Below are positions 1 through 64,000 of a DNA stretch of 64,000 nt, piece after piece (position 1 is the first letter of the stretch; every line of letters starts with the position of its first letter). The notes below the pieces were generated by a model, which made no database searches, was not told the origin of the DNA, and worked only from the letters and a program-made list of their open reading frames with translations. Origin of the DNA: Pseudomonadota bacterium (lineage in GTDB: Bacteria > Pseudomonadota > Alphaproteobacteria > Reyranellales > Reyranellaceae); assembly GCA_018242505.1 (NCBI GenBank), contig JAFEBU010000038.1, forward strand, positions 1-64,000, read 5' to 3'. A program made the position numbers and the translations under genes.

Positions 1-1
1 G

Positions 2-1210
2 CAAGCGCAGGACAAGGCCGGTTCGTCGTCGCCGCCGTCGTGGTGGGATACGTTCTCGATCAGCGGCCACCTCGACGGCGGCATCACCTTCAACACCTAT
101 CCCCAGAACGACGGCCTCAATTTTGGGCAGCTCTTCACCGACAAGACAAACACCCCCCTCCTCAACCAGGCCCTGATCACCGTCCAGCGCCCCATCGACC
201 CCAAGGCCGCCAGCTACGACTTCGGCTTCAAGTTCCAGGCCATGTACGGCTCCGACGCCCGGTACACCCACTTCCTCGGACAGTTCGACGAGTGGATCAA
301 CGACACCAGCCAGCTCGACATCGTCGAGGCCAACCTCCAGGTCCACCTCCCCTGGCTCACCAAAGGCGGCATCGACCTCAAGATCGGCGAATATCCCACC
401 CTCGAGGGCATCGAGGTCATCTCCGCCCCCGACAATCCCCTCTACTCCCACTCCTACATCTTCAACTTCGGCATTCCGCTCAAGCACACCGGCATCATGA
501 CCACCACCCACGTCAACGACTGGCTCGACATCTATGCCGGCTTCGACACAGGCGTGAACACCACCTTCGGCTGCTGCGGCCTCTACACCGGCGACAACAA
601 CACCGGCGTCGCCTTCCATGGCGGCTTCGGCTTCACCCTCCTCGACGGCAACCTCGCCATCCTCGCCACCACACACATCGGCGCCGAGAACCCCAACACC
701 CCCGCCGTCCAGGCCGCCTGCAACTGCGACCCAAACCACGCGCTCCGATACCTCAACGACATCGCCATCACATGGAAAGCCACCGACAAGCTCACCTTCA
801 TGGCTGACCTCAACTACATCCACGACGACGGCTTCAACGCAGACGGCTACGGCGCCGCCCTCTACGCCATGTACCAGATCAACGACCTCTTCAAAGTCGT
901 CGGCCGCGCCGAGATCTGGCGCGACAACGCAGGCTTCTTCGTCGCCGCATTCCCCGGCACCCTCGACTTCGTCAAAACCGAGCATGGCGACCCCTCCGTC
1001 ACAACCATCGCCGGAACCCCCACAACCTACGGATCCTTCACGCTCGGCCTCAACATCACCCCACGCATGCCCGACAACCCCGTCGTCAAGGCCATCATCT
1101 TCCGACCCGAAATCCGCTTCGACACATCCCTCAGCGGAACAACTCCCTATGCCGGCCAAAACAACACTTCCCAGTTCACTATCGCCTCCGACATCATCAT
1201 CAAGTTCTGA
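2..1210 (+). CDS. Outer-membrane beta-barrel porin, BBP2/OmpL-like, 5' truncated
   Basis: The reading frame is open from the window edge, so the start and signal peptide lie outside. The visible 402 residues alternate short polar turns with aromatic-rich strands and end in an aromatic residue (...IIIKF), as outer-membrane barrels do. Motifs such as WWDTFSISGHLDGGITFN and IVEANLQVHLPW, and the late FRPEIRFD strand, resemble the alphaproteobacterial BBP2 (putative beta-barrel porin 2) family. Function would be passive diffusion through the outer membrane; the substrate cannot be read. Codon choice is strongly NNC-biased (CTC, ACC, AAC), more than in its neighbours. It is followed by a 72-bp gap before an unrelated hydroxylase gene. 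Confidence 0.8.
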   Translation, partial: QAQDKAGSSSPPSWWDTFSISGHLDGGITFNTYPQNDGLNFGQLFTDKTNTPLLNQALITVQRPIDPKAASYDFGFKFQAMYGSDARYTHFLGQFDEWINDTSQLDIVEANLQVHLPWLTKGGIDLKIGEYPTLEGIEVISAPDNPLYSHSYIFNFGIPLKHTGIMTTTHVNDWLDIYAGFDTGVNTTFGCCGLYTGDNNTGVAFHGGFGFTLLDGNLAILATTHIGAENPNTPAVQAACNCDPNHALRYLNDIAITWKATDKLTFMADLNYIHDDGFNADGYGAALYAMYQINDLFKVVGRAEIWRDNAGFFVAAFPGTLDFVKTEHGDPSVTTIAGTPTTYGSFTLGLNITPRMPDNPVVKAIIFRPEIRFDTSLSGTTPYAGQNNTSQFTIASDIIIKF

Positions 1211-1282
1211 AACAAACTCGAACATAGGAATGAACGGGGCGGCAGACTTGCCGCCCGGCCGTCTCGCTGCCATGAAACGTCT

Positions 1283-2542
1283 ATGGACGGCGAACGCTTC
1301 GACCTCGCGATCGTGGGAGCAGGCCTGAACGGCAGCGTGCTGGCCCTCGCCGCTGGCGAGACGGGTCTGCGTACTGCGCTGATCGACCGGCTCCCACTGA
1401 CATCGATGACCGAAGCCGGCTTCGATGGCCGCACCACGGCGATTTCCTACACCAGCCAGCGCCTCTTCGAGGCCCTGGGCGTATGGGCCGAGATTGCCGA
1501 TCTTGCCGAGCCGATCCTCGACATCCGCATCTCCGATGCAGCCCATGACGGCCGGGCCAGCCCCTTCTTCCTCCACTTCGACCATCGCGAGGCGAATGCC
1601 GGCGATCCGCCTGCGGCGGCAATGGGTTGGATCGTCGAGAACCGCTTCTTGCGCGGCGCTCTGCTGCGGCGCCTTGCCGCCTGTCCGTCAGTTGAGCGGA
1701 TCGCACCCGACGAGGTGCTCGAGACGACGCGCACACCCGACAAGGCCGAGTTGAGGCTCCAGAGCGGCCGTCAACTGGTTGCGCGGCTGGTCGCGTCGGC
1801 GGAGGGTCGCCAGGGCACGATGCGCCAGGAAGCGGGCATCGGCGCACGCGCATGGTCCTACAACCAGATCGCGATCGTCCTCGTCGCGCGCCATGAGCGG
1901 CCGCACCGCGGCGTCGCCCAGGAGAAGTTCCTGCCCGGCGGTCCCTTCGCCATCCTGCCGATGCGCGACAGCGAGGCTGGCGAGCATCGCTCGTCGATCG
2001 TCTGGACCGAGCGCGCGAGCATCGCCAAGCGGCTGCTGGAGCTTGACGGTCCGCGCTTCCAGGCCGAGTTCGTACGCCGCTTCGGCGATTTCCTGGGCGA
2101 GGTCGATACGACGGGGCCGCGCTGGTCGTACCCGCTCCAGCTCGTGCATGCCGAGCGCTATGTCGAGAAACGTCTGGTGCTGGTCGGCGATGCCGCACAC
2201 GGCCTGCATCCGATCGCGGGCCAAGGCTACAATCTCGGCGTACGCGACATCGCGGCGCTGGTCGAGGTCCTGGTCGACGCCAAGCGCCTCGGCCTGGATA
2301 TCGGCGCCGCCGATACGCTGGAGCGTTATGCGCAGTGGCGGCGGGCCGACAATTTCACCATGGTGGCGGCCACCGATCTTTTGAACCGCCTCTTCTCCAA
2401 CGACATCAAGCCGCTCCGGCTCGCGCGCGACCTCGGCCTCGCCGCCGTCAATCGCACGCCGCCGCTGCGCCGCTTTTTCCTGCGCCATGCCATGGGCCTG
2501 GTCGGCGACCTGCCCAAGCTGATCCGCGGCGAGAGACCATAG
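1283..2542 (+). CDS. UbiH/UbiF/COQ6-family FAD-dependent hydroxylase
   Basis: A 419-residue flavoprotein monooxygenase. The N-terminal dinucleotide fold shows the GxGxxG pattern (AIVGAGLNGSVLALA, residues about 8-22). The second FAD motif is LVGDAAHGLHPIAGQGYNLG (about 300-319), whose HPIAGQGxN form is diagnostic for ubiquinone-ring hydroxylases rather than phenol hydroxylases. By family it would hydroxylate a polyprenylated ring in ubiquinone synthesis, at the inner membrane. Which ring position (UbiH, UbiI, UbiL or UbiM type) cannot be told from sequence alone. The ATG at 1283 is chosen because the FAD motif starts a few residues later; an out-of-frame ATG lies just upstream. No other ubi gene is in the window. 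Confidence 0.88.
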   Translation: MDGERFDLAIVGAGLNGSVLALAAGETGLRTALIDRLPLTSMTEAGFDGRTTAISYTSQRLFEALGVWAEIADLAEPILDIRISDAAHDGRASPFFLHFDHREANAGDPPAAAMGWIVENRFLRGALLRRLAACPSVERIAPDEVLETTRTPDKAELRLQSGRQLVARLVASAEGRQGTMRQEAGIGARAWSYNQIAIVLVARHERPHRGVAQEKFLPGGPFAILPMRDSEAGEHRSSIVWTERASIAKRLLELDGPRFQAEFVRRFGDFLGEVDTTGPRWSYPLQLVHAERYVEKRLVLVGDAAHGLHPIAGQGYNLGVRDIAALVEVLVDAKRLGLDIGAADTLERYAQWRRADNFTMVAATDLLNRLFSNDIKPLRLARDLGLAAVNRTPPLRRFFLRHAMGLVGDLPKLIRGERP

Positions 2543-2651
2543 AAATAGAGACCATAGAAATACTCGGGTCCCGACCGGGCGCAGTCTCGCACCGGAGTTG
2601 CACGCCTCCGCCGAAGCTCCTATCTCAGAGGCCAAATTCGAGGATCCCCCA

Positions 2652-3629
2652 ATGGCCATGTCTCAGTCATCGGCGCAAGTGCCCGTAACGGTGCTGACCG
2701 GCTATCTCGGTGCCGGCAAGACCACACTGCTCAACCGTATCCTGAGCGAGCAGCACGGCAAGAAGTACGCCGTGATCGTGAACGAGTTCGGCGAGCTCGG
2801 CGTCGACAACGACCTCGTGGTGAACGCCGACGAGGAAGTGTTCGAGATGAACAACGGCTGCATCTGTTGCACCGTGCGCGGTGACCTGATCCGGATCATC
2901 GAAGGGCTGATGAAGCGCAAGGACAAGTTCGACGGCATCCTGGTCGAGACGACCGGCCTTGCCGACCCCGGCCCCGTAGCGCAGACCTTTTTCACCGATG
3001 AAGACGTGAAGGCGAAGACCCGGCTCGATGCCATCGTCACCGTGGTCGATGCCAAGCACTTCCTGAGCCAGCTCGAGCAGGGTGACGAAGCCGAGGAACA
3101 GGTTGCCTTCGCCGATGTTGTCCTTTTGAACAAGACCGATCTCGTGAGCGCCGACGAGCTTAAGAAGGTCGAAGACAAGATCAGGGCGATCAACCCCTAT
3201 GCCCGCATCCACAAGACCGAGAAGAGCAAGGTCGAGCTCGAGGCCATCCTCGACAAGGGCGCCTTCGATCTGAAGCGCATCCTGGAGTTCGAGCCCGACT
3301 TCCTCGAGCACGGCCACGACCACGATCACGAGGAGGACGTGAAGAGCCTGAGCTTCACCGCCGATCGCCCGATCGACCCCGACAAGTTCCAGAAGTGGAT
3401 GGGTGCGCTGCTGCAGATCAAGGGGCCGGACATCTTCCGCAGCAAGGGCATCCTCGCGATCGACGGTGCCCCCAGGCGTTACGTCTTTCAGGGTGTGCAC
3501 ATGATGATGGATGCCGACTGGGGCCAGCCCTGGAAGGCGGGCGAGACGCGCGCGAGCAAACTCGTCTTCATCGGCCGTAACCTCGACGGCGAGAACCTGA
3601 AGCGCAGCTTCCAGGACTGTCTGAAATAA
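2652..3629 (+). CDS. CobW/COG0523-family metal-binding GTPase
   Basis: 325 residues from the ATG at 2652, preferred over an in-frame ATG at 2598 because GAGG sits about 10 bases before it. Walker A is GYLGAGKTTLLN, and the switch region carries GCICC, the CxCC metal site of the G3E GTPases. NKTD gives guanine specificity. A histidine/acid loop (HGHDHDHEED) lies between the GTPase and the C-terminal CobW domain. The family hands zinc or cobalt to client proteins in the cytoplasm. The gene is followed 15 bp later by a WD40 protein, a recurring pairing that suggests a metallochaperone unit. No Zur-like box was noticed upstream, so zinc is inferred. Confidence 0.9.
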   Translation: MAMSQSSAQVPVTVLTGYLGAGKTTLLNRILSEQHGKKYAVIVNEFGELGVDNDLVVNADEEVFEMNNGCICCTVRGDLIRIIEGLMKRKDKFDGILVETTGLADPGPVAQTFFTDEDVKAKTRLDAIVTVVDAKHFLSQLEQGDEAEEQVAFADVVLLNKTDLVSADELKKVEDKIRAINPYARIHKTEKSKVELEAILDKGAFDLKRILEFEPDFLEHGHDHDHEEDVKSLSFTADRPIDPDKFQKWMGALLQIKGPDIFRSKGILAIDGAPRRYVFQGVHMMMDADWGQPWKAGETRASKLVFIGRNLDGENLKRSFQDCLK

Positions 3630-3644
3630 GCCGAACGTCGAATC

Positions 3645-4688
3645 GTGAAGCTCGATCTCGCAAATCCCGCGTGGCATACGGCGCTGCCGCCATCGCGCAC
3701 GATCGCGACCGACGCGCCCGTCTCGGCCTGCGCCTTCAGCCGTGACGGTGGCGTGGCGGCGTTCGCCCAGGGCGACGGCCGGATACGCCTCCTGCCTGCC
3801 GACGTCGGCGCTGCAGAGGCGCCCGCCAGCGAACCGGTGCATCGTGGTGCCGTGCTTGCAATGGTCGCCGACCCGGCAGGCGACGGCTTTGTGAGCGGCG
3901 GGGACGACGGCCGGCTGCTGCGGCTCGACGTCGACGGCGCCGTGACCGAACTTGCGAACCAGAAGGGCAAGTGGATCGACCGTATCGCGACGCACCGGGC
4001 GAGTGGCGCTCTCGCCGCTGCCGCCGGAAAGATGGCGTTGGTGTTCAAGGACGGCGAACTGCGCGAGTTCGGGCCGCACCAGAGCACCGTGGCCGACCTC
4101 GATTTCAGCAAGGACGGCAGCCGGATCGCCTGTGCCCACTATGGCGGCGTCACAGTCTGGAGCATCGGCAATGTCACGCTGCCGCCGCGCCGCTTCGCCT
4201 GGGCCGGCAGCCACGTCGCACTGAAGTGGAGCACCGACGGCAAGTTCATCGCCACGGGCACGCAGGAAAACGACATCCATGTCTGGCGCATGGCGCAGGC
4301 AACCGACATGCGGATGCAGGGCTATCCCGCCAAGGTGAGGTCGCTGTCCTGGTCGGCCGACGCGCGCTGGCTCTACACTTCCTCGCAGCCGGTCTTCACC
4401 GCCTGGCCGTTCGCCGGCAAAGGACCGGAGGGCAAGCCGCCCCTGCAATTCGGCGAAGAAGGCGCGAGCCTCCTCACCGTCGTTGCCGCCCATCCTGCCG
4501 CCGAGTTCGTGGCCGGCGGCTACGGTTCAGGCGAGCTGCAGCTCGGCGACATCAAGACCAGGCGCTCGGTTGTCCTGAAGATGGCCGATGGCTCGGCCAT
4601 CACTTGCCTTGCCTGGTCGCCCGACGGATTCTGTCTGGCCGCCGGCAACGACAACGGCGACCTGCTGTTGATCGACCTCAGGCGGTGA
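3645..4688 (+). CDS. WD40-repeat beta-propeller protein paired with CobW GTPase
   Basis: 347 residues from a GTG start. There is no signal peptide, so it is cytoplasmic. The whole protein consists of about seven propeller blades; typical blade ends are visible (DGRIRLL, DGRLLRLDVDG, ITVW-like GGVTVWSIG, NDIHVWRM, GELQLGD, GDLLLIDLRR). Nothing suggests an enzyme. WD40 propellers are scaffolds, and the position directly behind the CobW GTPase with the same strand implies it acts with that protein, perhaps as a docking platform for a metalloprotein client; that role is inference. Its last 11 bases overlap the end of the convergent TetR gene. Confidence 0.82.
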   Translation: MKLDLANPAWHTALPPSRTIATDAPVSACAFSRDGGVAAFAQGDGRIRLLPADVGAAEAPASEPVHRGAVLAMVADPAGDGFVSGGDDGRLLRLDVDGAVTELANQKGKWIDRIATHRASGALAAAAGKMALVFKDGELREFGPHQSTVADLDFSKDGSRIACAHYGGVTVWSIGNVTLPPRRFAWAGSHVALKWSTDGKFIATGTQENDIHVWRMAQATDMRMQGYPAKVRSLSWSADARWLYTSSQPVFTAWPFAGKGPEGKPPLQFGEEGASLLTVVAAHPAAEFVAGGYGSGELQLGDIKTRRSVVLKMADGSAITCLAWSPDGFCLAAGNDNGDLLLIDLRR

Positions 4689-5403
4689 TGCGTCGCACGG
4701 CGCCCGATCGGGCTGTCTTCGTGACAGGTCGCGCACCTTCTCGCTGAGCGAGCCAGTCGCGCTCCCTCCTGAGCAAGGTCCGCGCATGCGAAAGATCGAC
4801 CGACGGATCGAGCATCGCGATCGAGTCGAGCGTGCCGGCCAGTGTCAGCAGGAAACTCTCGATGAGGCGCGAGAGCGCGACGGGCCGACCAAGTTCGAGC
4901 CAGGTCAGCATGGCATGATCGGCGCCTGCGATCCAGGCACGCAGTCCGACCCGAACGACCGGATTGGCGCTGTCTAGCCCCAGTCCGCACGCCTTCGCCT
5001 CGATCGCCTCCCAGCGATCCCGCTCGAAGATCTGCTGCACCTCGGCGTCTGCGCCGATCCCGCCCCGCATCACGCTCACGAAGAACGCCGGATTCTCGGC
5101 AACCGACATGTACTGTGCTTCCATGTCGTCGCCCAGCCCGCCCGAGCCCCCCTGCAGGCGACCGGCGCGGCGCTCGCGCAGCCGCGCAACGATCTCCTCC
5201 ATCGCCGCCAGATAGATGCCGCGTTTGCTGCCGAAATGATGGAACAGCGATCCATGTGCCATGCCGGCCGCATGGGCGATATCGTCGACCTCCACTTCAT
5301 CGTACGGCCGACGGGAAAAAAGTCTCGCCGCAGCGACGAGCAGGCGCCGCCGCGCCTGCGTGGCACGCTCCTGACGCACGCCGATCTTGCCGCTTTCGGT
5401 CAT
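4678..5403 (-). CDS. TetR-family transcriptional regulator
   Basis: 241 residues from the ATG at 5403. The N-terminal helix-turn-helix is clear: RRRLLVAAARLFSRRPYDEV, then DIAHAAGMAHGSLFHHFGSK with the family's xLYxHFxxK-like ending (residues about 14-60). The C-terminal two thirds are helical and would bind a ligand. A longer frame to 5469 exists but would place coding sequence inside the palindrome at 5436-5466, so the shorter start is preferred. It is divergent from the binding-protein/VOC/monooxygenase operon and probably represses it and itself, released by an aromatic-type ligand; ligand identity is inference. Confidence 0.88.
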   Translation of the reverse strand: MTESGKIGVRQERATQARRRLLVAAARLFSRRPYDEVEVDDIAHAAGMAHGSLFHHFGSKRGIYLAAMEEIVARLRERRAGRLQGGSGGLGDDMEAQYMSVAENPAFFVSVMRGGIGADAEVQQIFERDRWEAIEAKACGLGLDSANPVVRVGLRAWIAGADHAMLTWLELGRPVALSRLIESFLLTLAGTLDSIAMLDPSVDLSHARTLLRRERDWLAQREGARPVTKTARSGAVRRITA

Positions 5404-5435
5404 GGTCCGGCAGGCTAGCAAATGTTCGGGCTTTT

Positions 5436-5466
5436 GTCGACTTAAAGTCATTGACTTCAAGTCGAC
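5436..5466. promoter_or_regulatory. Double-palindrome operator between tetR and the catabolic operon
   Basis: A 31-bp near-perfect palindrome (14 of 15 pairs match) made of two nested 11-bp palindromes of the form GACTTNAAGTC, at 5439-5449 and 5453-5463, flanked by GTC and GAC. It lies 33 bp before the regulator's start and 44 bp before the operon's start. The layout suits two TetR dimers bound side by side. The assignment to this regulator rests on position. Confidence 0.8.
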
Positions 5467-5509
5467 CAATCTTCATCTTCGGGTCGAAGAGAGCAACCCG
5501 GAGGAAGCG

Positions 5510-6721
5510 ATGCGACATTGGACTGCGATTGGCCGGCGTGCGGCCGTAGTGGTACTGGCCGCATTGACGACGACCTCCGGCGTCGCGCTGGCCCAGGACA
5601 TCGTAATCGGTCAGACCGCGCCCTATAGCGGTCCGCTCTCCGCCCTCTCGGTCGTCGGCAATACGCACACGGCCTTTTTTACCCGGCTGAACGAGCAGGG
5701 CGGCATCAACGGCCGCAAGATCAAGTTCTTGTCCGTCGACGACGGCTACAGCCCGCCGAAGACCGTCGAGATGACGCGGCAGCTCGTCGAGCGGGACAAT
5801 GCCTTGATCATCTTCTCCAGCCTCGGCACGCCGACCAGCGCGGCCGTGCACAAATATCTCAACACGAAGAAGGTACCGCAGCTTTTCGTCGCCAGCGGCG
5901 CGAGCCAATGGGCCAATCCGGAGGCGTTCCCCTGGACGATGGGCTGGCAGATCTCCTATCCGGCCGAAGCGCGCATCTTCGCAAAATACGTCCTCGACAA
6001 CATCAAGGACGCGAAGATTGCGATCCTTTCGCAGAACGACGATTCCGGCAAGGACATGGTCGCCGGCTTCAAGGAAGGTCTGGGCGAGGCGGCGAGCCGT
6101 CTCATCGTCCGCGCGGTGACCTATGAGGTGACCGACCCGACCGTCGATTCCCAGATCTTCGACCTCAAGGCGACCGGCGCGAACGTCTTCATGAACTTCG
6201 CCACGCCCAAGTTTGCCGCCCAGGCGATCCGGCGGGCCCATGAGGCCGGCTGGCGACCAACACAGTTCGTCAGCAGCGTTTCATCGTCCGTCGCGACGCT
6301 CAAGCCCGCCGGCGCCGAGGCCACCAAGGGCATCATCGTCACGCAGTTCCTCAAGGATCCGGCCGACGCGGCCTGGAAGGACGATCCCGGCGTGCGGGAA
6401 TATCGCGCCTTCCTGGAGAAATATTATCCCAAGGGCAATATCGCCGACGGCTTCGGAACCTTCGCCTACAGCGTGGCGCAGACGTTGGTACAGACGCTGC
6501 GCCAGTGCGACGGCACGATCACGCGTGAACGCATCATGCACGAGGCGGCCAACCTGAAACATCTGAGCCTGCCGCTGCTGCTGCCGGGCATCGAGGTCAA
6601 TACCGGTCCCACCGACTTCAACCCGATCAAGCAGGCGCGTATGGCACGCTTCACCGGCGAGACTTTCGAGCTGTTCGGCGACGTGATCGATGCCAGCATG
6701 ACACGGCCAGCAAAGAAGTAA
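5510..6721 (+). CDS. ABC-type branched-chain-amino-acid-like periplasmic binding protein
   Basis: 403 residues from the ATG at 5510, with GGAGG 6 bases upstream; longer in-frame starts would run through the operator. A signal peptide (residues 1-27, ending GVALAQ) targets it to the periplasm. The mature protein opens with DIVIGQTAPYSGPLSALS and has the LivJ/Peripla_BP_6 fold pattern (NEQGGINGRKIKFLSVDDGYSP). Families of this kind in catabolic operons capture aromatic or other carboxylates. No permease or ATPase genes adjoin, so it is an orphan binding protein that must share a distant transporter. It is first in an operon with a VOC protein and a monooxygenase. Confidence 0.88.
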   Translation: MRHWTAIGRRAAVVVLAALTTTSGVALAQDIVIGQTAPYSGPLSALSVVGNTHTAFFTRLNEQGGINGRKIKFLSVDDGYSPPKTVEMTRQLVERDNALIIFSSLGTPTSAAVHKYLNTKKVPQLFVASGASQWANPEAFPWTMGWQISYPAEARIFAKYVLDNIKDAKIAILSQNDDSGKDMVAGFKEGLGEAASRLIVRAVTYEVTDPTVDSQIFDLKATGANVFMNFATPKFAAQAIRRAHEAGWRPTQFVSSVSSSVATLKPAGAEATKGIIVTQFLKDPADAAWKDDPGVREYRAFLEKYYPKGNIADGFGTFAYSVAQTLVQTLRQCDGTITRERIMHEAANLKHLSLPLLLPGIEVNTGPTDFNPIKQARMARFTGETFELFGDVIDASMTRPAKK

Positions 6722-6737
6722 CGGACCGGAGGAAACA

Positions 6738-7331
6738 ATGACTCCTGACGGCAGCATCCCGACAGCGGAGAACAATCGTCACGCGACGATTCCGCCGACC
6801 AAGCTCGCCCATATCGTGTTGCGAACCTCGGACAAGCGATCCCTGCTCGACTGGTATGTCACGGTGCTGGGCGGCAAGGTCGTCTTCGAGAACGCCTTCA
6901 TCGGCTTCATGACCTATGACGACGAGCACCATCGCGTCGCTGTCATCCAGATGCCGGACCTCAAGAAGCCCGACGGACTGGCGCCAGGTCTGCATCACGT
7001 CGCGTTCACCTATGCCGGGCTTGCCGATCTCCTCGCCACCTTCGCGCGGCTGAAGACGCAGGGAATCATCCCGCGTTACTGCATCAATCACGGCCCGACG
7101 ACCTCGATGTATTATGAGGATCCGGACGGCAACAGGGTCGAGCTGCAGATCGACAACTTTGCCACCATGAAGGAAGCCATCGACTGGGTTCGGACGCCCG
7201 CGTTCGAAGAGAACCCGATCGGCGTCGACTTCGACCCCGATGATCTCCTGACCCGCTTCAAGGCAGGCGAGCCGGAGGCCGAGCTCAAGAAGCGGCCCAA
7301 TATCGGCCCGAGAGGGCTAACCGTGCGCTGA
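6738..7331 (+). CDS. VOC-superfamily protein, extradiol-dioxygenase-like
   Basis: 197 residues, ATG preceded by GGAGG. Two beta-alpha-beta-beta-beta modules are visible: LAHIVLRTSDKRSLLDWYVTVLGGKV (about 23-48) and LHHVAFTYAGLADLLATFARL (about 91-111). Candidate metal ligands are His of LAHIVL, His of LHHVAF and Glu of DGNRVELQ, the usual His-His-Glu set of type I extradiol dioxygenases and glyoxalases. The phrase MYYEDPDGNRVELQ is typical of the single-domain members. It sits 16 bp after the binding protein and 11 bp before the monooxygenase, so ring cleavage after hydroxylation is a reasonable inference, not shown. Confidence 0.85.
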   Translation: MTPDGSIPTAENNRHATIPPTKLAHIVLRTSDKRSLLDWYVTVLGGKVVFENAFIGFMTYDDEHHRVAVIQMPDLKKPDGLAPGLHHVAFTYAGLADLLATFARLKTQGIIPRYCINHGPTTSMYYEDPDGNRVELQIDNFATMKEAIDWVRTPAFEENPIGVDFDPDDLLTRFKAGEPEAELKKRPNIGPRGLTVR

Positions 7332-7342
7332 GCGGTCGCACG

Positions 7343-9058
7343 ATGTCGTCATCGACCGGAGCCGCAAGCGGAGGCCGCGCCCTCTCCGCCACCGTTCTGA
7401 TCGTCGGCGCCGGTCCGGTCGGGCTGTTGACGGCCGTTCTGCTCACCCGCCAAGGCATCGACTGCCTTGTGATCGAGCGGCGATTACCGCGCCAGAGCAG
7501 CGCACCCAAAGCACATGTCGTCAATCCGCGCAGCCTCGAGATCTTCCGGGCCGCGGGGCTCGACGTCGAGGAGATGTACGCCCAGGGCTCGCCGCGCGAT
7601 GCTGCCTATCACGTCTGGTTCCTGCAGACGCTGGTCGGCCGCGAGCTCGGCGTCATCTCCACCGCCGATGCGCGGACGGATGCGCTGACGCCGACCCCGA
7701 TGCTCAATCTTGCCCAGCCGCGGCTCGAAGCCATCCTCGAACGTGAGGCCGCATGCCATCCCGGAGTGGAGATACGGCGCGGCCATGCCTGGACGGCCGG
7801 CCGGACAGTCGGCGGAATCGTCGAATCGTCGATTGCGACGAACGGTGCCTCCTACACTGTCCGGAGCCGGTACCTGATCGCCGCCGACGGCGCCAACAGC
7901 ACCGTGCGCGAGTCCCTCGGTATCGGGATGGACGGCGATCCGGCCGTGCGTGAAAGAGTCACCATCCACTTCGAGGCAGACCTGCGGCCGGTGCTCAAGG
8001 AGCGGCTGGGGTTCCTTTACTGGATCATGGCACCCGACGCGGCCGGTACCTTCATCGCCTACGATCCGGCCTCGACCTGGGTCTACTCGCCGCGCTTCCA
8101 TCCGACGACCTTCGTCCGGTCCGACTATTCGGACGACCACTGTCGGACCCTGATCAGGCGCGCGATCGGCACCGACGACGTGCCACTGCAGATCAGGCAT
8201 GTCGTGTCCTGGACAATGGCCGCCCAAGTCGCGCGCGCCTATCGGAGCGGCAACTGCTTCCTGGTCGGCGACGCCGCCCATCGCTTCCCGCCGACCGGCG
8301 GGCTGGGCCTCAACACGGGGCTGCAGGATGCGCACAACCTCGTCTGGAAGATCGCGGCCGTCGAACGCGGCCGTGCCGCCGGGTCGCTGCTCGACAGCTA
8401 CGAGCAGGAGCGCCGGCCGATCGCCGACATCAACACGCAGCAAAGCCTGCACAATGCTGCCCGCCTCACCCCGCTGTTCACTAATGCGACGGCGGCGCTT
8501 GCGTCAGGCGAGGTCAGTGCCGCCGCCGCGCAACAGATTCGCGACGAGATCGAAGCCAATCGCGACCACTTCACCAGCGCAGGGCTCCAGCTTGGCTTTT
8601 CCTACGGACCGCCCGTCCACGGCCCGGCCGATTCCACCCGCTACGATCCGTCGATCGAGCAGGGCGCCCGCCTGCCGCACGCCTGGCTGCAGAAGGGCGG
8701 CCGGCGCCTCTCGATCCTGGACCTGCTCGACCTCGGGAATTTCACGCTGCTGGCCGGGACGGCGAGCCGAGCCTGGCGCGCCTGGGCCGACGCGAGCAGC
8801 GATCTTCGCCTCGTCTCCCTCGATGACAGCGTCCGATTCGAAGGCGACTGGCCGGGCATGAGCACGATCGCCAGCAGCGGCGCGATCCTGGTAAGGCCCG
8901 ACGGCCATATCGCAGCCGTGGTCCGCGACGATAGCGCCGCCTCGCAGCAACTGCTGTCCCGCACGCTGAGGAGCTACCTGACCCGTATCCCCGGCGAGAT
9001 GACGCCCTCGAACTCCCTCTCGGGAGAAGGGACCGCAAGACCAGAACCTGGGCGCTGA
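7343..9058 (+). CDS. FAD-dependent aromatic monooxygenase (PheA/TfdB/MhpA type)
   Basis: 571 residues. The Rossmann motif VLIVGAGPVGLLTAVLLTRQ is at about 15-34, and the second FAD motif FLVGDAAHRFPPTGGLGLNT at about 305-324, where FPPxGGxGxN is characteristic of class A phenol and aromatic-acid hydroxylases. The C-terminal 180 residues form the thioredoxin-like domain of the longer members of this group (about 530-600 residues). It would use NAD(P)H and O2 to hydroxylate an aromatic ring in the cytoplasm. Position behind the VOC protein supports a hydroxylation then cleavage order. The exact substrate is unknown. Confidence 0.88.
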   Translation: MSSSTGAASGGRALSATVLIVGAGPVGLLTAVLLTRQGIDCLVIERRLPRQSSAPKAHVVNPRSLEIFRAAGLDVEEMYAQGSPRDAAYHVWFLQTLVGRELGVISTADARTDALTPTPMLNLAQPRLEAILEREAACHPGVEIRRGHAWTAGRTVGGIVESSIATNGASYTVRSRYLIAADGANSTVRESLGIGMDGDPAVRERVTIHFEADLRPVLKERLGFLYWIMAPDAAGTFIAYDPASTWVYSPRFHPTTFVRSDYSDDHCRTLIRRAIGTDDVPLQIRHVVSWTMAAQVARAYRSGNCFLVGDAAHRFPPTGGLGLNTGLQDAHNLVWKIAAVERGRAAGSLLDSYEQERRPIADINTQQSLHNAARLTPLFTNATAALASGEVSAAAAQQIRDEIEANRDHFTSAGLQLGFSYGPPVHGPADSTRYDPSIEQGARLPHAWLQKGGRRLSILDLLDLGNFTLLAGTASRAWRAWADASSDLRLVSLDDSVRFEGDWPGMSTIASSGAILVRPDGHIAAVVRDDSAASQQLLSRTLRSYLTRIPGEMTPSNSLSGEGTARPEPGR

Positions 9059-9104
9059 GAAAAAAGGAGAGCAGGCCGGCGCCCAACGGCTCACCGAACT
9101 TGCC

Positions 9105-10334
9105 CTAGTCGCGGCGCACCAGCAGGCGGTGCGACAGCAGGCAGAGCACGCCCGCGATGCCCATGGCCGTGGTCATGGGTGCAATGGTGCCGTCGAAGGT
9201 CTGGCCCACGATCGCGCCGAAGAGGGCGCCGAGGCCGAACTGCATGACGCCCATCAGCGACGAGGCGGTACCAGCCATGTGTGGGTAGCGCTGCAGCGCC
9301 ATTGCAGTCCCGTTGGGACCGATCAGGCTGATGGTCGCGATCTGCGGCGCAAAGCAAAGAAAGAACGGCCATATGCCGATCGCGCCAGTGCGAGCCTCGA
9401 TCAGGCCGAGGACGATCGCGGTCAGCCCGACGATCGCCGGCACGATCACGGCGTAGCGCAGGATCTTGGCCGCGCCGAACACCGTCGCGAACTTGGCGTT
9501 GAGCAGGCTGCCGATGGTCATGAACACGACCATGCCCCCGAACAGCAGGCCGTAGACGCGCGGCTGGATACCGTAGTGCTGGATGAAGACGAACGGCGAA
9601 CCGGAAAGGAACGAGAACAGCGCCGCGAACTGGAACGAACTCGTCAAGGCGTATCCCATGAAGGTCTTGTGGCGAAAAAGTTCGCCGAAGCGCTTCAGGA
9701 TCGCCGAAGCGGCCAGCGGCTGGCGAAACTCGGGGCGCAGCGTCTCGGGCAAGCGAATGAAAGCCGCCAACCAGGCGAACAGCCCGATGCACGCCAGGAT
9801 GACGAAAATCGCGCGCCAGCCCAGGGACCACAGGATCTGCCCGCCGATCAGCGGCGCCAGCATGGGGGCGATGGAGGTACAGGCCATCATGAGCGACATC
9901 GCCCGCGCAGCCTCATCACGCTCGGCAAGGTCGCGCACCATGGTTCGGGCAAGCACGACGCCGCCACAGGCCGCAAGCCCCTGCAGTAGGCGCAGCAGCA
10001 CAAGCTGGCCGGCCGCCGCCGCGAAGGCGCAGCCGATGCTCGCCAGCACATAGACCGCAAGGCCGCCCAGGATCACCGGCCGCCGCCCGAAGCGGTCACC
10101 GGCGGGGCCGTAGAAGATCTGGCCAACGCCGAAGGCGATCATGAAGGCCGAAAGGGTGAGCTGGATATCGCCGACGCTCGCTTTCAGGTCGCTCTCGATC
10201 ACCGGCAGGGCCGGCAGGTACATGTCGATCGACAGCGGCGTGAAAGCCGATAGCAGGGCCAGCAACGCCAGCAGGACCGGCGTCAGGGTCGGCCGGCCCG
10301 GGGCGGCGGTGGAGGATTCGGAAAGGCTCGTCAT
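9105..10334 (-). CDS. MFS drug-resistance transporter, Bcr/CflA family
   Basis: 409 residues from the ATG at 10334; an in-frame TTG at 10358 is possible. Twelve hydrophobic segments are readable. The family marker YLPALPVIESDLKASVGDIQ lies between helices 1 and 2, followed by the loop GPAGDRFGRRPVILGG (MFS motif A) between helices 2 and 3. Bcr/CflA members export drugs such as bicyclomycin, chloramphenicol or sulfonamides, driven by protons, across the inner membrane. It converges on the monooxygenase gene and is divergent from moeB with only 55 bp between starts. No regulator of its own is evident. Confidence 0.9.
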   Translation of the reverse strand: MTSLSESSTAAPGRPTLTPVLLALLALLSAFTPLSIDMYLPALPVIESDLKASVGDIQLTLSAFMIAFGVGQIFYGPAGDRFGRRPVILGGLAVYVLASIGCAFAAAAGQLVLLRLLQGLAACGGVVLARTMVRDLAERDEAARAMSLMMACTSIAPMLAPLIGGQILWSLGWRAIFVILACIGLFAWLAAFIRLPETLRPEFRQPLAASAILKRFGELFRHKTFMGYALTSSFQFAALFSFLSGSPFVFIQHYGIQPRVYGLLFGGMVVFMTIGSLLNAKFATVFGAAKILRYAVIVPAIVGLTAIVLGLIEARTGAIGIWPFFLCFAPQIATISLIGPNGTAMALQRYPHMAGTASSLMGVMQFGLGALFGAIVGQTFDGTIAPMTTAMGIAGVLCLLSHRLLVRRD

Positions 10335-10389
10335 AGGGGGCGTCGCTGTAGCAGCCAATAGGCCCCTTGCACCATGCTATAAGCGGGCC

Positions 10390-11163
10390 ATGACGGTGCT
10401 ACCCGATATGACCGAGGCGCAGATCAGGCGCTATGCGCGTCACATCGTGCTGCCGGAGATCGGCGGCGTGGGCCAGGCGCGACTGATCGCAGCGAAAGTG
10501 CTGGTGATCGGCGCTGGCGGACTTGGTGCGCCTGCCCTGCAATATCTTGCGGCCGCCGGAATCGGCACACTGGGCGTGATTGACGACGACACCGTCGACC
10601 TCTCCAATCTGCAGCGCCAGATCATCCACCGTACGGCCGATATCGGTGTTGCGAAGGCGGAAAGCGCACGGCGGACGCTTGGCGAGATCAACCCCGAAGT
10701 GACGGTCCGCGCCCACACGGAACGGCTGACGGCTGCCAATGTCGAGCGCATCGTCTCGGGCTATGACGTCGTCGCCGACGGCAGCGACAACTTCGCCACG
10801 CGCTACCTGCTGAACGACGCGTGTCACCGCTTGAAGAAGATCCTGGTTTCCGCCGCGATCCTGAGGTTCGACGGCCAGATCTCGACCTACAAGGCCTGGC
10901 AGGGCGAGGGCCATCCTTGCCTGCGCTGCATCTTTCCTGCGGCGCCTTCGGAGGACGCGGTGCCGAGCTGCGCCCAGGCCGGCGTGCTGGGCGCGCTTGC
11001 AGGAACGCTGGGCGCGCTGCAGGCGACCGAGGTGGTGAAGGAGATCCTTGGCATCGGCCGCTCGCTCTCGGGCCGCCTCATCACCTACGATGCGCTCGAC
11101 GCATCGTTCGATGAGATAGCCGTTGCCAAACGTCCCGACTGTCCGACCTGCGGGTCGCGATGA
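10390..11163 (+). CDS. moeB: MoeB/ThiF-family adenylyltransferase (HesA/MoeB/ThiF)
   Basis: 257 residues from the ATG at 10390. The ATP site is GAGGLGAPALQYLAAAGIG (about 39-57), followed by DLSNLQRQI, the E1-type Arg finger segment. Two CxxC pairs (CLRC and the C-terminal CPTC) form the zinc site. The protein adenylates the C-terminal glycine of a small sulfur carrier (MoaD or ThiS) for molybdopterin or thiamine synthesis. Length matches MoeB without a rhodanese domain. It overlaps the following DsrE-family gene by an ATGA, so the two are made together, a hint that a DsrE sulfurtransferase serves the same pathway. Confidence 0.88.
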   Translation: MTVLPDMTEAQIRRYARHIVLPEIGGVGQARLIAAKVLVIGAGGLGAPALQYLAAAGIGTLGVIDDDTVDLSNLQRQIIHRTADIGVAKAESARRTLGEINPEVTVRAHTERLTAANVERIVSGYDVVADGSDNFATRYLLNDACHRLKKILVSAAILRFDGQISTYKAWQGEGHPCLRCIFPAAPSEDAVPSCAQAGVLGALAGTLGALQATEVVKEILGIGRSLSGRLITYDALDASFDEIAVAKRPDCPTCGSR

Positions 11164-11555
11164 CGACGTCGGAGGGTGGCCTGTCGCTGATCATCCGCTC
11201 GGGCGACTACGAGAGCGTACATTATGCGTTGGCGCTGGCGAGCGCCGCTCTCGCTATCAACAAGCCCGCCGTCCTGTTCTTCACCATGAACGGCCTGCGC
11301 GCCCTCGGCGGCCCGCCGCCCGGCCTCGACGACTGGGGCCGCGACGCGTTGATGCGCGAGCGCGGCGTCGGGGATTTCGAGACGCTGCTGCAGGCCTGTA
11401 TCGAGCTTGGCGGGCGCTTCATCGTGTGCGAGATGGGATTGCGTGCGCTCGGTATCGATCGCGCCGCGCTCAGGACCGACGTTCCGTTCACGGTCGCCGG
11501 CATCGTGACCTTGCTGGAAGAAACCAAACCCGGCATGCGCCTGCTGACTTTGTAG
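11160..11555 (+). CDS. DsrE/DsrF-family protein, coupled to moeB
   Basis: 131 residues, starting in the ATGA overlap with moeB. The fold signature is an alternating pattern: LSLIIRSGDYESVHYALALASAALA, then AVLFFTMNGLRAL, and a later GGRFIVCEMGLRALGI with a single cysteine in the position of the DsrE active cysteine (about residue 88). DsrE-type proteins carry persulfide sulfur between partners in the cytoplasm. Translational coupling to an E1-like sulfur-carrier activating enzyme supports a sulfur-relay role. Whether the cysteine is really active is unknown. Confidence 0.82.
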   Translation: MTTSEGGLSLIIRSGDYESVHYALALASAALAINKPAVLFFTMNGLRALGGPPPGLDDWGRDALMRERGVGDFETLLQACIELGGRFIVCEMGLRALGIDRAALRTDVPFTVAGIVTLLEETKPGMRLLTL

Positions 11556-11582
11556 TTTGCCCCCTACCCCTCTGGAGACCTC

Positions 11583-12560
11583 ATGACATCTGCCGCCTTT
11601 GACGTGCTGGGAATCGGCAATGCGATTGTCGACGTGATCAGCCATGCCGACGACGCCTTTCTCATCAAGCACGCACTGAACAAGGGCAGCATGACGCTGA
11701 TCGATGAGGCTCGCGCCGAGGCGCTCTATGCCTCAATGGCGCCCGCAGTTGAAATTTCCGGCGGCTCGTGCGGCAATACCATGGCGGGCGTTGCCTCGTT
11801 CGGCGGCAAGGGCGCCTATATCGGCAAGGTGCGCAACGACCAGCTTGGCGCGGTGTTCGCCCACGACCTGCGCGCGACCGGCGTCGCCTTCGATACGCCG
11901 CTCGCGACGTCCGGACCGGCCACCGCGCGCTGCCTGATCCTGGTGACCCCCGACGCACAACGCACCATGAACACCTATCTCGGCGCCTGTACCGGCCTCG
12001 GCCCGGCCGACATCGACCCCAAGCTCGTAGGCGCCGCGCAGGTGACTTATGTCGAAGGCTATCTCTGGGATGCGCCCGAGGCCAAGAAGGCGGTGCTGAA
12101 AGCATTCGACGCCGCCCATGCCGCCGGCCGGCTGGTGTCGATCACGCTCTCCGACTCGTTTTGCGTCGACCGCTACCGCGAGGAGTTTCGCACGCTGATC
12201 CGCGACAAGGTCGATATCCTGTTCGGCAACGAAAGCGAGATCAAATCGCTCTACCAGGTCGAAAGCTTCGAGGCGGCGCTCGAGGCCACGCGCAAGGACG
12301 CGAAGGTCGCGGCTCTGACGCGCAGCGAGAAGGGCTCGGTCGTGGTCAGGGACGGCGAGATCCATGCCGTGCCTGCCGCACCGGTCGCCAGGGTTGTGGA
12401 CACCACCGGCGCCGGCGATCTCTACGCTGCGGGCTTCCTGCACGGTTTCACGCACGGAAAGTCGCTCGCCGAATGCGCACGGTTGGGCGGCATCGCCGCC
12501 GCCGAGATCATCTCTCATGTCGGCGCGCGGCCAGAGCGGCCGCTCAGGGAGCTCGCTTGA
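11583..12560 (+). CDS. PfkB-family sugar/nucleoside kinase, adenosine-kinase-like
   Basis: 325 residues. The N-terminal substrate segment VLGIGNAIVDVISHADDAFL, the internal GGSCGNTMAG (GG motif), and the C-terminal DTTGAGDLYAAGFLHGFTHG with catalytic Asp in GAGD are the PfkB hallmarks. The FGNESEIKSL segment and overall sequence match the group usually labelled adenosine kinase in alphaproteobacteria, but ribokinase-type substrates are possible. A GGAG lies about 8 bases before the ATG. The last four bases overlap the TTG start of the downstream permease, so the two genes are translationally coupled. Confidence 0.88.
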   Translation: MTSAAFDVLGIGNAIVDVISHADDAFLIKHALNKGSMTLIDEARAEALYASMAPAVEISGGSCGNTMAGVASFGGKGAYIGKVRNDQLGAVFAHDLRATGVAFDTPLATSGPATARCLILVTPDAQRTMNTYLGACTGLGPADIDPKLVGAAQVTYVEGYLWDAPEAKKAVLKAFDAAHAAGRLVSITLSDSFCVDRYREEFRTLIRDKVDILFGNESEIKSLYQVESFEAALEATRKDAKVAALTRSEKGSVVVRDGEIHAVPAAPVARVVDTTGAGDLYAAGFLHGFTHGKSLAECARLGGIAAAEIISHVGARPERPLRELA

Positions 12561-13945
12561 GCGCCAAGGCGAAGCGCGACTGGGGGGAGACCCTCGCGAC
12601 TTATACCCACCCGCGGGTCGTCACGCTCCTGTTCCTGGGCTTCTCGGCGGGACTGCCGTTCCTGCTGGTCTTCTCGACCCTGTCGGCATGGCTGCGTGAA
12701 TTCGGCGTCAGCCGCACAGCGATCGGCTTCATCAGCTGGATCGGCATTACCTACTCCTTCAAGTTCGTCTGGTCTCCGGTCGTCGATCGCGTGCCCCTGC
12801 CGCTGCTGACACGCTGGCTCGGCCGTCGGCGCTCCTGGATGTTGCTGGCGCAGTCGGGCATTGCGCTCGGACTGCTGGCAATGTCGTTCTTCGATCCGCG
12901 CGTCGATCTGTGGTGGCTGGTGGTCTTCGCGCTAATCGTCGCTTTTTCATCGGCGACACAGGATATCGCGCTCGATGCCTTCCGCATCGAGGCGACCGAC
13001 GAGAGCTTGCAGGGCGCCACGGCGGCAACCTATCAGCTCGGCTATCGCATCGCCGTGCTCGCAGCCGGTGCCGGCGCCCTCTACATCGCCCAGTTCGGCT
13101 CCTGGCCGCTCGCCTATCGAGTGATGGCCGCCCTCGGTCTGGTCGGCATCGCCACGACGCTGCTGATCACCGAACCGCCCAAGCGCGCCGGCAGCGGTAC
13201 GGCCGAGCGCGAGGGCAAGGTCGCTGCTTTCGCCGAACGCTACGCAAGCATCCGCCCGACGCTACGCGAGCCGCTGATCTTCCTCTATGGCGCGATCGTC
13301 TGCCCGTTCGTTGATTTCTTCGTCCGCTACCGCTGGCACGGCCTCGTCCTGCTCGCTTTCATCGGGCTGTTCCGGCTGAGCGACATCGCCATGGGCGTGA
13401 TGGCGAATCCCTTCTACATCGACATGGGCTTCACGCTGCAGCAGATCGCCAACGTCACCAAGATCTACGGCTTCGTGATGTCGATCCTGGGTGCACTTCT
13501 GGGCGGTGCGCTCGTTTTCCGCATCGGCGCCTCGCGCCTGCTGGCGCCGTCAGTCTTCCTGATTGCCGTATCGAATCTCACCTTCGCCTGGCTCGCCTGG
13601 CTCGGGCGGCCCGACGAACTCGTGCTGACGGCCGCCATCAGTATCGACAATCTCGTGACCGGCATGGCGGGATCGGTGTTCATCGCTTTCCTCTCCGGTC
13701 TCACCAACGCCGCCTACACGGCGACGCAATACGCACTCTTCAGCTCGATCATGACGCTGCCGGGCAAGCTGATCGCGGGCTACTCGGGCCTGATCGTCGA
13801 CACGCTGCAAGGCATGCTGTCGAATGCACATAGATTCGGCGGTTATGCAGTCTTCTTCGTCTATACCGCGCTGCTCGGAGTGCCGGCGTTTCTGCTGGCC
13901 CTGGTCGTCCTCTGGCACTTCGAAAAAGAAACCCCTCCTTCGTGA
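12557..13945 (+). CDS. AmpG-like MFS permease (muropeptide permease family)
   Basis: 462 residues from a TTG start that overlaps the stop of the kinase gene as TTGA. A longer frame runs backwards through the kinase gene and is an artefact. Twelve or more transmembrane helices are visible. The motifs LLFLGFSAGLPFLLVFSTLSAW, DRVPLPLLTRWLGRRRSW and SSATQDIALDAFRIE are hallmarks of AmpG, which imports GlcNAc-anhydromuropeptides for cell-wall recycling. The association with a PfkB kinase is compatible with sugar recycling but does not prove it. No beta-lactamase regulator is nearby. Confidence 0.87.
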   Translation: MSAKAKRDWGETLATYTHPRVVTLLFLGFSAGLPFLLVFSTLSAWLREFGVSRTAIGFISWIGITYSFKFVWSPVVDRVPLPLLTRWLGRRRSWMLLAQSGIALGLLAMSFFDPRVDLWWLVVFALIVAFSSATQDIALDAFRIEATDESLQGATAATYQLGYRIAVLAAGAGALYIAQFGSWPLAYRVMAALGLVGIATTLLITEPPKRAGSGTAEREGKVAAFAERYASIRPTLREPLIFLYGAIVCPFVDFFVRYRWHGLVLLAFIGLFRLSDIAMGVMANPFYIDMGFTLQQIANVTKIYGFVMSILGALLGGALVFRIGASRLLAPSVFLIAVSNLTFAWLAWLGRPDELVLTAAISIDNLVTGMAGSVFIAFLSGLTNAAYTATQYALFSSIMTLPGKLIAGYSGLIVDTLQGMLSNAHRFGGYAVFFVYTALLGVPAFLLALVVLWHFEKETPPS

Positions 13946-13957
13946 TCGAAGGAGGGG
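13932..13957 (-). terminator. Intrinsic terminator after the pst-pho operon
   Basis: An 11-bp perfect stem CCCCTCCTTCG / CGAAGGAGGGG with a 4-base loop. On the minus strand it is followed by TTTCTTTTT, so it ends transcription running out of phoB about 150 bases after its stop. On the plus strand it overlaps the AmpG stop codon and lacks a T tract. Confidence 0.8.
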
Positions 13958-14108
13958 CAGTTGAGGCTTCGGCGACGGCATGTCGAGCCGTCGCGGGGGG
14001 AACTAGCCTGTTCCAAGGCGGGGCGTGGGGCCGATGCCAGCATGGAACGGGCAGGACTCAACTACCCGGGCAAGGCTACGAAACAATGACCGGAGGTGTG
14101 GACAACCG

Positions 14109-14846
14109 TCAGGCCTGCGCGTCGAGGGCGTAGCCGGCCGCGCGGACGGTTCGGATCAGGTCGGCATTGTTGCCGCCGTTCAGCGCGATACGCAGACGCC
14201 GGATATGAACGTCGACGGTACGCGCCTCGACATAGACATCCTTGCCCCAGACGGCGTCGAGGAGCTGCTCGCGCGAGAACACGCGGCCGGGATGCTCCAT
14301 GAAATGGCGCAGCAGGCGGAATTCCGTCGGCCCGAGATGGAGCGGCTTGCCGCCCCGCGTGACGCGATGGGCGACGAGATCCATGACGATGTCGGCGTAG
14401 CTCAGCGCTTCGTCGGCCAGCGCCGGACGGATCCGGCGCAGCACGGCACGGATGCGCGCCACGAGCTCGGTCGGCGAGAACGGCTTGGCGACATAGTCGT
14501 CGGCGCCGGCATCGAGCCCGCGAACGCGGTCGCCCTCCTCGCCCCGCGCCGTCAACATGATGATCGGCAGGTTGGCGGTGGCGGTCTGGCGACGAAGCTG
14601 GCGGCAGACCTCGATACCCGACATCAGCGGCAGCATCCAGTCGAGCAGGATGAGGTCGGGCGTGTCTTCCTGCGCCACCGCCAGCGCCTCCTCGCCGTCA
14701 TAGGCGACGGAGACGGCAAAGCCCGCCTGCTCGAGGTTGTAACGCAGAAGCTCGACGAGAGCGCTCTCGTCCTCGACGATCAGCACGCGCGGCTTCATCG
14801 ACGACGTCTGCGCCTCACGACGGGGCACGGTCGTGACCATGTTCAT
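14109..14846 (-). CDS. phoB: Phosphate regulon response regulator PhoB
   Basis: An OmpR-type regulator. The receiver domain shows VLIVEDESALVELL, the phospho-acceptor Asp in LILLDWMLPLMSG, and KPFSPTEL with the conserved Lys. The winged helix carries HLGPTEFRLLRHFMEHPGRV and the recognition region DVHIRRLRIAL. The start at 14846 overlaps phoU by ATGA and gives 245 residues; an internal ATG at 14798 gives 230, closer to the usual 229-235, so either is possible. Phosphorylated by PhoR under phosphate limitation, it would bind the Pho box upstream of pstS. It is last in the operon. Confidence 0.93.
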   Translation of the reverse strand: MNMVTTVPRREAQTSSMKPRVLIVEDESALVELLRYNLEQAGFAVSVAYDGEEALAVAQEDTPDLILLDWMLPLMSGIEVCRQLRRQTATANLPIIMLTARGEEGDRVRGLDAGADDYVAKPFSPTELVARIRAVLRRIRPALADEALSYADIVMDLVAHRVTRGGKPLHLGPTEFRLLRHFMEHPGRVFSREQLLDAVWGKDVYVEARTVDVHIRRLRIALNGGNNADLIRTVRAAGYALDAQA

Positions 14847-15556
14847 GAAGCGCCATCCGCGGTGTAGAGCGCACCGCTGCCCTTGGGCCGCGCTTCGGCG
14901 AAGTTCTTGCCGGTGCTGCGGAAGTTCACCAGCTCGGCGATGTTGGTGACATGGTCGCCCGCCCGTTCGATATTCTTGGCCATGAACAGAAGATGCGTAC
15001 ACGCGGTGATGGTGCGCGGATCTTCCATCATGTAGGTGAGCAGCTCGCGGAACAGCCCGGTATAGACTTGGTCGATCTCCTCGTCGCGATTCCACACGTC
15101 GCGCGCCTTGGCGACATCGTCGTCGGCAAAGGCGTCGAGCACGTCCTTGAGCGCGCTGCGCACCAGGCGGCCAAGACGGTCGATGCCCGCCACCGCAGAC
15201 GCCGGTGCCGTTCCCTGGGCAAGGACGATGCTGCGCTTGGCAGTGTTCTTGGCGTAGTCCGCAATACGCTCGAGCGCCGCCGCGATCTTGATCGAGGACA
15301 GCACCACGCGCAGATCGACTGCCATCGGCTGGCGCAGCGCGAGCAGCTTCACGGTCTGCTCCTGGACCGCGGCATCGAGCGCATCGACCCGCGCGTCGTC
15401 GGCGATCACCTCTTCGGCAGTCCCCGTGTCCCGCTCGCGAACGGCGGCCAGCGCCCTGGCGAACTGGCTTTCGGTCAGCCCGCCCATTTCGTTGATCGTG
15501 GCATTGAGGCGCTCGAGCTCCTCGTCGAAGCGCCTCAGGATGTGGTCGTTCGCCAT
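14843..15556 (-). CDS. phoU: Phosphate signalling protein PhoU
   Basis: 237 residues, all helical. The two PhoU three-helix bundles are recognisable by the repeated metal-binding motifs around SSIKIAAALERIADYAKNTA and LFMAKNIERAGDHVTNIAEL (E-R-x-x-D pattern). PhoU links PstSCAB occupancy to PhoR, keeping PhoB silent when phosphate is plentiful. Its ATG has GGAAGGA upstream. It lies 23 bp after pstB and overlaps phoB. Confidence 0.95.
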   Translation of the reverse strand: MANDHILRRFDEELERLNATINEMGGLTESQFARALAAVRERDTGTAEEVIADDARVDALDAAVQEQTVKLLALRQPMAVDLRVVLSSIKIAAALERIADYAKNTAKRSIVLAQGTAPASAVAGIDRLGRLVRSALKDVLDAFADDDVAKARDVWNRDEEIDQVYTGLFRELLTYMMEDPRTITACTHLLFMAKNIERAGDHVTNIAELVNFRSTGKNFAEARPKGSGALYTADGAS

Positions 15557-15579
15557 GTCGGGGTCCTTCCGCGAAGCCG

Positions 15580-16413
15580 TCAGCCGAACCGGCCGGTGAT
15601 ATAGGCCTGAGTGCGCTTGTCGTCCGGCGCGGTGAAGATTTTCTCGGTGACGCCGAACTCGATCAGCTCGCCGAGATACATGAAGGCGGTGAAATCGGAA
15701 ACGCGCGCCGCCTGCTGCATGTTATGGGTCACGATCACAATCGTGTAGTCCTGCTTCAGTTCGTCGATCAGCTCCTCGATCTTGGCGGTCGAGATTGGAT
15801 CGAGCGCCGAGCAGGGCTCGTCGAACAGGATGACCTCCGGCTTTACCGCCACGGTGCGGGCGATGCAGAGCCGCTGCTGCTGGCCGCCCGACAGGCCGAG
15901 GCCCGAGGCGCCGAGCTTGTCCTTCACCTCGTCCCACAGGGCGGCGCGACGCAGCGCCTGTTCAACGCGGGCATCGACCTCGGCGCGCGGCAGCCTCTCG
16001 TACAGGCGGATACCGAAGGCAATATTCTCGTAGATCGACATCGGAAACGGCGTCGGCTTCTGGAACACCATACCGATGCGCGCCCGCAAAAGGTTGATGT
16101 CCATGCCGGCATCGAGCAGGTTCTCGCCGTCGAACATCACCTCGCCGGTAGCGCGCTGGCCGGGATAGAGGTCGTACATGCGGTTCAGGATGCGAAGCAG
16201 CGTAGACTTGCCGCAACCCGAAGGCCCGATGAAGGCCGTGGTCTTGTTGGCGTAGAGCGAGAGGTTGATATTCTTCAGGGCGCGGGCGTCGCCGTAAAAG
16301 AACTCGAGATTGCGGATCGAGACCTTTTCGGAAAGCCCCACGGTGCTGACGCCGGCATGGGTGGCGACCGGCGTGCCAACGACAGGCGCCTGGGACGAGG
16401 AAGCGATGTTCAT
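15580..16413 (-). CDS. pstB: Phosphate ABC transporter ATP-binding protein PstB
   Basis: 277 residues from the ATG at 16413, which overlaps the pstA stop. Walker [12 protein letters not shown], the ABC signature LSGGQQQRL, Walker [14 protein letters not shown] and the switch His in VTHNMQQA are all intact. The phosphate-specific stretch [19 protein letters not shown] and the ending YITGRFG are standard for PstB. A 25-residue serine/alanine-rich N-terminal extension precedes the core. It energises phosphate import with PstC and PstA. Confidence 0.96.
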
Positions 16414-17261
16414 GTTCTTCTCGCGGTAAGAGAGCGGGCGAGGATGCTGAGCGCCAGCACCGTGAAAGTGATCAGGAGGGCGCCGGTCCAGGCGAGCTTC
16501 TGCCATTCTTCGTAAGGCGACAGCGCGAACTGGAAGATGACGACCGGCAGGCTCGGCATCGGCGCATTCATGTTCAGGCTGAAGAACTGGTTGTTGAGCG
16601 CGGTGAAGAGGAGCGGCGCGGTCTCCCCGCTTACGCGGGCGACGGCGAGCAGGATACCGGTGACGATGCCGGCGCGAGCGGCGCGGTAGGCAACGCGCAC
16701 GATCATGTGGGCACGGGGCAGGCCGATCGACGCTGCGGCCTCGCGCAACGTGTCGGGCACGAGGCGCAACATGTCTTCGGTCGTACGTACCACGACCGGG
16801 ATCACGATCACCGCCAGCGCCACCGCGCCGGCATAGCCCGAGAAGTGGCCCATGGGCGCCACCATGATCTCGTAGATGAAAAGACCGACCACGATCGACG
16901 GCGCGCTGAGCAAGATATCGTTGATGAAACGCACGATCATCGTCAGCTTCTCGTGCCGACCGTATTCGGCCATGTAGGTTCCGGCCAGGATTCCGATCGG
17001 CGTGCCGATCAGGATTGCCAGGATCGTCATGGCAATGCTGCCAACGATTGCGTTCAGCAGACCGCCGTCCGAGCCGGGCGGCGGCGTATCCTGGGTGAAG
17101 ACGGCGAGCGACAGGCCGCCGATGCCGTTGAAAAGCAACACGGCCAGGATCAGCACCAGCCAGCCGAGGCCGAAGGCGGCAGCGGCATAAGCCAAGCTTC
17201 GGGCGATACCGTTGCGGAAGCGCCGCCGGACATAGAGAGCATTGGCGCGCGACGCGGCCAT
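16410..17261 (-). CDS. pstA: Phosphate ABC transporter permease PstA
   Basis: 283 residues with six transmembrane segments and the permease EAA-type loop [27 protein letters not shown], which docks onto PstB. The periplasmic segment [21 protein letters not shown] is characteristic of PstA. It starts 2 bp after pstC and overlaps pstB by ATGA. Confidence 0.95.
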
Positions 17262-17263
17262 GA

Positions 17264-18256
17264 CTACCGTCCCCGCTGCTGGATGCGCAGCAGCATGTAG
17301 CGTGCGATCGCCAGCACGATGAAGGTGATGACGAACAGGATAAGGCCAAGCGCAATCAGCGACGAGGTGTAGAGGTCACCCACCGCCTCCGTGAACTCGT
17401 TCGCGATCGAGGCTGAAATCGTCGTCCCGGGGGCCAGGATGGACGCGGAGACCGTATGGGCATTGCCGATCACGAACGTGACGGCCATCGTCTCGCCGAG
17501 CGCGCGGCCCAACCCCAACATCACGCCGCCGATCACGCCGACGCGCGTATAGGGCAGGATCACGTGCTTGAAGACTTCCCAGGTCGTGCAGCCGAGGCCG
17601 TAGGCGGCTTCCTTCAGCACCGCCGGCACCGCGTCGAACACGTCGCGCGAGATTGCCGTCACGAACGGCAGCACCATGATTGCGAGGATGAAGCCCGCCG
17701 TCAGCATGCCGATCCCGTAGGGAGGTCCCGCAAACAGATCCTGCAGGCCGGGCACGCCGTCGAACGTGTCGATCAGGAAGGGCTGGATATGCTTCTGCAA
17801 GAAGGGGGCAAACACGAACAGGCCCCAGATGCCGTAGATGATGCTTGGAATGCCCGCCAGCAGCTCGATCGCAATGGCGATCGGACGCCTGAGCCACATG
17901 GGACAGAGCTCGGTCAGGAAGAAAGCGATCATCAGACCGACCGGCACCGCGATCACCAGGGCGATGAACGAGGTGACCAGCGTGCCGTAGACCGGCGCCA
18001 AGGCGCCGAACTTCTCGGTGACCGGGTTCCAGACCTCGGTGATGACGAAGCTGAAACCGAAAGCCTTGAAGGCCGGCACGGACCCCACGACAAGCGCCAG
18101 GATGACGCCGCTCAGCAGGGCCAGCACCGTATAGACGGCAAGGCGCGTGAGGGTCCGGAACGCAGTGTCGGTCGCGCGCAACCGGTTCAGCACGGCCGCC
18201 CGGGCCGTAGCCGCGCCGGCCGCTACGTTGGTATCGTTCAAAGCCACCTCGGACAC
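17264..18256 (-). CDS. pstC: Phosphate ABC transporter permease PstC
   Basis: 330 residues from a GTG preceded by GAGGGAG. Six core transmembrane helices; diagnostic stretches include [20 protein letters not shown] and the coupling loop [20 protein letters not shown]. The N-terminal 35 residues are polar and cytoplasmic. It lies downstream of pstS with a strong hairpin between them, which would let the binding protein be made in excess. Confidence 0.95.
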
Positions 18257-18280
18257 TCTACGCTCCCTCGCGCAGGTTGA

Positions 18281-18309
18281 AAGGTCCCCCGATGGGACCG
18301 GGGGACCTT
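18281..18309 (-). terminator. Intercistronic hairpin between pstS and pstC
   Basis: Two perfect 10-base arms (AAGGTCCCCC at 18281-18290, GGGGGACCTT at 18300-18309) with a 9-base loop, 11 bp after the pstS stop. On the minus strand it is followed by only TTT, so it is more likely a partial terminator or a 3' stabiliser of pstS mRNA than a full stop. Confidence 0.75.
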
Positions 18310-18320
18310 CGAACGTCGCT

Positions 18321-19367
18321 TCAGTGCGTCATGGCGAACAACGGCTTGCCGCTGCTGTCCTTGATCTCGGCGGCCCACATCTTCTGGATGTCGGTGACGA
18401 CGTTGGCCGGCATCGGCACATAATCGAGCCCCTTGGCCATGTCTTGGCCCTTGGCGTAGGACCAGGCGAAGAATTTCAGCGCCGCGCTGGTGGCGGCGGG
18501 ATCGACCGGCGTCTTGTAGACGAGGATCCAGGTGGCTGCGGTCATCGGCCACGAAGCGTCGCCCGGCTGATTGGCGAGGATCACGCCGTAGCCCGGCTGC
18601 GAATTCCAGTCCGCGTTGGCGGCCGCGGCCTGGAAGGCCTCCGATGTCGGCGCCACGGTCTTGCCGGCCTTGTTCACCATCTTGGTGAAGGTGAGCTTGT
18701 TCTGCTTGGCGTAGGCATACTCGACGTAGCCGATCGATCCCTTCGTCTGGCCCACGTTGTTTGCGACACCTTCGTTCCCCTTGGCGCCGATGCCAGCCGG
18801 CCACTGCACGGCCGTGTTGGTGCCGACCTTGGACTTCCACTCGGGGCTAACGTCCGCGAGATAGTAAGTGAAGTTATAGGTCGTGCCCGATCCGTCCGAA
18901 CGGTGGACGAGCGCGATGGCCGTCGACGGCAGCTTGGCGGCCGGATTGAGCTTGGCGATCGCCGGATCGTTCCACTTCTTGACCTCACCGAGATAGATCT
19001 TGGCGAGTGTCGGACCGTCGAGCACCAGCTCTCCCGGCTTCACACCGTCGAGATTGACGACCGGAACGATGCCGCCCATCACCATCGGAAACTGGGCAAG
19101 CCCGATGCTCGTGAGGTCCTTGCCCGGCAGCGGCGCATCGGAGGCGCCGAACGTCACCGTCTTGGCCTTGATCTGCTTGATGCCGCCACCCGATCCGATC
19201 GACTGGTAGTTGAGGCCGATGCCGGTCTCCTTTTTGTAGGCGTCCGCCCACTTGGCATAGATCGGATAGGGGAAGGTGGCGCCGGCGCCGGAGATATCGG
19301 CGGCGAAGGCTGACCATGACGTCGCCACGAGGGCGGCCGCGGTCAGGGCAATCCGGGTGAATTTCAC
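18321..19367 (-). CDS. pstS: Phosphate-binding periplasmic protein PstS
   Basis: 348 residues from a GTG at 19367, chosen because AAGGAG lies 10 bases upstream and the next residues form a good signal peptide ([21 protein letters not shown]). The mature N terminus [20 protein letters not shown] carries the phosphate-loop GAGATFP. Later motifs [18 protein letters not shown] and [12 protein letters not shown] contain the Ser, Asp, Arg and Thr ligands of PstS. It delivers phosphate to PstCA. A triple Pho box lies about 60-90 bases upstream of the start. Confidence 0.95.
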
Positions 19368-19429
19368 GAGCTCTCTCTCCTTTGTTCGAGTCGAACGCGA
19401 CTGCACTAGGAGGTACAGGTCTCTCTCTT

Positions 19430-19458
19430 ATGACGGTTGCATGACAGTTCGATGACAG
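19430..19458 (-). promoter_or_regulatory. Pho box, three 7-bp repeats
   Basis: On the minus strand three copies of CTGTCAT-like heptamers (CTGTCAT, CTGTCAT, CCGTCAT) occur at exact 11-bp spacing (starting 19452, 19441 and 19430 on the plus strand). This is the PhoB target seen in alphaproteobacteria, placed between phoR and pstS. Two sites bind one PhoB dimer; the third suggests cooperative occupancy. Confidence 0.9.
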
Positions 19459-19494
19459 CCCGGGCCGGGCTGGGGGTAATCCGCGAACTGGCGC

Positions 19495-20886
19495 CTATCC
19501 GCGCCGAACGACGGCCGGCAGGGTGACGGTAAAGACCGATCCCTTGCCTGGGCTGCTCTGGATGTCGAGCCGGCCCCGATGACGGTTCACCACGTGCTTG
19601 ACGATCGCCAGGCCCAGGCCCGTCCCGCCGAGCTGGCGCGAGCGGGCCGTGTCCACGCGGTAGAACCGCTCGGTGAGCCGGGGCAGATGCGCCGCCGGAA
19701 TGCCATCGCCCTCGTCGCTGACCGCGACGGACACCCGGTCCTGGCCCAGCGGCCGTGCCACCACCCGAACCGTCGTGGCCGGTCGCGTGTACTTGATCGC
19801 ATTGTCGATCAGGTTCTGGAACACGATGGTCAGTTCGTCGTGGTCGCCCACCGCCTGCAATGGCGACGGATCGACCGAAAGCTCGACCGCGACCTTGCGC
19901 GAAGAAGCCTTGAGCTGCAGCAGGTCCTGCACGCCCGCCAGCACACGACCAAGATCGACCTCGGCGTCGGGTCGGGCGTGCTCGTGCTGCTCGATGCGCG
20001 ACAGCGTCAGCAGATCGTCGACCAGGCGCCGCATGCGATCGGCCTGCTCGGCCATGATGCCGAGAAAGCGTTCCCGCGCCGGAAGATCGTCACGCGCCGG
20101 GCCGCGCAAGGTCTCGATGAAGCCCAGCAGGCCCGCGATCGGGGTCTTGAGTTCGTGGCTGGCATTGGCGACGAAATCGGCGCGCATGCGCTCGGCTCGC
20201 CGGAGTGCGGTCGTGTCGTGCAGCACGATCAACGCCAGCGACCCGTCGGCGGCGGCGCGCGGCAGACGTCGCGCATGAGCGATCACGTCGAGGTCGGGTG
20301 CGCCCGACAGCACCAGTTCGACGGTGGCCTGCTCAGGCCCGACGAAGTTGCCGTCGGCCACCATCAGGAGCGAATCGATCGCAGAAAGGAGCGCGGGGTG
20401 GCGCAGCGCCGTCGAGAGGTCGCGGTCGGCCGCGACGGGCCCCAACAGCGCCAGCGTCGCCCGATTGGTGCGCACGATGCGGCGCTGGCGATCGACGGCG
20501 ATCAGGGGATCAGGCAGGCCGTCGACGATCGCCTGCGCCGAAGCGGCGAGATTGTCGATCGAGGCGCGCTGCCTGCGCCAGCCAGCCGCCAGAGTGGCGG
20601 CGGCGGCGGCGAGCTCCTCGGTGACCGGCGCGAACTTGAGCCTCGGCATCGCCGGTTCCTGCTCGCCCGACAGCTCGCTCACGAAGCGGGCGAAGCGGGC
20701 CAGCGAGCCGAGATACCGCTGCACCAGCACGATCGAGACGGCGGCGATTCCGGCCGCTGCGATCAGGGCGGGACCGGCGGCGAGATCATCATGCCAATAG
20801 AGCACGGCCAGCGCCACGTAGGAGGGCGCCAGGGTGACGGCATTGGCAGCGATGGAGCGGCGAAGAGGAAGTGCCTGGTCGGCCAT
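19495..20886 (-). CDS. phoR: Phosphate regulon sensor histidine kinase PhoR
   Basis: 463 residues. Two N-terminal transmembrane helices (about 15-60) with almost no periplasmic loop, a PAS domain (about 115-235), then HisKA with the phospho-accepting His in VANASHELKTPIAGLLGFIE, and HATPase motifs FQNLIDNAIKY (N), DEGDGIP (G1) and GGTGLGLAIVKH (G2). This matches PhoR, which senses phosphate through PhoU and PstSCAB rather than directly. The gene precedes pstS by 127 bp, with the Pho box in between. Confidence 0.92.
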   Translation of the reverse strand: MADQALPLRRSIAANAVTLAPSYVALAVLYWHDDLAAGPALIAAAGIAAVSIVLVQRYLGSLARFARFVSELSGEQEPAMPRLKFAPVTEELAAAAATLAAGWRRQRASIDNLAASAQAIVDGLPDPLIAVDRQRRIVRTNRATLALLGPVAADRDLSTALRHPALLSAIDSLLMVADGNFVGPEQATVELVLSGAPDLDVIAHARRLPRAAADGSLALIVLHDTTALRRAERMRADFVANASHELKTPIAGLLGFIETLRGPARDDLPARERFLGIMAEQADRMRRLVDDLLTLSRIEQHEHARPDAEVDLGRVLAGVQDLLQLKASSRKVAVELSVDPSPLQAVGDHDELTIVFQNLIDNAIKYTRPATTVRVVARPLGQDRVSVAVSDEGDGIPAAHLPRLTERFYRVDTARSRQLGGTGLGLAIVKHVVNRHRGRLDIQSSPGKGSVFTVTLPAVVRRG

Positions 20887-20911
20887 ACTCCCCTTTCCTA
20901 CTCCGGCAACC

Positions 20912-23900
20912 TCAGACGCGCGAGGGGTGAGGCTCGAGCTTCGGGCCTTTCCGGCGCTCTTCCAGGCGCTGCAGGATGACGAAGAAGGAGGGCACGAACA
21001 GGACGGCGAGGAATGTCGAGGCGATCATGCCGCTGAACACGCAGAGGCCGAGTGAAATGCGAGCCGCCGCGCCAGCGCCACTTGCCGTCACCAGGGGCAC
21101 CACGCCCAGGATGAAGGCGAACGACGTCATGAGGATCGGCCGCAAGCGGGTTCTTGCCGCCTCAAGAGCCGCCTCCAGGATCGGCTTGCCATCGAGCAGC
21201 CTCAACTCGCGTGCGACCTCGACGATCAGGATGGCGTTCTTCGCGCTTAACGCGATCAACAGCATCAAACCGATCTGGGTGTAGAGGTTGTTCGCCGCCC
21301 CTACCGCGCCCAGCGCCACGGCCGGCCCGATCAGCGCAAGCGGGACCGCCAGAATGACGCTGAACGGTGCGATCCAGCTTTCATACTGGCCGGCAAGGCA
21401 GAGATAGACCAGGAGGATGGCCAGCCCGAATACATAGAGGAGCTGATTGCCGACGATATGCTCCTGATACGACATCGCCGTCCATTCGTAGGCCATGCCC
21501 GGCGGCAAGGTGTGCTCGGCGACCTCGTTCATCAGCTCCATCGCTTCGCCCGAACTGAAGCCCGGCGCCGCCGACCCGACGACCGAAGCCGACGGGTAGA
21601 GATTGTAGAGGTTGATGATGGAGGCTCCCTGCGCCGGCCGCAGGCGGGCCAGCGCGCCGATCGGCACCATCTTGCCGTCAGCGCTGCGAACGTTGAGCTT
21701 CAATATATCTTCCGGCCGCGCCCGGTATTCCGAATCGGCCTGAACATAGACCTGGAGGCTCAGCCCGAACTTGTTGAAGCGGTTGACGTACGTCGATCCC
21801 AGGTAGGACGACAGGGTCGAGAAGACGTCGCCCACCTGCACCTGAAGCGTCTCCGCCTTGGCGCGGTCGATCTCGACCTCGAGATGCGGAGCGCCTGCGC
21901 GGAAGGAACTGATCGGATTGGCGATCGTACTCTGCGTGCGGGCCTGCTCGACGAGATCGCGGGCGACATCCTGAAGCTTGACCAGATCGAAGCTGCCGTC
22001 GCGTTGCTCGACCTGCATCTGGAAGCCGCTGACATTGCCGATACCCTGGATCGGCGGCGGCGCCAGCACGAAGCCGCGGCCATCCTCCAGGGTCGACAGC
22101 CCCTGCATCAGTTTCTGCGCGATCGAGCGGATGTCCTGGCCTGCCGCCTTGCCGCGGGCTCCCCAATCGTCGAGGACGATGTAGGCCACCCCGGCATTGG
22201 CCAGGGCCGCGTTGTTGTCGAGCAGCGACATGCCGGCGATCGTGACCACCTGCTTCACTCCGGGTATCGCCTTGGCGAGACGCGTCACGTCCTGCAATGC
22301 CTCGCTGGTCCGTTCGAGCGACGCGCCGTCAGGCAGCTGAACACCGGCCAGCAGGTAGCCCTGGTCTTCGTTGGGGATGAAGGCGCCGGGAAGGCGCATC
22401 ACGCCCCAGCCGCCGAGACCGGCCAACACCAAGGCAAGCAGGACCATCAATCCGCTGCGCCTGACCATGCCGCCGATGAGGGTGCTGTAGCGGCGTTCGA
22501 ACCAGCCGTAACCGGCATTGAACGTCCGGTAGAAGACGTTGCGCTTCTCCGGCGGTACGGCCGGGCGCAGCCACAGCGCGCACTGCGTCGGCTTCAGGGT
22601 GGCGGCATTGATGGCACTGATGAAGGCGGTCGCCGCAATGACGAGCGCGAATTGGGCAAACATCTTGCCGGTAAGGCCCGGAAGGAATGCCGCCGGGATG
22701 AAGACCGACATCAGCACCAGGGTGATGCCAATCACCGGGCCGAACAATTCGTCCATCGCCTTGATCGCGGCATCGTGGCCCGACATGCCGCGCTCGATAT
22801 GCCGGGCAACGCCTTCGACGATCACGATCGCATCGTCGACCACGATGCCGATCGCCAGCACGATGCCGAACAGTGTCGAAAGATTGATCGTGAAGCCCAG
22901 TGCCGCCATAGCGGCAAAGGCGCCGATGATGGTGACCGGAATGGTGGTCGCCGGCACCAGCATGGCCCGCCAGTCCTGCAGGAAGACCACGATCACGATC
23001 AGCACCAGGACACCGGCTTCGATCAGCGTCTTGAACACCTCGTGGATCGAGGTCTTGACGAAGGTGGTGGTATCGAAGGGCACAAGATAGGTCAGGCCCG
23101 GCGGGAAGGCCTTCTTGAGCTCCTCCATCTTCTTGTCCACGGCCGTGGCGACCTGGAGTGCGTTGGCGCCCGGCGCCTGATAGATGGCGATGCCGGCGCC
23201 GGGCTTGCCGTCGAGCCGGAAGTTCTGGGCGTAGGTCTGGGCGCCGAGCTCGACGCGCGCCACATCCTTCAGCCGCAGGATGCGCCCGCCATTGCCGCTT
23301 GCCGACTTCACGATGATGTTCCCGAACTGCGCGGGATCGGCGAGACGGCCTTCGATATCGACCGTGTACTGGAAGTTTTGGCCCTTGGCCGCGGGCGGCG
23401 TGCCGACCTGGCCGGCGGTGACCGACTGGTTCTGTGACTGGACGACCTGGACGATGTCGGAGGGTATCAGGCCGTAGCTGTAGAGCTTCTGCGGGTCCAT
23501 CCAGATCCGCATCGAATATTGGCCGGCCCCCAACACAGTGACGTTGCCCACCCCGGGCACGCGGGCGAGCTCGTTCACCAGGTTGATGGTGGCGTAGTTG
23601 CTCATGAACAGGTTATCGTACCGGGCGTCGGGAGAGCTGAGCGCCACGATCTCGAGGATCGAGGTCGATCGCTTCTGGACGGTGACTCCTTGTGCCTGGA
23701 CCGACTGCGGCAGCGCGGCCAGGGCAGCGCTGACCCGGTTCTGGACCAGCACCTGCGCAAAATCGAGATCGGTGCCGATTTCGAACGTCACGGTGAGCGT
23801 GTAGGTGCCGGAATCCGTGCTGGTCGATTGCATGTAGATCATGTGATCGACGCCGTTCACCTGCAGTTCGATCGGCAACGCGATGTTGTTGACCACGGTA

Positions 23901-24067
23901 CTGGCGGAGGCGCCCGGATAGGTCGTGGTCACCTGCACGGTAGGAGGCACGATGTTGGGATATTGCGCGATCGGCAGACCCACCAGGGCAACGCCGCCGA
24001 TCAACACAAACAGGATCGCCAGCACGTTCGCGAGCACCGGCCGTTCGATGAAGAACTTGGAGATCAT
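20912..24067 (-). CDS. RND multidrug efflux permease (HAE1/AcrB family)
   Basis: 1051 residues, the standard length. It starts MISKFFIERPVLANVLAILF as AcrB/MexB do. The proton-relay Asp pair is in GIVVDDAIVIVEGVARH (helix 4) and the Lys in ALSAKNAILIVEVARE (helix 10). Duplicated halves with large periplasmic loops are evident. It forms an inner-membrane trimer that expels hydrophobic drugs with the adjacent adaptor. No TolC-like gene lies nearby, so it must use an outer-membrane channel encoded elsewhere. Confidence 0.95.
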   Translation of the reverse strand: MISKFFIERPVLANVLAILFVLIGGVALVGLPIAQYPNIVPPTVQVTTTYPGASASTVVNNIALPIELQVNGVDHMIYMQSTSTDSGTYTLTVTFEIGTDLDFAQVLVQNRVSAALAALPQSVQAQGVTVQKRSTSILEIVALSSPDARYDNLFMSNYATINLVNELARVPGVGNVTVLGAGQYSMRIWMDPQKLYSYGLIPSDIVQVVQSQNQSVTAGQVGTPPAAKGQNFQYTVDIEGRLADPAQFGNIIVKSASGNGGRILRLKDVARVELGAQTYAQNFRLDGKPGAGIAIYQAPGANALQVATAVDKKMEELKKAFPPGLTYLVPFDTTTFVKTSIHEVFKTLIEAGVLVLIVIVVFLQDWRAMLVPATTIPVTIIGAFAAMAALGFTINLSTLFGIVLAIGIVVDDAIVIVEGVARHIERGMSGHDAAIKAMDELFGPVIGITLVLMSVFIPAAFLPGLTGKMFAQFALVIAATAFISAINAATLKPTQCALWLRPAVPPEKRNVFYRTFNAGYGWFERRYSTLIGGMVRRSGLMVLLALVLAGLGGWGVMRLPGAFIPNEDQGYLLAGVQLPDGASLERTSEALQDVTRLAKAIPGVKQVVTIAGMSLLDNNAALANAGVAYIVLDDWGARGKAAGQDIRSIAQKLMQGLSTLEDGRGFVLAPPPIQGIGNVSGFQMQVEQRDGSFDLVKLQDVARDLVEQARTQSTIANPISSFRAGAPHLEVEIDRAKAETLQVQVGDVFSTLSSYLGSTYVNRFNKFGLSLQVYVQADSEYRARPEDILKLNVRSADGKMVPIGALARLRPAQGASIINLYNLYPSASVVGSAAPGFSSGEAMELMNEVAEHTLPPGMAYEWTAMSYQEHIVGNQLLYVFGLAILLVYLCLAGQYESWIAPFSVILAVPLALIGPAVALGAVGAANNLYTQIGLMLLIALSAKNAILIVEVARELRLLDGKPILEAALEAARTRLRPILMTSFAFILGVVPLVTASGAGAAARISLGLCVFSGMIASTFLAVLFVPSFFVILQRLEERRKGPKLEPHPSRV

Positions 24068-24087
24068 CGTGCCGCTCCGGTACCCGA

Positions 24088-25242
24088 CTACTTCGCCGCC
24101 GGGGACTGGATGGTCGTTTGCTTGGGCGCAACCTTCGCGCCCGGAATGGCGCGGCCATTCGTGGAAACCACCACCCGGTCCTCGGCTGTCAGGCCGCTTT
24201 CGATGGCACGCAGATTTCCAACCAGGAGTTGGCCTGTCTTGACACGCCGTTGTTCGACGACGTCGTCCTTGTTCACCACCAACAAGTATCGGCCGGTCTG
24301 GTCCTCGGCCACCACGCGATCCGGCACCACCAGCATTGATTTCGCCCCGAGCCCGACCGGCACACGCACGCGCACGAAGAAGCCCGGCAACAGGGCGCGA
24401 TCGGGATTGGCGAAGACACCGCGCACCAAAATCGTGCCGGTCGTGGCATCGACATCGGGGGAGACATAGTCGAGGTGGCCCTTGTGCGGATAACCCTCCT
24501 CGTTCATGAGGCCGATCTCGAGCGGAACCTTGTTCAACTGCTCCAGGGTGAGCCGGCGATCGGCCAGGTTGTGACGGATGTTCAGCACATCCTGCTCACT
24601 CAGGTTGAATGTAACGTAGATCGGATCGAGCTGGACGATGGTGGCAAGCTTGGTCGGACTGGTGGCGCCCACCAATTCGCCGACCGAGACCAGGCGCTTC
24701 GTCACGATGCCGTCGAACGGCGCCGCCACGCCCGTATAATCGAGGTTGGCCTGGGCGATGACCAGATTGGCCGACTGGTTCTCGACGTTGGCCCGGTTCG
24801 AATCGCGCTTGGCCTTGGCCTGGTCGTAGCTGTTCTGGGCGGAGACGTTCTGGCGCAGCAGGGTTTCCTGGCGCTTGAACTCCGCCTCGGCCTGCAGCAG
24901 CAGCGCCTTGGCGGAGGCCAGTTCCGCATCGGCCTGCTTCAGCTTTGCCTCGTATGTCGTGGGATCGATCTTGAACAGCGGATCGCCCTTCTTGGCGAAC
25001 TGGCCGTCCTTGTACTCGACCTGCGTCAGGAACCCCTCGACGCGCGCGACAAGATCGACCGTGTTGACGGCCTGCGTATTGCCGGTCTGCTCGACATACG
25101 GAACGACTGTCTGCTGCAGCGGGAGTGCCACCGACACTTCAGCCGGCGGCGGCGCCACGAATTTGTTGTCCGGCTTGCAAGCGGCGACCAACGATGCCAA
25201 CGCCACACAAAAGATAAACGAACCCGCGCGGCTCCCCGCCAT
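24088..25242 (-). CDS. RND efflux periplasmic adaptor lipoprotein
   Basis: 384 residues from the ATG at 25242 with GAGGGG upstream. A lipoprotein signal (CVALASLVAAC, lipidated Cys about residue 20) anchors it in the inner membrane. It contains the lipoyl half-motif VEGFLTQVEYKDGQFAKKGDPLFKID, a long alpha-hairpin (about 100-175, repeated Ala/Glu/Lys/Arg heptads), the second lipoyl half GVAAPFDGIVTKRLVSVGE, and beta-barrel domains. It bridges the permease to an outer-membrane channel. It precedes the permease gene by 20 bp in one operon. Confidence 0.93.
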   Translation of the reverse strand: MAGSRAGSFIFCVALASLVAACKPDNKFVAPPPAEVSVALPLQQTVVPYVEQTGNTQAVNTVDLVARVEGFLTQVEYKDGQFAKKGDPLFKIDPTTYEAKLKQADAELASAKALLLQAEAEFKRQETLLRQNVSAQNSYDQAKAKRDSNRANVENQSANLVIAQANLDYTGVAAPFDGIVTKRLVSVGELVGATSPTKLATIVQLDPIYVTFNLSEQDVLNIRHNLADRRLTLEQLNKVPLEIGLMNEEGYPHKGHLDYVSPDVDATTGTILVRGVFANPDRALLPGFFVRVRVPVGLGAKSMLVVPDRVVAEDQTGRYLLVVNKDDVVEQRRVKTGQLLVGNLRAIESGLTAEDRVVVSTNGRAIPGAKVAPKQTTIQSPAAK

Positions 25243-25297
25243 GTCGCTGTCCCCCCTCGAAACACCGGCCAGGGGCAGCGTATCGGCAGGCCGCCTG

Positions 25298-25990
25298 CTA
25301 ATCCAGCGATTGTGGAGGCGGAGGGTCGTCCGGCGAGGAGCGTGGCGCAAACAGCCGGAGAGCGACCAGGCCGTACACGAAGCCCCCGATATGCGCCGTC
25401 CAGGCGACTGGCTGGCCGCCGGCACCGGGCGTGCCGCCGAAGATGCCAAAGAAGATATTGAGCGCGATCCAGACCGCGGCGATCGGCAGAAGCGAGGGCA
25501 TCCGCCCCACCTGCCACAACAGTACCAGCACGGCGCCGAATACGCCGCTGATGGCGCCCGATGCGCCCACCACCGGATCGACCGAGTCGGGGAACGAGAG
25601 GACATGGACGAGCGCTGCCGCGAGGCCGGCGGAGAGATAGAAGGCAACGAAGCGACGCACGCCCAGGAAGCGCTCCACTGGCGCGCCGAAGGCAGCGAGG
25701 CTCAGCATGTTCACGCCGAGATGGACCCAACCGCCGTGCAGGAACTGGTACGTGAACGGCGCCGCCACGAGCGACAGCCAATTGCCGCCCGGCTGGCCGG
25801 TATAGGCCAACGGCACCAGCCCGAACTCGAGCACGAGCCGGTCGTCGACCGGCGCGCTGAGCAGCTGGCGCAGGAGATGAACGGCGACATTGAGGCCGAT
25901 GATCCACAGGATCGCCGGCGGCAAGTTGATTGCCCGCTCGTGCGCCCCGCCATGTTCCGGTCCCTGGCGTCTCATGTCGTCGAAAGGCAT
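25298..25990 (-). CDS. Rhomboid-family intramembrane serine protease
   Basis: 230 residues with six transmembrane segments. The catalytic serine is in GASGAISGVFGAVLVLL (GxSG) and the catalytic histidine in AHIGGFVYGLVAL of the last helix; the L1 loop contains FHGGW-like FLHGGWVHLGVNMLSLAAFG. It cleaves transmembrane substrates within the inner membrane; its substrate is unknown. The gene lies downstream of the radical SAM/Lgt-like group on the same strand, 68 bp after the small membrane protein, so a joint transcript is possible. Confidence 0.9.
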   Translation of the reverse strand: MPFDDMRRQGPEHGGAHERAINLPPAILWIIGLNVAVHLLRQLLSAPVDDRLVLEFGLVPLAYTGQPGGNWLSLVAAPFTYQFLHGGWVHLGVNMLSLAAFGAPVERFLGVRRFVAFYLSAGLAAALVHVLSFPDSVDPVVGASGAISGVFGAVLVLLWQVGRMPSLLPIAAVWIALNIFFGIFGGTPGAGGQPVAWTAHIGGFVYGLVALRLFAPRSSPDDPPPPQSLD

Positions 25991-26058
25991 CTGGGCTCCG
26001 TTCGATCCCCTAGCATGATCCTTGGCGCTTGATCCCTTGGCGCTTGCTCAGCGACTGC

Positions 26059-26319
26059 TTAGCGCTTTAGGCGGCGCGAGCCCAGCCAAAGAAAGACCCC
26101 GCCCAGGATGAGCGTCGGCGAGCCGCAGACGATGGCAATTGCGCCGCCCCCGTTGAAGGGATCGCCCTCGGTCACGGCAAAAATGCAGCCGAGCGTCAGC
26201 AGCAGGACGACGGCGCCGGACACCGCGAAGAACCAGCCGAGCGCCCGATTGGGCGGCGGAGGCTGAGGCGGACCGGGCGGCCATGACGGCGGTGGCGGCG
26301 GGCTGACAGGGTCGCTCAT
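26059..26319 (-). CDS. Small proline-rich two-helix membrane protein
   Basis: 86 residues. Residues 1-23 are almost entirely proline, serine and tryptophan (SPPPPPSWPPGPPQPPPP), followed by two hydrophobic helices (about 27-49 and 59-79) and a basic tail (GSRRLKR). No family is recognised. Its ATG overlaps the radical SAM stop codon as ATGA, so it is translated with that enzyme. A proline-rich cytoplasmic tail could serve as a docking arm, which is speculation. Confidence 0.7.
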   Translation of the reverse strand: MSDPVSPPPPPSWPPGPPQPPPPNRALGWFFAVSGAVVLLLTLGCIFAVTEGDPFNGGGAIAIVCGSPTLILGGVFLWLGSRRLKR

Positions 26320-27728
26320 CGCCGCGCTTCTGCCAGGCGCGCGTTGCCCGCCGCGCCTGGGCGATAGAAGGTGTTGTAGGTATCGAACGGGATGATGCTG
26401 CCGTCCGGCGTCACGAAGTGGATGCAGGATCGCTTGACGTTGGCGAGGCAGAAATTGAAGCGGTCGAGGAATTCCACGATCGTGATTCGGAAGACGTTCT
26501 CGTAGCCCGCGCCATCCGGCATCGGCACCTCCGGCAGGCAGCAGAGCAGCGAGCCCAGCCGCTCGGTGGTGTTGCGATCCGTCGTCGACAGCGACAGGAG
26601 ATCGACGAAGCGCTGGCGCAGCTCGGGATATTTCTCGAACGAGATGGCGTTGGGAATGCTGGGCAGCAGCGCCTCGCGCGGCACCAAGGACGTAAGCGGA
26701 ACGACCTTTCCGCTATCGCGCAGACCGTAGCCGATCGAGATCGAGGCCGGATTGCAGGGCAGCGGGATCATGTCGTCGTCAGCGAAAATGCCCGAGTCCT
26801 CGACGACGCGGCGGCGGATCTCCGACAGCACGATGCGGTTGCGTTTGGGGTCGAAGCCCTCGTTGCGCCCGGCATCCTGCACCGGCTGGAAGTTGATCCC
26901 GCGCACGCACTTGTATGTGAGCGCATGGCGCACGATGTCGCCGATCTCGCGATCGTTGACGCCGCGCTTCACCGTGCACACCAGAGTGGTCGAGATGCCG
27001 CGCGCCTCGAGATTGGCCAGCGCCTGCCGACGGATGCGCGACAGGGCAGCGCCGCGGATATCCTTCAGCGCCTCGTCGTTCAGCGAGTCGAACTGCAGGT
27101 AGACTTCGAAGCCCGGTCGCAAGGCGGCCAACGCATCGACGAACGCCGGATCCTCGGCAATACGGATGCCGTTGGTGTTCAGCATCACGTGCTTGATCGG
27201 TCGCCGGCGCGCTGCGGCCAGGATCTCGAGGATCTCGGGATGAATTGTGGGCTCGCCGCCCGAGATCTGAACGAGATCGGGTTCGCCCTCGCTCGCGACA
27301 AGCGCGTCGAACATGCGTTCGACTTCGGCAAGAGTGCGATGCGTCGTGCGCTTGGGCGAGGAGTCGGCGAAGCACACCGGACAGGCGAGATTGCACGCCT
27401 CGTTGATCTCGACGATCGCGAGGCATGAATGCTGCTCGTGGTCGGGACAAAGCCCGCAATCCCACGGGCAGCCGCGCTCGGTGCGGGTGTACGGCGCCAG
27501 CGGTCGGTCGCCCGGTTTCAGGTAGTCGAGGGTGCGCCGCCAATAGACCGGATCGTCGGACACCAGCGTCTTCATGACCCCATGCTCGGGGCAGCGCTTC
27601 AGATAGTAGATGCCGCCGTCTTCCTCGACGATCTTGGCCGGCACGAGGCCGAGGCAGGTTTCGCACAAGGACGTCGTCTGGCCGAGAAAGAGATAGGGCG
27701 CCGACTTTCGCGCTAGGCCGCCGTCCAT
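26316..27728 (-). CDS. Radical SAM enzyme, MJ0619/tetraether-synthase-like
   Basis: 470 residues from the ATG at 27728 (AGAGGGG just upstream); an upstream extension has no support. The radical SAM cluster motif is ACNLACPVCF with Cys112, 116 and 119. Extra cysteines resemble the MJ0619 family: an N-terminal CETC (22, 25) with CPEHG (46-50), then GCPWDCGLCPDHEQHSC (86-102). The C-terminal CIHFVTPDGSIIPFDTYN is also family-like. The archaeal prototype was first proposed as a pterin methylase and later reported to join lipid chains into tetraethers. It overlaps an Lgt-like gene upstream and a small membrane protein downstream. A lipid or lipoprotein substrate is inferred from context. Confidence 0.82.
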   Translation of the reverse strand: MDGGLARKSAPYLFLGQTTSLCETCLGLVPAKIVEEDGGIYYLKRCPEHGVMKTLVSDDPVYWRRTLDYLKPGDRPLAPYTRTERGCPWDCGLCPDHEQHSCLAIVEINEACNLACPVCFADSSPKRTTHRTLAEVERMFDALVASEGEPDLVQISGGEPTIHPEILEILAAARRRPIKHVMLNTNGIRIAEDPAFVDALAALRPGFEVYLQFDSLNDEALKDIRGAALSRIRRQALANLEARGISTTLVCTVKRGVNDREIGDIVRHALTYKCVRGINFQPVQDAGRNEGFDPKRNRIVLSEIRRRVVEDSGIFADDDMIPLPCNPASISIGYGLRDSGKVVPLTSLVPREALLPSIPNAISFEKYPELRQRFVDLLSLSTTDRNTTERLGSLLCCLPEVPMPDGAGYENVFRITIVEFLDRFNFCLANVKRSCIHFVTPDGSIIPFDTYNTFYRPGAAGNARLAEARR

Positions 27729-28438
27729 GAGCCCCTCTGGCTGCGGATCATCCAGAGAGCGTACAGGAGCACCGCAAGGCAGACTATATGAAAGAGGTTG
27801 AACGGCCCGATCACGGTCGCATAGGGCTTGAAGAACTCCCACACGAAGCGCTGCAGCGCGTACCAGCCGACGGTGAGATAGAATCCATTCGCAAGCCAGA
27901 ACGGATCGCGGGCCCGGAACCGCTGGATCAGAACCACGAACATCGCGGCCATTGCGAGCGATTCATAGAGCTGCACCGGATGGCGGGGAATGCCGTCGCC
28001 GAAGTCAACAGCCCACGGCAGCGACGTCGGCGTGCCGTAGGTGAAATCCGCCAGGCCCGAAAAGAAGCAGCCGAGCCGCCCGACCGCCACGGTGGCGGCG
28101 AAGGGCGCAGCGAAGGCGATGCCGGTCGAGGCCGAGACGCCCACGATGCGCTTGAACGCCTCCACCGAAGCGATGGCACCCGCGATGCCGCCCACCATGG
28201 AGAAGCCCAGAGCATGCACACCGGACAGCAACGCATTCGCCGTGCCGAAGAACATGGCGCCGCAAAGCGCGCCAGCGCCGGCGGCAACAGCGTAGGCACC
28301 CGGATAGGGCACCTTGCTCGCGGGCAGAACGTCGGCCGGCAAGAGATGGCGCGTTGTCACCCAGAACGCCGTCATCGAGGCGAGCCAGGCTGCAACATCG
28401 AAGACGGCATGAATATAAGGCAGCCCGAAGTAGATCAT
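27713..28438 (-). CDS. Lgt-like (prolipoprotein diacylglyceryl transferase family) membrane protein, divergent
   Basis: 241 residues with about seven transmembrane helices. The Lgt family is recognised from GRLGCFFSG (residues 120-128) and PRHPVQLYES (151-160). Canonical Lgt has GRxGNFxNGE: the Arg is kept (121) but the Asn, second Asn and Glu positions are Cys, Ser and Leu/Ala. The HGG motif of the catalytic His region is replaced by MVGGIAG. Length is below the usual 260-290. It is therefore unlikely to be the cell's housekeeping Lgt and may act on another phospholipid-derived substrate. Its end overlaps the radical SAM start by 16 bases. Confidence 0.75.
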   Translation of the reverse strand: MIYFGLPYIHAVFDVAAWLASMTAFWVTTRHLLPADVLPASKVPYPGAYAVAAGAGALCGAMFFGTANALLSGVHALGFSMVGGIAGAIASVEAFKRIVGVSASTGIAFAAPFAATVAVGRLGCFFSGLADFTYGTPTSLPWAVDFGDGIPRHPVQLYESLAMAAMFVVLIQRFRARDPFWLANGFYLTVGWYALQRFVWEFFKPYATVIGPFNLFHIVCLAVLLYALWMIRSQRGSWTAA

Positions 28439-28449
28439 ATGGCTGGGGG

Positions 28450-28469
28450 CGCGCGACTCCAGTCGCGCG
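28450..28469 (-). terminator. Hairpin after argG
   Basis: Arms CGCGCGAC and GTCGCGCG around a 4-base loop, 57 bp after the argG stop and just before the Lgt-like start. There is no T tract after it on the minus strand, so termination strength is uncertain. Confidence 0.45.
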
Positions 28470-28526
28470 TCCTAGTGTGGAGGACAAAGAAAGATCGCGC
28501 CACTGGAGGGGCGCCCTCCCCCGCGA

Positions 28527-29783
28527 CTACTTCTTCGGTCCGCCTTGTCCCAGGGCGCGCAGGCGCAGACGCAACGCGTTCAGTTTGATGAAGCCCTCGG
28601 CGTCCCGCTGGTTGTAGGCGCCCTGGTCTTCCTCGAAGGTCACATGCTGCATGGAGTAGAGAGAGTGGGGCGACTTGCGGCCGACCACCGTCACGTTGCC
28701 CTTGTAGAGCTTCAGCCGCACCGTGCCGCTCACATTCTCCTGGCTCTTGTCGATCAGCGCCTGCAGCATCTCGCGCTCGGGCGAGAACCAGAAGCCGTAG
28801 TAGACCAGCTCGGCGTACTTGGGCATCAGCTCGTCCTTGAGGTGCCCCGCCCCGCGATCGAGCGTGATCTGCTCGATGCCACGATGAGCGACATGCAAAA
28901 TGGTGCCGCCCGGCGTCTCGTAGATGCCGCGGCTCTTCATGCCGACGAAGCGGTTCTCCACGAGATCGAGCCGGCCGATGCCGTTGGCCTTGCCGAGCTC
29001 GTTCAGCCGGGTGAGCAGTGTCGCGGGCGACATCGCCTTGCCGTCGATCGCCACGGCATCGCCCTTCTCGAAGTCGATGGTGATGTAGGTCGCCTTGTCG
29101 GGCGCCTGCTCGGGCGAGATCGTCCGCTGATAGACCATCTCGTCGGCCTCTTCCCAGGGATCCTCCAGGATCTTGCCCTCGCTCGAAGAGTGCAGCAGGT
29201 TGGCATCGACCGAGAACGGCGCCTCGCCGCGCTTGTCCTTGGCGATCGGGATCTGGTGAGTCTCGGCGAACTCGAGGAGCTTGGTGCGCGACGAAAGTTC
29301 CCATTCGCGCCAGGGCGCGATCACCTTGATGTCGGGCTGGAGCGCATAAAAGGACAGCTCGAAACGCACCTGGTCGTTGCCCTTTCCGGTTGCTCCGTGA
29401 GCCACGGCATCGGCGCCGGTCTTGCGGGCGAGTTCGATCTGATGCTTGGCGATCAGCGGCCGGGCGATCGAGGTGCCGAGCAGGTACTGGCCTTCATAGA
29501 GCGCATTGGCGCGGAACATCGGGAATACGAAATCGCGCACGAATTCCTCGCGCACATCCTCGATGAAGATGTTCTCGGGCTTGATGCCCAGCATCTCCGC
29601 CTTCTTGCGCGCCGGCTCCAGCTCCTCGCCTTGGCCGAGATCGGCGGTGAAGGTCACCACCTCGCAGCCATAGGCCGTCTGCAGCCACTTCAGGATCACG
29701 GAGGTGTCGAGGCCGCCGGAGTAGGCCAGCACGACCTTCTTGATGTCACCCTTCTTGTAAGGGCCGGTATAAGAAACGCTCAT
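28527..29783 (-). CDS. argG: Argininosuccinate synthase
   Basis: 418 residues from the ATG at 29783 (GAGG about 8 bases upstream). The ATP pyrophosphatase loop [15 protein letters not shown] (about 17-31), the citrulline/aspartate segment [15 protein letters not shown], and [13 protein letters not shown] are all standard. It joins citrulline and aspartate with ATP in arginine synthesis, in the cytoplasm. No other arg gene is in the window. A longer frame upstream of the ATG overlaps the divergent methyltransferase and is not supported. Confidence 0.96.
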
Positions 29784-29879
29784 GGCTCGCCTCGCCGCCG
29801 CCGTATCCCGTGAAAGCGCGCGAATATAGCCGCCGACCTTCGCGCCGCAAGGCGCTATAATGGCCTTAAGACCCTGAAA

Positions 29880-30911
29880 ATGGCCTCTTCGCTCGATCGC
29901 CTCTCCTACGCGGCTCGCCAAGCCGCCCGTGTTGCCTGGTATGCCGGTCACTATGTCGCCGGCCGGCGGCGGCTGAAGCCCATGCCCAAGCCGGATTTTG
30001 CCATCGGGCCTACGCCCAGCCGGGCCGAGATGACGACCGATATGCGGGCCCTGTTCGCGCGCGAATGGCGCGACATCGAGGCGGGTTTGCTCCCCGAGCC
30101 GCCCACGCTCAGCCCCGATCCCGGCGAATTCCTACGCCGCAGCCTGCTCTATTTCCGCGACCTGCCGAAGGTCGATGCGCGACGCCATGGCGAGGCCGAT
30201 CACGAATTGCCACCGGGCGAGCAGGGGGACGGCCTGCCCGGCTACTATCGGCAGAACTTCCACTTCCAGAGCGACGGCTGGCTCAGCGACCATTCGGCGG
30301 TGCTCTACGACACCCAGGTCGAGGTGCTGTTCACCGGCGCCGCCGACGTCATGCGCCGGCGCGCGCTCAAGCCCATCGCCGACTGGATGGCCGGCCGCAA
30401 TCAGCGCGGGCTGCGGGGCCTCGACGTCGGCTGCGGCACCGGGCGGCTGCTCGCTTTCCTGCACGGCGCCTGGCCGGGCCTCAGGCTCACCGGCCTCGAC
30501 CTTAGCGCGCCGTACCTCGCCGAAGCGCGCCGCCTGATCGGCCGCACCGCGCGCGTGAAGCTGATGGAAGGTGCGGCCGAGCAGCTCCCTTTCGATACGG
30601 CAAGCCTCGACCTCGTCGTGTCGTCCTACCTGCTGCACGAGCTGCCGCCCGACGTACGCGCCACGGCAATCGCCGAAATGGCGCGCGTCGTGAAGCCGGA
30701 TGGCCTGGTCGTGATCGTCGATTCCATCCAGCGTGGCGATCACCCCGGGTGGGATGGCCTGCTCGATCTCTTCCCGCACTATTTCCACGAGCCCTACTAC
30801 GCCGATTATGTCGGCGGCAGCGTCGAGTCATGGGCCACAGACGCGGGGCTCACCCCGCTCACCTGCGAACGCGCTTTCCTGTCGAAGGTAACGGCCTTTG
30901 TTCGGACCTAA
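29880..30911 (+). CDS. Class I SAM-dependent methyltransferase
   Basis: 343 residues. The Rossmann fold begins at [17 protein letters not shown] (about 178-194; motif I DVGCGTG), with motif II LTGLDLS and the post-motif [16 protein letters not shown] 170-residue N-terminal region of unknown role contains [20 protein letters not shown]. It resembles UbiE/COQ5-like small-molecule or lipid methyltransferases, but the substrate is unknown. A TATAAT at 29856-29861 sits about 20 bases before its ATG. It is divergent from argG. Confidence 0.8.
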
Positions 30912-31100
30912 CAGGCTGGTCCTTCGTACGCCAACATGTCGCGCCGGTCCGCAACGGTGACCTTCTTCTCTTTTCAACGGGCCTGAGCCGCACGCCTTCC
31001 GGCCGTTCCTCCACGATCAGGCGTGTGCCGGCCCTCCAGCACCGCCTGTTGCGGATCGCCTTCGGCAGCACGACTTGCCCTCTGTCGAAACTTTTTTCGT
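30908..31100 (-). pseudogene. Decayed AbrB/VapB-type antitoxin gene
   Basis: Reading the minus strand in pieces restores an AbrB-domain protein: KKVSTEGK, then after a one-base shift VLPKAIRNRR and AGTRLIVEERPEGVRLRPVE, then after another shift VTVADRRDMLAYEGPA and stop. The likely start codon is now ACG. Normal VapB antitoxins read VSTKGQVVLPKAIRD... in one frame. No toxin gene adjoins. The stop overlaps the methyltransferase stop. Two frameshifts and a lost start make it non-functional. Confidence 0.7.
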
Positions 31101-31127
31101 TCGCTCACCAGTAAGACGGAAAAGCGG

Positions 31128-32285
31128 TCAAACGGCCGCCTTCGCTTCGAGGTCGCGCACGCGCTCGCCGCGGCGGCGGGCACTGGCGCTCTTGAGCTGG
31201 CCGCAGGCAGCGAGGATGTCGCGGCCGCGTGGGGTGCGAACAGGCGCGCTCAGGCCGCCGTCGTTCACGATCTCGGCGAAGCGGTGGATGCGGTTGTTGG
31301 AGCTGCATTCGTAGGGCGCGCCCGGCCAGGGGTTGAACGGAATCAGGTTCACCTTGGCGTGGATCGGCTTCAGAAGACGCACGAGCTCGCGCGCATCGGC
31401 ATCGCTGTCGTTGACGCCCTTCAGCATCGCATATTCGAAAGTGATGCGTCGGCTGTTCCTGGCGCCGGGATAGGCGGCGCAGGCAGCCAGCAGCTCGGCG
31501 ATCGGCCACTTGCGATTGATCGGCACCAGCGTGTCACGCACCGCGTCGCTCACGGCGTGCAGCGAGACCGCGAGGTTGACGTCGAGCATCTCGCCCACCT
31601 TGGCGATCATCGGCACCACACCCGAGGTCGAAAGCGTGATACGCCGGCGCGAGAGCGCGATGCCCTGCTCGTCCATGGCGATCCTGAGCGCCGTCGCCAC
31701 GTTGTCGAAATTGTAGAGGGGCTCGCCCATGCCCATCATGACGATGTTGGAAAGCATGCGCGTGGTCTCGATCGGCGTCGGCCACTCGCCGTAGCTGTCG
31801 CGCGCCACCATGAACTGGCCGACGATCTCGGCGGGGCTAAGATTGCGCACCAGGGGCTGTGTGCCGGTGTGGCAGAACGTGCAGGTGAGCGTGCAGCCGA
31901 CCTGGCTCGACACGCAGACCGAGCCGCGATCCTCTTCCGGAATATTGACCGTCTCGGCCTCGTTGCCGTCGGCAAAGCGCAGCAGCCACTTGCGGGTGCC
32001 GTCGACCGAGCGCTGCTCGGTCACGATCCCGGGACGCGCGATCACGAACCGGTCGGCCAGCCGCTGCCGCGTCGCCTTGGCGATGTTGGTCATCCGATCG
32101 AAATCGGTGACGCCGTGCCAGTAGACCCACTGCCAGACCTGCCGGGCGCGGAACGGTTCCAGACCGGCCTCGACCAGCGCCGCCTTCAGTGCCTCGCGCG
32201 ACAGTCCCACCAGGTTGGGGCGGGTGTCATTGCGGCCTGTGAAAGGCTCGGCAATCTGCAATGGCTCGGTGGGCAGGAGGACCAT
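31128..32285 (-). CDS. rlmN: Dual-specificity 23S rRNA/tRNA adenine-C2 methyltransferase RlmN
   Basis: 385 residues from the ATG at 32285. The radical SAM motif is CTLTCTFC in [15 protein letters not shown], and the second-cysteine pair needed for methyl transfer is present (VCVSSQVGC upstream; [15 protein letters not shown] at the end, with the mechanism-specific Cys). [12 protein letters not shown] and [10 protein letters not shown] are family markers. It methylates A2503 of 23S rRNA and A37 of some tRNAs. A longer frame to 32432 runs through a repeat element and is rejected. Confidence 0.94.
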
Positions 32286-32330
32286 GATCGGCGCTGAGAT
32301 AGTGCATGAAGCGCAGCCCCGCCACCCCTT

Positions 32331-32462
32331 CCTCCCGGCGAAAGCTGGGGAGGTGTCGCGCAGCGCCGGAGGGGTCCGGGTCGCGCAACTCGACAACCCA
32401 TGCCCCCTCCCGACACCGTATGACGGCGCCACCTTCCCCGATGACAGGGCAGGACGGGAAGG
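32331..32462 (+). repeat. Dispersed palindromic repeat, copy 1
   Basis: Begins with a hairpin (CCTCCC ... GGGGAGG, 32331-32353), continues through GGAGGGGTC and GCCCCCT landmarks, and closes with CCTTCCC ... GGGAAGG (32432-32462). The same order of landmarks recurs at 34389-34514 and, in reverse, at 37234-37370. It lies between the TrmH-like gene and rlmN. Confidence 0.65.
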
Positions 32463-32463
32463 A

Positions 32464-33018
32464 TCACCTCGCTTGTCGCGCCCGAATCCGGGCCTTGCGC
32501 TTGTAGATCGGCTCGCCGAATACCGGCAAGGGCGCCGGCTCGGCCGGGCCGCCTTCGGCGACCGGCCGCGGGGCGTGGCGGCCGAGCGTCAGCAGCCGGT
32601 CGTACATGATGAGGGCACCGGCCACGCCCAGATTGACCGAAAATCGGGTCGGGATCTTCACGACATAGTCACAGCACGCTTGCAGGTCGGCCGACAGGCC
32701 TTCGCGCTCGGAGCCCAGGATATAGGCGGCCTGGCGCGGATGGCGGAAGCTCGGCAACTCGATCGCGTCCTCGGCGATCTCGACCCCGACCAGCCGGCAG
32801 CCGAGCGGCAGGCGGAAGCTTTCGAGGTCGGCAAAGTGATAGGTCGGCACCGAGCGGGGGGTGTCCGACGTATCGCTCAGCGCTCCCTCCCGCCGGTTGT
32901 ACTGAGCCCGAAGCGTGAACACGAAGGCGGCGTCGAAGGCGTGCGCGGTGCGGAACAGGGTGCCCACGTTCATCGCCTTGCTGACACCTTCCACTCCGAT
33001 ACCGAAATAGCCTTTCAT
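32464..33018 (-). CDS. SpoU/TrmH-family RNA 2'-O-methyltransferase
   Basis: 184 residues from the ATG at 33018. SPOUT knot motifs are evident: [18 protein letters not shown] (motif 1, with the catalytic Arg), [15 protein letters not shown] (motif 2, GSExxGL) and [21 protein letters not shown] (motif 3, with N of SVNLGVA... shifted from SLNVSVA). The short length suits a minimal TrmH-type enzyme acting on tRNA or rRNA ribose. The C-terminal tail [14 protein letters not shown] is strongly basic. It is divergent from a methyltransferase gene with 93 bp between starts. Confidence 0.87.
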
Positions 33019-33111
33019 GGCCCCGCATTTTGTTGCAGTAATCAGTGGGCGCGCGCGCCCAGCCCTGCGTTTTTCGGGGTAGCGCCGCGTTTGCCGTGAA
33101 ACAAGGCCATA

Positions 33112-34356
33112 ATGACCGTTCCTTTGGAAGACGTTCGCGCCCAATATGAAGCGTTGCCCTACCCGGCACGTGATCCGCGCGACGAGGCGGCCCGCCTGAT
33201 CACCGGCACTCCGAGCCATATCCTCGAGGTCAACCACTATCTCTTCGCCGGCCGGCTGAACTTCAACCGGCCTTTTCGTGCCCTGGTCGCCGGCGGCGGC
33301 ACGGGTGACGCCTGTATCATGCTGGCGCAGCAGATGGTCGACCGGCGCTGCCCCGGCGAAGTGGTCTATCTCGACCTCTCGTCGGCCTCACGCGCGGTCT
33401 GCGAGGCAAGGGCGAAGGCGCGGGGCCTGCGCAACATCCAGTTCCTGACCGGCTCGCTGCTCGACCTGCCGAACATGCCCATCGGCTCGTTCGACTATGT
33501 CGACTGCACCGGCGTGCTCCATCACCTGCCCGATCCGGCGGCCGGCATGCGCGCCTTGGCCAGCGTCCTGCAGCCCGAGGGCGGCATCGGCGTGATGCTG
33601 TACGGCCAGTACGGCCGCACCGGCGTCTATCCCATGCAGGAGATGCTGCGGACCCTCGCCCCACCGTCGATGGCGATGGCCGACCGTATCGCCATGGCCA
33701 AGCGCCTGATCCGCTTCCTGCCGACGACCAATCTCTTCCGCCGCAATCCCTATCTCAACGACCACGTCACCGGCGGCGATGCGGGCCTCTACGACCTGTT
33801 GCTGCACAGTTGCGATCGTGCCTACACCGTGCCCGAGATCGGCGAGTTGGCCACCAATGCGGGCCTGCGGGTCGTCGCCTTCCTCGAACCGGTGCGTTAC
33901 GAGCCCTCGACCTACATGAGCGATCCGGTGATCGCGCGGCAGGCGAGCGCACTGCCGCTCCTGGAGCGGGCGGCGTTCGCCGAGCGGCTGGCGGGCAACC
34001 TGCGCACCCACATCTTCTATGCCACGCGCGCAGGCTACGACACCGTGGCGCGGCCGGAGGACACGCAGGCGATCCCGGTGCTGCGCGAGATGGATCCGCG
34101 GAAGCTGGCGGCGAGCATGCAACCCGGCATGCCCCTGGTCGCCAATCTCGACGGCTTCCCCTGGCGCGCGCAATTGCCCGCGCTGGCGCCGCGCATCATT
34201 GCCGAGATCGACGGCCGCCGCTCGGTGGCCGAGATCTACACCTCCCTCGGCGCCCAAGGCAGCCTGCCGCAATGGGAGGAATTCTACGCCCAGTTCGAGG
34301 ACCTCTACGTCAAGCTGAACGGCGTGAACCACCTGTTGCTGCGCTTCAGGCCCTGA
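33112..34356 (+). CDS. Class I SAM methyltransferase with C-terminal PqqD-like segment
   Basis: 414 residues. Motif I is FRALVAGGGTGDACIMLAQQ (about 54-73) and the acidic loop VVYLDLSSAS (about 86-95). YVDCTGVLHHLPDPAAGMRAL follows, typical of Methyltransf_25-type enzymes. The opening VRAQYEALPYPARDPRDEA is shared with a group of proteins annotated only as methyltransferases. The last 90 residues (PRIIAEIDGRRSVAEIYTSL...) look like a winged PqqD-type peptide-binding fold. A protein or peptide substrate is possible but not shown. Confidence 0.8.
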   Translation: MTVPLEDVRAQYEALPYPARDPRDEAARLITGTPSHILEVNHYLFAGRLNFNRPFRALVAGGGTGDACIMLAQQMVDRRCPGEVVYLDLSSASRAVCEARAKARGLRNIQFLTGSLLDLPNMPIGSFDYVDCTGVLHHLPDPAAGMRALASVLQPEGGIGVMLYGQYGRTGVYPMQEMLRTLAPPSMAMADRIAMAKRLIRFLPTTNLFRRNPYLNDHVTGGDAGLYDLLLHSCDRAYTVPEIGELATNAGLRVVAFLEPVRYEPSTYMSDPVIARQASALPLLERAAFAERLAGNLRTHIFYATRAGYDTVARPEDTQAIPVLREMDPRKLAASMQPGMPLVANLDGFPWRAQLPALAPRIIAEIDGRRSVAEIYTSLGAQGSLPQWEEFYAQFEDLYVKLNGVNHLLLRFRP

Positions 34357-34388
34357 GGCTCCGGTGAGGTATCAGCAAGGCGTCTTTG

Positions 34389-34514
34389 CTCCCCGGCACG
34401 CCGGGGAGGCGCCGCGACGCAGTGGAGGGGTCATGGGCAACGATCGCGTCCCTGCCCCCTTCGCCACCCTATGACTCCGACATTTCCCCTTCGCAGACTC
34501 CGCGAAGGGGAAAT
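34389..34514 (+). repeat. Dispersed palindromic repeat, copy 2
   Basis: Two strong hairpins bracket the unit: CTCCCCGGC/GCCGGGGAG (34389-34408) and a 13-bp perfect stem ATTTCCCCTTCGC/GCGAAGGGGAAAT (34482-34514, 7-base loop). GGAGGGGTCATGGG and GCCCCCTTCGCCACCCTATGAC in the middle match copy 1 at 32331. It fills the gap between the methyltransferase and the DMT permease genes and may act as a terminator. Confidence 0.7.
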
Positions 34515-34527
34515 GGACTGAACGGCC

Positions 34528-35463
34528 GTGCGCGGCTCTCTTCTGATGCTCGGCCTCGGCAATTCGCTGCTGTGGGCGCTCTATCTGTTGCTCACGCGCC
34601 ACGTCGTGAGCGGCGCGGCGCTCAACGCCTGGGCCTATACGCTTGTCCAGCTCCTGGTCGCGGGTCTCGCTCTGCTGTGGCTCGGCCGGCGGGCAACCGG
34701 CAACTGGCGCGGGGTGCTGGCACCGTGGACCGTCGGTTACGCCTTCCTGCGCGTGGCCATCAATGGCGCGACCGCGGCAGCGATCGTCTGGCTTGCCGTC
34801 ACGGAGAGCACGCTGCTGTCGACAGTGAGCGTGCTGATCGGTGCAGGCTCGGGCTGGTGGCTGACACGCAGCCGGCCCGCGCGGGGCGACTGGCCGGGTC
34901 TCGCCTTGCTGGCCGTAGGCATCGCCGCGTTCGCCTTGGCGCTGGCACCCGAGGCTTGGCGCGGCCTGGGTTGGCTGGCCGTTTCGGAATCATTGGCCGT
35001 CACCGCCTCATGGATGATTGCCTACCATCCGCGCAATCGCCTGAACGAACCTGCCCCGCGCAGCCGCTTCACCGGCGAAATCCTGGTGGCGGCCTCGCTG
35101 GCGCTCATCCTCGTCTGGTCGGTGCTCGGCCTTTGCGGCGTCGTCGCCTCGCCATGGACCAGCGCCGGCGACGCTTTCGGCCGCATCGAGCTCTGGTTCT
35201 ATGCCACCCTCGCCGGCCTCGCCTTCCGCGCACCGGGAACCTGGCTGGGTTTCTGGACGATCAACCGCACCGGCGTGCAGACCTACCTGATCGCGCTGTC
35301 CGCCATGCCGTTCTTCGCCATTGGCCTGGAAAGCGCAGCCGCGCATCTCGGCTGGGTCGCACCGCCCAGCCTGTCCGCCGCCCAATGGATCGCTGCCGGT
35401 GTCATCCTGATGGCGACGACATGGCTCATCGTCGTCCGACTGAAAGCAGGCGTCATTCCATGA
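34528..35463 (+). CDS. DMT-superfamily (EamA-like) permease
   Basis: 311 residues with about ten transmembrane helices arranged as two five-helix repeats. Typical features are WALYLLLTRHVVSGAALNAWAY in helix 1, WLAVTESTLLSTVSVLIGAG in the middle, and a short basic end. It would export or import a metabolite across the inner membrane; substrate unknown. The first possible start is GTG at 34528; ATG at 34546 is an alternative. It follows a hairpin-rich repeat, so it probably has its own promoter. Confidence 0.82.
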   Translation: MRGSLLMLGLGNSLLWALYLLLTRHVVSGAALNAWAYTLVQLLVAGLALLWLGRRATGNWRGVLAPWTVGYAFLRVAINGATAAAIVWLAVTESTLLSTVSVLIGAGSGWWLTRSRPARGDWPGLALLAVGIAAFALALAPEAWRGLGWLAVSESLAVTASWMIAYHPRNRLNEPAPRSRFTGEILVAASLALILVWSVLGLCGVVASPWTSAGDAFGRIELWFYATLAGLAFRAPGTWLGFWTINRTGVQTYLIALSAMPFFAIGLESAAAHLGWVAPPSLSAAQWIAAGVILMATTWLIVVRLKAGVIP

Positions 35464-35528
35464 GTGGCCCATGATGTGGGTCACGAGACGGCCCACGAGA
35501 TGGCCCACGCGACGGCGCTTGCTGCGCT

Positions 35529-36752
35529 TCAGGCCCTGAGTCGCCGCGCCATCAGCCGCCGCTCGGGCTCTGTCCGCGCCAGTGCCGTTGCTGCCTCGAA
35601 ATGGTGCCTCGCTTCGTTGCAACGGCCCAACTCCTTCAGGAAGACGCCGCGCGCCGCCTCGCCATAGGGATTACCGTCGAGCGACGGCAGGGCGGCCAGT
35701 CCGGCGGCCGGGCCTTGGGCGCGGCCGACCGCGACCGCACGCGCCAGCGCAACGACGGGCGATCGGTCCAGATCGCGCAGGTGGTCATAGAGCGCCGCGA
35801 TGCGGCCCCAGTCCGTCGCGGCGGTACTGGGCGCCATGACATGCAAGACCGCGATCTCGGCGCGCAGATGCCACACCGTGAGCTCCTCGCCTCGCGCCGA
35901 GCGCCCGAGGTGGGCAAGGCCGAGCGCGATCAGATTCTGGTCCCATTGGTCGCGCGGCTGGTCCTCCAGAAGTTGCGCCACACCGTCAAGCCCCACGCGG
36001 GTCGGCAACCGCGCCGCCGTGAGCGCAAGCAAAGCGGCGAGTGCATCGCTGGCCGGACCCGCTGTCATGGGATGCCGTGCCAACGCCCGCGCCAGCCGCA
36101 CGGCCTCGACACACAGCTCCGGCTGCACCAGCGCCTCGCCCGACGAGGCCGAGTAACCCTCGTTGAACATGAGGTAGAGAGCCGTACGCACCGATTCGGC
36201 CCGATCGGCGAGATGATCGGGCGGCGGCGTCTCGATCGCGACATTCGACGCCTCGAGCTGGCGCCGCGCACGCACCAGGCGCTGGGCGATCGCAGCGGGC
36301 TCGCTCAACAGGCCGCTTGCGATCTGTGCCACGGTGAGACCGCAGACAGTCTTGAGCGCAAAGGTCACGCGCATCTCCGGCGACAGTGCCGGATGACAGA
36401 CTGCGAACAGGAGGGCCAGCTCGTCGTCGTTCAGCTCGCGATCGAAGTGTCCCTCGCTCTCGGCGCTCGACGTGGCGAGCGGTACCAGCTCACCGGCCAG
36501 CACCACGCCGCGCGCTTCGGACCGCAGCAGATCGAGCGCGCGGTTCTTGGCCACGACGGCGAGCCACGCCACGGGCCGCGCCGGCACGCCCTTGAATGGC
36601 CAGGAGGACAGCGCCTGCAGGAGCGCGTGCTGGACGGCATCCTCGGCGACGGCGATGCGGCCCGCTCCCAGCCGGCGCGCCAGGGCGGCGACCAGCCGGC
36701 TCGCTGAATCGCGGGCCAGCGAATCGACGAGCCGATGGACTTCGGTTGCCAC
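35529..36752 (-). CDS. ECF sigma factor with C-terminal TPR domain (ECF42-like)
   Basis: 407 residues from a GTG. Region 2 is visible as AEDAVQHALLQALSSWPFKG and ARPVAWLAVVAKNRALDLLR, and region 4 as FALKTVCGLTVAQIASGLLSEPAAIAQRLVRARRQL. The remaining 220 residues are helical repeats (SDALAALLALTAARLP, DQNLIALGLAHLGRS, GEAARGVFLKELGRCNEARHHF) as in ECF42 factors, which lack a classical anti-sigma factor and are linked to YCII/DGPF proteins. The YCII gene is directly upstream on the same strand, 8 bp away. Control through the C-terminal extension is known for the group, inferred here. Confidence 0.9.
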   Translation of the reverse strand: MATEVHRLVDSLARDSASRLVAALARRLGAGRIAVAEDAVQHALLQALSSWPFKGVPARPVAWLAVVAKNRALDLLRSEARGVVLAGELVPLATSSAESEGHFDRELNDDELALLFAVCHPALSPEMRVTFALKTVCGLTVAQIASGLLSEPAAIAQRLVRARRQLEASNVAIETPPPDHLADRAESVRTALYLMFNEGYSASSGEALVQPELCVEAVRLARALARHPMTAGPASDALAALLALTAARLPTRVGLDGVAQLLEDQPRDQWDQNLIALGLAHLGRSARGEELTVWHLRAEIAVLHVMAPSTAATDWGRIAALYDHLRDLDRSPVVALARAVAVGRAQGPAAGLAALPSLDGNPYGEAARGVFLKELGRCNEARHHFEAATALARTEPERRLMARRLRA

Positions 36753-36760
36753 GGGTCCGT

Positions 36761-37147
36761 TCAGCCGGCAGCGGCTGCCGCCCGGACCTGCGCCATGTCC
36801 TCGATCGGCCGGATCTCGGCCCAGTTGGTCGGCGCGAGCGCAAGGTGCGGACAGTCCGCGGCGATGGCCTCGGCCTCGGCCGTATCCCGGGCTTCGATGA
36901 CGAAATAGCCCCCGATCACGTCCTTGGCTTCCGCATAGGGGCCGTCGCTGGCGACCGGTTTACCGTCCTTGTTCCGGACATGGCGCACGCCACCGTTCAC
37001 GAGCTTCTCGCCGCCGACCAGCTTGCCCTTCTGGCGCAGGCCGTCGGACCAGCTGATGTAGCGCCGGGTCATTTCCATCATCTTCTCGCGCGGCAGATCC
37101 ATGTTGTAGTTGGGCGCGTGGTGCAGAAGCAGCAGATACTGTGACAT
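36761..37147 (-). CDS. YCII/DGPF-domain protein, partner of the ECF42 sigma factor
   Basis: 128 residues, ATG with AAGGAG 6 bases upstream. It starts MSQYLLLLHHAP and contains ASDGPYAEAKDVIGGYFVIEA, the DGPF motif (here DGPY), with the conserved Asp/His pair of the YCII ferredoxin-like fold. Proteins of this type accompany ECF41/42 sigma factors as targets or accessory factors; no enzyme activity is established. It is first in the two-gene unit. Confidence 0.9.
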   Translation of the reverse strand: MSQYLLLLHHAPNYNMDLPREKMMEMTRRYISWSDGLRQKGKLVGGEKLVNGGVRHVRNKDGKPVASDGPYAEAKDVIGGYFVIEARDTAEAEAIAADCPHLALAPTNWAEIRPIEDMAQVRAAAAAG

Positions 37148-37233
37148 GTCGATCTCCTTCGGTTGATGACGAGCGACCCCGTCATCCCATCAACGTTCGG
37201 CCCTGGCCCGAATCGACATTTTCTCCAAACTTT

Positions 37234-37370
37234 CCTCCCCCCGTTTGCGGGGGGAGGTAGCCCGAAGCCGCGCGTGCTTGCACACACTTTGCAGAAGGGA
37301 TCATGCGTCGACGGCGATACATCTGTCGCGCCCGCCGCTACGCGGACGCCTCCCCGGAAAACCGGGGAGG
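37234..37370 (-). repeat. Dispersed palindromic repeat, copy 3 (inverted)
   Basis: Hairpins CCTCCCCCCG/CGGGGGGAGG (37234-37257, TTTG loop) and CCTCCCCGG/CCGGGGAGG (37349-37370, AAAA loop) bracket about 90 bp. Read on the minus strand, the part after the second hairpin (GGGGAGGCG then CCGCG) parallels copies 1 and 2. It lies between the YCII gene and the dehydrogenase gene. Confidence 0.65.
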
Positions 37371-37378
37371 ACGCAAAA

Positions 37379-38368
37379 CTACTTCAGCGCACCCGGATTG
37401 ATCACGTTGATCGGCTTGCCGTCCAGCCAAGCCTCGATGTCGGCGATCGTGCCCGCATAGAAGTGGCGGTAGCTCTCCTCGACGACGTAGCCCAGATGCG
37501 GCACCAGCGTGACATTGTCGAGCTTGGTCAGGGGATGGCCAGCCGGCAGCGGCTCCTTGTCGTACACGTCGAGCCCGGCATGGGCGATGGTCCCGTTCTT
37601 GAGTGCGGATATCAGCGCCGCCTCATCGACGATCGGACCGCGCGAAGTGTTGATCAGCATCGCCGTCTTTTTCATCTTGGCGAGGTCGCCTGCGCCGATC
37701 AGGCCGCGCGTGCGATCCGACAGCACGAGATGGATGGAGACGAAGTCCGACGTTGCCAATAGCTCGTCCTTGCTGACGAGCCTGGCGCCGCCCTGTTTCG
37801 CCTTCTCCTCGGTGAGATTCTGGCTCCAGGCGACGACATCCATGCCGAAGGCCTTGGCGTAGCCGGCGACCCGGCTGCCCAATCGGCCGAGACCGATCAC
37901 GCCCAGTCGCCTTCCTTCGAGCACGACCATGTTGCGGATGCCGTCGTGCCAGCCGCCGGAGCGCACCAGCTGCTCGGCCTTGGCGAGATCGCGGGCGCAC
38001 GACATCAGGAGTGCCCAGCACAGTTCGGCGGTCGAGGCATTGGAACCGCCGCCCGGTGTGTTGGAGATCGGGATACCGCGCTCAGTGGCCGCCTTGTCGT
38101 CGAGGCTCGACGCGCGCGCACCGGTCAACACCATGAACTTGAGATTGGGCAGCTTCTCGATCAGCGCCCGCGGGAAGGCCGTGCGTTCGCGCAGCAACTG
38201 CAGGACGTCGAAGGGCGCGAGCTTTTGTGCCGCATCGTCGATCGACGTGAAGGGCTCGTGGAAGACGGTGATCTCGACGCCGCGCTTGCGCAGCCGGTCC
38301 CAATCGCCAAGCTTGAGGGCGACCTTCTGGTAATCGTCGAGCAGGGCGAGCTTGATGGTTTGCGGCAT
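37379..38368 (-). CDS. D-2-hydroxyacid dehydrogenase (NAD-dependent)
   Basis: 329 residues. The NAD-binding fold shows GLGRLGSRVAGYAKAFGMDVVAW, and the catalytic set is Arg in LINTSRGPIVDEAAL, Glu in LDVYDKEPLP and His in VPHLGYV. It is a phosphoglycerate/glyoxylate-reductase-like enzyme of the 2-hydroxyacid family; the opening LALLDDYQKVALKLGDWDRL is typical of a subgroup found beside catabolic genes, whose substrate is not settled. AGGA precedes the ATG. It is divergent from a TauD-type oxygenase, with 62 bp between starts. Confidence 0.9.
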   Translation of the reverse strand: MPQTIKLALLDDYQKVALKLGDWDRLRKRGVEITVFHEPFTSIDDAAQKLAPFDVLQLLRERTAFPRALIEKLPNLKFMVLTGARASSLDDKAATERGIPISNTPGGGSNASTAELCWALLMSCARDLAKAEQLVRSGGWHDGIRNMVVLEGRRLGVIGLGRLGSRVAGYAKAFGMDVVAWSQNLTEEKAKQGGARLVSKDELLATSDFVSIHLVLSDRTRGLIGAGDLAKMKKTAMLINTSRGPIVDEAALISALKNGTIAHAGLDVYDKEPLPAGHPLTKLDNVTLVPHLGYVVEESYRHFYAGTIADIEAWLDGKPINVINPGALK

Positions 38369-38430
38369 GGCGTTTCCTGGGAGAGAATGGTGGGAACCGA
38401 AGGGCCCGACTATAGCCGCAGGAGGCGGCC

Positions 38431-39315
38431 GTGAGCATTACCGTCACGCCGACGCACCCCGAGTTCGTCGCCGGGATTTCCGGCATCGATCTCGCCCAGC
38501 CGCTGCATCAGACGGATCGCGATGCGATCGAAGCGGCTATCAACCGCTACGCCGTCGTGGTCTTTCACGACCAGACGCTCACCGACGACCAGCAGATCGC
38601 CTTCGCGCGCCATTTCGGGCCAATCCATTCGTCGGCGCAACGGGCACGCCACAAGAGCATCAAGCACCGGCTGGTGTCCGACGAGATTGCCGACATCTCC
38701 AATCTCGACGGCGACAACAAGGTGATGGACCAGACCGCGCGGCGCCGGCTCGACGGATTGGCCAATCGGCTCTGGCACACCGATGCCTCGTTCCGCGCCG
38801 TGCCGGGGGCGCTGTCGATGCTCTATGCCCATGTCGTGCCCGAGGAAGGCGGCGACACCGAGTTCGCCGACCTGCGCGCGGCCTACGACGCCCTGCCCGA
38901 CGCCAGGAAGGCGGAGATCGACGGGCTGGTCGCCGAGCACTCGATCTGGCATTCGCGCGGCCAGCTCGACGTCACGAAATATTCTCCCGAGGAGCTGGCG
39001 AGCCTGCCGCCAGTGCCACAGCGCGTGGTGCGCACCCATCCCGGCTCGCGGCGCAAGACGCTCTATATCGCGAGCCATGCCTCGCATATCGTCGGCATGC
39101 CGGTGCCGGACGGCCGCCTGCTGCTGCTCGACCTGATCGAGCATGCAACGCAATCCCGCTTCGTGCATGCCCATCGCTGGCGCCGCGGCGATCTCGTGAT
39201 CTGGGACAACCGCTGCACCATGCATCGCGCGCGGCCGTTCGACACCACCAAGGTGCGCGACCTGCGTCGCGTCACGACGCGCGACGTTGCCTCGACCCTC
39301 GAGCAGGCGGCGTAA
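38431..39315 (+). CDS. TauD/TfdA-family alpha-ketoglutarate dioxygenase
   Basis: 294 residues from a GTG with AGGAGG 6 bases upstream. The iron site is WHTDASFRAVPG (His and Asp, about 116-118) with the distal His in NRCTMHRARPFD (about 266), and the 2-oxoglutarate Arg lies in RDLRRVTTRD. The family hydroxylates sulfonates, herbicide ethers or other carboxylates with O2 and 2-oxoglutarate. The opening TPTHPEFVAGISGIDLAQPL is standard. Substrate is unknown; a paired D-2-hydroxyacid dehydrogenase is divergent. Confidence 0.92.
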   Translation: MSITVTPTHPEFVAGISGIDLAQPLHQTDRDAIEAAINRYAVVVFHDQTLTDDQQIAFARHFGPIHSSAQRARHKSIKHRLVSDEIADISNLDGDNKVMDQTARRRLDGLANRLWHTDASFRAVPGALSMLYAHVVPEEGGDTEFADLRAAYDALPDARKAEIDGLVAEHSIWHSRGQLDVTKYSPEELASLPPVPQRVVRTHPGSRRKTLYIASHASHIVGMPVPDGRLLLLDLIEHATQSRFVHAHRWRRGDLVIWDNRCTMHRARPFDTTKVRDLRRVTTRDVASTLEQAA

Positions 39316-39325
39316 GCGATCCCGA

Positions 39326-40174
39326 CTATACCGCGATATTGTCGATCAGGCGCGTGCGGCCGAGCCGTGCCGCAGCCGCCACGCGCGCCGGGCCGCGCAC
39401 CCGGTCCAATGGCGCGAGGCTCTCGGCATCGACGACAGTAAGATATTCGACCGTGTCGAAGCCTGCTTCGAGCAAAGCCTGCGCGGCGCGCTCGGCAACC
39501 GGAGAACAGGAGGCCCGACCGTCGCGCACGGCATCGGCGACGGCGTTTAGCCCGCGATAGAGCGCGAGGGCCGTCTTGCGCTCGGATGGCGCGAGGTAGC
39601 GATTGCGCGAGGACATCGCAAGACCGTCGGGCTCGCGCACGGTCGGCATGCCCACGATCTCGATCGGCATGTTGAGGTCACGCGCCATGCGCTTCAGCAC
39701 CTGGAGCTGCTGGTAGTCCTTCTCGCCGAAATAGCCGCGATCGGGCATCGCCATCATCAGGAGCTTGCACACCACCGTCGCCACGCCCTGGAAGTGGCCG
39801 GGCCGAAACGGTCCGCACAGATGGTCGGTCAGGCCCGCCACCGTTATCGTCGTGAGCTGCGGGCCGGGATACATTTCCTCCACGACGGGCGCATAGGCGA
39901 TCCGGCACCCTGCCGCTTCGAGCTTGGCGAAATCGCCGGCCTCGTCGCGCGGATAGGCGCCGAAATCCTCGTTGGGGCCGAACTGCGTCGGATTGACGAA
40001 GATCGAGGCCACCGGCACGTCGCCGCGATCGAGCGCCCCTTGCACCAGACTGACATGGCCCTCATGCAGCGCGCCCATGGTCGGGACCAGGCCGATGGTC
40101 CGACCGGCAGAACGGTGCTCGGCAACCGCTCGACGCAAGTCAGCAACACTCCGCACGACGGTCAGCGCTTTCAT
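39326..40174 (-). CDS. panC: Pantoate-beta-alanine ligase (pantothenate synthetase)
   Basis: 282 residues. The nucleotidylyltransferase HIGH motif is in PTMGALHEGHVSLV (about 31-44), the pantoate site FVNPTQFGPNEDF, and the KMSKS-like loop MSSRNRYLAPSERKTA, which closes over ATP. It makes pantothenate from pantoate and beta-alanine in the cytoplasm, for coenzyme A. panB and panD are not in the window. It converges on the dioxygenase gene. Confidence 0.96.
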   Translation of the reverse strand: MKALTVVRSVADLRRAVAEHRSAGRTIGLVPTMGALHEGHVSLVQGALDRGDVPVASIFVNPTQFGPNEDFGAYPRDEAGDFAKLEAAGCRIAYAPVVEEMYPGPQLTTITVAGLTDHLCGPFRPGHFQGVATVVCKLLMMAMPDRGYFGEKDYQQLQVLKRMARDLNMPIEIVGMPTVREPDGLAMSSRNRYLAPSERKTALALYRGLNAVADAVRDGRASCSPVAERAAQALLEAGFDTVEYLTVVDAESLAPLDRVRGPARVAAAARLGRTRLIDNIAV

Positions 40175-40372
40175 GCAATCCGCCTCGACCTCGACGCACT
40201 TTGCCTGCGATGGGAAGTTTTGGCGTCCCAGCGTCGATGAAACCGATAACTACATTTCCGCGGGAACACTATGAAATTCCCGTCATCCACGGAAAGAGTT
40301 GCGCCTGGCCGGCCGGAAGCTGCCCAAAATACTACGACCCCGGACCAATGACAGAGGACGGCTCTAGCAGGT

Positions 40373-40663
40373 TCAAACTGGCACCGGACAGGCTAGGTTC
40401 GAAATCCCCACTGAACTGCCTGTAATGAAGCTTCCAGCGATTGCCTGATTTATACAGTCCATTTTTATCACGAAGCAACTCTCACGCACTATTCGCTCCC
40501 ACGCCGAAGCATCGACGATAGGGACCTTATCGAGATTGCGAGAGTCGAGAATTGTGTTCGTCCAGGCCGCTGGAAAATGCCAACCTCGAAAGTCCTGATC
40601 CATCCAAAACAGTACACGTCCCATCGGGAGCAAGGTTACCGCGGATCGGGAATTACAAATCAC
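40373..40663 (-). other. Unrecognised 96-codon open frame in an AT-richer gap
   Basis: The 561-bp stretch 40175-40735 between panC and an ArsR gene is visibly less GC-rich than its surroundings. The only notable frame is this one, with a globular-looking middle (GRVLFWMDQDFRGWHFPAAW, DASAWERIVRESCFVIKMD). There is no ribosome site, no partner and no family I recognise. It may be the tail of a transferred, decayed gene rather than a live gene. A TTGACA at 40701-40706 may belong to the arsR promoter. Confidence 0.25.
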
Positions 40664-40735
40664 GGCATGGAGAGTATTCGCGGGATGTAATCGACGCCGT
40701 TTGACACAATAATCAGTTTCTACTAATCATAAGCA

Positions 40736-41053
40736 GTGACTGTTGACAACACCCAACTGACTGCGCTTGGTGACCCGACCCGTCGCACGATCTTCGAGCT
40801 GATTGCGGAACGTCCGCGCTCCGTCGCCGAGATCACCCGGCAGGTTCCGGTCTCGCAGTCAGCGGTTTCCCAGCATCTGAAAGTGCTGCGCGACTCACGC
40901 CTGGTCCGCGCGGAGCCGAAAGGTGCGAGCAACATCTATCACATCGATCCGCACGGGCTTGGTCAGATGCGTGCCTGGCTTGACCGGTTCTGGAGCAAGA
41001 CGCTGGTGGCCTACAAGGTGTTCGTCGAGCAATCGTCGAGGGAGTCAAAATGA
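40736..41053 (+). CDS. ArsR-family winged-helix repressor
   Basis: 105 residues from a GTG. The opening LTALGDPTRRTIFELIAERPRSV and the recognition helix region VSQSAVSQHLKVLRDSRLVRAEP are typical of the ArsR group without metal cysteines that is coupled to SRPBCC (AHSA1) proteins. It overlaps the SRPBCC gene by ATGA. The pair usually autoregulates. No clear Shine-Dalgarno precedes the GTG, and a TTGACA lies 30 bases upstream. Confidence 0.9.
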   Translation: MTVDNTQLTALGDPTRRTIFELIAERPRSVAEITRQVPVSQSAVSQHLKVLRDSRLVRAEPKGASNIYHIDPHGLGQMRAWLDRFWSKTLVAYKVFVEQSSRESK

Positions 41054-41535
41054 ACACGCATGTATCACCTGCGCCCGTGAGGCAGTCTGTCGTGGTCGAG
41101 GCGCCGATTGAACGCGCATTCAAGGTCTTCACCGAGCAATTCGGTCGTTTCAAGCCCAGCGAGCACAACCTGCTCGCCGTTCCGATTGCTGAGACGGTTT
41201 TCGAGCCGCGCGTCGGTGGCCACGTGTATGACCGCGGGGTCGACGGCAGCGAGTGCCGCTGGGCACGCGTCCTCGCCTACGAGCCGCCTAACCGGATACT
41301 GCTCAGTTGGGACATCAGCCCACGATGGCAGATCGAAACCGATCCGGAAAAGACCAGTGAATGGGAGGTGCTGTTCACCGCCGAGACGCCACACCGGACC
41401 CGCGTCGACCTCGAACATCGGAAGCTGGAGCGCCATGGCGACGGCTGGCAAGGCGTGCGCGACGGTGTTGCCGGCGACCAGGGTTGGCCACTGTACCTGC
41501 AACGCTATGCCGACCTGTTCGGACGCGCGGCCTGA
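41050..41535 (+). CDS. SRPBCC (AHSA1-like) domain protein
   Basis: 161 residues. The helix-grip fold is recognised by SVVVEAPIERAFKVFTEQFGRFKPSE, VFEPRVGGHVYDRGVDGSECRWARVLAYEPPNRILLSWDIS and the long C-terminal helix. Such proteins hold hydrophobic ligands; the ligand is unknown. It is translated with the ArsR repressor through the ATGA overlap, which makes it the repressor's likely target and perhaps its ligand sensor. Confidence 0.88.
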   Translation: MNTHVSPAPVRQSVVVEAPIERAFKVFTEQFGRFKPSEHNLLAVPIAETVFEPRVGGHVYDRGVDGSECRWARVLAYEPPNRILLSWDISPRWQIETDPEKTSEWEVLFTAETPHRTRVDLEHRKLERHGDGWQGVRDGVAGDQGWPLYLQRYADLFGRAA

Positions 41536-41630
41536 CGGAGGCGCATTGGGTTCCCGAACAGAGGCGACCACTTTCCGGGGTCGCGCCGTCCCGTTGTCAT
41601 CGAGATTCATCCAGAACGATGGAGGTCAGC

Positions 41631-42044
41631 ATGGAGGCCTATACTCTGAGTATCGTTGGAGTGCTCGCGCTCTGCCTTCTGTCCATCCTTCTGGCAATCC
41701 ATTCGGGATCGTCGAAAGGACGTGCAGGGGCGCTCTCCGGTCCAGTGCTACCGGCCGACGACGGAAACCTTCTCTATCGTATCGACCGCGTACACATGAA
41801 TGCCGTGGAGGCGCTGCCGCCTTTCGTCGTACCGGCCGTGCTGGCGATGATGGTACATGTCGGGCCAACCACGTTGGCGGCGCTGGTTTGGATCTATGTC
41901 GCAATCCGCCTGGCTCACCTGGTGATCTATTTGCGCGGCGGCAACGCGGCGAAAGGTGGCAGCGTCAGAACGATTCTCTATGTATCAGGCGCGCTGGTCA
42001 CCGTGATTCTTATTGTCGTAACTGGCTGGGTAGCCATCTACTGA
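41631..42044 (+). CDS. MAPEG-family membrane protein
   Basis: 137 residues from the ATG at 41631, chosen because GGAGGT lies 5 bases before it. Four transmembrane helices fit the MAPEG fold. The motif HMNAVEALPPFVVPAVLA matches the conserved RxxRAHxNxxExxP signature (here RVHMNAVEALP), and IYVAIRLAHLVIYL is the third helix. MAPEG proteins include membrane glutathione transferases; activity here is unproven. It lies 95 bp after the SRPBCC gene on the same strand. Confidence 0.87.
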   Translation: MEAYTLSIVGVLALCLLSILLAIHSGSSKGRAGALSGPVLPADDGNLLYRIDRVHMNAVEALPPFVVPAVLAMMVHVGPTTLAALVWIYVAIRLAHLVIYLRGGNAAKGGSVRTILYVSGALVTVILIVVTGWVAIY

Positions 42045-42217
42045 GGCATCGCGAGCCTTCAGGCTCGATCGATCGGCTCGAAGCCGTCGAGGTAGGCGGA
42101 TAGCGCCAGATCGGTCGCTTGCTTCGTAGGCCTTGAAGCTCTCGGCGGGCCGTCCAGGGAGAACGTCAGACCTGAACGAACTGGACGTGATCCCTTCGGG
42201 ATGGCAGCGCAGGTACG

Positions 42218-42340
42218 CTACGAGGTTGTGCGCCTTGTCGTGCCGTGGGCCAGCTCGGCCTTAATGATCTGTGCGGGCTCCAGCAGGGCGACGGTCACGA
42301 GCACAAGGTACGCAATGGCGAGAGAAGTTAGCGGTCGCAT
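42218..42340 (-). CDS. Possible 40-residue single-helix membrane peptide
   Basis: A short frame from ATG 42340 to TAG 42218 encodes one hydrophobic helix (SLAIAYLVLVTVALLEPAQI) followed by a basic tail (HGTTRRTTS). There is no clear ribosome site. It is the only coding-like signal in the 330-bp gap 42045-42374. It lies downstream of the phosphorylase gene on the same strand, 34 bp after its stop. Evidence is compositional only. Confidence 0.3.
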   Translation of the reverse strand: MRPLTSLAIAYLVLVTVALLEPAQIIKAELAHGTTRRTTS

Positions 42341-42374
42341 GCGCTCACAGCACGGTGGGATTGCCGAGACAGAG

Positions 42375-43187
42375 TCAAGCCTCCCCTTGCCGCCACCGTC
42401 GCGCGACCCTCAGCAAGACATCGAGCGACTCCTTCGCGCCGTCGGCGGCGCCCTTCTCGAAGTCGCCTTCGATCAGCCCCATCTGGTTGGTGACATGGGC
42501 AAAGCAGAGCACCGGCCTTCGACAGGCGGCTGCAAAGGCATAGAGTGCGGCCGCCTCCATCTCGACCGCGAGGATTCCTTCGGCACGGGCTGTCTCGATT
42601 GCCTCGGCAGTCTCGCGGAAAGGCGCGTCTGTCGTCCAGGTCGCGCCAATGAGCGCGGCCGTTACGCCGCCTTCGAGCGCCCCGCCCGCAAGACGGACGA
42701 GATCGCGATCGGCCATGCTGTAGTCGCTTGCCGGCAGGTAGTGATAGCTGGTGCCTTCGTCCCGCAATGCCCTGTCGACGATGATGAAGTAGGGCGGGGG
42801 GCGTACCGCCGCAATCTGGCCGGCCGACGTCATGCTGACGAGCAGCCGGCATCCGGAGGCGAAGAGCTGCTCGGCGACCAGCACGGCAAAGGCAGCGCCG
42901 ACAGCTTGGCCGACGATGCCGAACTCGATGCCGTCCTGGTCGAACGCATAGAGCTCCGTGTGATAGCAGGCCCACCGCTCATGGCGCCGGGCGCATCCCG
43001 CGCGCCGGAGATGAAGGACGATGTCGCCGTCAGGGTCGAGAAAGCAGATCTCCGGGACGGGGCCGGCAACGATCTTTTTCTGGCGACGTGCCTCGCGCAG
43101 CAGCGCATTGGGCGTGAAGACCGAAGGCGATCGATGGTCCTTTGCCCGCAAGATCGGTGGCATGGCGGGTTGACGGTCAGAAATCAT
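42375..43187 (-). CDS. Nucleoside phosphorylase-family protein (PNP/UDP superfamily)
   Basis: 270 residues from the ATG at 43187; 43163 is an alternative. The phosphorylase fold ends with the family marker ILAVEMEAAALYAFAAACRRPVLCFAHVTNQ, where EMEAA binds ribose, and contains LLVSMTSAGQI in the position of the phosphate/substrate loop. It would split a purine or uridine-type nucleoside with phosphate. The N terminus is atypical (SVFTPNALLREARRQK), as in a subgroup annotated only as phosphorylases. It lies 35 bp after the ArsR-rhodanese stop side, same strand. Confidence 0.82.
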   Translation of the reverse strand: MISDRQPAMPPILRAKDHRSPSVFTPNALLREARRQKKIVAGPVPEICFLDPDGDIVLHLRRAGCARRHERWACYHTELYAFDQDGIEFGIVGQAVGAAFAVLVAEQLFASGCRLLVSMTSAGQIAAVRPPPYFIIVDRALRDEGTSYHYLPASDYSMADRDLVRLAGGALEGGVTAALIGATWTTDAPFRETAEAIETARAEGILAVEMEAAALYAFAAACRRPVLCFAHVTNQMGLIEGDFEKGAADGAKESLDVLLRVARRWRQGEA

Positions 43188-43222
43188 GTCGCCTGAATGT
43201 CGGAGGACTGAAGGAGATCGGG

Positions 43223-43906
43223 CTACGGCTGGCCCGGGGGCGACGTTTCCATTGCATGGCCGGCCGCTTTCCACTCGGGAAGCCCGTCTTCGAGGCGGCG
43301 GACGAGGAAGCCCTGCTTCCGCAGCAGCGCGACGGCTTCAAAGGACAAGACGCAATAGGCGCCGCGGCAGTAGGCCACGATCTCGCGGTCTTTCGGCAGC
43401 TCGGCGAGCCGGCGCTTCAGCTTGTCCATCGGAATGTTCAGGGCGCCGGGGACATGGCCCAGCGCAAACTCGTCCTCTGGCCTGACGTCCAGCACCACGG
43501 CCGTACCCGCCTTCAGGCGGCGCGCCAACTCCTTGCGGGAAATCGGCTCGAGCTCGTCGAGCCGATGGAAATAATCCGAAACGATCTTGCCGACCTCGGC
43601 CCGATTGCGCTCGGCATAGGAGCGCAGCGCCGAGAGCAGCGACAGGATCGGCCCGTCCGCGAGCCTGTACAGAACCCGCTTGCCATCGCGCCGCGACTGC
43701 ACGAAGCCGCCGCGGCGCAGCTGCTGCAGATGCTGGGACGCATTGGCGACCGACAGGCCGGTGAGCTGGGCTAGCCGCTCCACTGACCGCTCCCCCTGCG
43801 ACACGTATTCGATCAGCTCCAGGCGGTGCGCGTGGCCCAGCACGCGCGCCAGCTCGGCGAACTGCTCGAAAATCTGAATCTTCGCGCTGGCCATTGACTT
43901 CCCCAT
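43223..43906 (-). CDS. ArsR-type repressor fused to a rhodanese domain
   Basis: 227 residues. An N-terminal winged helix (about 10-100, LGHAHRLELIEYVSQGERSV and LTGLSVANASQHLQQLRRGGFV) is joined to a rhodanese domain (about 120-215) with active-site Cys in VAYCRGAYCVLSFEAV. This fusion is a known reactive-sulfur or thiol-sensing design. The start may be 43906 or 43894 (GGGGAAG just upstream). It is divergent from a methyltransferase with a perfect inverted repeat between them, the likely operator. Confidence 0.92.
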   Translation of the reverse strand: MGKSMASAKIQIFEQFAELARVLGHAHRLELIEYVSQGERSVERLAQLTGLSVANASQHLQQLRRGGFVQSRRDGKRVLYRLADGPILSLLSALRSYAERNRAEVGKIVSDYFHRLDELEPISRKELARRLKAGTAVVLDVRPEDEFALGHVPGALNIPMDKLKRRLAELPKDREIVAYCRGAYCVLSFEAVALLRKQGFLVRRLEDGLPEWKAAGHAMETSPPGQP

Positions 43907-43917
43907 AGCATCCCAGA

Positions 43918-43943
43918 ATCATTCAATCAATAAATTGAATGAT
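43918..43943. promoter_or_regulatory. Perfect inverted repeat, probable operator of the ArsR-rhodanese regulator
   Basis: Arms ATCATTCAAT (43918-43927) and ATTGAATGAT (43934-43943), 6-base spacer. The ATTCAAT/ATTGAAT core resembles targets of BigR/SqrR-type ArsR repressors. It lies 11 bp from the regulator's start and reaches into the first possible ATGs of the methyltransferase, so binding would block both genes. Confidence 0.8.
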
Positions 43944-43953
43944 GAAGATATCC

Positions 43954-44637
43954 ATGGCCCACCCTGATCCTTATACTGACGACATCCAGGCCGACGAGCG
44001 CCCCGGTGAGGTACCCAAGGATGACCCGCACGGCCATTGGGAAGGCATGTATGCGACGAAGGCCGAGGACACCCTGAGCTGGTACCAGCGCCATTCAAGC
44101 CGGTCGCTGGCCTACGTCACGGCAGCGGCAAGCTGGGCAAGCCCGATCATCGACATCGGTGGTGGATCCTCGACCCTGGTCGACGACCTGCTGGCGCGCG
44201 GATACGCCAATATCACCGTCCTGGACATTGCCGAGGCCGGGCTGGCCAAGACGAAAGCCCGCCTCGGCGCACAGGCATCGCGCGTCAACTGGATCGTCGC
44301 CGACATCCGGCACTGGCACCCGCCACGCCTGTACGAAGTCTGGCATGACCGCGCGATGTTTCATTTTCTGACATCGGCCGAGGATCAAGCGGCCTACCTC
44401 GCCGCCCTGCGAGCCGGCACCACGCCGGAAGCGACGGTCATCCTGGCAACCTTTGCACCCGATGGTCCGGAGCAATGTTCCGGCCTGCCCATTCAACGTT
44501 ACAGTCCGCAAACCTTAGCCTCGTTGCTCGGCCCGTCCTTCAGGCTGGTGGAGGAGACGGCCGAGACCCACACGACGCCATCCGGCATCGAGCAACGGTT
44601 TTCCTACGCGGTCTTCCGTCGTGACCCGACGGCATGA
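43954..44637 (+). CDS. Class I SAM methyltransferase, divergent from ArsR-rhodanese
   Basis: 227 residues from ATG 43954; in-frame ATGs at 43939 and 43942 lie inside the operator palindrome and are less likely. Motif I is IIDIGGGSSTLVDDLL, with ITVLDIAEAGLAKTKARL as motif II and VWHDRAMFHFLTSAEDQAAYL. The opening HWEGMYATKAEDTLSWYQRH is typical of thiopurine/arsenite-type small-molecule methyltransferases found next to ArsR-rhodanese regulators. A soft-nucleophile substrate such as a thiol is inferred from that context. Confidence 0.85.
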   Translation: MAHPDPYTDDIQADERPGEVPKDDPHGHWEGMYATKAEDTLSWYQRHSSRSLAYVTAAASWASPIIDIGGGSSTLVDDLLARGYANITVLDIAEAGLAKTKARLGAQASRVNWIVADIRHWHPPRLYEVWHDRAMFHFLTSAEDQAAYLAALRAGTTPEATVILATFAPDGPEQCSGLPIQRYSPQTLASLLGPSFRLVEETAETHTTPSGIEQRFSYAVFRRDPTA

Positions 44638-44746
44638 CCGGTCCGGTCTTCGGCGTCGGGAATCTGCATCATTATTCCAAGTGAGCGAGGCGCGGCGGAG
44701 CGCTTCTTCGTGCCGCGCTGACAGGACGCAAAAGCCGTGTTCCTCT

Positions 44747-44769
44747 TTGCAATTGCAGATCATTCGCAA
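44747..44769. promoter_or_regulatory. Fur-box-like site upstream of efeUOB
   Basis: The stretch starts TTGCAATTGC and ends TCATTCGCAA, close to the TTGCAAATGA...TCATTCGCAA form of proteobacterial Fur sites. It lies about 170 bp before efeU and is the one structured element in the 300-bp gap 44638-44938. Confidence 0.55.
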
Positions 44770-44938
44770 CAGCGCGAGAATATATTACAGACACGAGGAC
44801 GAGATGCCGCGACTGAGGCGGAGAGCGGAGCTCATCGCTGCGCAAAGACCAACGACAGCGCCCATGATTGGTCGGGAGTGGGTGTGCGACGGCAGGATGC
44901 GTGAACCGCGCCATCCATCCATTCGTTGAGAAAACGGA

Positions 44939-46582
44939 ATGCTGGCCACATTCGTGATCGGCCTGCGCGAGGGCTTGGAAGCGGCGCTGATCGTCGGGAT
45001 CATCGCCGCGTTTCTGCGCAAGAATAATACGGGTCTTCGCGCCATGTGGCTGGGCGTGGCGCTCGCGGTGATCCTGTCGGTTGCGGTCGGCGTCGGACTG
45101 CACCTGGTCGAGCAAGCATTGCCCCAGGCCCGCCAGGAGGGCATGGAGGCGGCCATCGGCTGCCTTGCCGTCGTGTTCGTCACCGGCATGATCTTCTGGA
45201 TGAACCGATACGCGGCCGGCATGAAGAGAAGCCTCGAGGCCGAAGCTGCCCAGGCGCTGGGACGGGGCAGCGCCTATGCTCTGGCCGGGATGGCATTCCT
45301 CGCCGTGTTGCGCGAGGGCTTCGAGACCAGTGTTTTCCTGCTGGCGACCTTCTCCGCAGCGCAATCCGCGTTCACCGCCGCGGCCGGTGCCGTCATTGGG
45401 CTCCTGGTGGCGGTCGTCATCGGCTGGGGCATCTATGCCGGCGGAGTTCGGATCAACCTGTCGCGGTTCTTCCGCGTCACCGGCCTGTTTCTCATCCTGG
45501 TCGCCGCCGGGCTGGTGATCACGTCCCTGCGTGCCGCCCATGAGGCCGGCTGGCTCAACGCCGGACAGCAATCGACAGTGGACCTCTCCTGGCTTGTCGC
45601 GCCTGGCACCGTACAGTCGGCATTGATCACCGGCGTCCTTGGCATCCCCGCCGACCCGCGGCGCATCGAAATGATCGGCTGGCTCGCCTATCTCATCCCC
45701 GTGACCTTGTGCGTCCTGTGGCCGGCGTCCCGCCGCCCGACGCCGCGCCTGGCAGCGTGGCTGCGTCTTGCCATCGCTGCGGCATTGGGGATGGTCGCGC
45801 TCGCCCTCGCCACGCTCTATCCCAACCCCCATACGCAGCTTGTCCCCCAGGTGCCACTCGTCACCGGCCGGGCCAGCGCCGGGTCGCCGGCCGGCACCGC
45901 CCAGTTGAGCCCCGCATCGGACGGCTCGCCGGTGCTGACGGTTTCTCTCGACGGGGCACGCGCAACAGCCCTGCCGCTTTCGGACAAGGCAGGCAGGCCC
46001 ACGGAGCATGACGGCGTCGCGGCGCTGGTTTGGGTTTTCACCGATACGTCCTTTCCCTCCAACATCCAGCCCGACCTTACTCTCGATCAGGTCGCCGCCC
46101 TGGCCGGTGGACGGATCCCGGTCGGTCTCAGTCGCGCCCGCAATCCCGGCCCGTTCGCCGCCGACTGGTCGATCACCCACTCGACCCGAGTATGGATAGC
46201 CGACGGCGTACTGCTGGACGCTGCCGACCGCGCCGTTGTCGTCGTCACGCTTTCCGGTGGCGGCTTGCAGACGCCGCGCTCCTTCTCGGTCTCGGATGGC
46301 GCCATCCCCAGACCTGTCGCCGGTTGGTGGGTATCGCCTGCCTACCGCGATCATGCGATCGCCGGCGTGAACGCGCTGGCGGCCGCACGCGACCAACATG
46401 GGTTCTGGGCTCGCCAAGTGCCGGTCGCCTTGGCGGCCGTCGCCCTCCTCCTGGCCGCATTTGCCGGCCGCACCCTGATCCGGCTGCGTTGCGACCCCGA
46501 GGCGGTCACTTCCACATCTACCCCAGGATCGGATCGCCAGCCGGTCGGGCCCCACCAAGGAGCAAGAAATGCAGCGACCTAG
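44939..46582 (+). CDS. efeU: FTR1-family iron permease EfeU with long C-terminal extension
   Basis: 547 residues. The two iron motifs are REGLEAALIVG (about 10-20) and REGFETSVFLLATF (about 125-138), within seven transmembrane helices over about 275 residues. The family norm is about 280. Here a further 240 periplasmic residues follow (ATALPLSDKAGRPTEHDGVA, VFTDTSFPSNIQPDLTLDQV), closed by another helix near 505-525. Iron uptake needs EfeO and EfeB, encoded next. The extension has no recognised domain. Its end overlaps efeO by 14 bases. Confidence 0.9.
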   Translation: MLATFVIGLREGLEAALIVGIIAAFLRKNNTGLRAMWLGVALAVILSVAVGVGLHLVEQALPQARQEGMEAAIGCLAVVFVTGMIFWMNRYAAGMKRSLEAEAAQALGRGSAYALAGMAFLAVLREGFETSVFLLATFSAAQSAFTAAAGAVIGLLVAVVIGWGIYAGGVRINLSRFFRVTGLFLILVAAGLVITSLRAAHEAGWLNAGQQSTVDLSWLVAPGTVQSALITGVLGIPADPRRIEMIGWLAYLIPVTLCVLWPASRRPTPRLAAWLRLAIAAALGMVALALATLYPNPHTQLVPQVPLVTGRASAGSPAGTAQLSPASDGSPVLTVSLDGARATALPLSDKAGRPTEHDGVAALVWVFTDTSFPSNIQPDLTLDQVAALAGGRIPVGLSRARNPGPFAADWSITHSTRVWIADGVLLDAADRAVVVVTLSGGGLQTPRSFSVSDGAIPRPVAGWWVSPAYRDHAIAGVNALAAARDQHGFWARQVPVALAAVALLLAAFAGRTLIRLRCDPEAVTSTSTPGSDRQPVGPHQGARNAAT

Positions 46583-47783
46583 CCCGTGTCGTATTCTCAT
46601 CGCCGCAACGGGCCTGACAGCGCTGTTCGTGCTTGCACCGGGCGCCTTCGCGCACGACAGCGCCCCCGCGCCGATCGCCAACGGTGCCTCCCAGGTGAAG
46701 ATCACCCTGACCGGCGACAACGGCGGCACCTGCATCCTCGATCACACCATCGCCAAGGCTGGACCGGTCACCTTCTCGGTGACCAACAAGACGGCGACGG
46801 CGATCACCGAGATCGAGTTGCAAAGTAACAATCGCATCCTCGGCGAGAAGGAGAATCTCGCACCCGGCCTGCCCACCGTGAGCTTCACCGTCACCCTCGG
46901 TGGCGGCGCCTATCAGATCTACTGTCCGGGTGCTGCGCAGGAGACCCAGACCTTCACTGTGACCGGCCAGGCTGCGGCCGCGGCCACCGGCGGCACTGCC
47001 GCGATTCTCGCCGACGGCACCAAGGGATACGCCCATTATGTCGACGGCGTCGTCGACGGCATGGTCACCGCCGTCAACCGGTTGAAGGTCGCGATCGACG
47101 CTGGCGACCTTGCGAAGGCCCAGGCGGAGTATCCGCAGGCCCGCCTGTTCTATGAACGGATCGAATCCGACGTCGAGGGTTTCGTCCTGCCCGGCTTCAA
47201 GGCCACCAATAATGCCGGCAATCTCGACTATCTCGTCGACATGCGCGCGTCCAACCTCGACCCGAAGGTCGGCTGGCACGGCTTCCATGCCATCGAGCGC
47301 GACCTGTTCCGGGACCACATGATCGGGAGCAATACCAGGACACTTGCGGCCGAACTCCAGGCGAATGTGGGTCGTCTCGACAAGCTGGTGAAGACCCTGG
47401 AGTACAAGCCGGAGGACCTCGCCAACGGCGCAGCCGATCTTCTCGAGGAAGTCCAATCGAGCAAGATCACCGGCGAGGAGGAGTCCTTCAGCCACTACGA
47501 TCTCGTCGACTTCGCCGCGAACATCGAAGGCGCCCAGCAAGCCTTCGCCTTTCTCGCGCCCGGACTGGAGAAGATCGATCCCGACCTCACCAAGCGGGTG
47601 CAGATGCAGTTCGCCGCGGTAACCACACTGCTCGACGGCTATCGCGACCCCACCGTGCCTGGCGGCTTCAGGCTCTACACCGCCGAACTGAAGGCCTCGG
47701 ACGCCACCAAGCTCAGCAGGAGCATCCAGTCGCTTCAGGAACCGCTCTCCAAGATCGCCGAGAAAGTGGCGACCGCCCATTGA
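46569..47783 (+). CDS. efeO: EfeO periplasmic iron-uptake protein (cupredoxin plus M75 imelysin)
   Basis: 404 residues. The start is fixed by AAGGAG about 6 bases upstream. A signal peptide (ending GAFAH) leads to a cupredoxin-like domain (about 35-140, ending YQIYCPGAAQ) and an imelysin/M75 domain (about 155-400) with the GWHGFHAIERDLF metal motif (HxxE). EfeO hands iron to EfeU. Length and architecture match the full-length EfeO of E. coli-type systems. Confidence 0.94.
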   Translation: MQRPSPCRILIAATGLTALFVLAPGAFAHDSAPAPIANGASQVKITLTGDNGGTCILDHTIAKAGPVTFSVTNKTATAITEIELQSNNRILGEKENLAPGLPTVSFTVTLGGGAYQIYCPGAAQETQTFTVTGQAAAAATGGTAAILADGTKGYAHYVDGVVDGMVTAVNRLKVAIDAGDLAKAQAEYPQARLFYERIESDVEGFVLPGFKATNNAGNLDYLVDMRASNLDPKVGWHGFHAIERDLFRDHMIGSNTRTLAAELQANVGRLDKLVKTLEYKPEDLANGAADLLEEVQSSKITGEEESFSHYDLVDFAANIEGAQQAFAFLAPGLEKIDPDLTKRVQMQFAAVTTLLDGYRDPTVPGGFRLYTAELKASDATKLSRSIQSLQEPLSKIAEKVATAH

Positions 47784-47795
47784 TGGCCCGACACC

Positions 47796-49064
47796 ATGCC
47801 GAACGACGATAAGCGGACCTCGGAAACCCGTCACCCTCACCTTCGCTTCTCCCGCCGCGGCCTGCTCGTCGGAGTGGCCGTCGGCTCGGCCGGAGCCGCC
47901 GTTCCCTACGCCACGGCCCAGCCGGCGCACGGCGATGCCGAAGACAGGATCGACCTCGCTCGCCAACATGCCTTCTACGGGGCTGCGGAGCAGGCTGGCA
48001 TCCGCACGCTACCGCAGCGCCACATCTTCTACATGACCTTCGACCTCACCTCGCCGCAGCGCCGGGACTTGCAGGTCTTGCTGGCGCGCTGGTCGGGCGC
48101 GATCGCCCAATTGATGAAGGGGCAAACCATCGGGCAGGTCGAGCCGGATCGTTCCAGCGCGGCGGGCTTCGACACCGGCGAGGCCCTGGCTCTCGATCCT
48201 GCCTCCCTGACCGTCACGGTGGGGCTTGGCCCCAATGTATTCACCGATACCTACGGCCTCGCTGGCCAGAGACCCGCCTTGCTGCGCGCGCTCGAGCAAC
48301 TGCCCAGCGACGCTCTGAAGCCCGAGTTCACCGGCGGCGACCTCTCCCTCCAGGCTTGCGCGGACGATCCTCAAGTCGCCTACCACGCCGTTCGGGACCT
48401 CGCCCGAATCGCCAAGGAAACCGGCACGGCGGCGACGCGCTGGACGGTGATGGGCTTCGGCCGCGCCTCCGCCGGCAAGGGCCAGGCCACGCCACGCAAC
48501 CTGCTGGGCTTCAAGGACGGCACCCGCAACATCAGGGAGGATGCCGACTTCGAGAAGTTCGTGTGGGTCAAGGACGGTCCGGCCTGGCAGCGCCATGGCA
48601 GCTATCAGATCGTGCGCAAGATCCAGATGCACATCGAGAATTGGGATACCGATCGAGTGAGCGACCAGAACAACGTGATCGGCCGCCACAAGATCTCGGG
48701 AGCTCCGCTGACCGGCACCGAGGAATTCGACGCGCCGGACTTCCACAAGGTGAAGAGCGACGGGAGTCCAGTCATTCCCGACACGGCGCACATCCGGCTG
48801 GCTGCTTTCGAAAACAACGACGGGGTCAGGATCCTTCGCCGGTCCTACAACTACACGGAAGGCATCAACCAGTTCGGCTTCTTGGATGCGGGTCTCCTTT
48901 TCATCGCCTATCAGAACGACCCGGCGCATTTCGAGACGCTGCAGCGCAAGCTCGGCGCGGCCGATGCCCTCAACGAATATATCTCCCATATCGGCTCGGC
49001 GATCTTCTTCGTCCCGCCCGCGCCCTTGGAAGGCTCCTACATCGCCGAAAGCATGTTCGCCTGA
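47796..49064 (+). CDS. efeB: EfeB, Tat-exported DyP-type haem peroxidase
   Basis: 422 residues. A twin-arginine signal (SRRGLLVGVAVGSAGAA, about 25-41) sends it folded to the periplasm. The DyP motif is LLGFKDGTRNI, with the haem-ligand His in DTAHIRLAAFEN and distal Arg in RILRRSYNY. It oxidises ferrous iron or removes iron from haem for EfeU. It is 12 bp after efeO; the three genes form one operon. Confidence 0.95.
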   Translation: MPNDDKRTSETRHPHLRFSRRGLLVGVAVGSAGAAVPYATAQPAHGDAEDRIDLARQHAFYGAAEQAGIRTLPQRHIFYMTFDLTSPQRRDLQVLLARWSGAIAQLMKGQTIGQVEPDRSSAAGFDTGEALALDPASLTVTVGLGPNVFTDTYGLAGQRPALLRALEQLPSDALKPEFTGGDLSLQACADDPQVAYHAVRDLARIAKETGTAATRWTVMGFGRASAGKGQATPRNLLGFKDGTRNIREDADFEKFVWVKDGPAWQRHGSYQIVRKIQMHIENWDTDRVSDQNNVIGRHKISGAPLTGTEEFDAPDFHKVKSDGSPVIPDTAHIRLAAFENNDGVRILRRSYNYTEGINQFGFLDAGLLFIAYQNDPAHFETLQRKLGAADALNEYISHIGSAIFFVPPAPLEGSYIAESMFA

Positions 49065-49399
49065 GAGCCGAGACATGGTGAAGGATGGTTGCGATTGTGC
49101 CGCAGCGCTGTGCCATGCGCGTCTCAGGACCTTCATGTCACCAATGATGGCCGAAGCGGCTAACGACCGCCAAACTCCGCCGTCATGGTCGCTGGAGGTT
49201 GCCGGATTGAAAGCGACAAGGCAGTGATCGCCGAGGTAATCTTGAATTGCCGATCTCAAGGCATGCGTTCGCCACTGAGAACAGAGTGAACGCCAAACAC
49301 CGTCGAAAATAACCTCTTCTCCGACAATGCTCCCGCTCGAGATATGGCCTGCGTAACGGATCGTAGGAAATAGAAGATTCGGCGGGCTTGGCGTGAGGG
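49065..49399. other. Gap without a gene next to the tRNA fragment
   Basis: Between the efeB stop and the tRNA-Gly-like fragment I see no convincing frame, no integrase and no clear terminator. Short frames in this stretch have no family resemblance. Confidence 0.5.
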
Positions 49400-49434
49400 G
49401 AAGGGATTCGAACCCTCGACCCCGACCTTGGCAA
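49400..49434 (-). repeat. tRNA-Gly 3'-half fragment, 35-bp direct repeat
   Basis: Identical over 35 bases to 61813-61847, that is from the anticodon loop through the T arm of the intact tRNA-Gly(GCC), in the same orientation. The acceptor stem beyond it has diverged and the 5' half is missing. This is the arrangement of a distal attachment site after integration at the 3' end of the tRNA gene. Confidence 0.85.
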
Positions 49435-49596
49435 CACGCTCGAACAATTTACGCCACAACATCTTCTATCCAAGACCTTCTAAGGGACTGTTTCATAGAG
49501 GCCTTTGCCCTTTCGACTATCCTAATCGTATCTCTTGCGCGGGATCCCAGGCCAGCAACGACCGCTCGTCGCATCGCATGGGAAGACGACGTCTTC

Positions 49597-49881
49597 CTAA
49601 CGTTTTCGCCTTTGTTGCCGTCGCCACACCAGGGCGAGAAAAACCGTCCCGGCCGCGAGAGTCATATGCCCGAACCAGGCGACCGTTCCCAAACCACCGC
49701 CAAAGGTGCCGATGGCCGTGGCCAGGCCGGCGGTGATCAGGAAAAAGCCCAAGCCCTGCAGCAGACGGCCCTGGGACGGCGGCAATCGGCGTGCGAGCAC
49801 TTCCGACTGATGCCGCGTCATCGACAGCGCGAGGCTGGCGAACCCTGCGAGCACCATCGCCAGGACGACGATGTGCATCAT
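49597..49881 (-). CDS. DUF3325 small membrane protein, iron-uptake accessory
   Basis: 94 residues from the ATG at 49881, in an ATGA overlap with the end of the PepSY reading frame. Three hydrophobic helices are visible (VLAMVLAGFASLALSM; LLQGLGFFLITAGLATAIGTFGG; FGHMTLAAGTVFLALVWRR). It matches the DUF3325 proteins that close siderophore receptor-PepSY clusters. Function is unknown. Because its start depends on translation of the PepSY tail, the upstream nonsense codon may lower its expression. Confidence 0.82.
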   Translation of the reverse strand: MMHIVVLAMVLAGFASLALSMTRHQSEVLARRLPPSQGRLLQGLGFFLITAGLATAIGTFGGGLGTVAWFGHMTLAAGTVFLALVWRRQQRRKR

Positions 49882-50237
49882 ACCGGATCCTCGGTCGCCG
49901 TTGCCGGCCGGACGCGAGCGCGGGGCCGCTCCGATCGATGCAACGCCGCCCTGTGCGCGAGGATCGCCGCAAGGATGGCAAAGGCCAGCAGCGAGAGATC
50001 GAATCCCGCAAAGACCCGGTCTCCGGACAGCAGGCTTCCCGGCAGTCCACGCCCGGTCAGGGTGTTCGCCAGACACAGCCCCACGAGGGCGGCGCAGCTT
50101 GCCCAGAACAATTCGATCCACGCCCGCCTGGGCGACCGAAGCGTTGCATAGACGAATGCGAGCGCCCACACGATGAAGAACAGATGGATCTCCCAATCGG
50201 CGCGGCCCGTCATGCCGATAGGCAACAGCCGGTTGCC
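49878..50237 (-). pseudogene. Detached C-terminal part of the PepSY protein
   Basis: This frame is the direct in-frame continuation of 50238-51491 after one TGA codon. It starts GNRLLPIGMTGRADWEIHLF, which in intact relatives follows the ...GLPLAMAA.F stretch without a break, and supplies the last three transmembrane helices. Initiation could occur at TTG 50225 or ATG 50213, but no ribosome site is evident. It overlaps the DUF3325 start. Confidence 0.75.
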
Positions 50238-51491
50238 TCACAGGAAAGCGGCCATTGCAAGGGGCAGACCGGCGATGGTGGCGATGTTCAACCGCTGAAC
50301 CAGCCAGAGGCCGAAATAGGGTCGATCGGGATCCGGCAGCTTCGCGCGCCGCTTGGCCGTCCAGAGCACCAAACCGGTGCCGACCATTGCCGTCCCCGCC
50401 AGGCTCACGAGAAAGTACAGCCAGCGCACCGTCGTGTCGGCAAATCGTCCAAGGTGCAGTCCATAGATCACGCCGCGTGTCTCCGCCGCGATACCGACGC
50501 GATCCTTGACCTGCAGCAGCTTTCCGGTCGTCCCGTCGAACAGCAGGTAGTCGGGGCTGATCGAGACACGATGGAGATTGCCGCGCATCACGACCACCCG
50601 TGCGGCAGCGTCGCCTGGATGACCGACGATCACGCCGCCGACATTGTCACGGCCCCAGCGCGCCTGCGCCTGGCGCACCATGTCCGCGACCGAAGCGAGT
50701 TCGGCCTTCTCGCCCCGCGGCCTGCCGGACGGTACGCGCGCTCTCATCTCCTCGACCAGCTCTTGCCGTTCCGCCGGCGACTTGAACGCTGCATCGATGC
50801 CCCACGGCATGTAGAGCAGCATCAGAGTGATCAGGCCGCTATAGGTGATCATCAGATGAAAGGGCAATCCGAAGACCGACAGCGCATTGTGCGCGTCCAG
50901 CCAGGAGCGCTGGCCCTTGCCCCAGCGAAACATGAAGAAGTCGACGAAGATCTTCTTGTGCGTGATAACGCCGCTGACGATGGCCACCAGCATGAACATG
51001 GCGCAGAGGCCGGCGAGCCAGCGCCCCCACAGCACCGGCATGTAATGGAACTGGTAGTGGAAGGCGTAGAAGAAGTCGCCGCCGGTCGTTTCCCGTGCCT
51101 TGATCTTCGTTCCGCTCGCGGGATCGAAAATGGCCCTCTCGAAGCCGCGCCGGCCGGAGATCCGGGGGTTGTTCCAGAAGGCGGAGGCAACGGTGTTTCG
51201 CCGATCCGGCAGATAGATGGTCCAGAGCGGGCTGCCGGGAGCCAGCGAAGGCAGCGTGTCGACGATGTGCTGAGCCACCTCCGCCGCGTCAGGCACCTGC
51301 TGCTGGACGGGAAGCTCCGGACGCATCCATTGCGATATCTCTTCCCGGAAGTAGGACACCGTCCCGGTGAGAAACATCGCATAAAGGATCCAGCCCGCGA
51401 GCAGGCCGACCCATATGTGCAGATCGGACATGGTCTGGCGCAGACCGCGCGCCTTCACAGGAGCGTTCCGGGTCGGGGACGCGATGCTCAT
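50238..51491 (-). CDS. PepSY-associated membrane protein, ended early by an in-frame TGA
   Basis: 417 residues from the ATG at 51491, overlapping DUF3649 by ATGA. Features: an opening helix (LHIWVGLLAGWILYAMFLTGTV), the periplasmic PepSY region with FDPASGTKI, then helices with HYQFHYMPVLWGRWLAG, WLDAHNALSVFGLPFHLMITYSG and YGLHLGRFADTTVRWLYFL, whose histidines fit haem ligation in a ferric-siderophore reductase. It stops at TGA (50238-50240) after GLPLAMAAFL, about 115 residues before the usual end; relatives carry Trp around this point. Role would be reducing iron imported by the adjacent receptor. Confidence 0.82.
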   Translation of the reverse strand: MSIASPTRNAPVKARGLRQTMSDLHIWVGLLAGWILYAMFLTGTVSYFREEISQWMRPELPVQQQVPDAAEVAQHIVDTLPSLAPGSPLWTIYLPDRRNTVASAFWNNPRISGRRGFERAIFDPASGTKIKARETTGGDFFYAFHYQFHYMPVLWGRWLAGLCAMFMLVAIVSGVITHKKIFVDFFMFRWGKGQRSWLDAHNALSVFGLPFHLMITYSGLITLMLLYMPWGIDAAFKSPAERQELVEEMRARVPSGRPRGEKAELASVADMVRQAQARWGRDNVGGVIVGHPGDAAARVVVMRGNLHRVSISPDYLLFDGTTGKLLQVKDRVGIAAETRGVIYGLHLGRFADTTVRWLYFLVSLAGTAMVGTGLVLWTAKRRAKLPDPDRPYFGLWLVQRLNIATIAGLPLAMAAFL

Positions 51492-51787
51492 CCCGCACCC
51501 TGGCCTTGCCAGATCGGCCATGCTGCCAACAGAAGCGGTATCGCCGCCACCACGAGCCACGTCCAGGCGCGCGTCGCGGAGCGCGCCGCGAACACACAGA
51601 TCACCACGATCGTGTAAACCACAAAGCTCGACAGCATGCCGGTAAGGACGGCCTCCGTGCGCCTCATTGGCAGCGCCATAGAGGCCACGCTGGTCAGTGC
51701 AGCCAACCCATAGCCGCCGGCGACCGCGGCAACGATGCGCGACAGGAGCGACCCGATGCGGTTGGCTTTCTCGGGCACCGCCTTCAT
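51488..51787 (-). CDS. DUF3649 small membrane protein
   Basis: 99 residues with three hydrophobic helices. The opening NRIGSLLSRIVAAVAGGYGLAAL is characteristic of DUF3649, a family found only between siderophore receptors and PepSY proteins. Its biochemical function is unknown. It starts 9 bp after the receptor gene and overlaps the PepSY start by ATGA, so the four genes receptor-DUF3649-PepSY-DUF3325 are one unit. Confidence 0.85.
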   Translation of the reverse strand: MKAVPEKANRIGSLLSRIVAAVAGGYGLAALTSVASMALPMRRTEAVLTGMLSSFVVYTIVVICVFAARSATRAWTWLVVAAIPLLLAAWPIWQGQGAG

Positions 51788-51796
51788 GCCACGGGC

Positions 51797-54286
51797 TCAG
51801 AAGCTCATGGTCGACGAGAGCCGGAAAGTGCGCGGGCCGCCCTGGACAAGGTATCCAATGCTGGTTCCTGCCCAATAGTTGGTATCGAATACGTTCTCGA
51901 CGCTGAACCGGATCGTGACGGGCTTCTCCGTCACATCCTTCAGGTGATCGAAGGTGTAACGGGCTCCGACGTCGACGCGAGCCCAGTCCGGGATCGACCG
52001 TCGGGGGAACGTCGTGTCGATATACTGCGAGCCCGTATAGACCAGCCGGCTGGCCAACGTCAGGCCCCTGGCGAAGGACGGGTCCCACTCGCCGCTGATG
52101 TTGGCCTGGAAAGCGGGCGCTCCCGCCGCCTGCCAACCGTCGGTCAGGCCACCGGCAGTCTTCGTCAAGACGGCGTCCATCAAGCTGGCGCCGCCCAGCA
52201 CGCGTACGCCTTTGGCAATCTCTCCAAACACGTTGAACTCAAGCCCTCGATTGCGCTGCTCGCCATTTTGCACGACCGTATTGGAAGCCACGTCCGTGAT
52301 GTTGCTGGGCTGTGTGATCTGGAAGGCACTCAGGGTCGTCGTCAGCGTTCCCCAATCGACTTTCACTCCGACTTCGAACTGGGTGGACTTGAAGGGCGGC
52401 AGTATTGCGCCGGCATTGGCGAAACCGGCCGTGACAATAGTGCCCTGCTGCAGGCCCTGAATGAAATTTCCGTAAATGGAAACGTTGCGCCATGGCTTCA
52501 CGACGAGCGCAACCGACGGGCTGAGGGCATTCTGGTCGAGCGTCGATGTCGGCGCGCCCGAAACGGCATTGAAGCTATCGGCCGTCACTCTTTGGAGACG
52601 TGCCCCAAGCGTCAGTTGGATGCGCTTGTCGAATGCGGAAAGAGTGTCGGCCAAGCCGATGCTCGACAGGGTTCCCGCTGCCGTTTTCGTAGCGACCGGC
52701 GTCGAAAGGTTCGGCGGCGCTGTGAAAGTCGGATTGAATAAATTCGAATTGAACGGCAGCCCCGAATTTGCGACGGCTCCGAATTCGCGTTGGAAGTTCG
52801 TACCATTGAGGCTGAATTCATGCCCGATGGGACCCGTCGTCGCCGATGCCCTGACGCCAACTTCGGCTGATCGATAATTGTAGTAATCGCTCTCGTTGAA
52901 GGGCCGGCTGGCAAAGTTGCCGTTCTGGTTGACGATGGTGGGATATCCACCGCTCAGCAGGTGGGTCCGGTTATCGAGCATGCCATAGGCAAAGTAGCCG
53001 GTAATGTTGTCGGTCACGTCGATCTCGGCGCGGATCGTGCCGAACATGTCCCTCCGCTCGACGAATCCCCACGGCTGGCCGAAGTTGCTGGCTGCCGGTG
53101 GCGCGCTCGGAACGGCGACGCCCGCTGTCATGACGGGCATTCCGGTGAGCCCAGTCACTTGCTGATACTGATACCCGAAGTCCCCCGAGATCCGAACGCG
53201 CTCTCCCCGGAAGTCCAGGCCAAGCAACGCCAGGCCGAGTTGCTCGGCATTTCTATCGACTGCGGTGTTGCCCGCACGGAACACTCCGTTGAAGCGGACG
53301 CCGAATTGCTTATCGGCGCCAAAGCGCCGGCCGATATCGACCGCGCCACCAACCTGTCCTGCCGAGGCGTAGCTCGCCGTGACCTCGGTCAACGGTTGGT
53401 TGGGTGCGCGCTTGGGAACGAGATTGATGGACCCGCCGATCGAACCTCCGGGAGGAATGCCATTCAGCATCGCGCTGGGGCCATTCAGGACCTCGATCCG
53501 CTCGGGCAGCTCCGCGGCGATGAGATAGACCGGGAGAACGCCGAAAAGGCCACCGTAGGAAATATCCTGGCTGGCCACCTTGAAGCCGCGGATCTTCAAC
53601 GAGTCGTCCGCGCCCGAACTGCTGCTCCACATCCCCCGAACACCGGGATTGTCGATCATCGCATCCTTTACGGTACGAGCCTGCTGGTCCTGGACTTTTT
53701 GCGCCGTATAGCTTGTCTGGTTGAACGGCGTGTCCATCACGTCACGGTTCCCGAGGAAGCCGACCTGGCCGCCGCTGGCGACCTGGCCGCCCGCATAAGC
53801 CGGTGGCAGGTTACCGATCATCGCCTGCGTCGGTGCAGCGAGAACGCCCTGGACCCGCACGGGATCGAGTTGCATCGCGCCGCTCGGTGCTCCGCTTTGC
53901 CCCGACGCGGCGATCGTCACGGAGTACGGGGATGTGAAGCGGTAGGAGATCCCGGTACCGGCCAAAATCCGCCCAAGTGCCTGTTCAGCGGTCAAAGTGC
54001 CGGAGACACCCGTCCCCGTGCGGCCTTCGACGATCGCGGGATCCACGATGACCTGGAGACTGGCCTGTCTGCCGAACGCCGTGAGGGCCGATGCGAGCGG
54101 CTGGGCCGGGATATCGAACGTGGCGGTTCGGCTCGCTTGAGCTGTCTGATTTCCCCCATCCTGGGCCTGGGAAAAGGCATCGTCGACAATAGCCGTTGCA
54201 AACGCGGCAGAAAGGCCCAGCGCAAGCGCCACGGGGCGTCCAGGAAGCACAACCTTCAACACCGAAGCCTTAGGCACATTCGACAC
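51797..54286 (-). CDS. TonB-dependent siderophore receptor with STN signalling domain (module 1)
   Basis: 829 residues from a GTG at 54286, preferred because GGGGGA lies 7 bases upstream; a TTG at 54301 is the longer alternative. Signal peptide, then an STN domain (about 55-125: FDIPAQPLASALTAFGRQ, LAGTGISYRF) for signalling to FecR, then the plug (LKIRGFKVASQDISYGG; EVLNGPSAMLNG) and a 22-strand barrel ending in Phe. It imports a ferric siderophore in the FpvA/FoxA manner. An intrinsic terminator separates it from fecR, so it has its own promoter, probably served by its sigma factor. Confidence 0.93.
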   Translation of the reverse strand: MSNVPKASVLKVVLPGRPVALALGLSAAFATAIVDDAFSQAQDGGNQTAQASRTATFDIPAQPLASALTAFGRQASLQVIVDPAIVEGRTGTGVSGTLTAEQALGRILAGTGISYRFTSPYSVTIAASGQSGAPSGAMQLDPVRVQGVLAAPTQAMIGNLPPAYAGGQVASGGQVGFLGNRDVMDTPFNQTSYTAQKVQDQQARTVKDAMIDNPGVRGMWSSSSGADDSLKIRGFKVASQDISYGGLFGVLPVYLIAAELPERIEVLNGPSAMLNGIPPGGSIGGSINLVPKRAPNQPLTEVTASYASAGQVGGAVDIGRRFGADKQFGVRFNGVFRAGNTAVDRNAEQLGLALLGLDFRGERVRISGDFGYQYQQVTGLTGMPVMTAGVAVPSAPPAASNFGQPWGFVERRDMFGTIRAEIDVTDNITGYFAYGMLDNRTHLLSGGYPTIVNQNGNFASRPFNESDYYNYRSAEVGVRASATTGPIGHEFSLNGTNFQREFGAVANSGLPFNSNLFNPTFTAPPNLSTPVATKTAAGTLSSIGLADTLSAFDKRIQLTLGARLQRVTADSFNAVSGAPTSTLDQNALSPSVALVVKPWRNVSIYGNFIQGLQQGTIVTAGFANAGAILPPFKSTQFEVGVKVDWGTLTTTLSAFQITQPSNITDVASNTVVQNGEQRNRGLEFNVFGEIAKGVRVLGGASLMDAVLTKTAGGLTDGWQAAGAPAFQANISGEWDPSFARGLTLASRLVYTGSQYIDTTFPRRSIPDWARVDVGARYTFDHLKDVTEKPVTIRFSVENVFDTNYWAGTSIGYLVQGGPRTFRLSSTMSF

Positions 54287-54405
54287 TGCAGAATCCCCCA
54301 AATTGCCGTGCCGACGGGTTCACGGTGCGTCACTTCCCAAGTGTGCGAACAGCACACGCTGCCCAGACACGACGCAGGCCGTTCTGTCTTTTTCACCGGA
54401 AACAC

Positions 54406-54426
54406 AAAAAAAGCGGCCGAGGCCGC
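54406..54426 (-). terminator. Intrinsic terminator between fecR and receptor (module 1)
   Basis: On the minus strand a GCGGC/GCCGC stem with a 4-base loop is followed directly by seven T residues. It lies 85 bp after the FecR stop, so sigma/anti-sigma and receptor transcripts are separate. Confidence 0.8.
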
Positions 54427-54510
54427 GCTGTCGCGGGAACGCAGATGAGCGCCGCCGTTCCCGGCATCTTCGTCACTCTGGCGACAGGGATGCGATGAGC
54501 TGCTGCGTGT

Positions 54511-55470
54511 CTAACGTGAGAAGATCACGACAAGGTAAGGAGTGATATTGGAGACTGATCCCTTTTGCATCTCCACCACGCTTCTGAGTGCTTCTTCGGG
54601 ACGGTTCAGGTCGATAATGCCGGTGACAAGACGATTCGCGATCTCCCGGTCGCGAAAGACGATTGTAGCCGGGAGATATCGCCCGATCTGCTCGACGACG
54701 TCGCGAATCGTCGCCTGGTAGACGACTATTCGATGGTCCCGCCAGCCACCGACCTCATCCGGGCTCACGGTACCCATCACGGTCGCTCCACCCGGCGCAA
54801 TGTGCGCACGCTGTCCAACGCCGAGTCCCGCCAGCAGCTTGCCGTCGCGGCTCACATTGACGGTCCCGGTCTTGACCTCGACCGCAACGCCCGACGGGAA
54901 TTCGCCGACGCTGAATGACGTCCCGGTGACCGTGACCTTGACGTCGGATGCCGACACCACGAAGGGCCGCTCGGTCGACGGAACCACCTTGAAGAACGCC
55001 TGGCCCTTGAGGAGGGTCACGGTCCTTTGGTTCGCCTTGTAAGCGACAGCAATCGAGGTTTCCGCGTCGAGCGAAACGCGGCTCCCGTCCTCGAGCTCGA
55101 CCTCGCGAGTCTCCGCCACGCTGGTGGAATGGTCGGCCGCAAACCATCGCTGAATGCCCGGAAGGAACAGCAAAGCCAGGCCGGCGGCCAAGACCGCCGC
55201 GCCCCATGCGAAGCGCGGTATCCGTGGCCTGCGCCCCGCCGGCTCGACGACCTCGGCCGGAACTGGCGGCGGGGTGTGCGCGCCCAGTTCTTCGGCATTC
55301 CGCCAGAGCCGGGTGATCGCATCGTGCGCCTCGCGATGGCGCTCGCTCTGCGCGAGCCAGGCATCGTACTCCGCCTGCAACGACCGATCGTCCGGGGCTT
55401 CCTCGAGTCGCAAGAGCCAGGCGGCGGCTTGCCCCAGAAGGGTCTGCCCCTCGCTTGGCTCTGGATTCAC
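54511..55470 (-). CDS. FecR-family anti-sigma/sensor protein (module 1)
   Basis: 319 residues from a GTG at 55470 with AGGAG 7 bases upstream. The cytoplasmic DUF4880 helical part (GQAAAWLLRLEEAPDDRSLQAEYDAW) binds the sigma factor. One transmembrane helix (FAWGAAVLAAGLALLFLPGI) follows, then the periplasmic FecR domain (EVELEDGSRVSLDAETSIAV, LLKGQAFFKVV) and a C-terminal STN-like region (PEEALRSVVEMQKGSVSNIT) that contacts the receptor's signalling domain. It relays occupancy of the module 1 receptor to the adjacent FecI. Confidence 0.9.
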   Translation of the reverse strand: MNPEPSEGQTLLGQAAAWLLRLEEAPDDRSLQAEYDAWLAQSERHREAHDAITRLWRNAEELGAHTPPPVPAEVVEPAGRRPRIPRFAWGAAVLAAGLALLFLPGIQRWFAADHSTSVAETREVELEDGSRVSLDAETSIAVAYKANQRTVTLLKGQAFFKVVPSTERPFVVSASDVKVTVTGTSFSVGEFPSGVAVEVKTGTVNVSRDGKLLAGLGVGQRAHIAPGGATVMGTVSPDEVGGWRDHRIVVYQATIRDVVEQIGRYLPATIVFRDREIANRLVTGIIDLNRPEEALRSVVEMQKGSVSNITPYLVVIFSR

Positions 55471-55568
55471 ACCCTGGCTCCTGTTCAAAGTTTGGCGGCG
55501 ATAGCGTGCGGGCTCATGAAGGTGGACGCACGCCGATAGCAAGTTTTCACCGACGATCAAGGCCCGGT

Positions 55569-56069
55569 CTATTTTTCACGGTATAGCTTCCGAGCAAGGT
55601 GGACCGACGCCTGAGCCACGATCTTGTGCGCCATGGTCAATGAGACCCCGAGCCGATCGGCTGTTTCCTGCAGCGTTTTCCGTTCGATGCGATTGAGACG
55701 GAACGCGCGCCGCGTGCGTTCCGGCAGTTCAGCGAGCGAAGCCTGCAGTTCCTTCAACTCATCGCGATAATAGAGAACGCGCTCGGCCGATGGGGTCTCA
55801 CTGGCGACGGCCTCCATGTAGACTTGAGCCGTCGGTGTGGTCGGCAGGACGGCCGACCGTCTGAGCCAGTCCAGGGCCAGATTGCGAACGATGCTGAAAA
55901 GATAATGCTTGGGCTGCACAATCTCGGCAGTCTGCGTCCGCGAGGAGAATCGCAGCCATGCTTCCTGGACGACGTCCTCGGCGCTCGCGCCATCACGGAT
56001 AATCCGCTTGGCGAGAGTCACCAGTTCGGCACGGTTCTCCAAATAGATAGTGAGGGCGGGTTCCGCCAA
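55569..56069 (-). CDS. FecI-family ECF sigma factor (module 1)
   Basis: 166 residues. Region 2 is readable as SAEDVVQEAWLRFSSR and PKHYLFSIVRNLALDWLRR; region 4 as LPERTRRAFRLNRIERKTLQETADRLGVSLTMAHKIVAQA. This is the iron-starvation sigma type. A perfect palindrome 20 bp before the ATG is the likely Fur site. It is followed by fecR after 98 bp. Confidence 0.93.
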   Translation of the reverse strand: MAEPALTIYLENRAELVTLAKRIIRDGASAEDVVQEAWLRFSSRTQTAEIVQPKHYLFSIVRNLALDWLRRSAVLPTTPTAQVYMEAVASETPSAERVLYYRDELKELQASLAELPERTRRAFRLNRIERKTLQETADRLGVSLTMAHKIVAQASVHLARKLYREK

Positions 56070-56088
56070 CGCCGGTTACTCTTATTGC

Positions 56089-56109
56089 AAATGCGAATAG
56101 TTCGCATTT
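56089..56109. promoter_or_regulatory. Palindromic Fur-like site before fecI (module 1)
   Basis: Perfect 9-base arms AAATGCGAA and TTCGCATTT around TAG. It resembles the GAATGATTCGCA-type Fur targets of alpha- and betaproteobacteria and sits where it would cover the fecI promoter. Confidence 0.7.
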
Positions 56110-56289
56110 ACACTATAATTTCCTGATTTCGTCGGTCAAGTCCTTCTGCGTCTGGGATGGAGGCAGGCCGGCGGCGCGATAGATGCGGGCGCACCGACGT
56201 CAGCCGATGCCGATCGACAAGTCTTCGAGTGCGAAGCGCCGCTTTGGCGCTCAATTTCGATCCCACGCAAAGGGAAGCTTCATCCCGCT

Positions 56290-56510
56290 GATTTCGCGGG
56301 TAAGCCTCGAATTCATCGTAACGGATGTGACCGGTGAAGGTGCTTCCGCGCGAAGGAGGACCGCGCGGCGAGGTTGCGCTCGCAATAGAGCCGCTTGCGA
56401 AAACATGGCGTCAGCGCGGTTGCTTTCCTGGGCGGAATGTTGGGCATATCGCCATGCCGCTGGATCACATCGCGGATGCCCGGGACATCGTTGACCTTGT
56501 GGTCAGTGGC
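56290..56510 (-). mobile_element. IS5-family transposase remnant
   Basis: Minus-strand frame at 56370-56504 reads DVPGIRDVIQRHGDMPNIPP then CFRKRLYCERNL, matching the C-terminal region of IS5-group transposases (usual form ...LRDxIxxxGAxPNIPPKSN...FxxxLYRERNxIER with the catalytic Glu region). After NL the frame is lost, with a possible RYDE trace downstream. The rest of the element is gone. It adjoins the broken PepSY gene of module 2. Confidence 0.65.
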
Positions 56511-56561
56511 TCCCCGCTATCGCGCCGGCAGCGAAGCAGCACGAGCCTGCTAAGGCGGGCC

Positions 56562-57085
56562 CTATTGGGCGGTCGGTTTTGCCACAGTGCCGGAGACACC
56601 AGACACGGTGAAGACAAGTCCCATGCCAGCGAGGAGTAACGCCCCGGGTAGATCGGCGAACAAGTCTCGATGGAGCCGCAAGATCAACGTGAGAAAGGTC
56701 ATTGGCCTTGCCCCACGGGCTCCGTCTCCTTCAGCACTTCACTCGTGCGGGAATCGAAATTCAGCGATCGCCCAGGTTTCGGATCAGCGCCGGCGAACGG
56801 CAGCATACCGACCACCACTCTTGGCTCATCGTCGTCGACAAACACGTCCCATAGGGCATGATCAGGATGACGCTCGTGGGCCGTCTAAACCATGCGGTCC
56901 AAATTGCCCATCGGCGTCGTCGCGGGCAGATCGGCATAGGGCGGATCGCTGTCCAACAGACCGCCCAGCTCCTCGCGCAACACCAGCGGAAGGCCCGCCA
57001 CGCAGAGAAGCAATAGAAACAACGTGCATACCAAGCTTGTCCACTTGTGCCCCAATAACCAGCGACGAAGGGCTATCGAGGACAT
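56562..57085 (-). pseudogene. Wrecked PepSY membrane protein gene (module 2)
   Basis: From ATG 57085 the first 66 codons give a normal PepSY start (RRWLLGHKWTSLVCTLFLLL, CVAGLPLVLREELGGLL, NLDRMV) and hit TAG near 56887. Reading on gives TAHERHPDHALWDVFVDDDE and SLNFDSRTSEVLKETEPVG, then a frameshift near 56695, then LTLILRLHRDLFADLPGALL and GMGLVFTVSGVSGT, and a stop at 56562. Full relatives continue for another 200 residues. It lies 12 bp after the module 2 receptor, as an intact copy would. Confidence 0.8.
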
Positions 57086-57097
57086 GCGATCAATCGC

Positions 57098-59581
57098 TCA
57101 AAAATCGGCCGTCAGAGATAGGCGGAACGTCCGGGGTGTGCCCAGGAACATGAACAGCGCGCTGCCATTGCTGCCCGCCCAATAGTTGTTATCGAACACA
57201 TTGTCGACGTTGAGCCGCGCGACCAGCTGCTTATCGGGTACGCTGGGATTGTCGAAGGCGTAACGGATGCCGGCATCGAAGCGCGTCCATTCCGGCATCA
57301 TGCGGCGCGGGTAGGTTGTGTCGATGTACTGCGCACCGGTGTAGACGACCCGACCCGTCAAGGTGAGGCCGCGCACGAAGGGCAGGTCGACCTCGCCACC
57401 AAGGTTGACCGTAACCTGCGGCGTGAAAGCCGCCACCCATCCGTCTGTCGTGCCGCCCTGCGTCTTGGCGAGTATTGGATTGAGGAACATCACGCCACCC
57501 ACAAAGCGCAGGCCCCTGGTCACCTCGCCAAAGACGTTCAGTTCGAGGCCGCGATTGATCTGTTCGCCGTTCAGTGCCTGCGTGTTGCTGGTGAGATCGG
57601 TGAGCACGCTAGGCTGGGAGATCTGGAAGACGTTGGCGGTCGTCGTCAGCGTGCCCCAATCGACCTTCACGCCGACCTCGTATTGGGTCGACTTGTATGG
57701 CGGAAAGATAGTACCGGCGTTGGCGAAGGGCGGTTGAACAATCGCACCCTGCTGCAGGCCCTGGATCCAATTGCCGTAGATCGACACATGTTTCCACGGC
57801 TTGATGACCAGCGCGACCGACGGGCTGAAAGCGGTCTCGTTGTAACTCGATGTGGTCATGCCGCTCACGGCATCGTAATTGACGGCGCTCACCTGCTGCA
57901 GGCGCCCACCGACCGTGAGCTGGATTCGCTTTTCCGCGGCCGAGAGCGTGTCGGCAATGGCGAGGCTGTTCAGTCCCGCAAACGAGGTCTTAGGCGAAGT
58001 CGGCGTGGCGGTATTCGGTTCGTTGATTATCACCGGGTTGTAGATGTTCGTGGCGAAGGCGCCTTGGGTGGCGAAGGCGGTCGCATAGCCGTCGGTCTGC
58101 GAATAGATCGTGCCAGTGACCGCGGTTTCGTGACCGATCGCGCCCGTGTTGAAGTTCGCTCGAACGCCGGCCTCGGCGGTCAGGTAAGAGGTCCATGCGC
58201 TGAGCCTGAACGGCGCGTTGGACGAGGCGGTGCCGTTGAAGTTGGTGATGGTCGTGATGGCCGAGTAATGGCCGCCGATCCGGTCGTCGTGGACACCGAA
58301 CGAAGCATAGGCCGTCACGCTCTCGGCAAGATCGATCTCTGCCTTGAGGACGCCGAATGCGTCCTTGCGTTCCTGAAATCCCCAAGGCTGAGCAACCGGA
58401 TTGTTGCGCGCGCTCGGTGCATACGGCAACTGTACGCCGGCCCCGAGCGACAGATACGGCGCAATTCCGCTGATGTATTGATACTGGTAGCCGAGATCCG
58501 CGGACAGGCGGAAGCCGTTGCCGCGGTAGTCCAGGCCGAGTGTTGCAAGATCGCGTTGGTCAGCGTTGTAGCGCAGTTCCGTCTGGCCGCCGCGCATCAC
58601 GCCGTTGAAGCGAATGCCGAATTCCTTGTCGACGCCGAAGCGGCGACCGACGTCGACGTGCCCGCCAACCTGACCCGCCGAGACGTAGCTTGCAGTTCCT
58701 TGCGTCAGAGGATTGTTGGGCGCACGCTTTGGCAAGACGTTGACGGTGCCGCCGATCGCTCCCAAAGGCGCCATGCCATTCAGCATCGCGCTGGGGCCTT
58801 TCAGGACCTCCACCCGCTCCGCGAGTTCGGCCATCGGAGACCATGCTGGCAGAATTCCGTACAGCCCTCCGAACGACCACGAGGCCGCCTGCACCGGGAA
58901 TCCACGGATCAAGGCAAGATCGGATCCGGCGCCAGTGGGTGGACGAGTGAAGCGGGCGGACGGCTCGTCGGCCAGAATATCCTGAACAGTCTTGGCCTGT
59001 TGGTCCTGAGCCTTCTTCGCCGTGTAACTCGATACATTGAATGGCGTGTCCATTACGTCGCGATTACCGAGCAGGCCGAGTTGGCCGCCTGTTGCCACCT
59101 GCCCGCCGGCATAAGGTGGCGGCAGGTTGCCGATCATCGCCTGCGCCGGAATGGCTGTGCCTTGAACACGCACCGGATCGAGCTGCATAAGGCCAGAAGT
59201 ATCGAGCGCACCGGAAACCGTGACGGCGTTGTCGGACGTGAAGCGGTATGACACACCGGTGCCACCAAGAAGCAACCGAAGAGCCTGCTCGGCGCTCATT
59301 GTTCCTTTCACGCCGCCGGCCGTCTTGCCCGCGACCGCGACTGCATTCACGGCGATCTGCACACCAGACTGGCGGCCGAAATCAGTCAAAGCCTGGGCGA
59401 GCGGTTGGGCCGGAATGTCGAAGTCTATCGTCCGACTGGCTTGGGCCTGGAGTTGAGCAGGCTCCGCCGTCGGCACTTGAGCCATCACGTCGCGGCTCGT
59501 TGTCATTTCAAGTACGGCCACGAGCGCGAAAGCGACGCTGCCAGTGCTGACGAACGATGCTCCATTCCGTTTCGACGGCAC
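57098..59581 (-). CDS. TonB-dependent siderophore receptor with STN signalling domain (module 2)
   Basis: 827 residues from a GTG at 59581 with GGGGGA 6 bases upstream, the same start context as the module 1 receptor. STN domain at about 55-125 (FDIPAQPLAQALTDFGRQ, GGTGVSYRF), plug with LALIRGFPVQAASWSFGG and EVLKGPSAMLNG, barrel ending in Phe. Long shared stretches (YAGGQVA.GGQ.G.LGNRDVMDTPFN) show it is a paralogue of the module 1 receptor, with more divergent extracellular loops, so a different siderophore is likely. Confidence 0.93.
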   Translation of the reverse strand: MPSKRNGASFVSTGSVAFALVAVLEMTTSRDVMAQVPTAEPAQLQAQASRTIDFDIPAQPLAQALTDFGRQSGVQIAVNAVAVAGKTAGGVKGTMSAEQALRLLLGGTGVSYRFTSDNAVTVSGALDTSGLMQLDPVRVQGTAIPAQAMIGNLPPPYAGGQVATGGQLGLLGNRDVMDTPFNVSSYTAKKAQDQQAKTVQDILADEPSARFTRPPTGAGSDLALIRGFPVQAASWSFGGLYGILPAWSPMAELAERVEVLKGPSAMLNGMAPLGAIGGTVNVLPKRAPNNPLTQGTASYVSAGQVGGHVDVGRRFGVDKEFGIRFNGVMRGGQTELRYNADQRDLATLGLDYRGNGFRLSADLGYQYQYISGIAPYLSLGAGVQLPYAPSARNNPVAQPWGFQERKDAFGVLKAEIDLAESVTAYASFGVHDDRIGGHYSAITTITNFNGTASSNAPFRLSAWTSYLTAEAGVRANFNTGAIGHETAVTGTIYSQTDGYATAFATQGAFATNIYNPVIINEPNTATPTSPKTSFAGLNSLAIADTLSAAEKRIQLTVGGRLQQVSAVNYDAVSGMTTSSYNETAFSPSVALVIKPWKHVSIYGNWIQGLQQGAIVQPPFANAGTIFPPYKSTQYEVGVKVDWGTLTTTANVFQISQPSVLTDLTSNTQALNGEQINRGLELNVFGEVTRGLRFVGGVMFLNPILAKTQGGTTDGWVAAFTPQVTVNLGGEVDLPFVRGLTLTGRVVYTGAQYIDTTYPRRMMPEWTRFDAGIRYAFDNPSVPDKQLVARLNVDNVFDNNYWAGSNGSALFMFLGTPRTFRLSLTADF

Positions 59582-59730
59582 GCCCAATCCCCCATAGTCT
59601 GTGCCGGCGGGATCACAGAACTCTCCTGCGAACGGGAATCGTTCGCCTGCTTGAAAGACAATCGACAGGCGGGCGATTTAAGGGAGGCGGCGAAAAACTT
59701 CGCAATGCTCCGCGAGAGGCGGCGGACGGG

Positions 59731-60723
59731 TCAGCGGGCCGATATGATCATCAGGTAGGGTGTGATCTCGGTCAGGATACCGCCCTGCGCCTGGACGACG
59801 GCATTCAGCGCCTCGACAGGGCGTCTGAGGTCGAACACGCCGGTCAGCACGCTTCGCGCGAGCGCCTCGTTCTTCAAAATGATCACGCCATGATAGTGAC
59901 GGCCTAGTTCCTCGACGACCGCGCCGAGCGTGGCATCTTGAACAACAAGGCGATGCGTCCGCCATGACGCAATGTCGCCAGGAGCGATCTCTCCTCGTTC
60001 GACACGGTTTCCGGGGCGGCTGACGGTAAGACGTTCGCCTCGGGAAAGTGTCGCCGCGACGTGCTTCCCGTGATCCAGCGAGACTCCCACGCTTCCTGAC
60101 TGGACGGCAACCGAAATGCCTTCGGCCCCCGTGAGGACTTCGAAGGCCGTTCCAGTATCAGTCACGGTGACCCCATCGGCGATCACGGCGAAGGGACGAT
60201 CCGGATTGTGCGCGACATCGAAGAAGGCCTGCCCGGAAAGCAGCGTCACCTCCCGGCGCTCTCCCGTATATTTGACAGAGATTGCGCTGTCGGCATCGAG
60301 TTGAACGACGCTGCCGTCCTCTAGGGTGATATCGCGCAGCTCGGCGACGCTCGTGAGGTGGTCCGCCAACAGACGGACATGCAATGCGGGATAGTAGTAG
60401 AGCAGCGCTGCACAGGCTGACAGCGCGATGGCCGTCAGGACGGCGATGGGACGAAGCAGGCGCCTTTCACGGGACCCGCGGAGCTGGACCAGGCGTGCCA
60501 TAGTCTCCGCACGGGCTGGATCCATGTCATCGCTTCGCAGATCACCAAGGCGCCTCCATACATGCTCCATGGTGCGATAGGCTTGGCAATGCCGCTCGCT
60601 CCGCGCCAGCCAAGCGTCGAAGTCGGCACGCAACCGCTCGTCATGGGGTGCCGCCTCCAGGCGCAGCATCCAATCCATGATCTGACCACGAAGCGACTGT
60701 CCCTTGTCCGCCGCCAACTTCAA
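59731..60723 (-). CDS. FecR-family anti-sigma/sensor protein (module 2)
   Basis: 330 residues from a TTG at 60723, chosen because GAGG precedes it by 8 bases and it aligns with the start of the module 1 FecR; GTG 60771 is an alternative. DUF4880 part (GQIMDWMLRLEAAPHDERLRADFDAW), one transmembrane helix (PIAVLTAIALSACAALLYYYPA), FecR domain (DITLEDGSVVQLDADSAISV, LLSGQAFFDVA) and C-terminal STN-like end (VEALNAVVQAQGGILTEITP). It would pair with the module 2 receptor and FecI. Confidence 0.88.
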   Translation of the reverse strand: MKLAADKGQSLRGQIMDWMLRLEAAPHDERLRADFDAWLARSERHCQAYRTMEHVWRRLGDLRSDDMDPARAETMARLVQLRGSRERRLLRPIAVLTAIALSACAALLYYYPALHVRLLADHLTSVAELRDITLEDGSVVQLDADSAISVKYTGERREVTLLSGQAFFDVAHNPDRPFAVIADGVTVTDTGTAFEVLTGAEGISVAVQSGSVGVSLDHGKHVAATLSRGERLTVSRPGNRVERGEIAPGDIASWRTHRLVVQDATLGAVVEELGRHYHGVIILKNEALARSVLTGVFDLRRPVEALNAVVQAQGGILTEITPYLMIISAR

Positions 60724-60833
60724 GGTTCCATCCTCGCCCGGACTTCCAAGGCGGACCGCTCCGCGAGGCACGCCTCTTATAATAGACCGGTGTTGATAGA
60801 GGCTTTTAAGGTGGTGACAAAAAAACACCAGAG

Positions 60834-61346
60834 TTAGTCTTCGTCTCCGCATAGCCTGCGGGCGGCATGAAGGGCGGCCTCCTTGACCAACTGATGCGCC
60901 CGGACGACGGAGACGTTGAGCCGAGCGGCGACCTCCTGAAGAGAGCGGCCCTCAAGCTTGTACATTCTGAAGGCAATCCGAGTTCGCTCCGGAAGCTCGG
61001 CAACAGCTTCGCCTAGAATGCGCAGCTCATCGCGATAGTACAGGACCTGCTCGGCACTTGGCGCATCGTGTGGAACACTCTCGATAGTCGTTGAGGAGGC
61101 GGTTATCGGAGCTTGCGCCGACGCACGGCTGGCCCAGTCCAGGGCGAGGTTTCGGACGATCCGATAGAGATAGCCGAGCGGCTGGTTGATCTCTCCGATC
61201 TGCCCGCTTCGGGCACTGAAGCGCAGGTAAGCTTCCTGGACGACATCTTCGGCGGCAGCCTCGTCGCGAACGATCCTGCTCGCGTATTTGAGCAGGTCGC
61301 CACGATGCTCCATATAGAGCGTGAGAGATGTATCCGATGGCGACAC
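60834..61346 (-). CDS. FecI-family ECF sigma factor (module 2)
   Basis: 170 residues from a GTG at 61346; a longer frame to 61409 would run across the palindrome at 61362-61378 and is less likely. Region 2: AAAEDVVQEAYLRFSARSG and LGYLYRIVRNLALDWASRA. Region 4: LPERTRIAFRMYKLEGRSLQEVAARLNVSVVRAHQLVKEA. Paralogue of the module 1 sigma factor, with a distinct recognition helix, so each should read its own promoter set. Confidence 0.92.
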   Translation of the reverse strand: MSPSDTSLTLYMEHRGDLLKYASRIVRDEAAAEDVVQEAYLRFSARSGQIGEINQPLGYLYRIVRNLALDWASRASAQAPITASSTTIESVPHDAPSAEQVLYYRDELRILGEAVAELPERTRIAFRMYKLEGRSLQEVAARLNVSVVRAHQLVKEAALHAARRLCGDED

Positions 61347-61361
61347 GTTAGAGCCTAGTTG

Positions 61362-61378
61362 CGAATGCTTCGCATTCG
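61362..61378. promoter_or_regulatory. Palindromic Fur-like site before fecI (module 2)
   Basis: Perfect 7-base arms CGAATGC and GCATTCG around TTC, 16 bp before the GTG start. It is the counterpart of the palindrome at 56089-56109. Confidence 0.65.
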
Positions 61379-61409
61379 AACTATAGAGTCGAAGAGCCTT
61401 TCGACACAA

Positions 61410-61802
61410 GGCGGCACACGATCAAACGGCCGCGTTTCAAGACAGAGACGTCTTCAAACCGACTTGCTGACCGGTTCGCTACACGCTTCGTATCGAATGG
61501 TCCGAACTCACATTGCGATAGACTCGGTCCCGAGATGACTCCTGCCGCGGACCTCTCTCCTGGGAACGACGGTCGATTCTCGGCGATTCGTCGTAGCGCT
61601 CTCGCCGGGTACGCTTCGCCCGTACATCTTCCGGAGAAGCGCCTTCGTCCCGGATGCCGGCGAACCGATACGAAAGCTCGTCACTGCTTGGATCACTCTG
61701 CCGACCGGTTCTCCCCTGCTTCGCCGGCTATTGCGACAAGGCAAGGAAGCACAAAGCCGGCAAGGTGAGCCCTCTTGGGCAGTTGATTTTGTTGAGAAAA
61801 GT
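61410..61802. other. Gene-free stretch between fecI (module 2) and tRNA-Gly
   Basis: About 390 bp where an integrase would be expected for a tRNA-linked island. I find no frame with family features and no clear repeats. Part of it (61725-61790) loosely resembles 56525-56580 around GGGC-rich words, which may reflect old duplication. Confidence 0.4.
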
Positions 61803-61877
<75 letters not shown>

Positions 61878-61963
61878 GCTCCATGTCCGGCCGGGTAGGT
61901 GCCGGAAGGCGAGGGTGATAGGGTTTTTTCCTTTCCTTGGCAAGCCCGCCCCCGGTCAGGCCC

Positions 61964-62830
61964 TCAGCTGCGGGCCAGCAGACGCTGCAAATATCGGCCG
62001 TATTCGCTCTGCCTGATAGGCTCGATCAGGCGCGCGAAGGCGCCGTCATCGATGAAGCCTTTGCGCCAGGCAACCTCCTCGGGGCTGCCGATCTGCAGGC
62101 CCTGCCGATCCTCGACCGTCTCGACGAATTGCGCCGCGCGCAGCAGGCTGGTCGGCGTGCCGGTATCGAGCCAGGCATAGCCGCGCCCGAGCTTCTCGAC
62201 CGTGAGCCGCCCCTCTTTCAGGTAGTGCGCGTTGACATCGGTGATTTCGAGCTCGCCGCGCGCCGAGCGAGGGGTCGAGGCGGCGATGTCGCAGACGTCC
62301 GCATCGTAGAAATAGAGGCCGGTGACCACCCAGTGGGAGCGTGGCGTCGCGGGCTTTTCCACGATCGAGATCGGTCGCTCCGCGCCGTCGAATTCGATCA
62401 CGCCATAGGCCGAGGGATCGTTCACCCAATAGGCATAGATCACCGCGCCGCTGCCCAGGGCGCCGCGTTCTGCCACCGACGGCAGCGAATCGCCGTAGAA
62501 GAGATTGTCGCCCAGGATCAGCCCGACCCGGTCGCCGCCGATGAACTTGCGGCCAACCAGGAACACTTCGGCGATGCCGCCGGGCTTCGGCTGCACGGCA
62601 TAATCGATGGCAAGGCCCCACTGGCTGCCGTCGCCGAACAGCCGGCGATAGGCGTCCTCGTCGTGCGGATTGACGACCAGCAGGATCTCGCGGCACCCCG
62701 CCAGCATCAGCGTGGTGAGCGGGTAGTAGACCATGGGCTTGTTGTAGACTGGCAGGAGCTGCTTGTTGGCGGCCCGCGTCATCGGGTAAAGCCGCGTGCC
62801 GCTGCCGCCGGATAGGACGATGCCTTTCAT
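61964..62830 (-). CDS. rfbA: Glucose-1-phosphate thymidylyltransferase
   Basis: 288 residues. The nucleotide signature GIVLSGGSGTRLYPMTRAANKQ and NKPMVYYPLTTLML at the start, LILGDNLFYGDSL, and the C-terminal KLGRGYAWLDTGTPTSLL are standard for RmlA. It makes dTDP-glucose, the first step toward dTDP-L-rhamnose and other deoxysugars of surface polysaccharide. The other rml genes are not in this window. Confidence 0.95.
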   Translation of the reverse strand: MKGIVLSGGSGTRLYPMTRAANKQLLPVYNKPMVYYPLTTLMLAGCREILLVVNPHDEDAYRRLFGDGSQWGLAIDYAVQPKPGGIAEVFLVGRKFIGGDRVGLILGDNLFYGDSLPSVAERGALGSGAVIYAYWVNDPSAYGVIEFDGAERPISIVEKPATPRSHWVVTGLYFYDADVCDIAASTPRSARGELEITDVNAHYLKEGRLTVEKLGRGYAWLDTGTPTSLLRAAQFVETVEDRQGLQIGSPEEVAWRKGFIDDGAFARLIEPIRQSEYGRYLQRLLARS

Positions 62831-62845
62831 GCCTTACTGTAGACC

Positions 62846-63343
62846 GTGCCGATGTTGAGCCCGCAACAACTATTCGCCCGCCTCGATGCGCTGGGTCTCG
62901 CCCATCGCTCGGTCGAGCATGCGCCGGTGTTCACGGTCGAGGAGGCCAAGGCGCATCGCGGCGAACTGCCCGGCCATCACATCAAGAATCTCTTCCTGCG
63001 CAACAAGAAGGAGGAGATGTGGCTGGTGGTCGCGCTCGAGGATCGCCTGATCGACCTCAAGCGTCTGGGCGACGTGCTCGGTGCGGGACGGCTGTCGTTC
63101 GGCAGCCCCGATCGTCTGCGCCGCACCCTCGGCGTCGAGCCGGGCTCGGTGACGCCCTTCGCGGTGATCAACGACGGCGAGCGCCGCGTCACCCTCGTGC
63201 TCGACCGCGCCTTGCGCGACGGCGGCCCGATCAACGCCCATCCGCTCACCAACACCATGACGACGGCGATCGGCTTCGCCGACCTCACCCGCTTCTTCGA
63301 GGCCACCGGACACAGCCCGCGGTGGCTCGATTTTCCGCTGTAA
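62846..63343 (+). CDS. ProX/YbaK-type aminoacyl-tRNA deacylase
   Basis: 165 residues; start at GTG 62846 or ATG 62852. The YbaK/prolyl-tRNA-synthetase-associated domain fills the protein: LGLAHRSVEHAPVFTVEEAKAHRGELPGHHIKNLFLRNKK contains the substrate Lys, and LSFGSPDRLRRTLGVEPGSVTPFAVIND the GxxPGxVxPF motif. Such proteins hydrolyse Ala-tRNA(Pro) to clear mischarging. It is divergent from rfbA with 15 bp between starts. Confidence 0.9.
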   Translation: MPMLSPQQLFARLDALGLAHRSVEHAPVFTVEEAKAHRGELPGHHIKNLFLRNKKEEMWLVVALEDRLIDLKRLGDVLGAGRLSFGSPDRLRRTLGVEPGSVTPFAVINDGERRVTLVLDRALRDGGPINAHPLTNTMTTAIGFADLTRFFEATGHSPRWLDFPL

Positions 63344-63383
63344 GAGCTGCTGAAATGAGCCCAGGTGACAGTCGGGTTGTTTA

Positions 63384-63398
63384 TGTTACATTATAACA
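63384..63398. promoter_or_regulatory. Probable Zur operator before znuA
   Basis: Palindrome TGTTA-CATTA-TAACA, close to the ATGTTATAACAT core of alphaproteobacterial Zur sites. It ends one base before the znuA ATG. Zinc-bound Zur here would block transcription. Confidence 0.7.
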
Positions 63399-63399
63399 A

Positions 63400-64000
63400 A
63401 TGCTGCGCGCCCTTCTCGCCACCCTGCTCCTTCTTATCGTCGCTCTGCCCGCATCAGCCGAACCGCGATTGAAGGCGGTGGCGACCTTCTCGATCCTCGC
63501 CGACTTCGTGACCGAGGTGGGCGGCGACGCCGTCGAGGTGAGCGCCATCGTTGGGCCCGATACGGACGTGCACACCTACCAGCCACGGCCAAGCGACGCG
63601 CAGCTGCTCGCTCGAGCGCGGGTGCTGGTGAGCAACGGCCTCGGCTTTGAGGGCTGGCTCGATCGCCTCGCCGAGGCGGCTTCGTTCAAAGGACAGCGCA
63701 TCGTGGCGTCGGCGGGTGCGCCGGTCGAGACGGACCCGCACTGCTGGCAGGATGTCTCCTGCGCGCGCCGCTATGTCGCCAACATCGCCGCCGGCCTTGC
63801 CGCGGCCGATCCCGCCAACGCCGATCACTATCGCGCCCGTGCCGCCGACTATGACCGGCGACTCGCAACGCTCGATACCTGGGTCCGCGCCGAGATCGCC
63901 GGCGTTCCGTCCGACCAGCGCAAGGCGATCACCGGCCATGACTCGTTCGAATACTTCGCACGCGCCTACGGCGTGCAGTTTGCCGCACCGCGCGGCTACA
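63400..64000 (+). CDS. znuA: Zinc ABC transporter periplasmic binding protein ZnuA, 3' truncated
   Basis: 200 residues are visible before the window ends. Signal peptide LRALLATLLLLIVALPASA, then EPRLKAVATFSILADFVTEVGG and the first metal ligand in DTDVHTYQPRPSDAQLL, typical of cluster A-I zinc/manganese binding proteins. A second ligand His is in TDPHCWQDVSCARRYV (where relatives have DPHxW), and a third in ITGHDSFEYFARAYGVQF. No ribosome site precedes ATG 63400, as the operator occupies that place, so a leaderless mRNA is possible. Zinc rather than manganese is inferred from the Zur-like site. Confidence 0.9.
   Translation, partial: MLRALLATLLLLIVALPASAEPRLKAVATFSILADFVTEVGGDAVEVSAIVGPDTDVHTYQPRPSDAQLLARARVLVSNGLGFEGWLDRLAEAASFKGQRIVASAGAPVETDPHCWQDVSCARRYVANIAAGLAAADPANADHYRARAADYDRRLATLDTWVRAEIAGVPSDQRKAITGHDSFEYFARAYGVQFAAPRGY

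Follow-up and report, generated by a model that had tools for sequence, protein, structure and literature searches.

The Lgt-like membrane protein and the Tes-like radical SAM enzyme encoded together in a Reyranella genome recur side by side in distant bacteria, so they probably carry out an undescribed membrane-lipid modification. The best reading of the pair is that it holds neither a lipoprotein Lgt nor a true Tes. We lean, with slightly more belief than doubt, towards two enzymes that form a dedicated module for modifying a membrane phospholipid. From the lines of evidence below we infer, with good support, a membrane-lipid role for the pair.

The host is Reyranella (Alphaproteobacteria), a soil bacterium, and the window is the whole stretch of its DNA analysed here, 64,000 nt long. 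Three overlapping genes of the minus strand lie between a rhomboid gene and argG as follows.

25298 to 25990, minus strand: rhomboid-family protein (PF01694, 106.9 bits), the downstream flank, outside the conserved pair
26059 to 26319, minus strand: small proline-rich protein of 86 aa with two hydrophobic segments, as seen in its translation; the third gene of the Reyranella cassette
26316 to 27728, minus strand: Tes-like radical SAM enzyme of 470 aa with the ATG at 27728, from the 7tol match, the NCBIfam scores and the 7tom superposition
27713 to 28438, minus strand: Lgt-like membrane protein of 241 aa with seven predicted helices, from the PF01790 match, the alignments and the AF2 model
28451 to 28468, no strand: inverted repeat GCGCGACTCCAGTCGCGC, exact, 18 bases, which separates argG from the Lgt-like gene
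28527 to 29783, minus strand: argG (argininosuccinate synthase; PF20979/PF00764), the upstream flank, outside the module

The Lgt-like and radical SAM genes overlap by 16 bp and the radical SAM and proline-rich genes by 4 bp (ATGA). The coordinates, the strand and these end-to-start overlaps were already given by a sequence-only reading of this DNA and are all reproduced. That reading also took the three genes as one operon. The overlaps are real and the first two genes are a conserved pair, but the proline-rich gene occurs directly after a radical SAM gene in Reyranella loci only; its product is a genus-level accessory outside the core of the module. The inverted repeat GCGCGACTCCAGTCGCGC has a chance expectation of 0.04 matches in the window. 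A methyltransferase gene at 29880-30911 on the plus strand is divergent from argG, and its best NCBIfam matches, CpaM and a DVU_1556-type family, are all below the cut-off.

Among the fetched stretches, 73/79 radical SAM homologue loci contain the Lgt-like gene. Of the six others, two (L096 and L100) are from other branches and four are cut off by a contig end, so that their sequence starts within the radical SAM gene. The neighbourhood survey, a check proposed with the sequence-only reading, thus finds the pair conserved in other genomes and across phyla, namely in Pseudomonadota, Bacteroidota, Planctomycetota, Bacillota and one MAG labelled as Nanoarchaeota. In the sampled Bacteroidota, Bacillota and Planctomycetota, the Lgt-like gene is just upstream of nearly every close homologue, either overlapping it or a few hundred bases off.

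The gene order varies around the pair. The radical SAM gene is followed by an ICMT-type methyltransferase gene, DUF4395 and the Lgt-like gene in Clostridia, Bacteroidota and the Nanoarchaeota-labelled MAG, and directly by the Lgt-like gene in Planctomycetota and one Bacillota locus. In two small alphaproteobacterial genomes, genes for small membrane proteins separate the radical SAM gene from the Lgt-like gene, and a relative of the ICMT-type methyltransferase comes last. The methyltransferase that joins the operon in some relatives is of the membrane ICMT/phospholipid-methyltransferase type (PF04140/PF04191). A larger conserved operon was sought, and neighbours beyond the pair are supported in few loci with none conserved across genera. 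That two proteins of membrane-lipid type travel together across genera with no other conserved neighbour suggests a self-contained modification of a common lipid.

The association was counted over 385 evenly sampled alphaproteobacterial genomes, with E 1e-40 or better for the radical SAM enzyme and E 1e-25 or better for the Lgt-like profile (7 genomes). The radical SAM enzyme is found in 6 genomes and all 6 have the Lgt-like gene nearby, while one (G1212) of the 379 genomes without the enzyme has a truncated Lgt-like frame of 187 residues. Fisher's p is 1.6e-12 by a statistic that ignores relatedness, and we conclude from this sample that the pairing is not chance.

The two proteins also share a history. 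In quick trees made without bootstrap, the 55 rows of the main Lgt-paired radical SAM clade are set apart from the TrsS-type and Tes sequences with an SH-aLRT of 100, and 60/60 paired Lgt-like proteins share a single clade that excludes the canonical Lgts, with an SH-aLRT of 99. The rest of the latter clade are re-fetched genes of the carrier genomes and one unpaired Chloroflexia gene. The distances of the two proteins correlate over 60 pairs with r = 0.74, to which shared ancestry contributes, and 0/2000 permutations are as high.

Within Reyranella, the three genes are present or absent as one cassette, flanked by argG and the rhomboid gene. Of the 65 genomes of the genus, 18 have a close radical SAM homologue, complete or truncated at a contig end, and the gap from argG to the rhomboid gene is 19-155 bp in the cassette-free genomes read, including the close relative G052. 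Two genomes keep scars. In G013 (L269 1694-1981), the beginning of an Lgt-like gene, interrupted by a stop codon, is joined to a remnant of the proline-rich protein, and in G050 (L243 1414-1488), such a remnant lies between argG and the rhomboid gene. Hence these lines, at least, have lost the three genes together. The rhomboid protein was considered as a module partner and set aside, since its gene is in 62/65 genomes of the genus and most of these lack the cassette. At one Reyranella locus (L010:2679-3845), a single open frame covers both the proline-rich protein and the rhomboid.

A few genomes depart from the pairing. The Bacteroidota genome G231 has the radical SAM and Lgt-like genes on different contigs and keeps both. 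Two points count against the module: the Reyranella genome G069 (L229, L230) keeps the Lgt-like gene, as two copies next to argG and the rhomboid gene, and lacks both the radical SAM and the proline-rich gene, and in two Planctomycetota a radical SAM gene of the paired clade is present with no Lgt-like gene found.

The Lgt-like protein scores 72.2 bits against PF01790, the LGT family of Pfam, above the gathering cut-off of 24.9, and 23.5 bits against TIGR00544, the lipoprotein Lgt model, below the curated cut-off of 118.9. Its AF2 model (pLDDT 90.3), for which the input alignment was made of window and locus sequences, superposes on E. coli Lgt (5azb) with a VIA Z of 12.9 over 222 residues, the next best being 6.3. 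This Z is only moderate for helical bundles and is backed by the sequence profile of the subfamily, which recovers 5azb at E 6.7e-13. E. coli Lgt is missing from the best matches of Foldseek by itself, and VIA did find 5azb. The superposition and the profile match agree with the previous claim that the fold markers of Lgt are kept.

The residues divide into two sets. R121, Y193, R197 and E201 align with R143, Y235, R239 and E243 of E. coli Lgt, whereas H103 is replaced by V, N146 by C124, E151 by L and Arg246 by Lys. The signature is GRLGCFFSGL where E. coli Lgt reads GRLGNFINGE, just as the sequence-only reading had noted for the Asn and Glu of the GRxGNFxNGE motif, and His103 is gone too. 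The loss at H103, N146 and E151 is common to every paired Lgt-like relative aligned; most canonical Lgts of the same genomes retain H103 and the Asn at 146. Throughout the subfamily, R121, Y193 and R197 are invariant and E201 is nearly so, and K96 and C124 are invariant residues particular to it.

In E. coli Lgt, R143, Y235, R239 and E243 line the donor-lipid (PG/DAG) pocket, H103 is the proposed activator of the lipobox thiol, and PG is bound by E151 at the first site. 

Mutants of the E. coli protein at R143, Y235, R239, E243, R246, H103 and E151 are inactive (PMC4728403, also for the pocket and the roles of H103 and E151), and N146A is without activity (PMC8689077). Thus the Lgt-like protein is possibly inactive, as H103, N146 and E151, each needed for activity in E. 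coli Lgt, are replaced and Arg246 is now Lys, a change that by itself inactivates the E. coli enzyme. It might then be a non-catalytic membrane partner that presents the phospholipid while the radical SAM enzyme alone does the chemistry. The tight pairing would fit a physical complex of this kind, but the invariance of R121, Y193 and R197, the near-invariance of E201 and the subfamily's own K96 and C124 suggest kept chemistry, and we consider a purely presenting role unlikely. C124, at the N146 position, is a possible covalent acceptor.

In its fold and its PG-pocket residues the protein is alike to E. coli Lgt, but it forms its own clade and has a canonical Lgt alongside. The possibility that it would prove to be the only Lgt does not hold in the Reyranella genome, where a separate canonical Lgt scores 252 bits, and the same coexistence is seen in the remaining alphaproteobacterial carriers that were searched. 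In two Clostridia MAGs and the Nanoarchaeota-labelled MAG, which are small genomes and maybe incomplete, nothing but the Lgt-like gene matches LGT. This branch scores as LGT in Pfam yet is probably not a lipoprotein-lipidating enzyme.

Could the module still modify lipoproteins, the Lgt-like protein attaching lipid to a particular cysteine protein whose lipid or peptide the radical SAM enzyme alters? The Lgt family membership, the rhomboid protein after the cassette in Reyranella and the isoprenylcysteine-methyltransferase-like protein in some operons speak for it. However, the HGGL-type thiol/peptide site is lost, the genome has its canonical Lgt, the rhomboid is genus-wide and present without the cassette, and no neighbour gene is conserved across genera. 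The absence of the thiol-activating His103 and the PG-filter Glu151 from all paired proteins aligned, and of any lipoprotein or peptide gene conserved beside the pair, weakens the lipoprotein role, which we regard as improbable. The sequence-only reading had left membrane-lipid and lipoprotein modification side by side; the conservation across phyla and the grouping of the radical SAM enzyme with the Tes-type enzymes uphold the former, and the latter has lost ground.

The radical SAM enzyme has Tes (GDGT-MAS, MJ0619) as its nearest solved relative, with 7tol matched at E 1e-67. Its AF2 model (pLDDT 84.7) superposes on Tes 7tom with a VIA Z of 44.3 and an rmsd of 2.5 over 407 residues, the next being 19.9. 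Much of region 355-403, shorter than in Tes, is at low model confidence, so a second lipid pocket is only hypothetical, a point against the module. By its place with the Tes-type enzymes, the enzyme does not belong to a branch of known non-lipid function, an outcome that had been named as a refutation of the lipid pathway.

Tes has a hydrophobic tunnel that holds two lipids and four metal sites, the fourth being the C-terminal auxiliary cluster, which is central to its chemistry and proposed to park the substrate radical (PMC9433317). Three of the four sites are kept here by motif: the rubredoxin-type site (C22-x2-C25-x20-C46-x2-H49), the N-terminal [4Fe-4S] site with its His (C87/C91/C94/H97) and the radical SAM cysteines (C112/C116/C119). 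The C-terminal domain is also shared but its cysteines are rewired, with C325, C396/C397 and C435 as candidate cluster ligands and D449 where Tes has cysteine, the Tes ligands being taken from residues common to two Tes sequences. Over 50 sequences representing the main paired clade, C325, C396 and C397 never vary, C435 is kept in 49/50 and position 449 is D or E in 49/50. The equivalent of the labile Met439 of Tes, a residue taken from PMC9433317, is V418 in the Reyranella protein and M in 23/50. We read C325, C396/C397 and C435 as the putative new ligands of a re-liganded cluster. The cysteine layout of the MJ0619 group, claimed previously, is therefore right for the first three sites and differs at the C-terminal one.

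It is doubtful that the enzyme is a strict bacterial synthase of tetraether or membrane-spanning lipids that couples two chain ends as Tes does. Tes is by far the nearest solved structure, and bacterial Tes homologues have been proposed for brGDGT synthesis by Zeng et al. (PMC8941075). Nevertheless, the score against Tes (NF045702) is 277.9 bits, below the curated equivalog cut-off of 450, the clade is separate from Tes, and position 449 and Met439 are not kept. The enzyme also differs from Tes in lacking the insertion after residue 325 and in having an Lgt-like partner. The low score and the re-liganded cluster leave the tetraether synthase label unsupported. The re-liganded cluster is a reason not to assume Tes-type coupling.

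By sequence, the top NCBIfam match is the TrsS radical SAM (seleno)protein (NF045646) with 308.5 bits, but this is below the cut-off of 490 and TrsS falls in another clade. In the TrsS-type loci fetched, the stretch read is free of Lgt-like genes, and the TrsS-type rows retain the cysteine at 449 (18/18). The Mss membrane-spanning lipid synthase and Ger also give bacteria altered membrane lipids by a radical-SAM route but are reported as a different enzyme set (PMC11868695), a distinction made here by description only.

The N-terminal domain matches PF23545 (HMPTM), named after an old pterin-methylase annotation, and an ArsP-type permease is beside one Bacillota locus. These would suit a pair whose substrate is a cofactor-like or pterin-like small molecule other than a lipid and whose membrane protein serves as carrier or permease. 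The membrane protein has the Lgt fold, however, and the pterin role, for which no corroboration could be obtained, was considered unlikely on the basis of the MJ0619 structure (PMC9433317), so we hold a small-molecule substrate to be very unlikely.

In the favoured two-enzyme module, the membrane-embedded Lgt-like protein would bind a phospholipid via the Arg/Tyr/Glu pocket with which Lgt activates its diacylglyceryl donor, and would hand the lipid to an acceptor other than the lipobox cysteine. The donor-pocket residues kept and the thiol site lost point to a different acceptor or to a lipid-presenting role. The radical SAM enzyme would generate a 5'-deoxyadenosyl radical, which would abstract hydrogen from an acyl or alkyl chain in the Tes-like hydrophobic pocket, and would couple or otherwise functionalise the chain via the re-liganded C-terminal Fe-S cluster. 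Homology, folds, the pairing with its co-inheritance and co-variation, the loss as a block and the residues kept and lost are observed here, while we infer that both enzymes act on the same lipid and that the Lgt-like protein is catalytic, as well as its acceptor, the sequence of the steps and what they yield. Judged by residues, the predicted Lgt-like enzyme could be inactive, and the Tes cluster ligands and Met439 are not kept; both speak against the module.

A bolder and less likely version is an undescribed bacterial pathway in which the Lgt paralogue would move diacylglyceryl to a non-cysteine acceptor and the Tes-like enzyme, with its re-liganded auxiliary cluster, would link or functionalise the chain ends. 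It would give a cross-linked or membrane-spanning lipid in mesophiles such as Caulobacter, Sphingomonas and Novosphingobium.

That bacteria have Tes homologues is already known (PMC8941075, PMC11868695). The 456 reported are proposed brGDGT makers (PMC8941075), and activity has been confirmed for no bacterial one (PMC11868695). Our literature searches, with most subscription journals outside their coverage, returned no description of the Lgt-like/radical SAM pair, which is thus probably undescribed. One large branch of the bacterial homologues now gains a partner protein and a residue-level reason against the Tes label. If it is true that the pair alters lipid chains, the surveys counting bacterial Tes homologues as brGDGT producers must split this branch off. 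The partner protein, the residue evidence and the culturable carriers (Caulobacter, Sphingomonas, Novosphingobium) make the function testable by gene deletion and lipid analysis.

Several minor observations accompany the survey. In a Bacteroidota locus (L211:7995-10255), a rhomboid gene comes after a radical SAM gene of the paired clade, the Lgt-like partner being on another contig (L272), and in a Bacillota locus (L214:10172-11822), the Lgt-like gene is followed by a permease gene of the ArsP_1 family. Tandem or clustered Tes-like radical SAM genes, with no Lgt-like neighbour in the stretches read, are seen in Planctomycetota (G735:C132, G756:C299, G814:C218 and G840:C15) and Bacillota (G629:C39). 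One Reyranella genome (G039, L221) has a different Tes-like radical SAM enzyme, ~40% identical, that groups with that of the Chloroflexia locus L096, where a class I methyltransferase-like gene adjoins the radical SAM gene.
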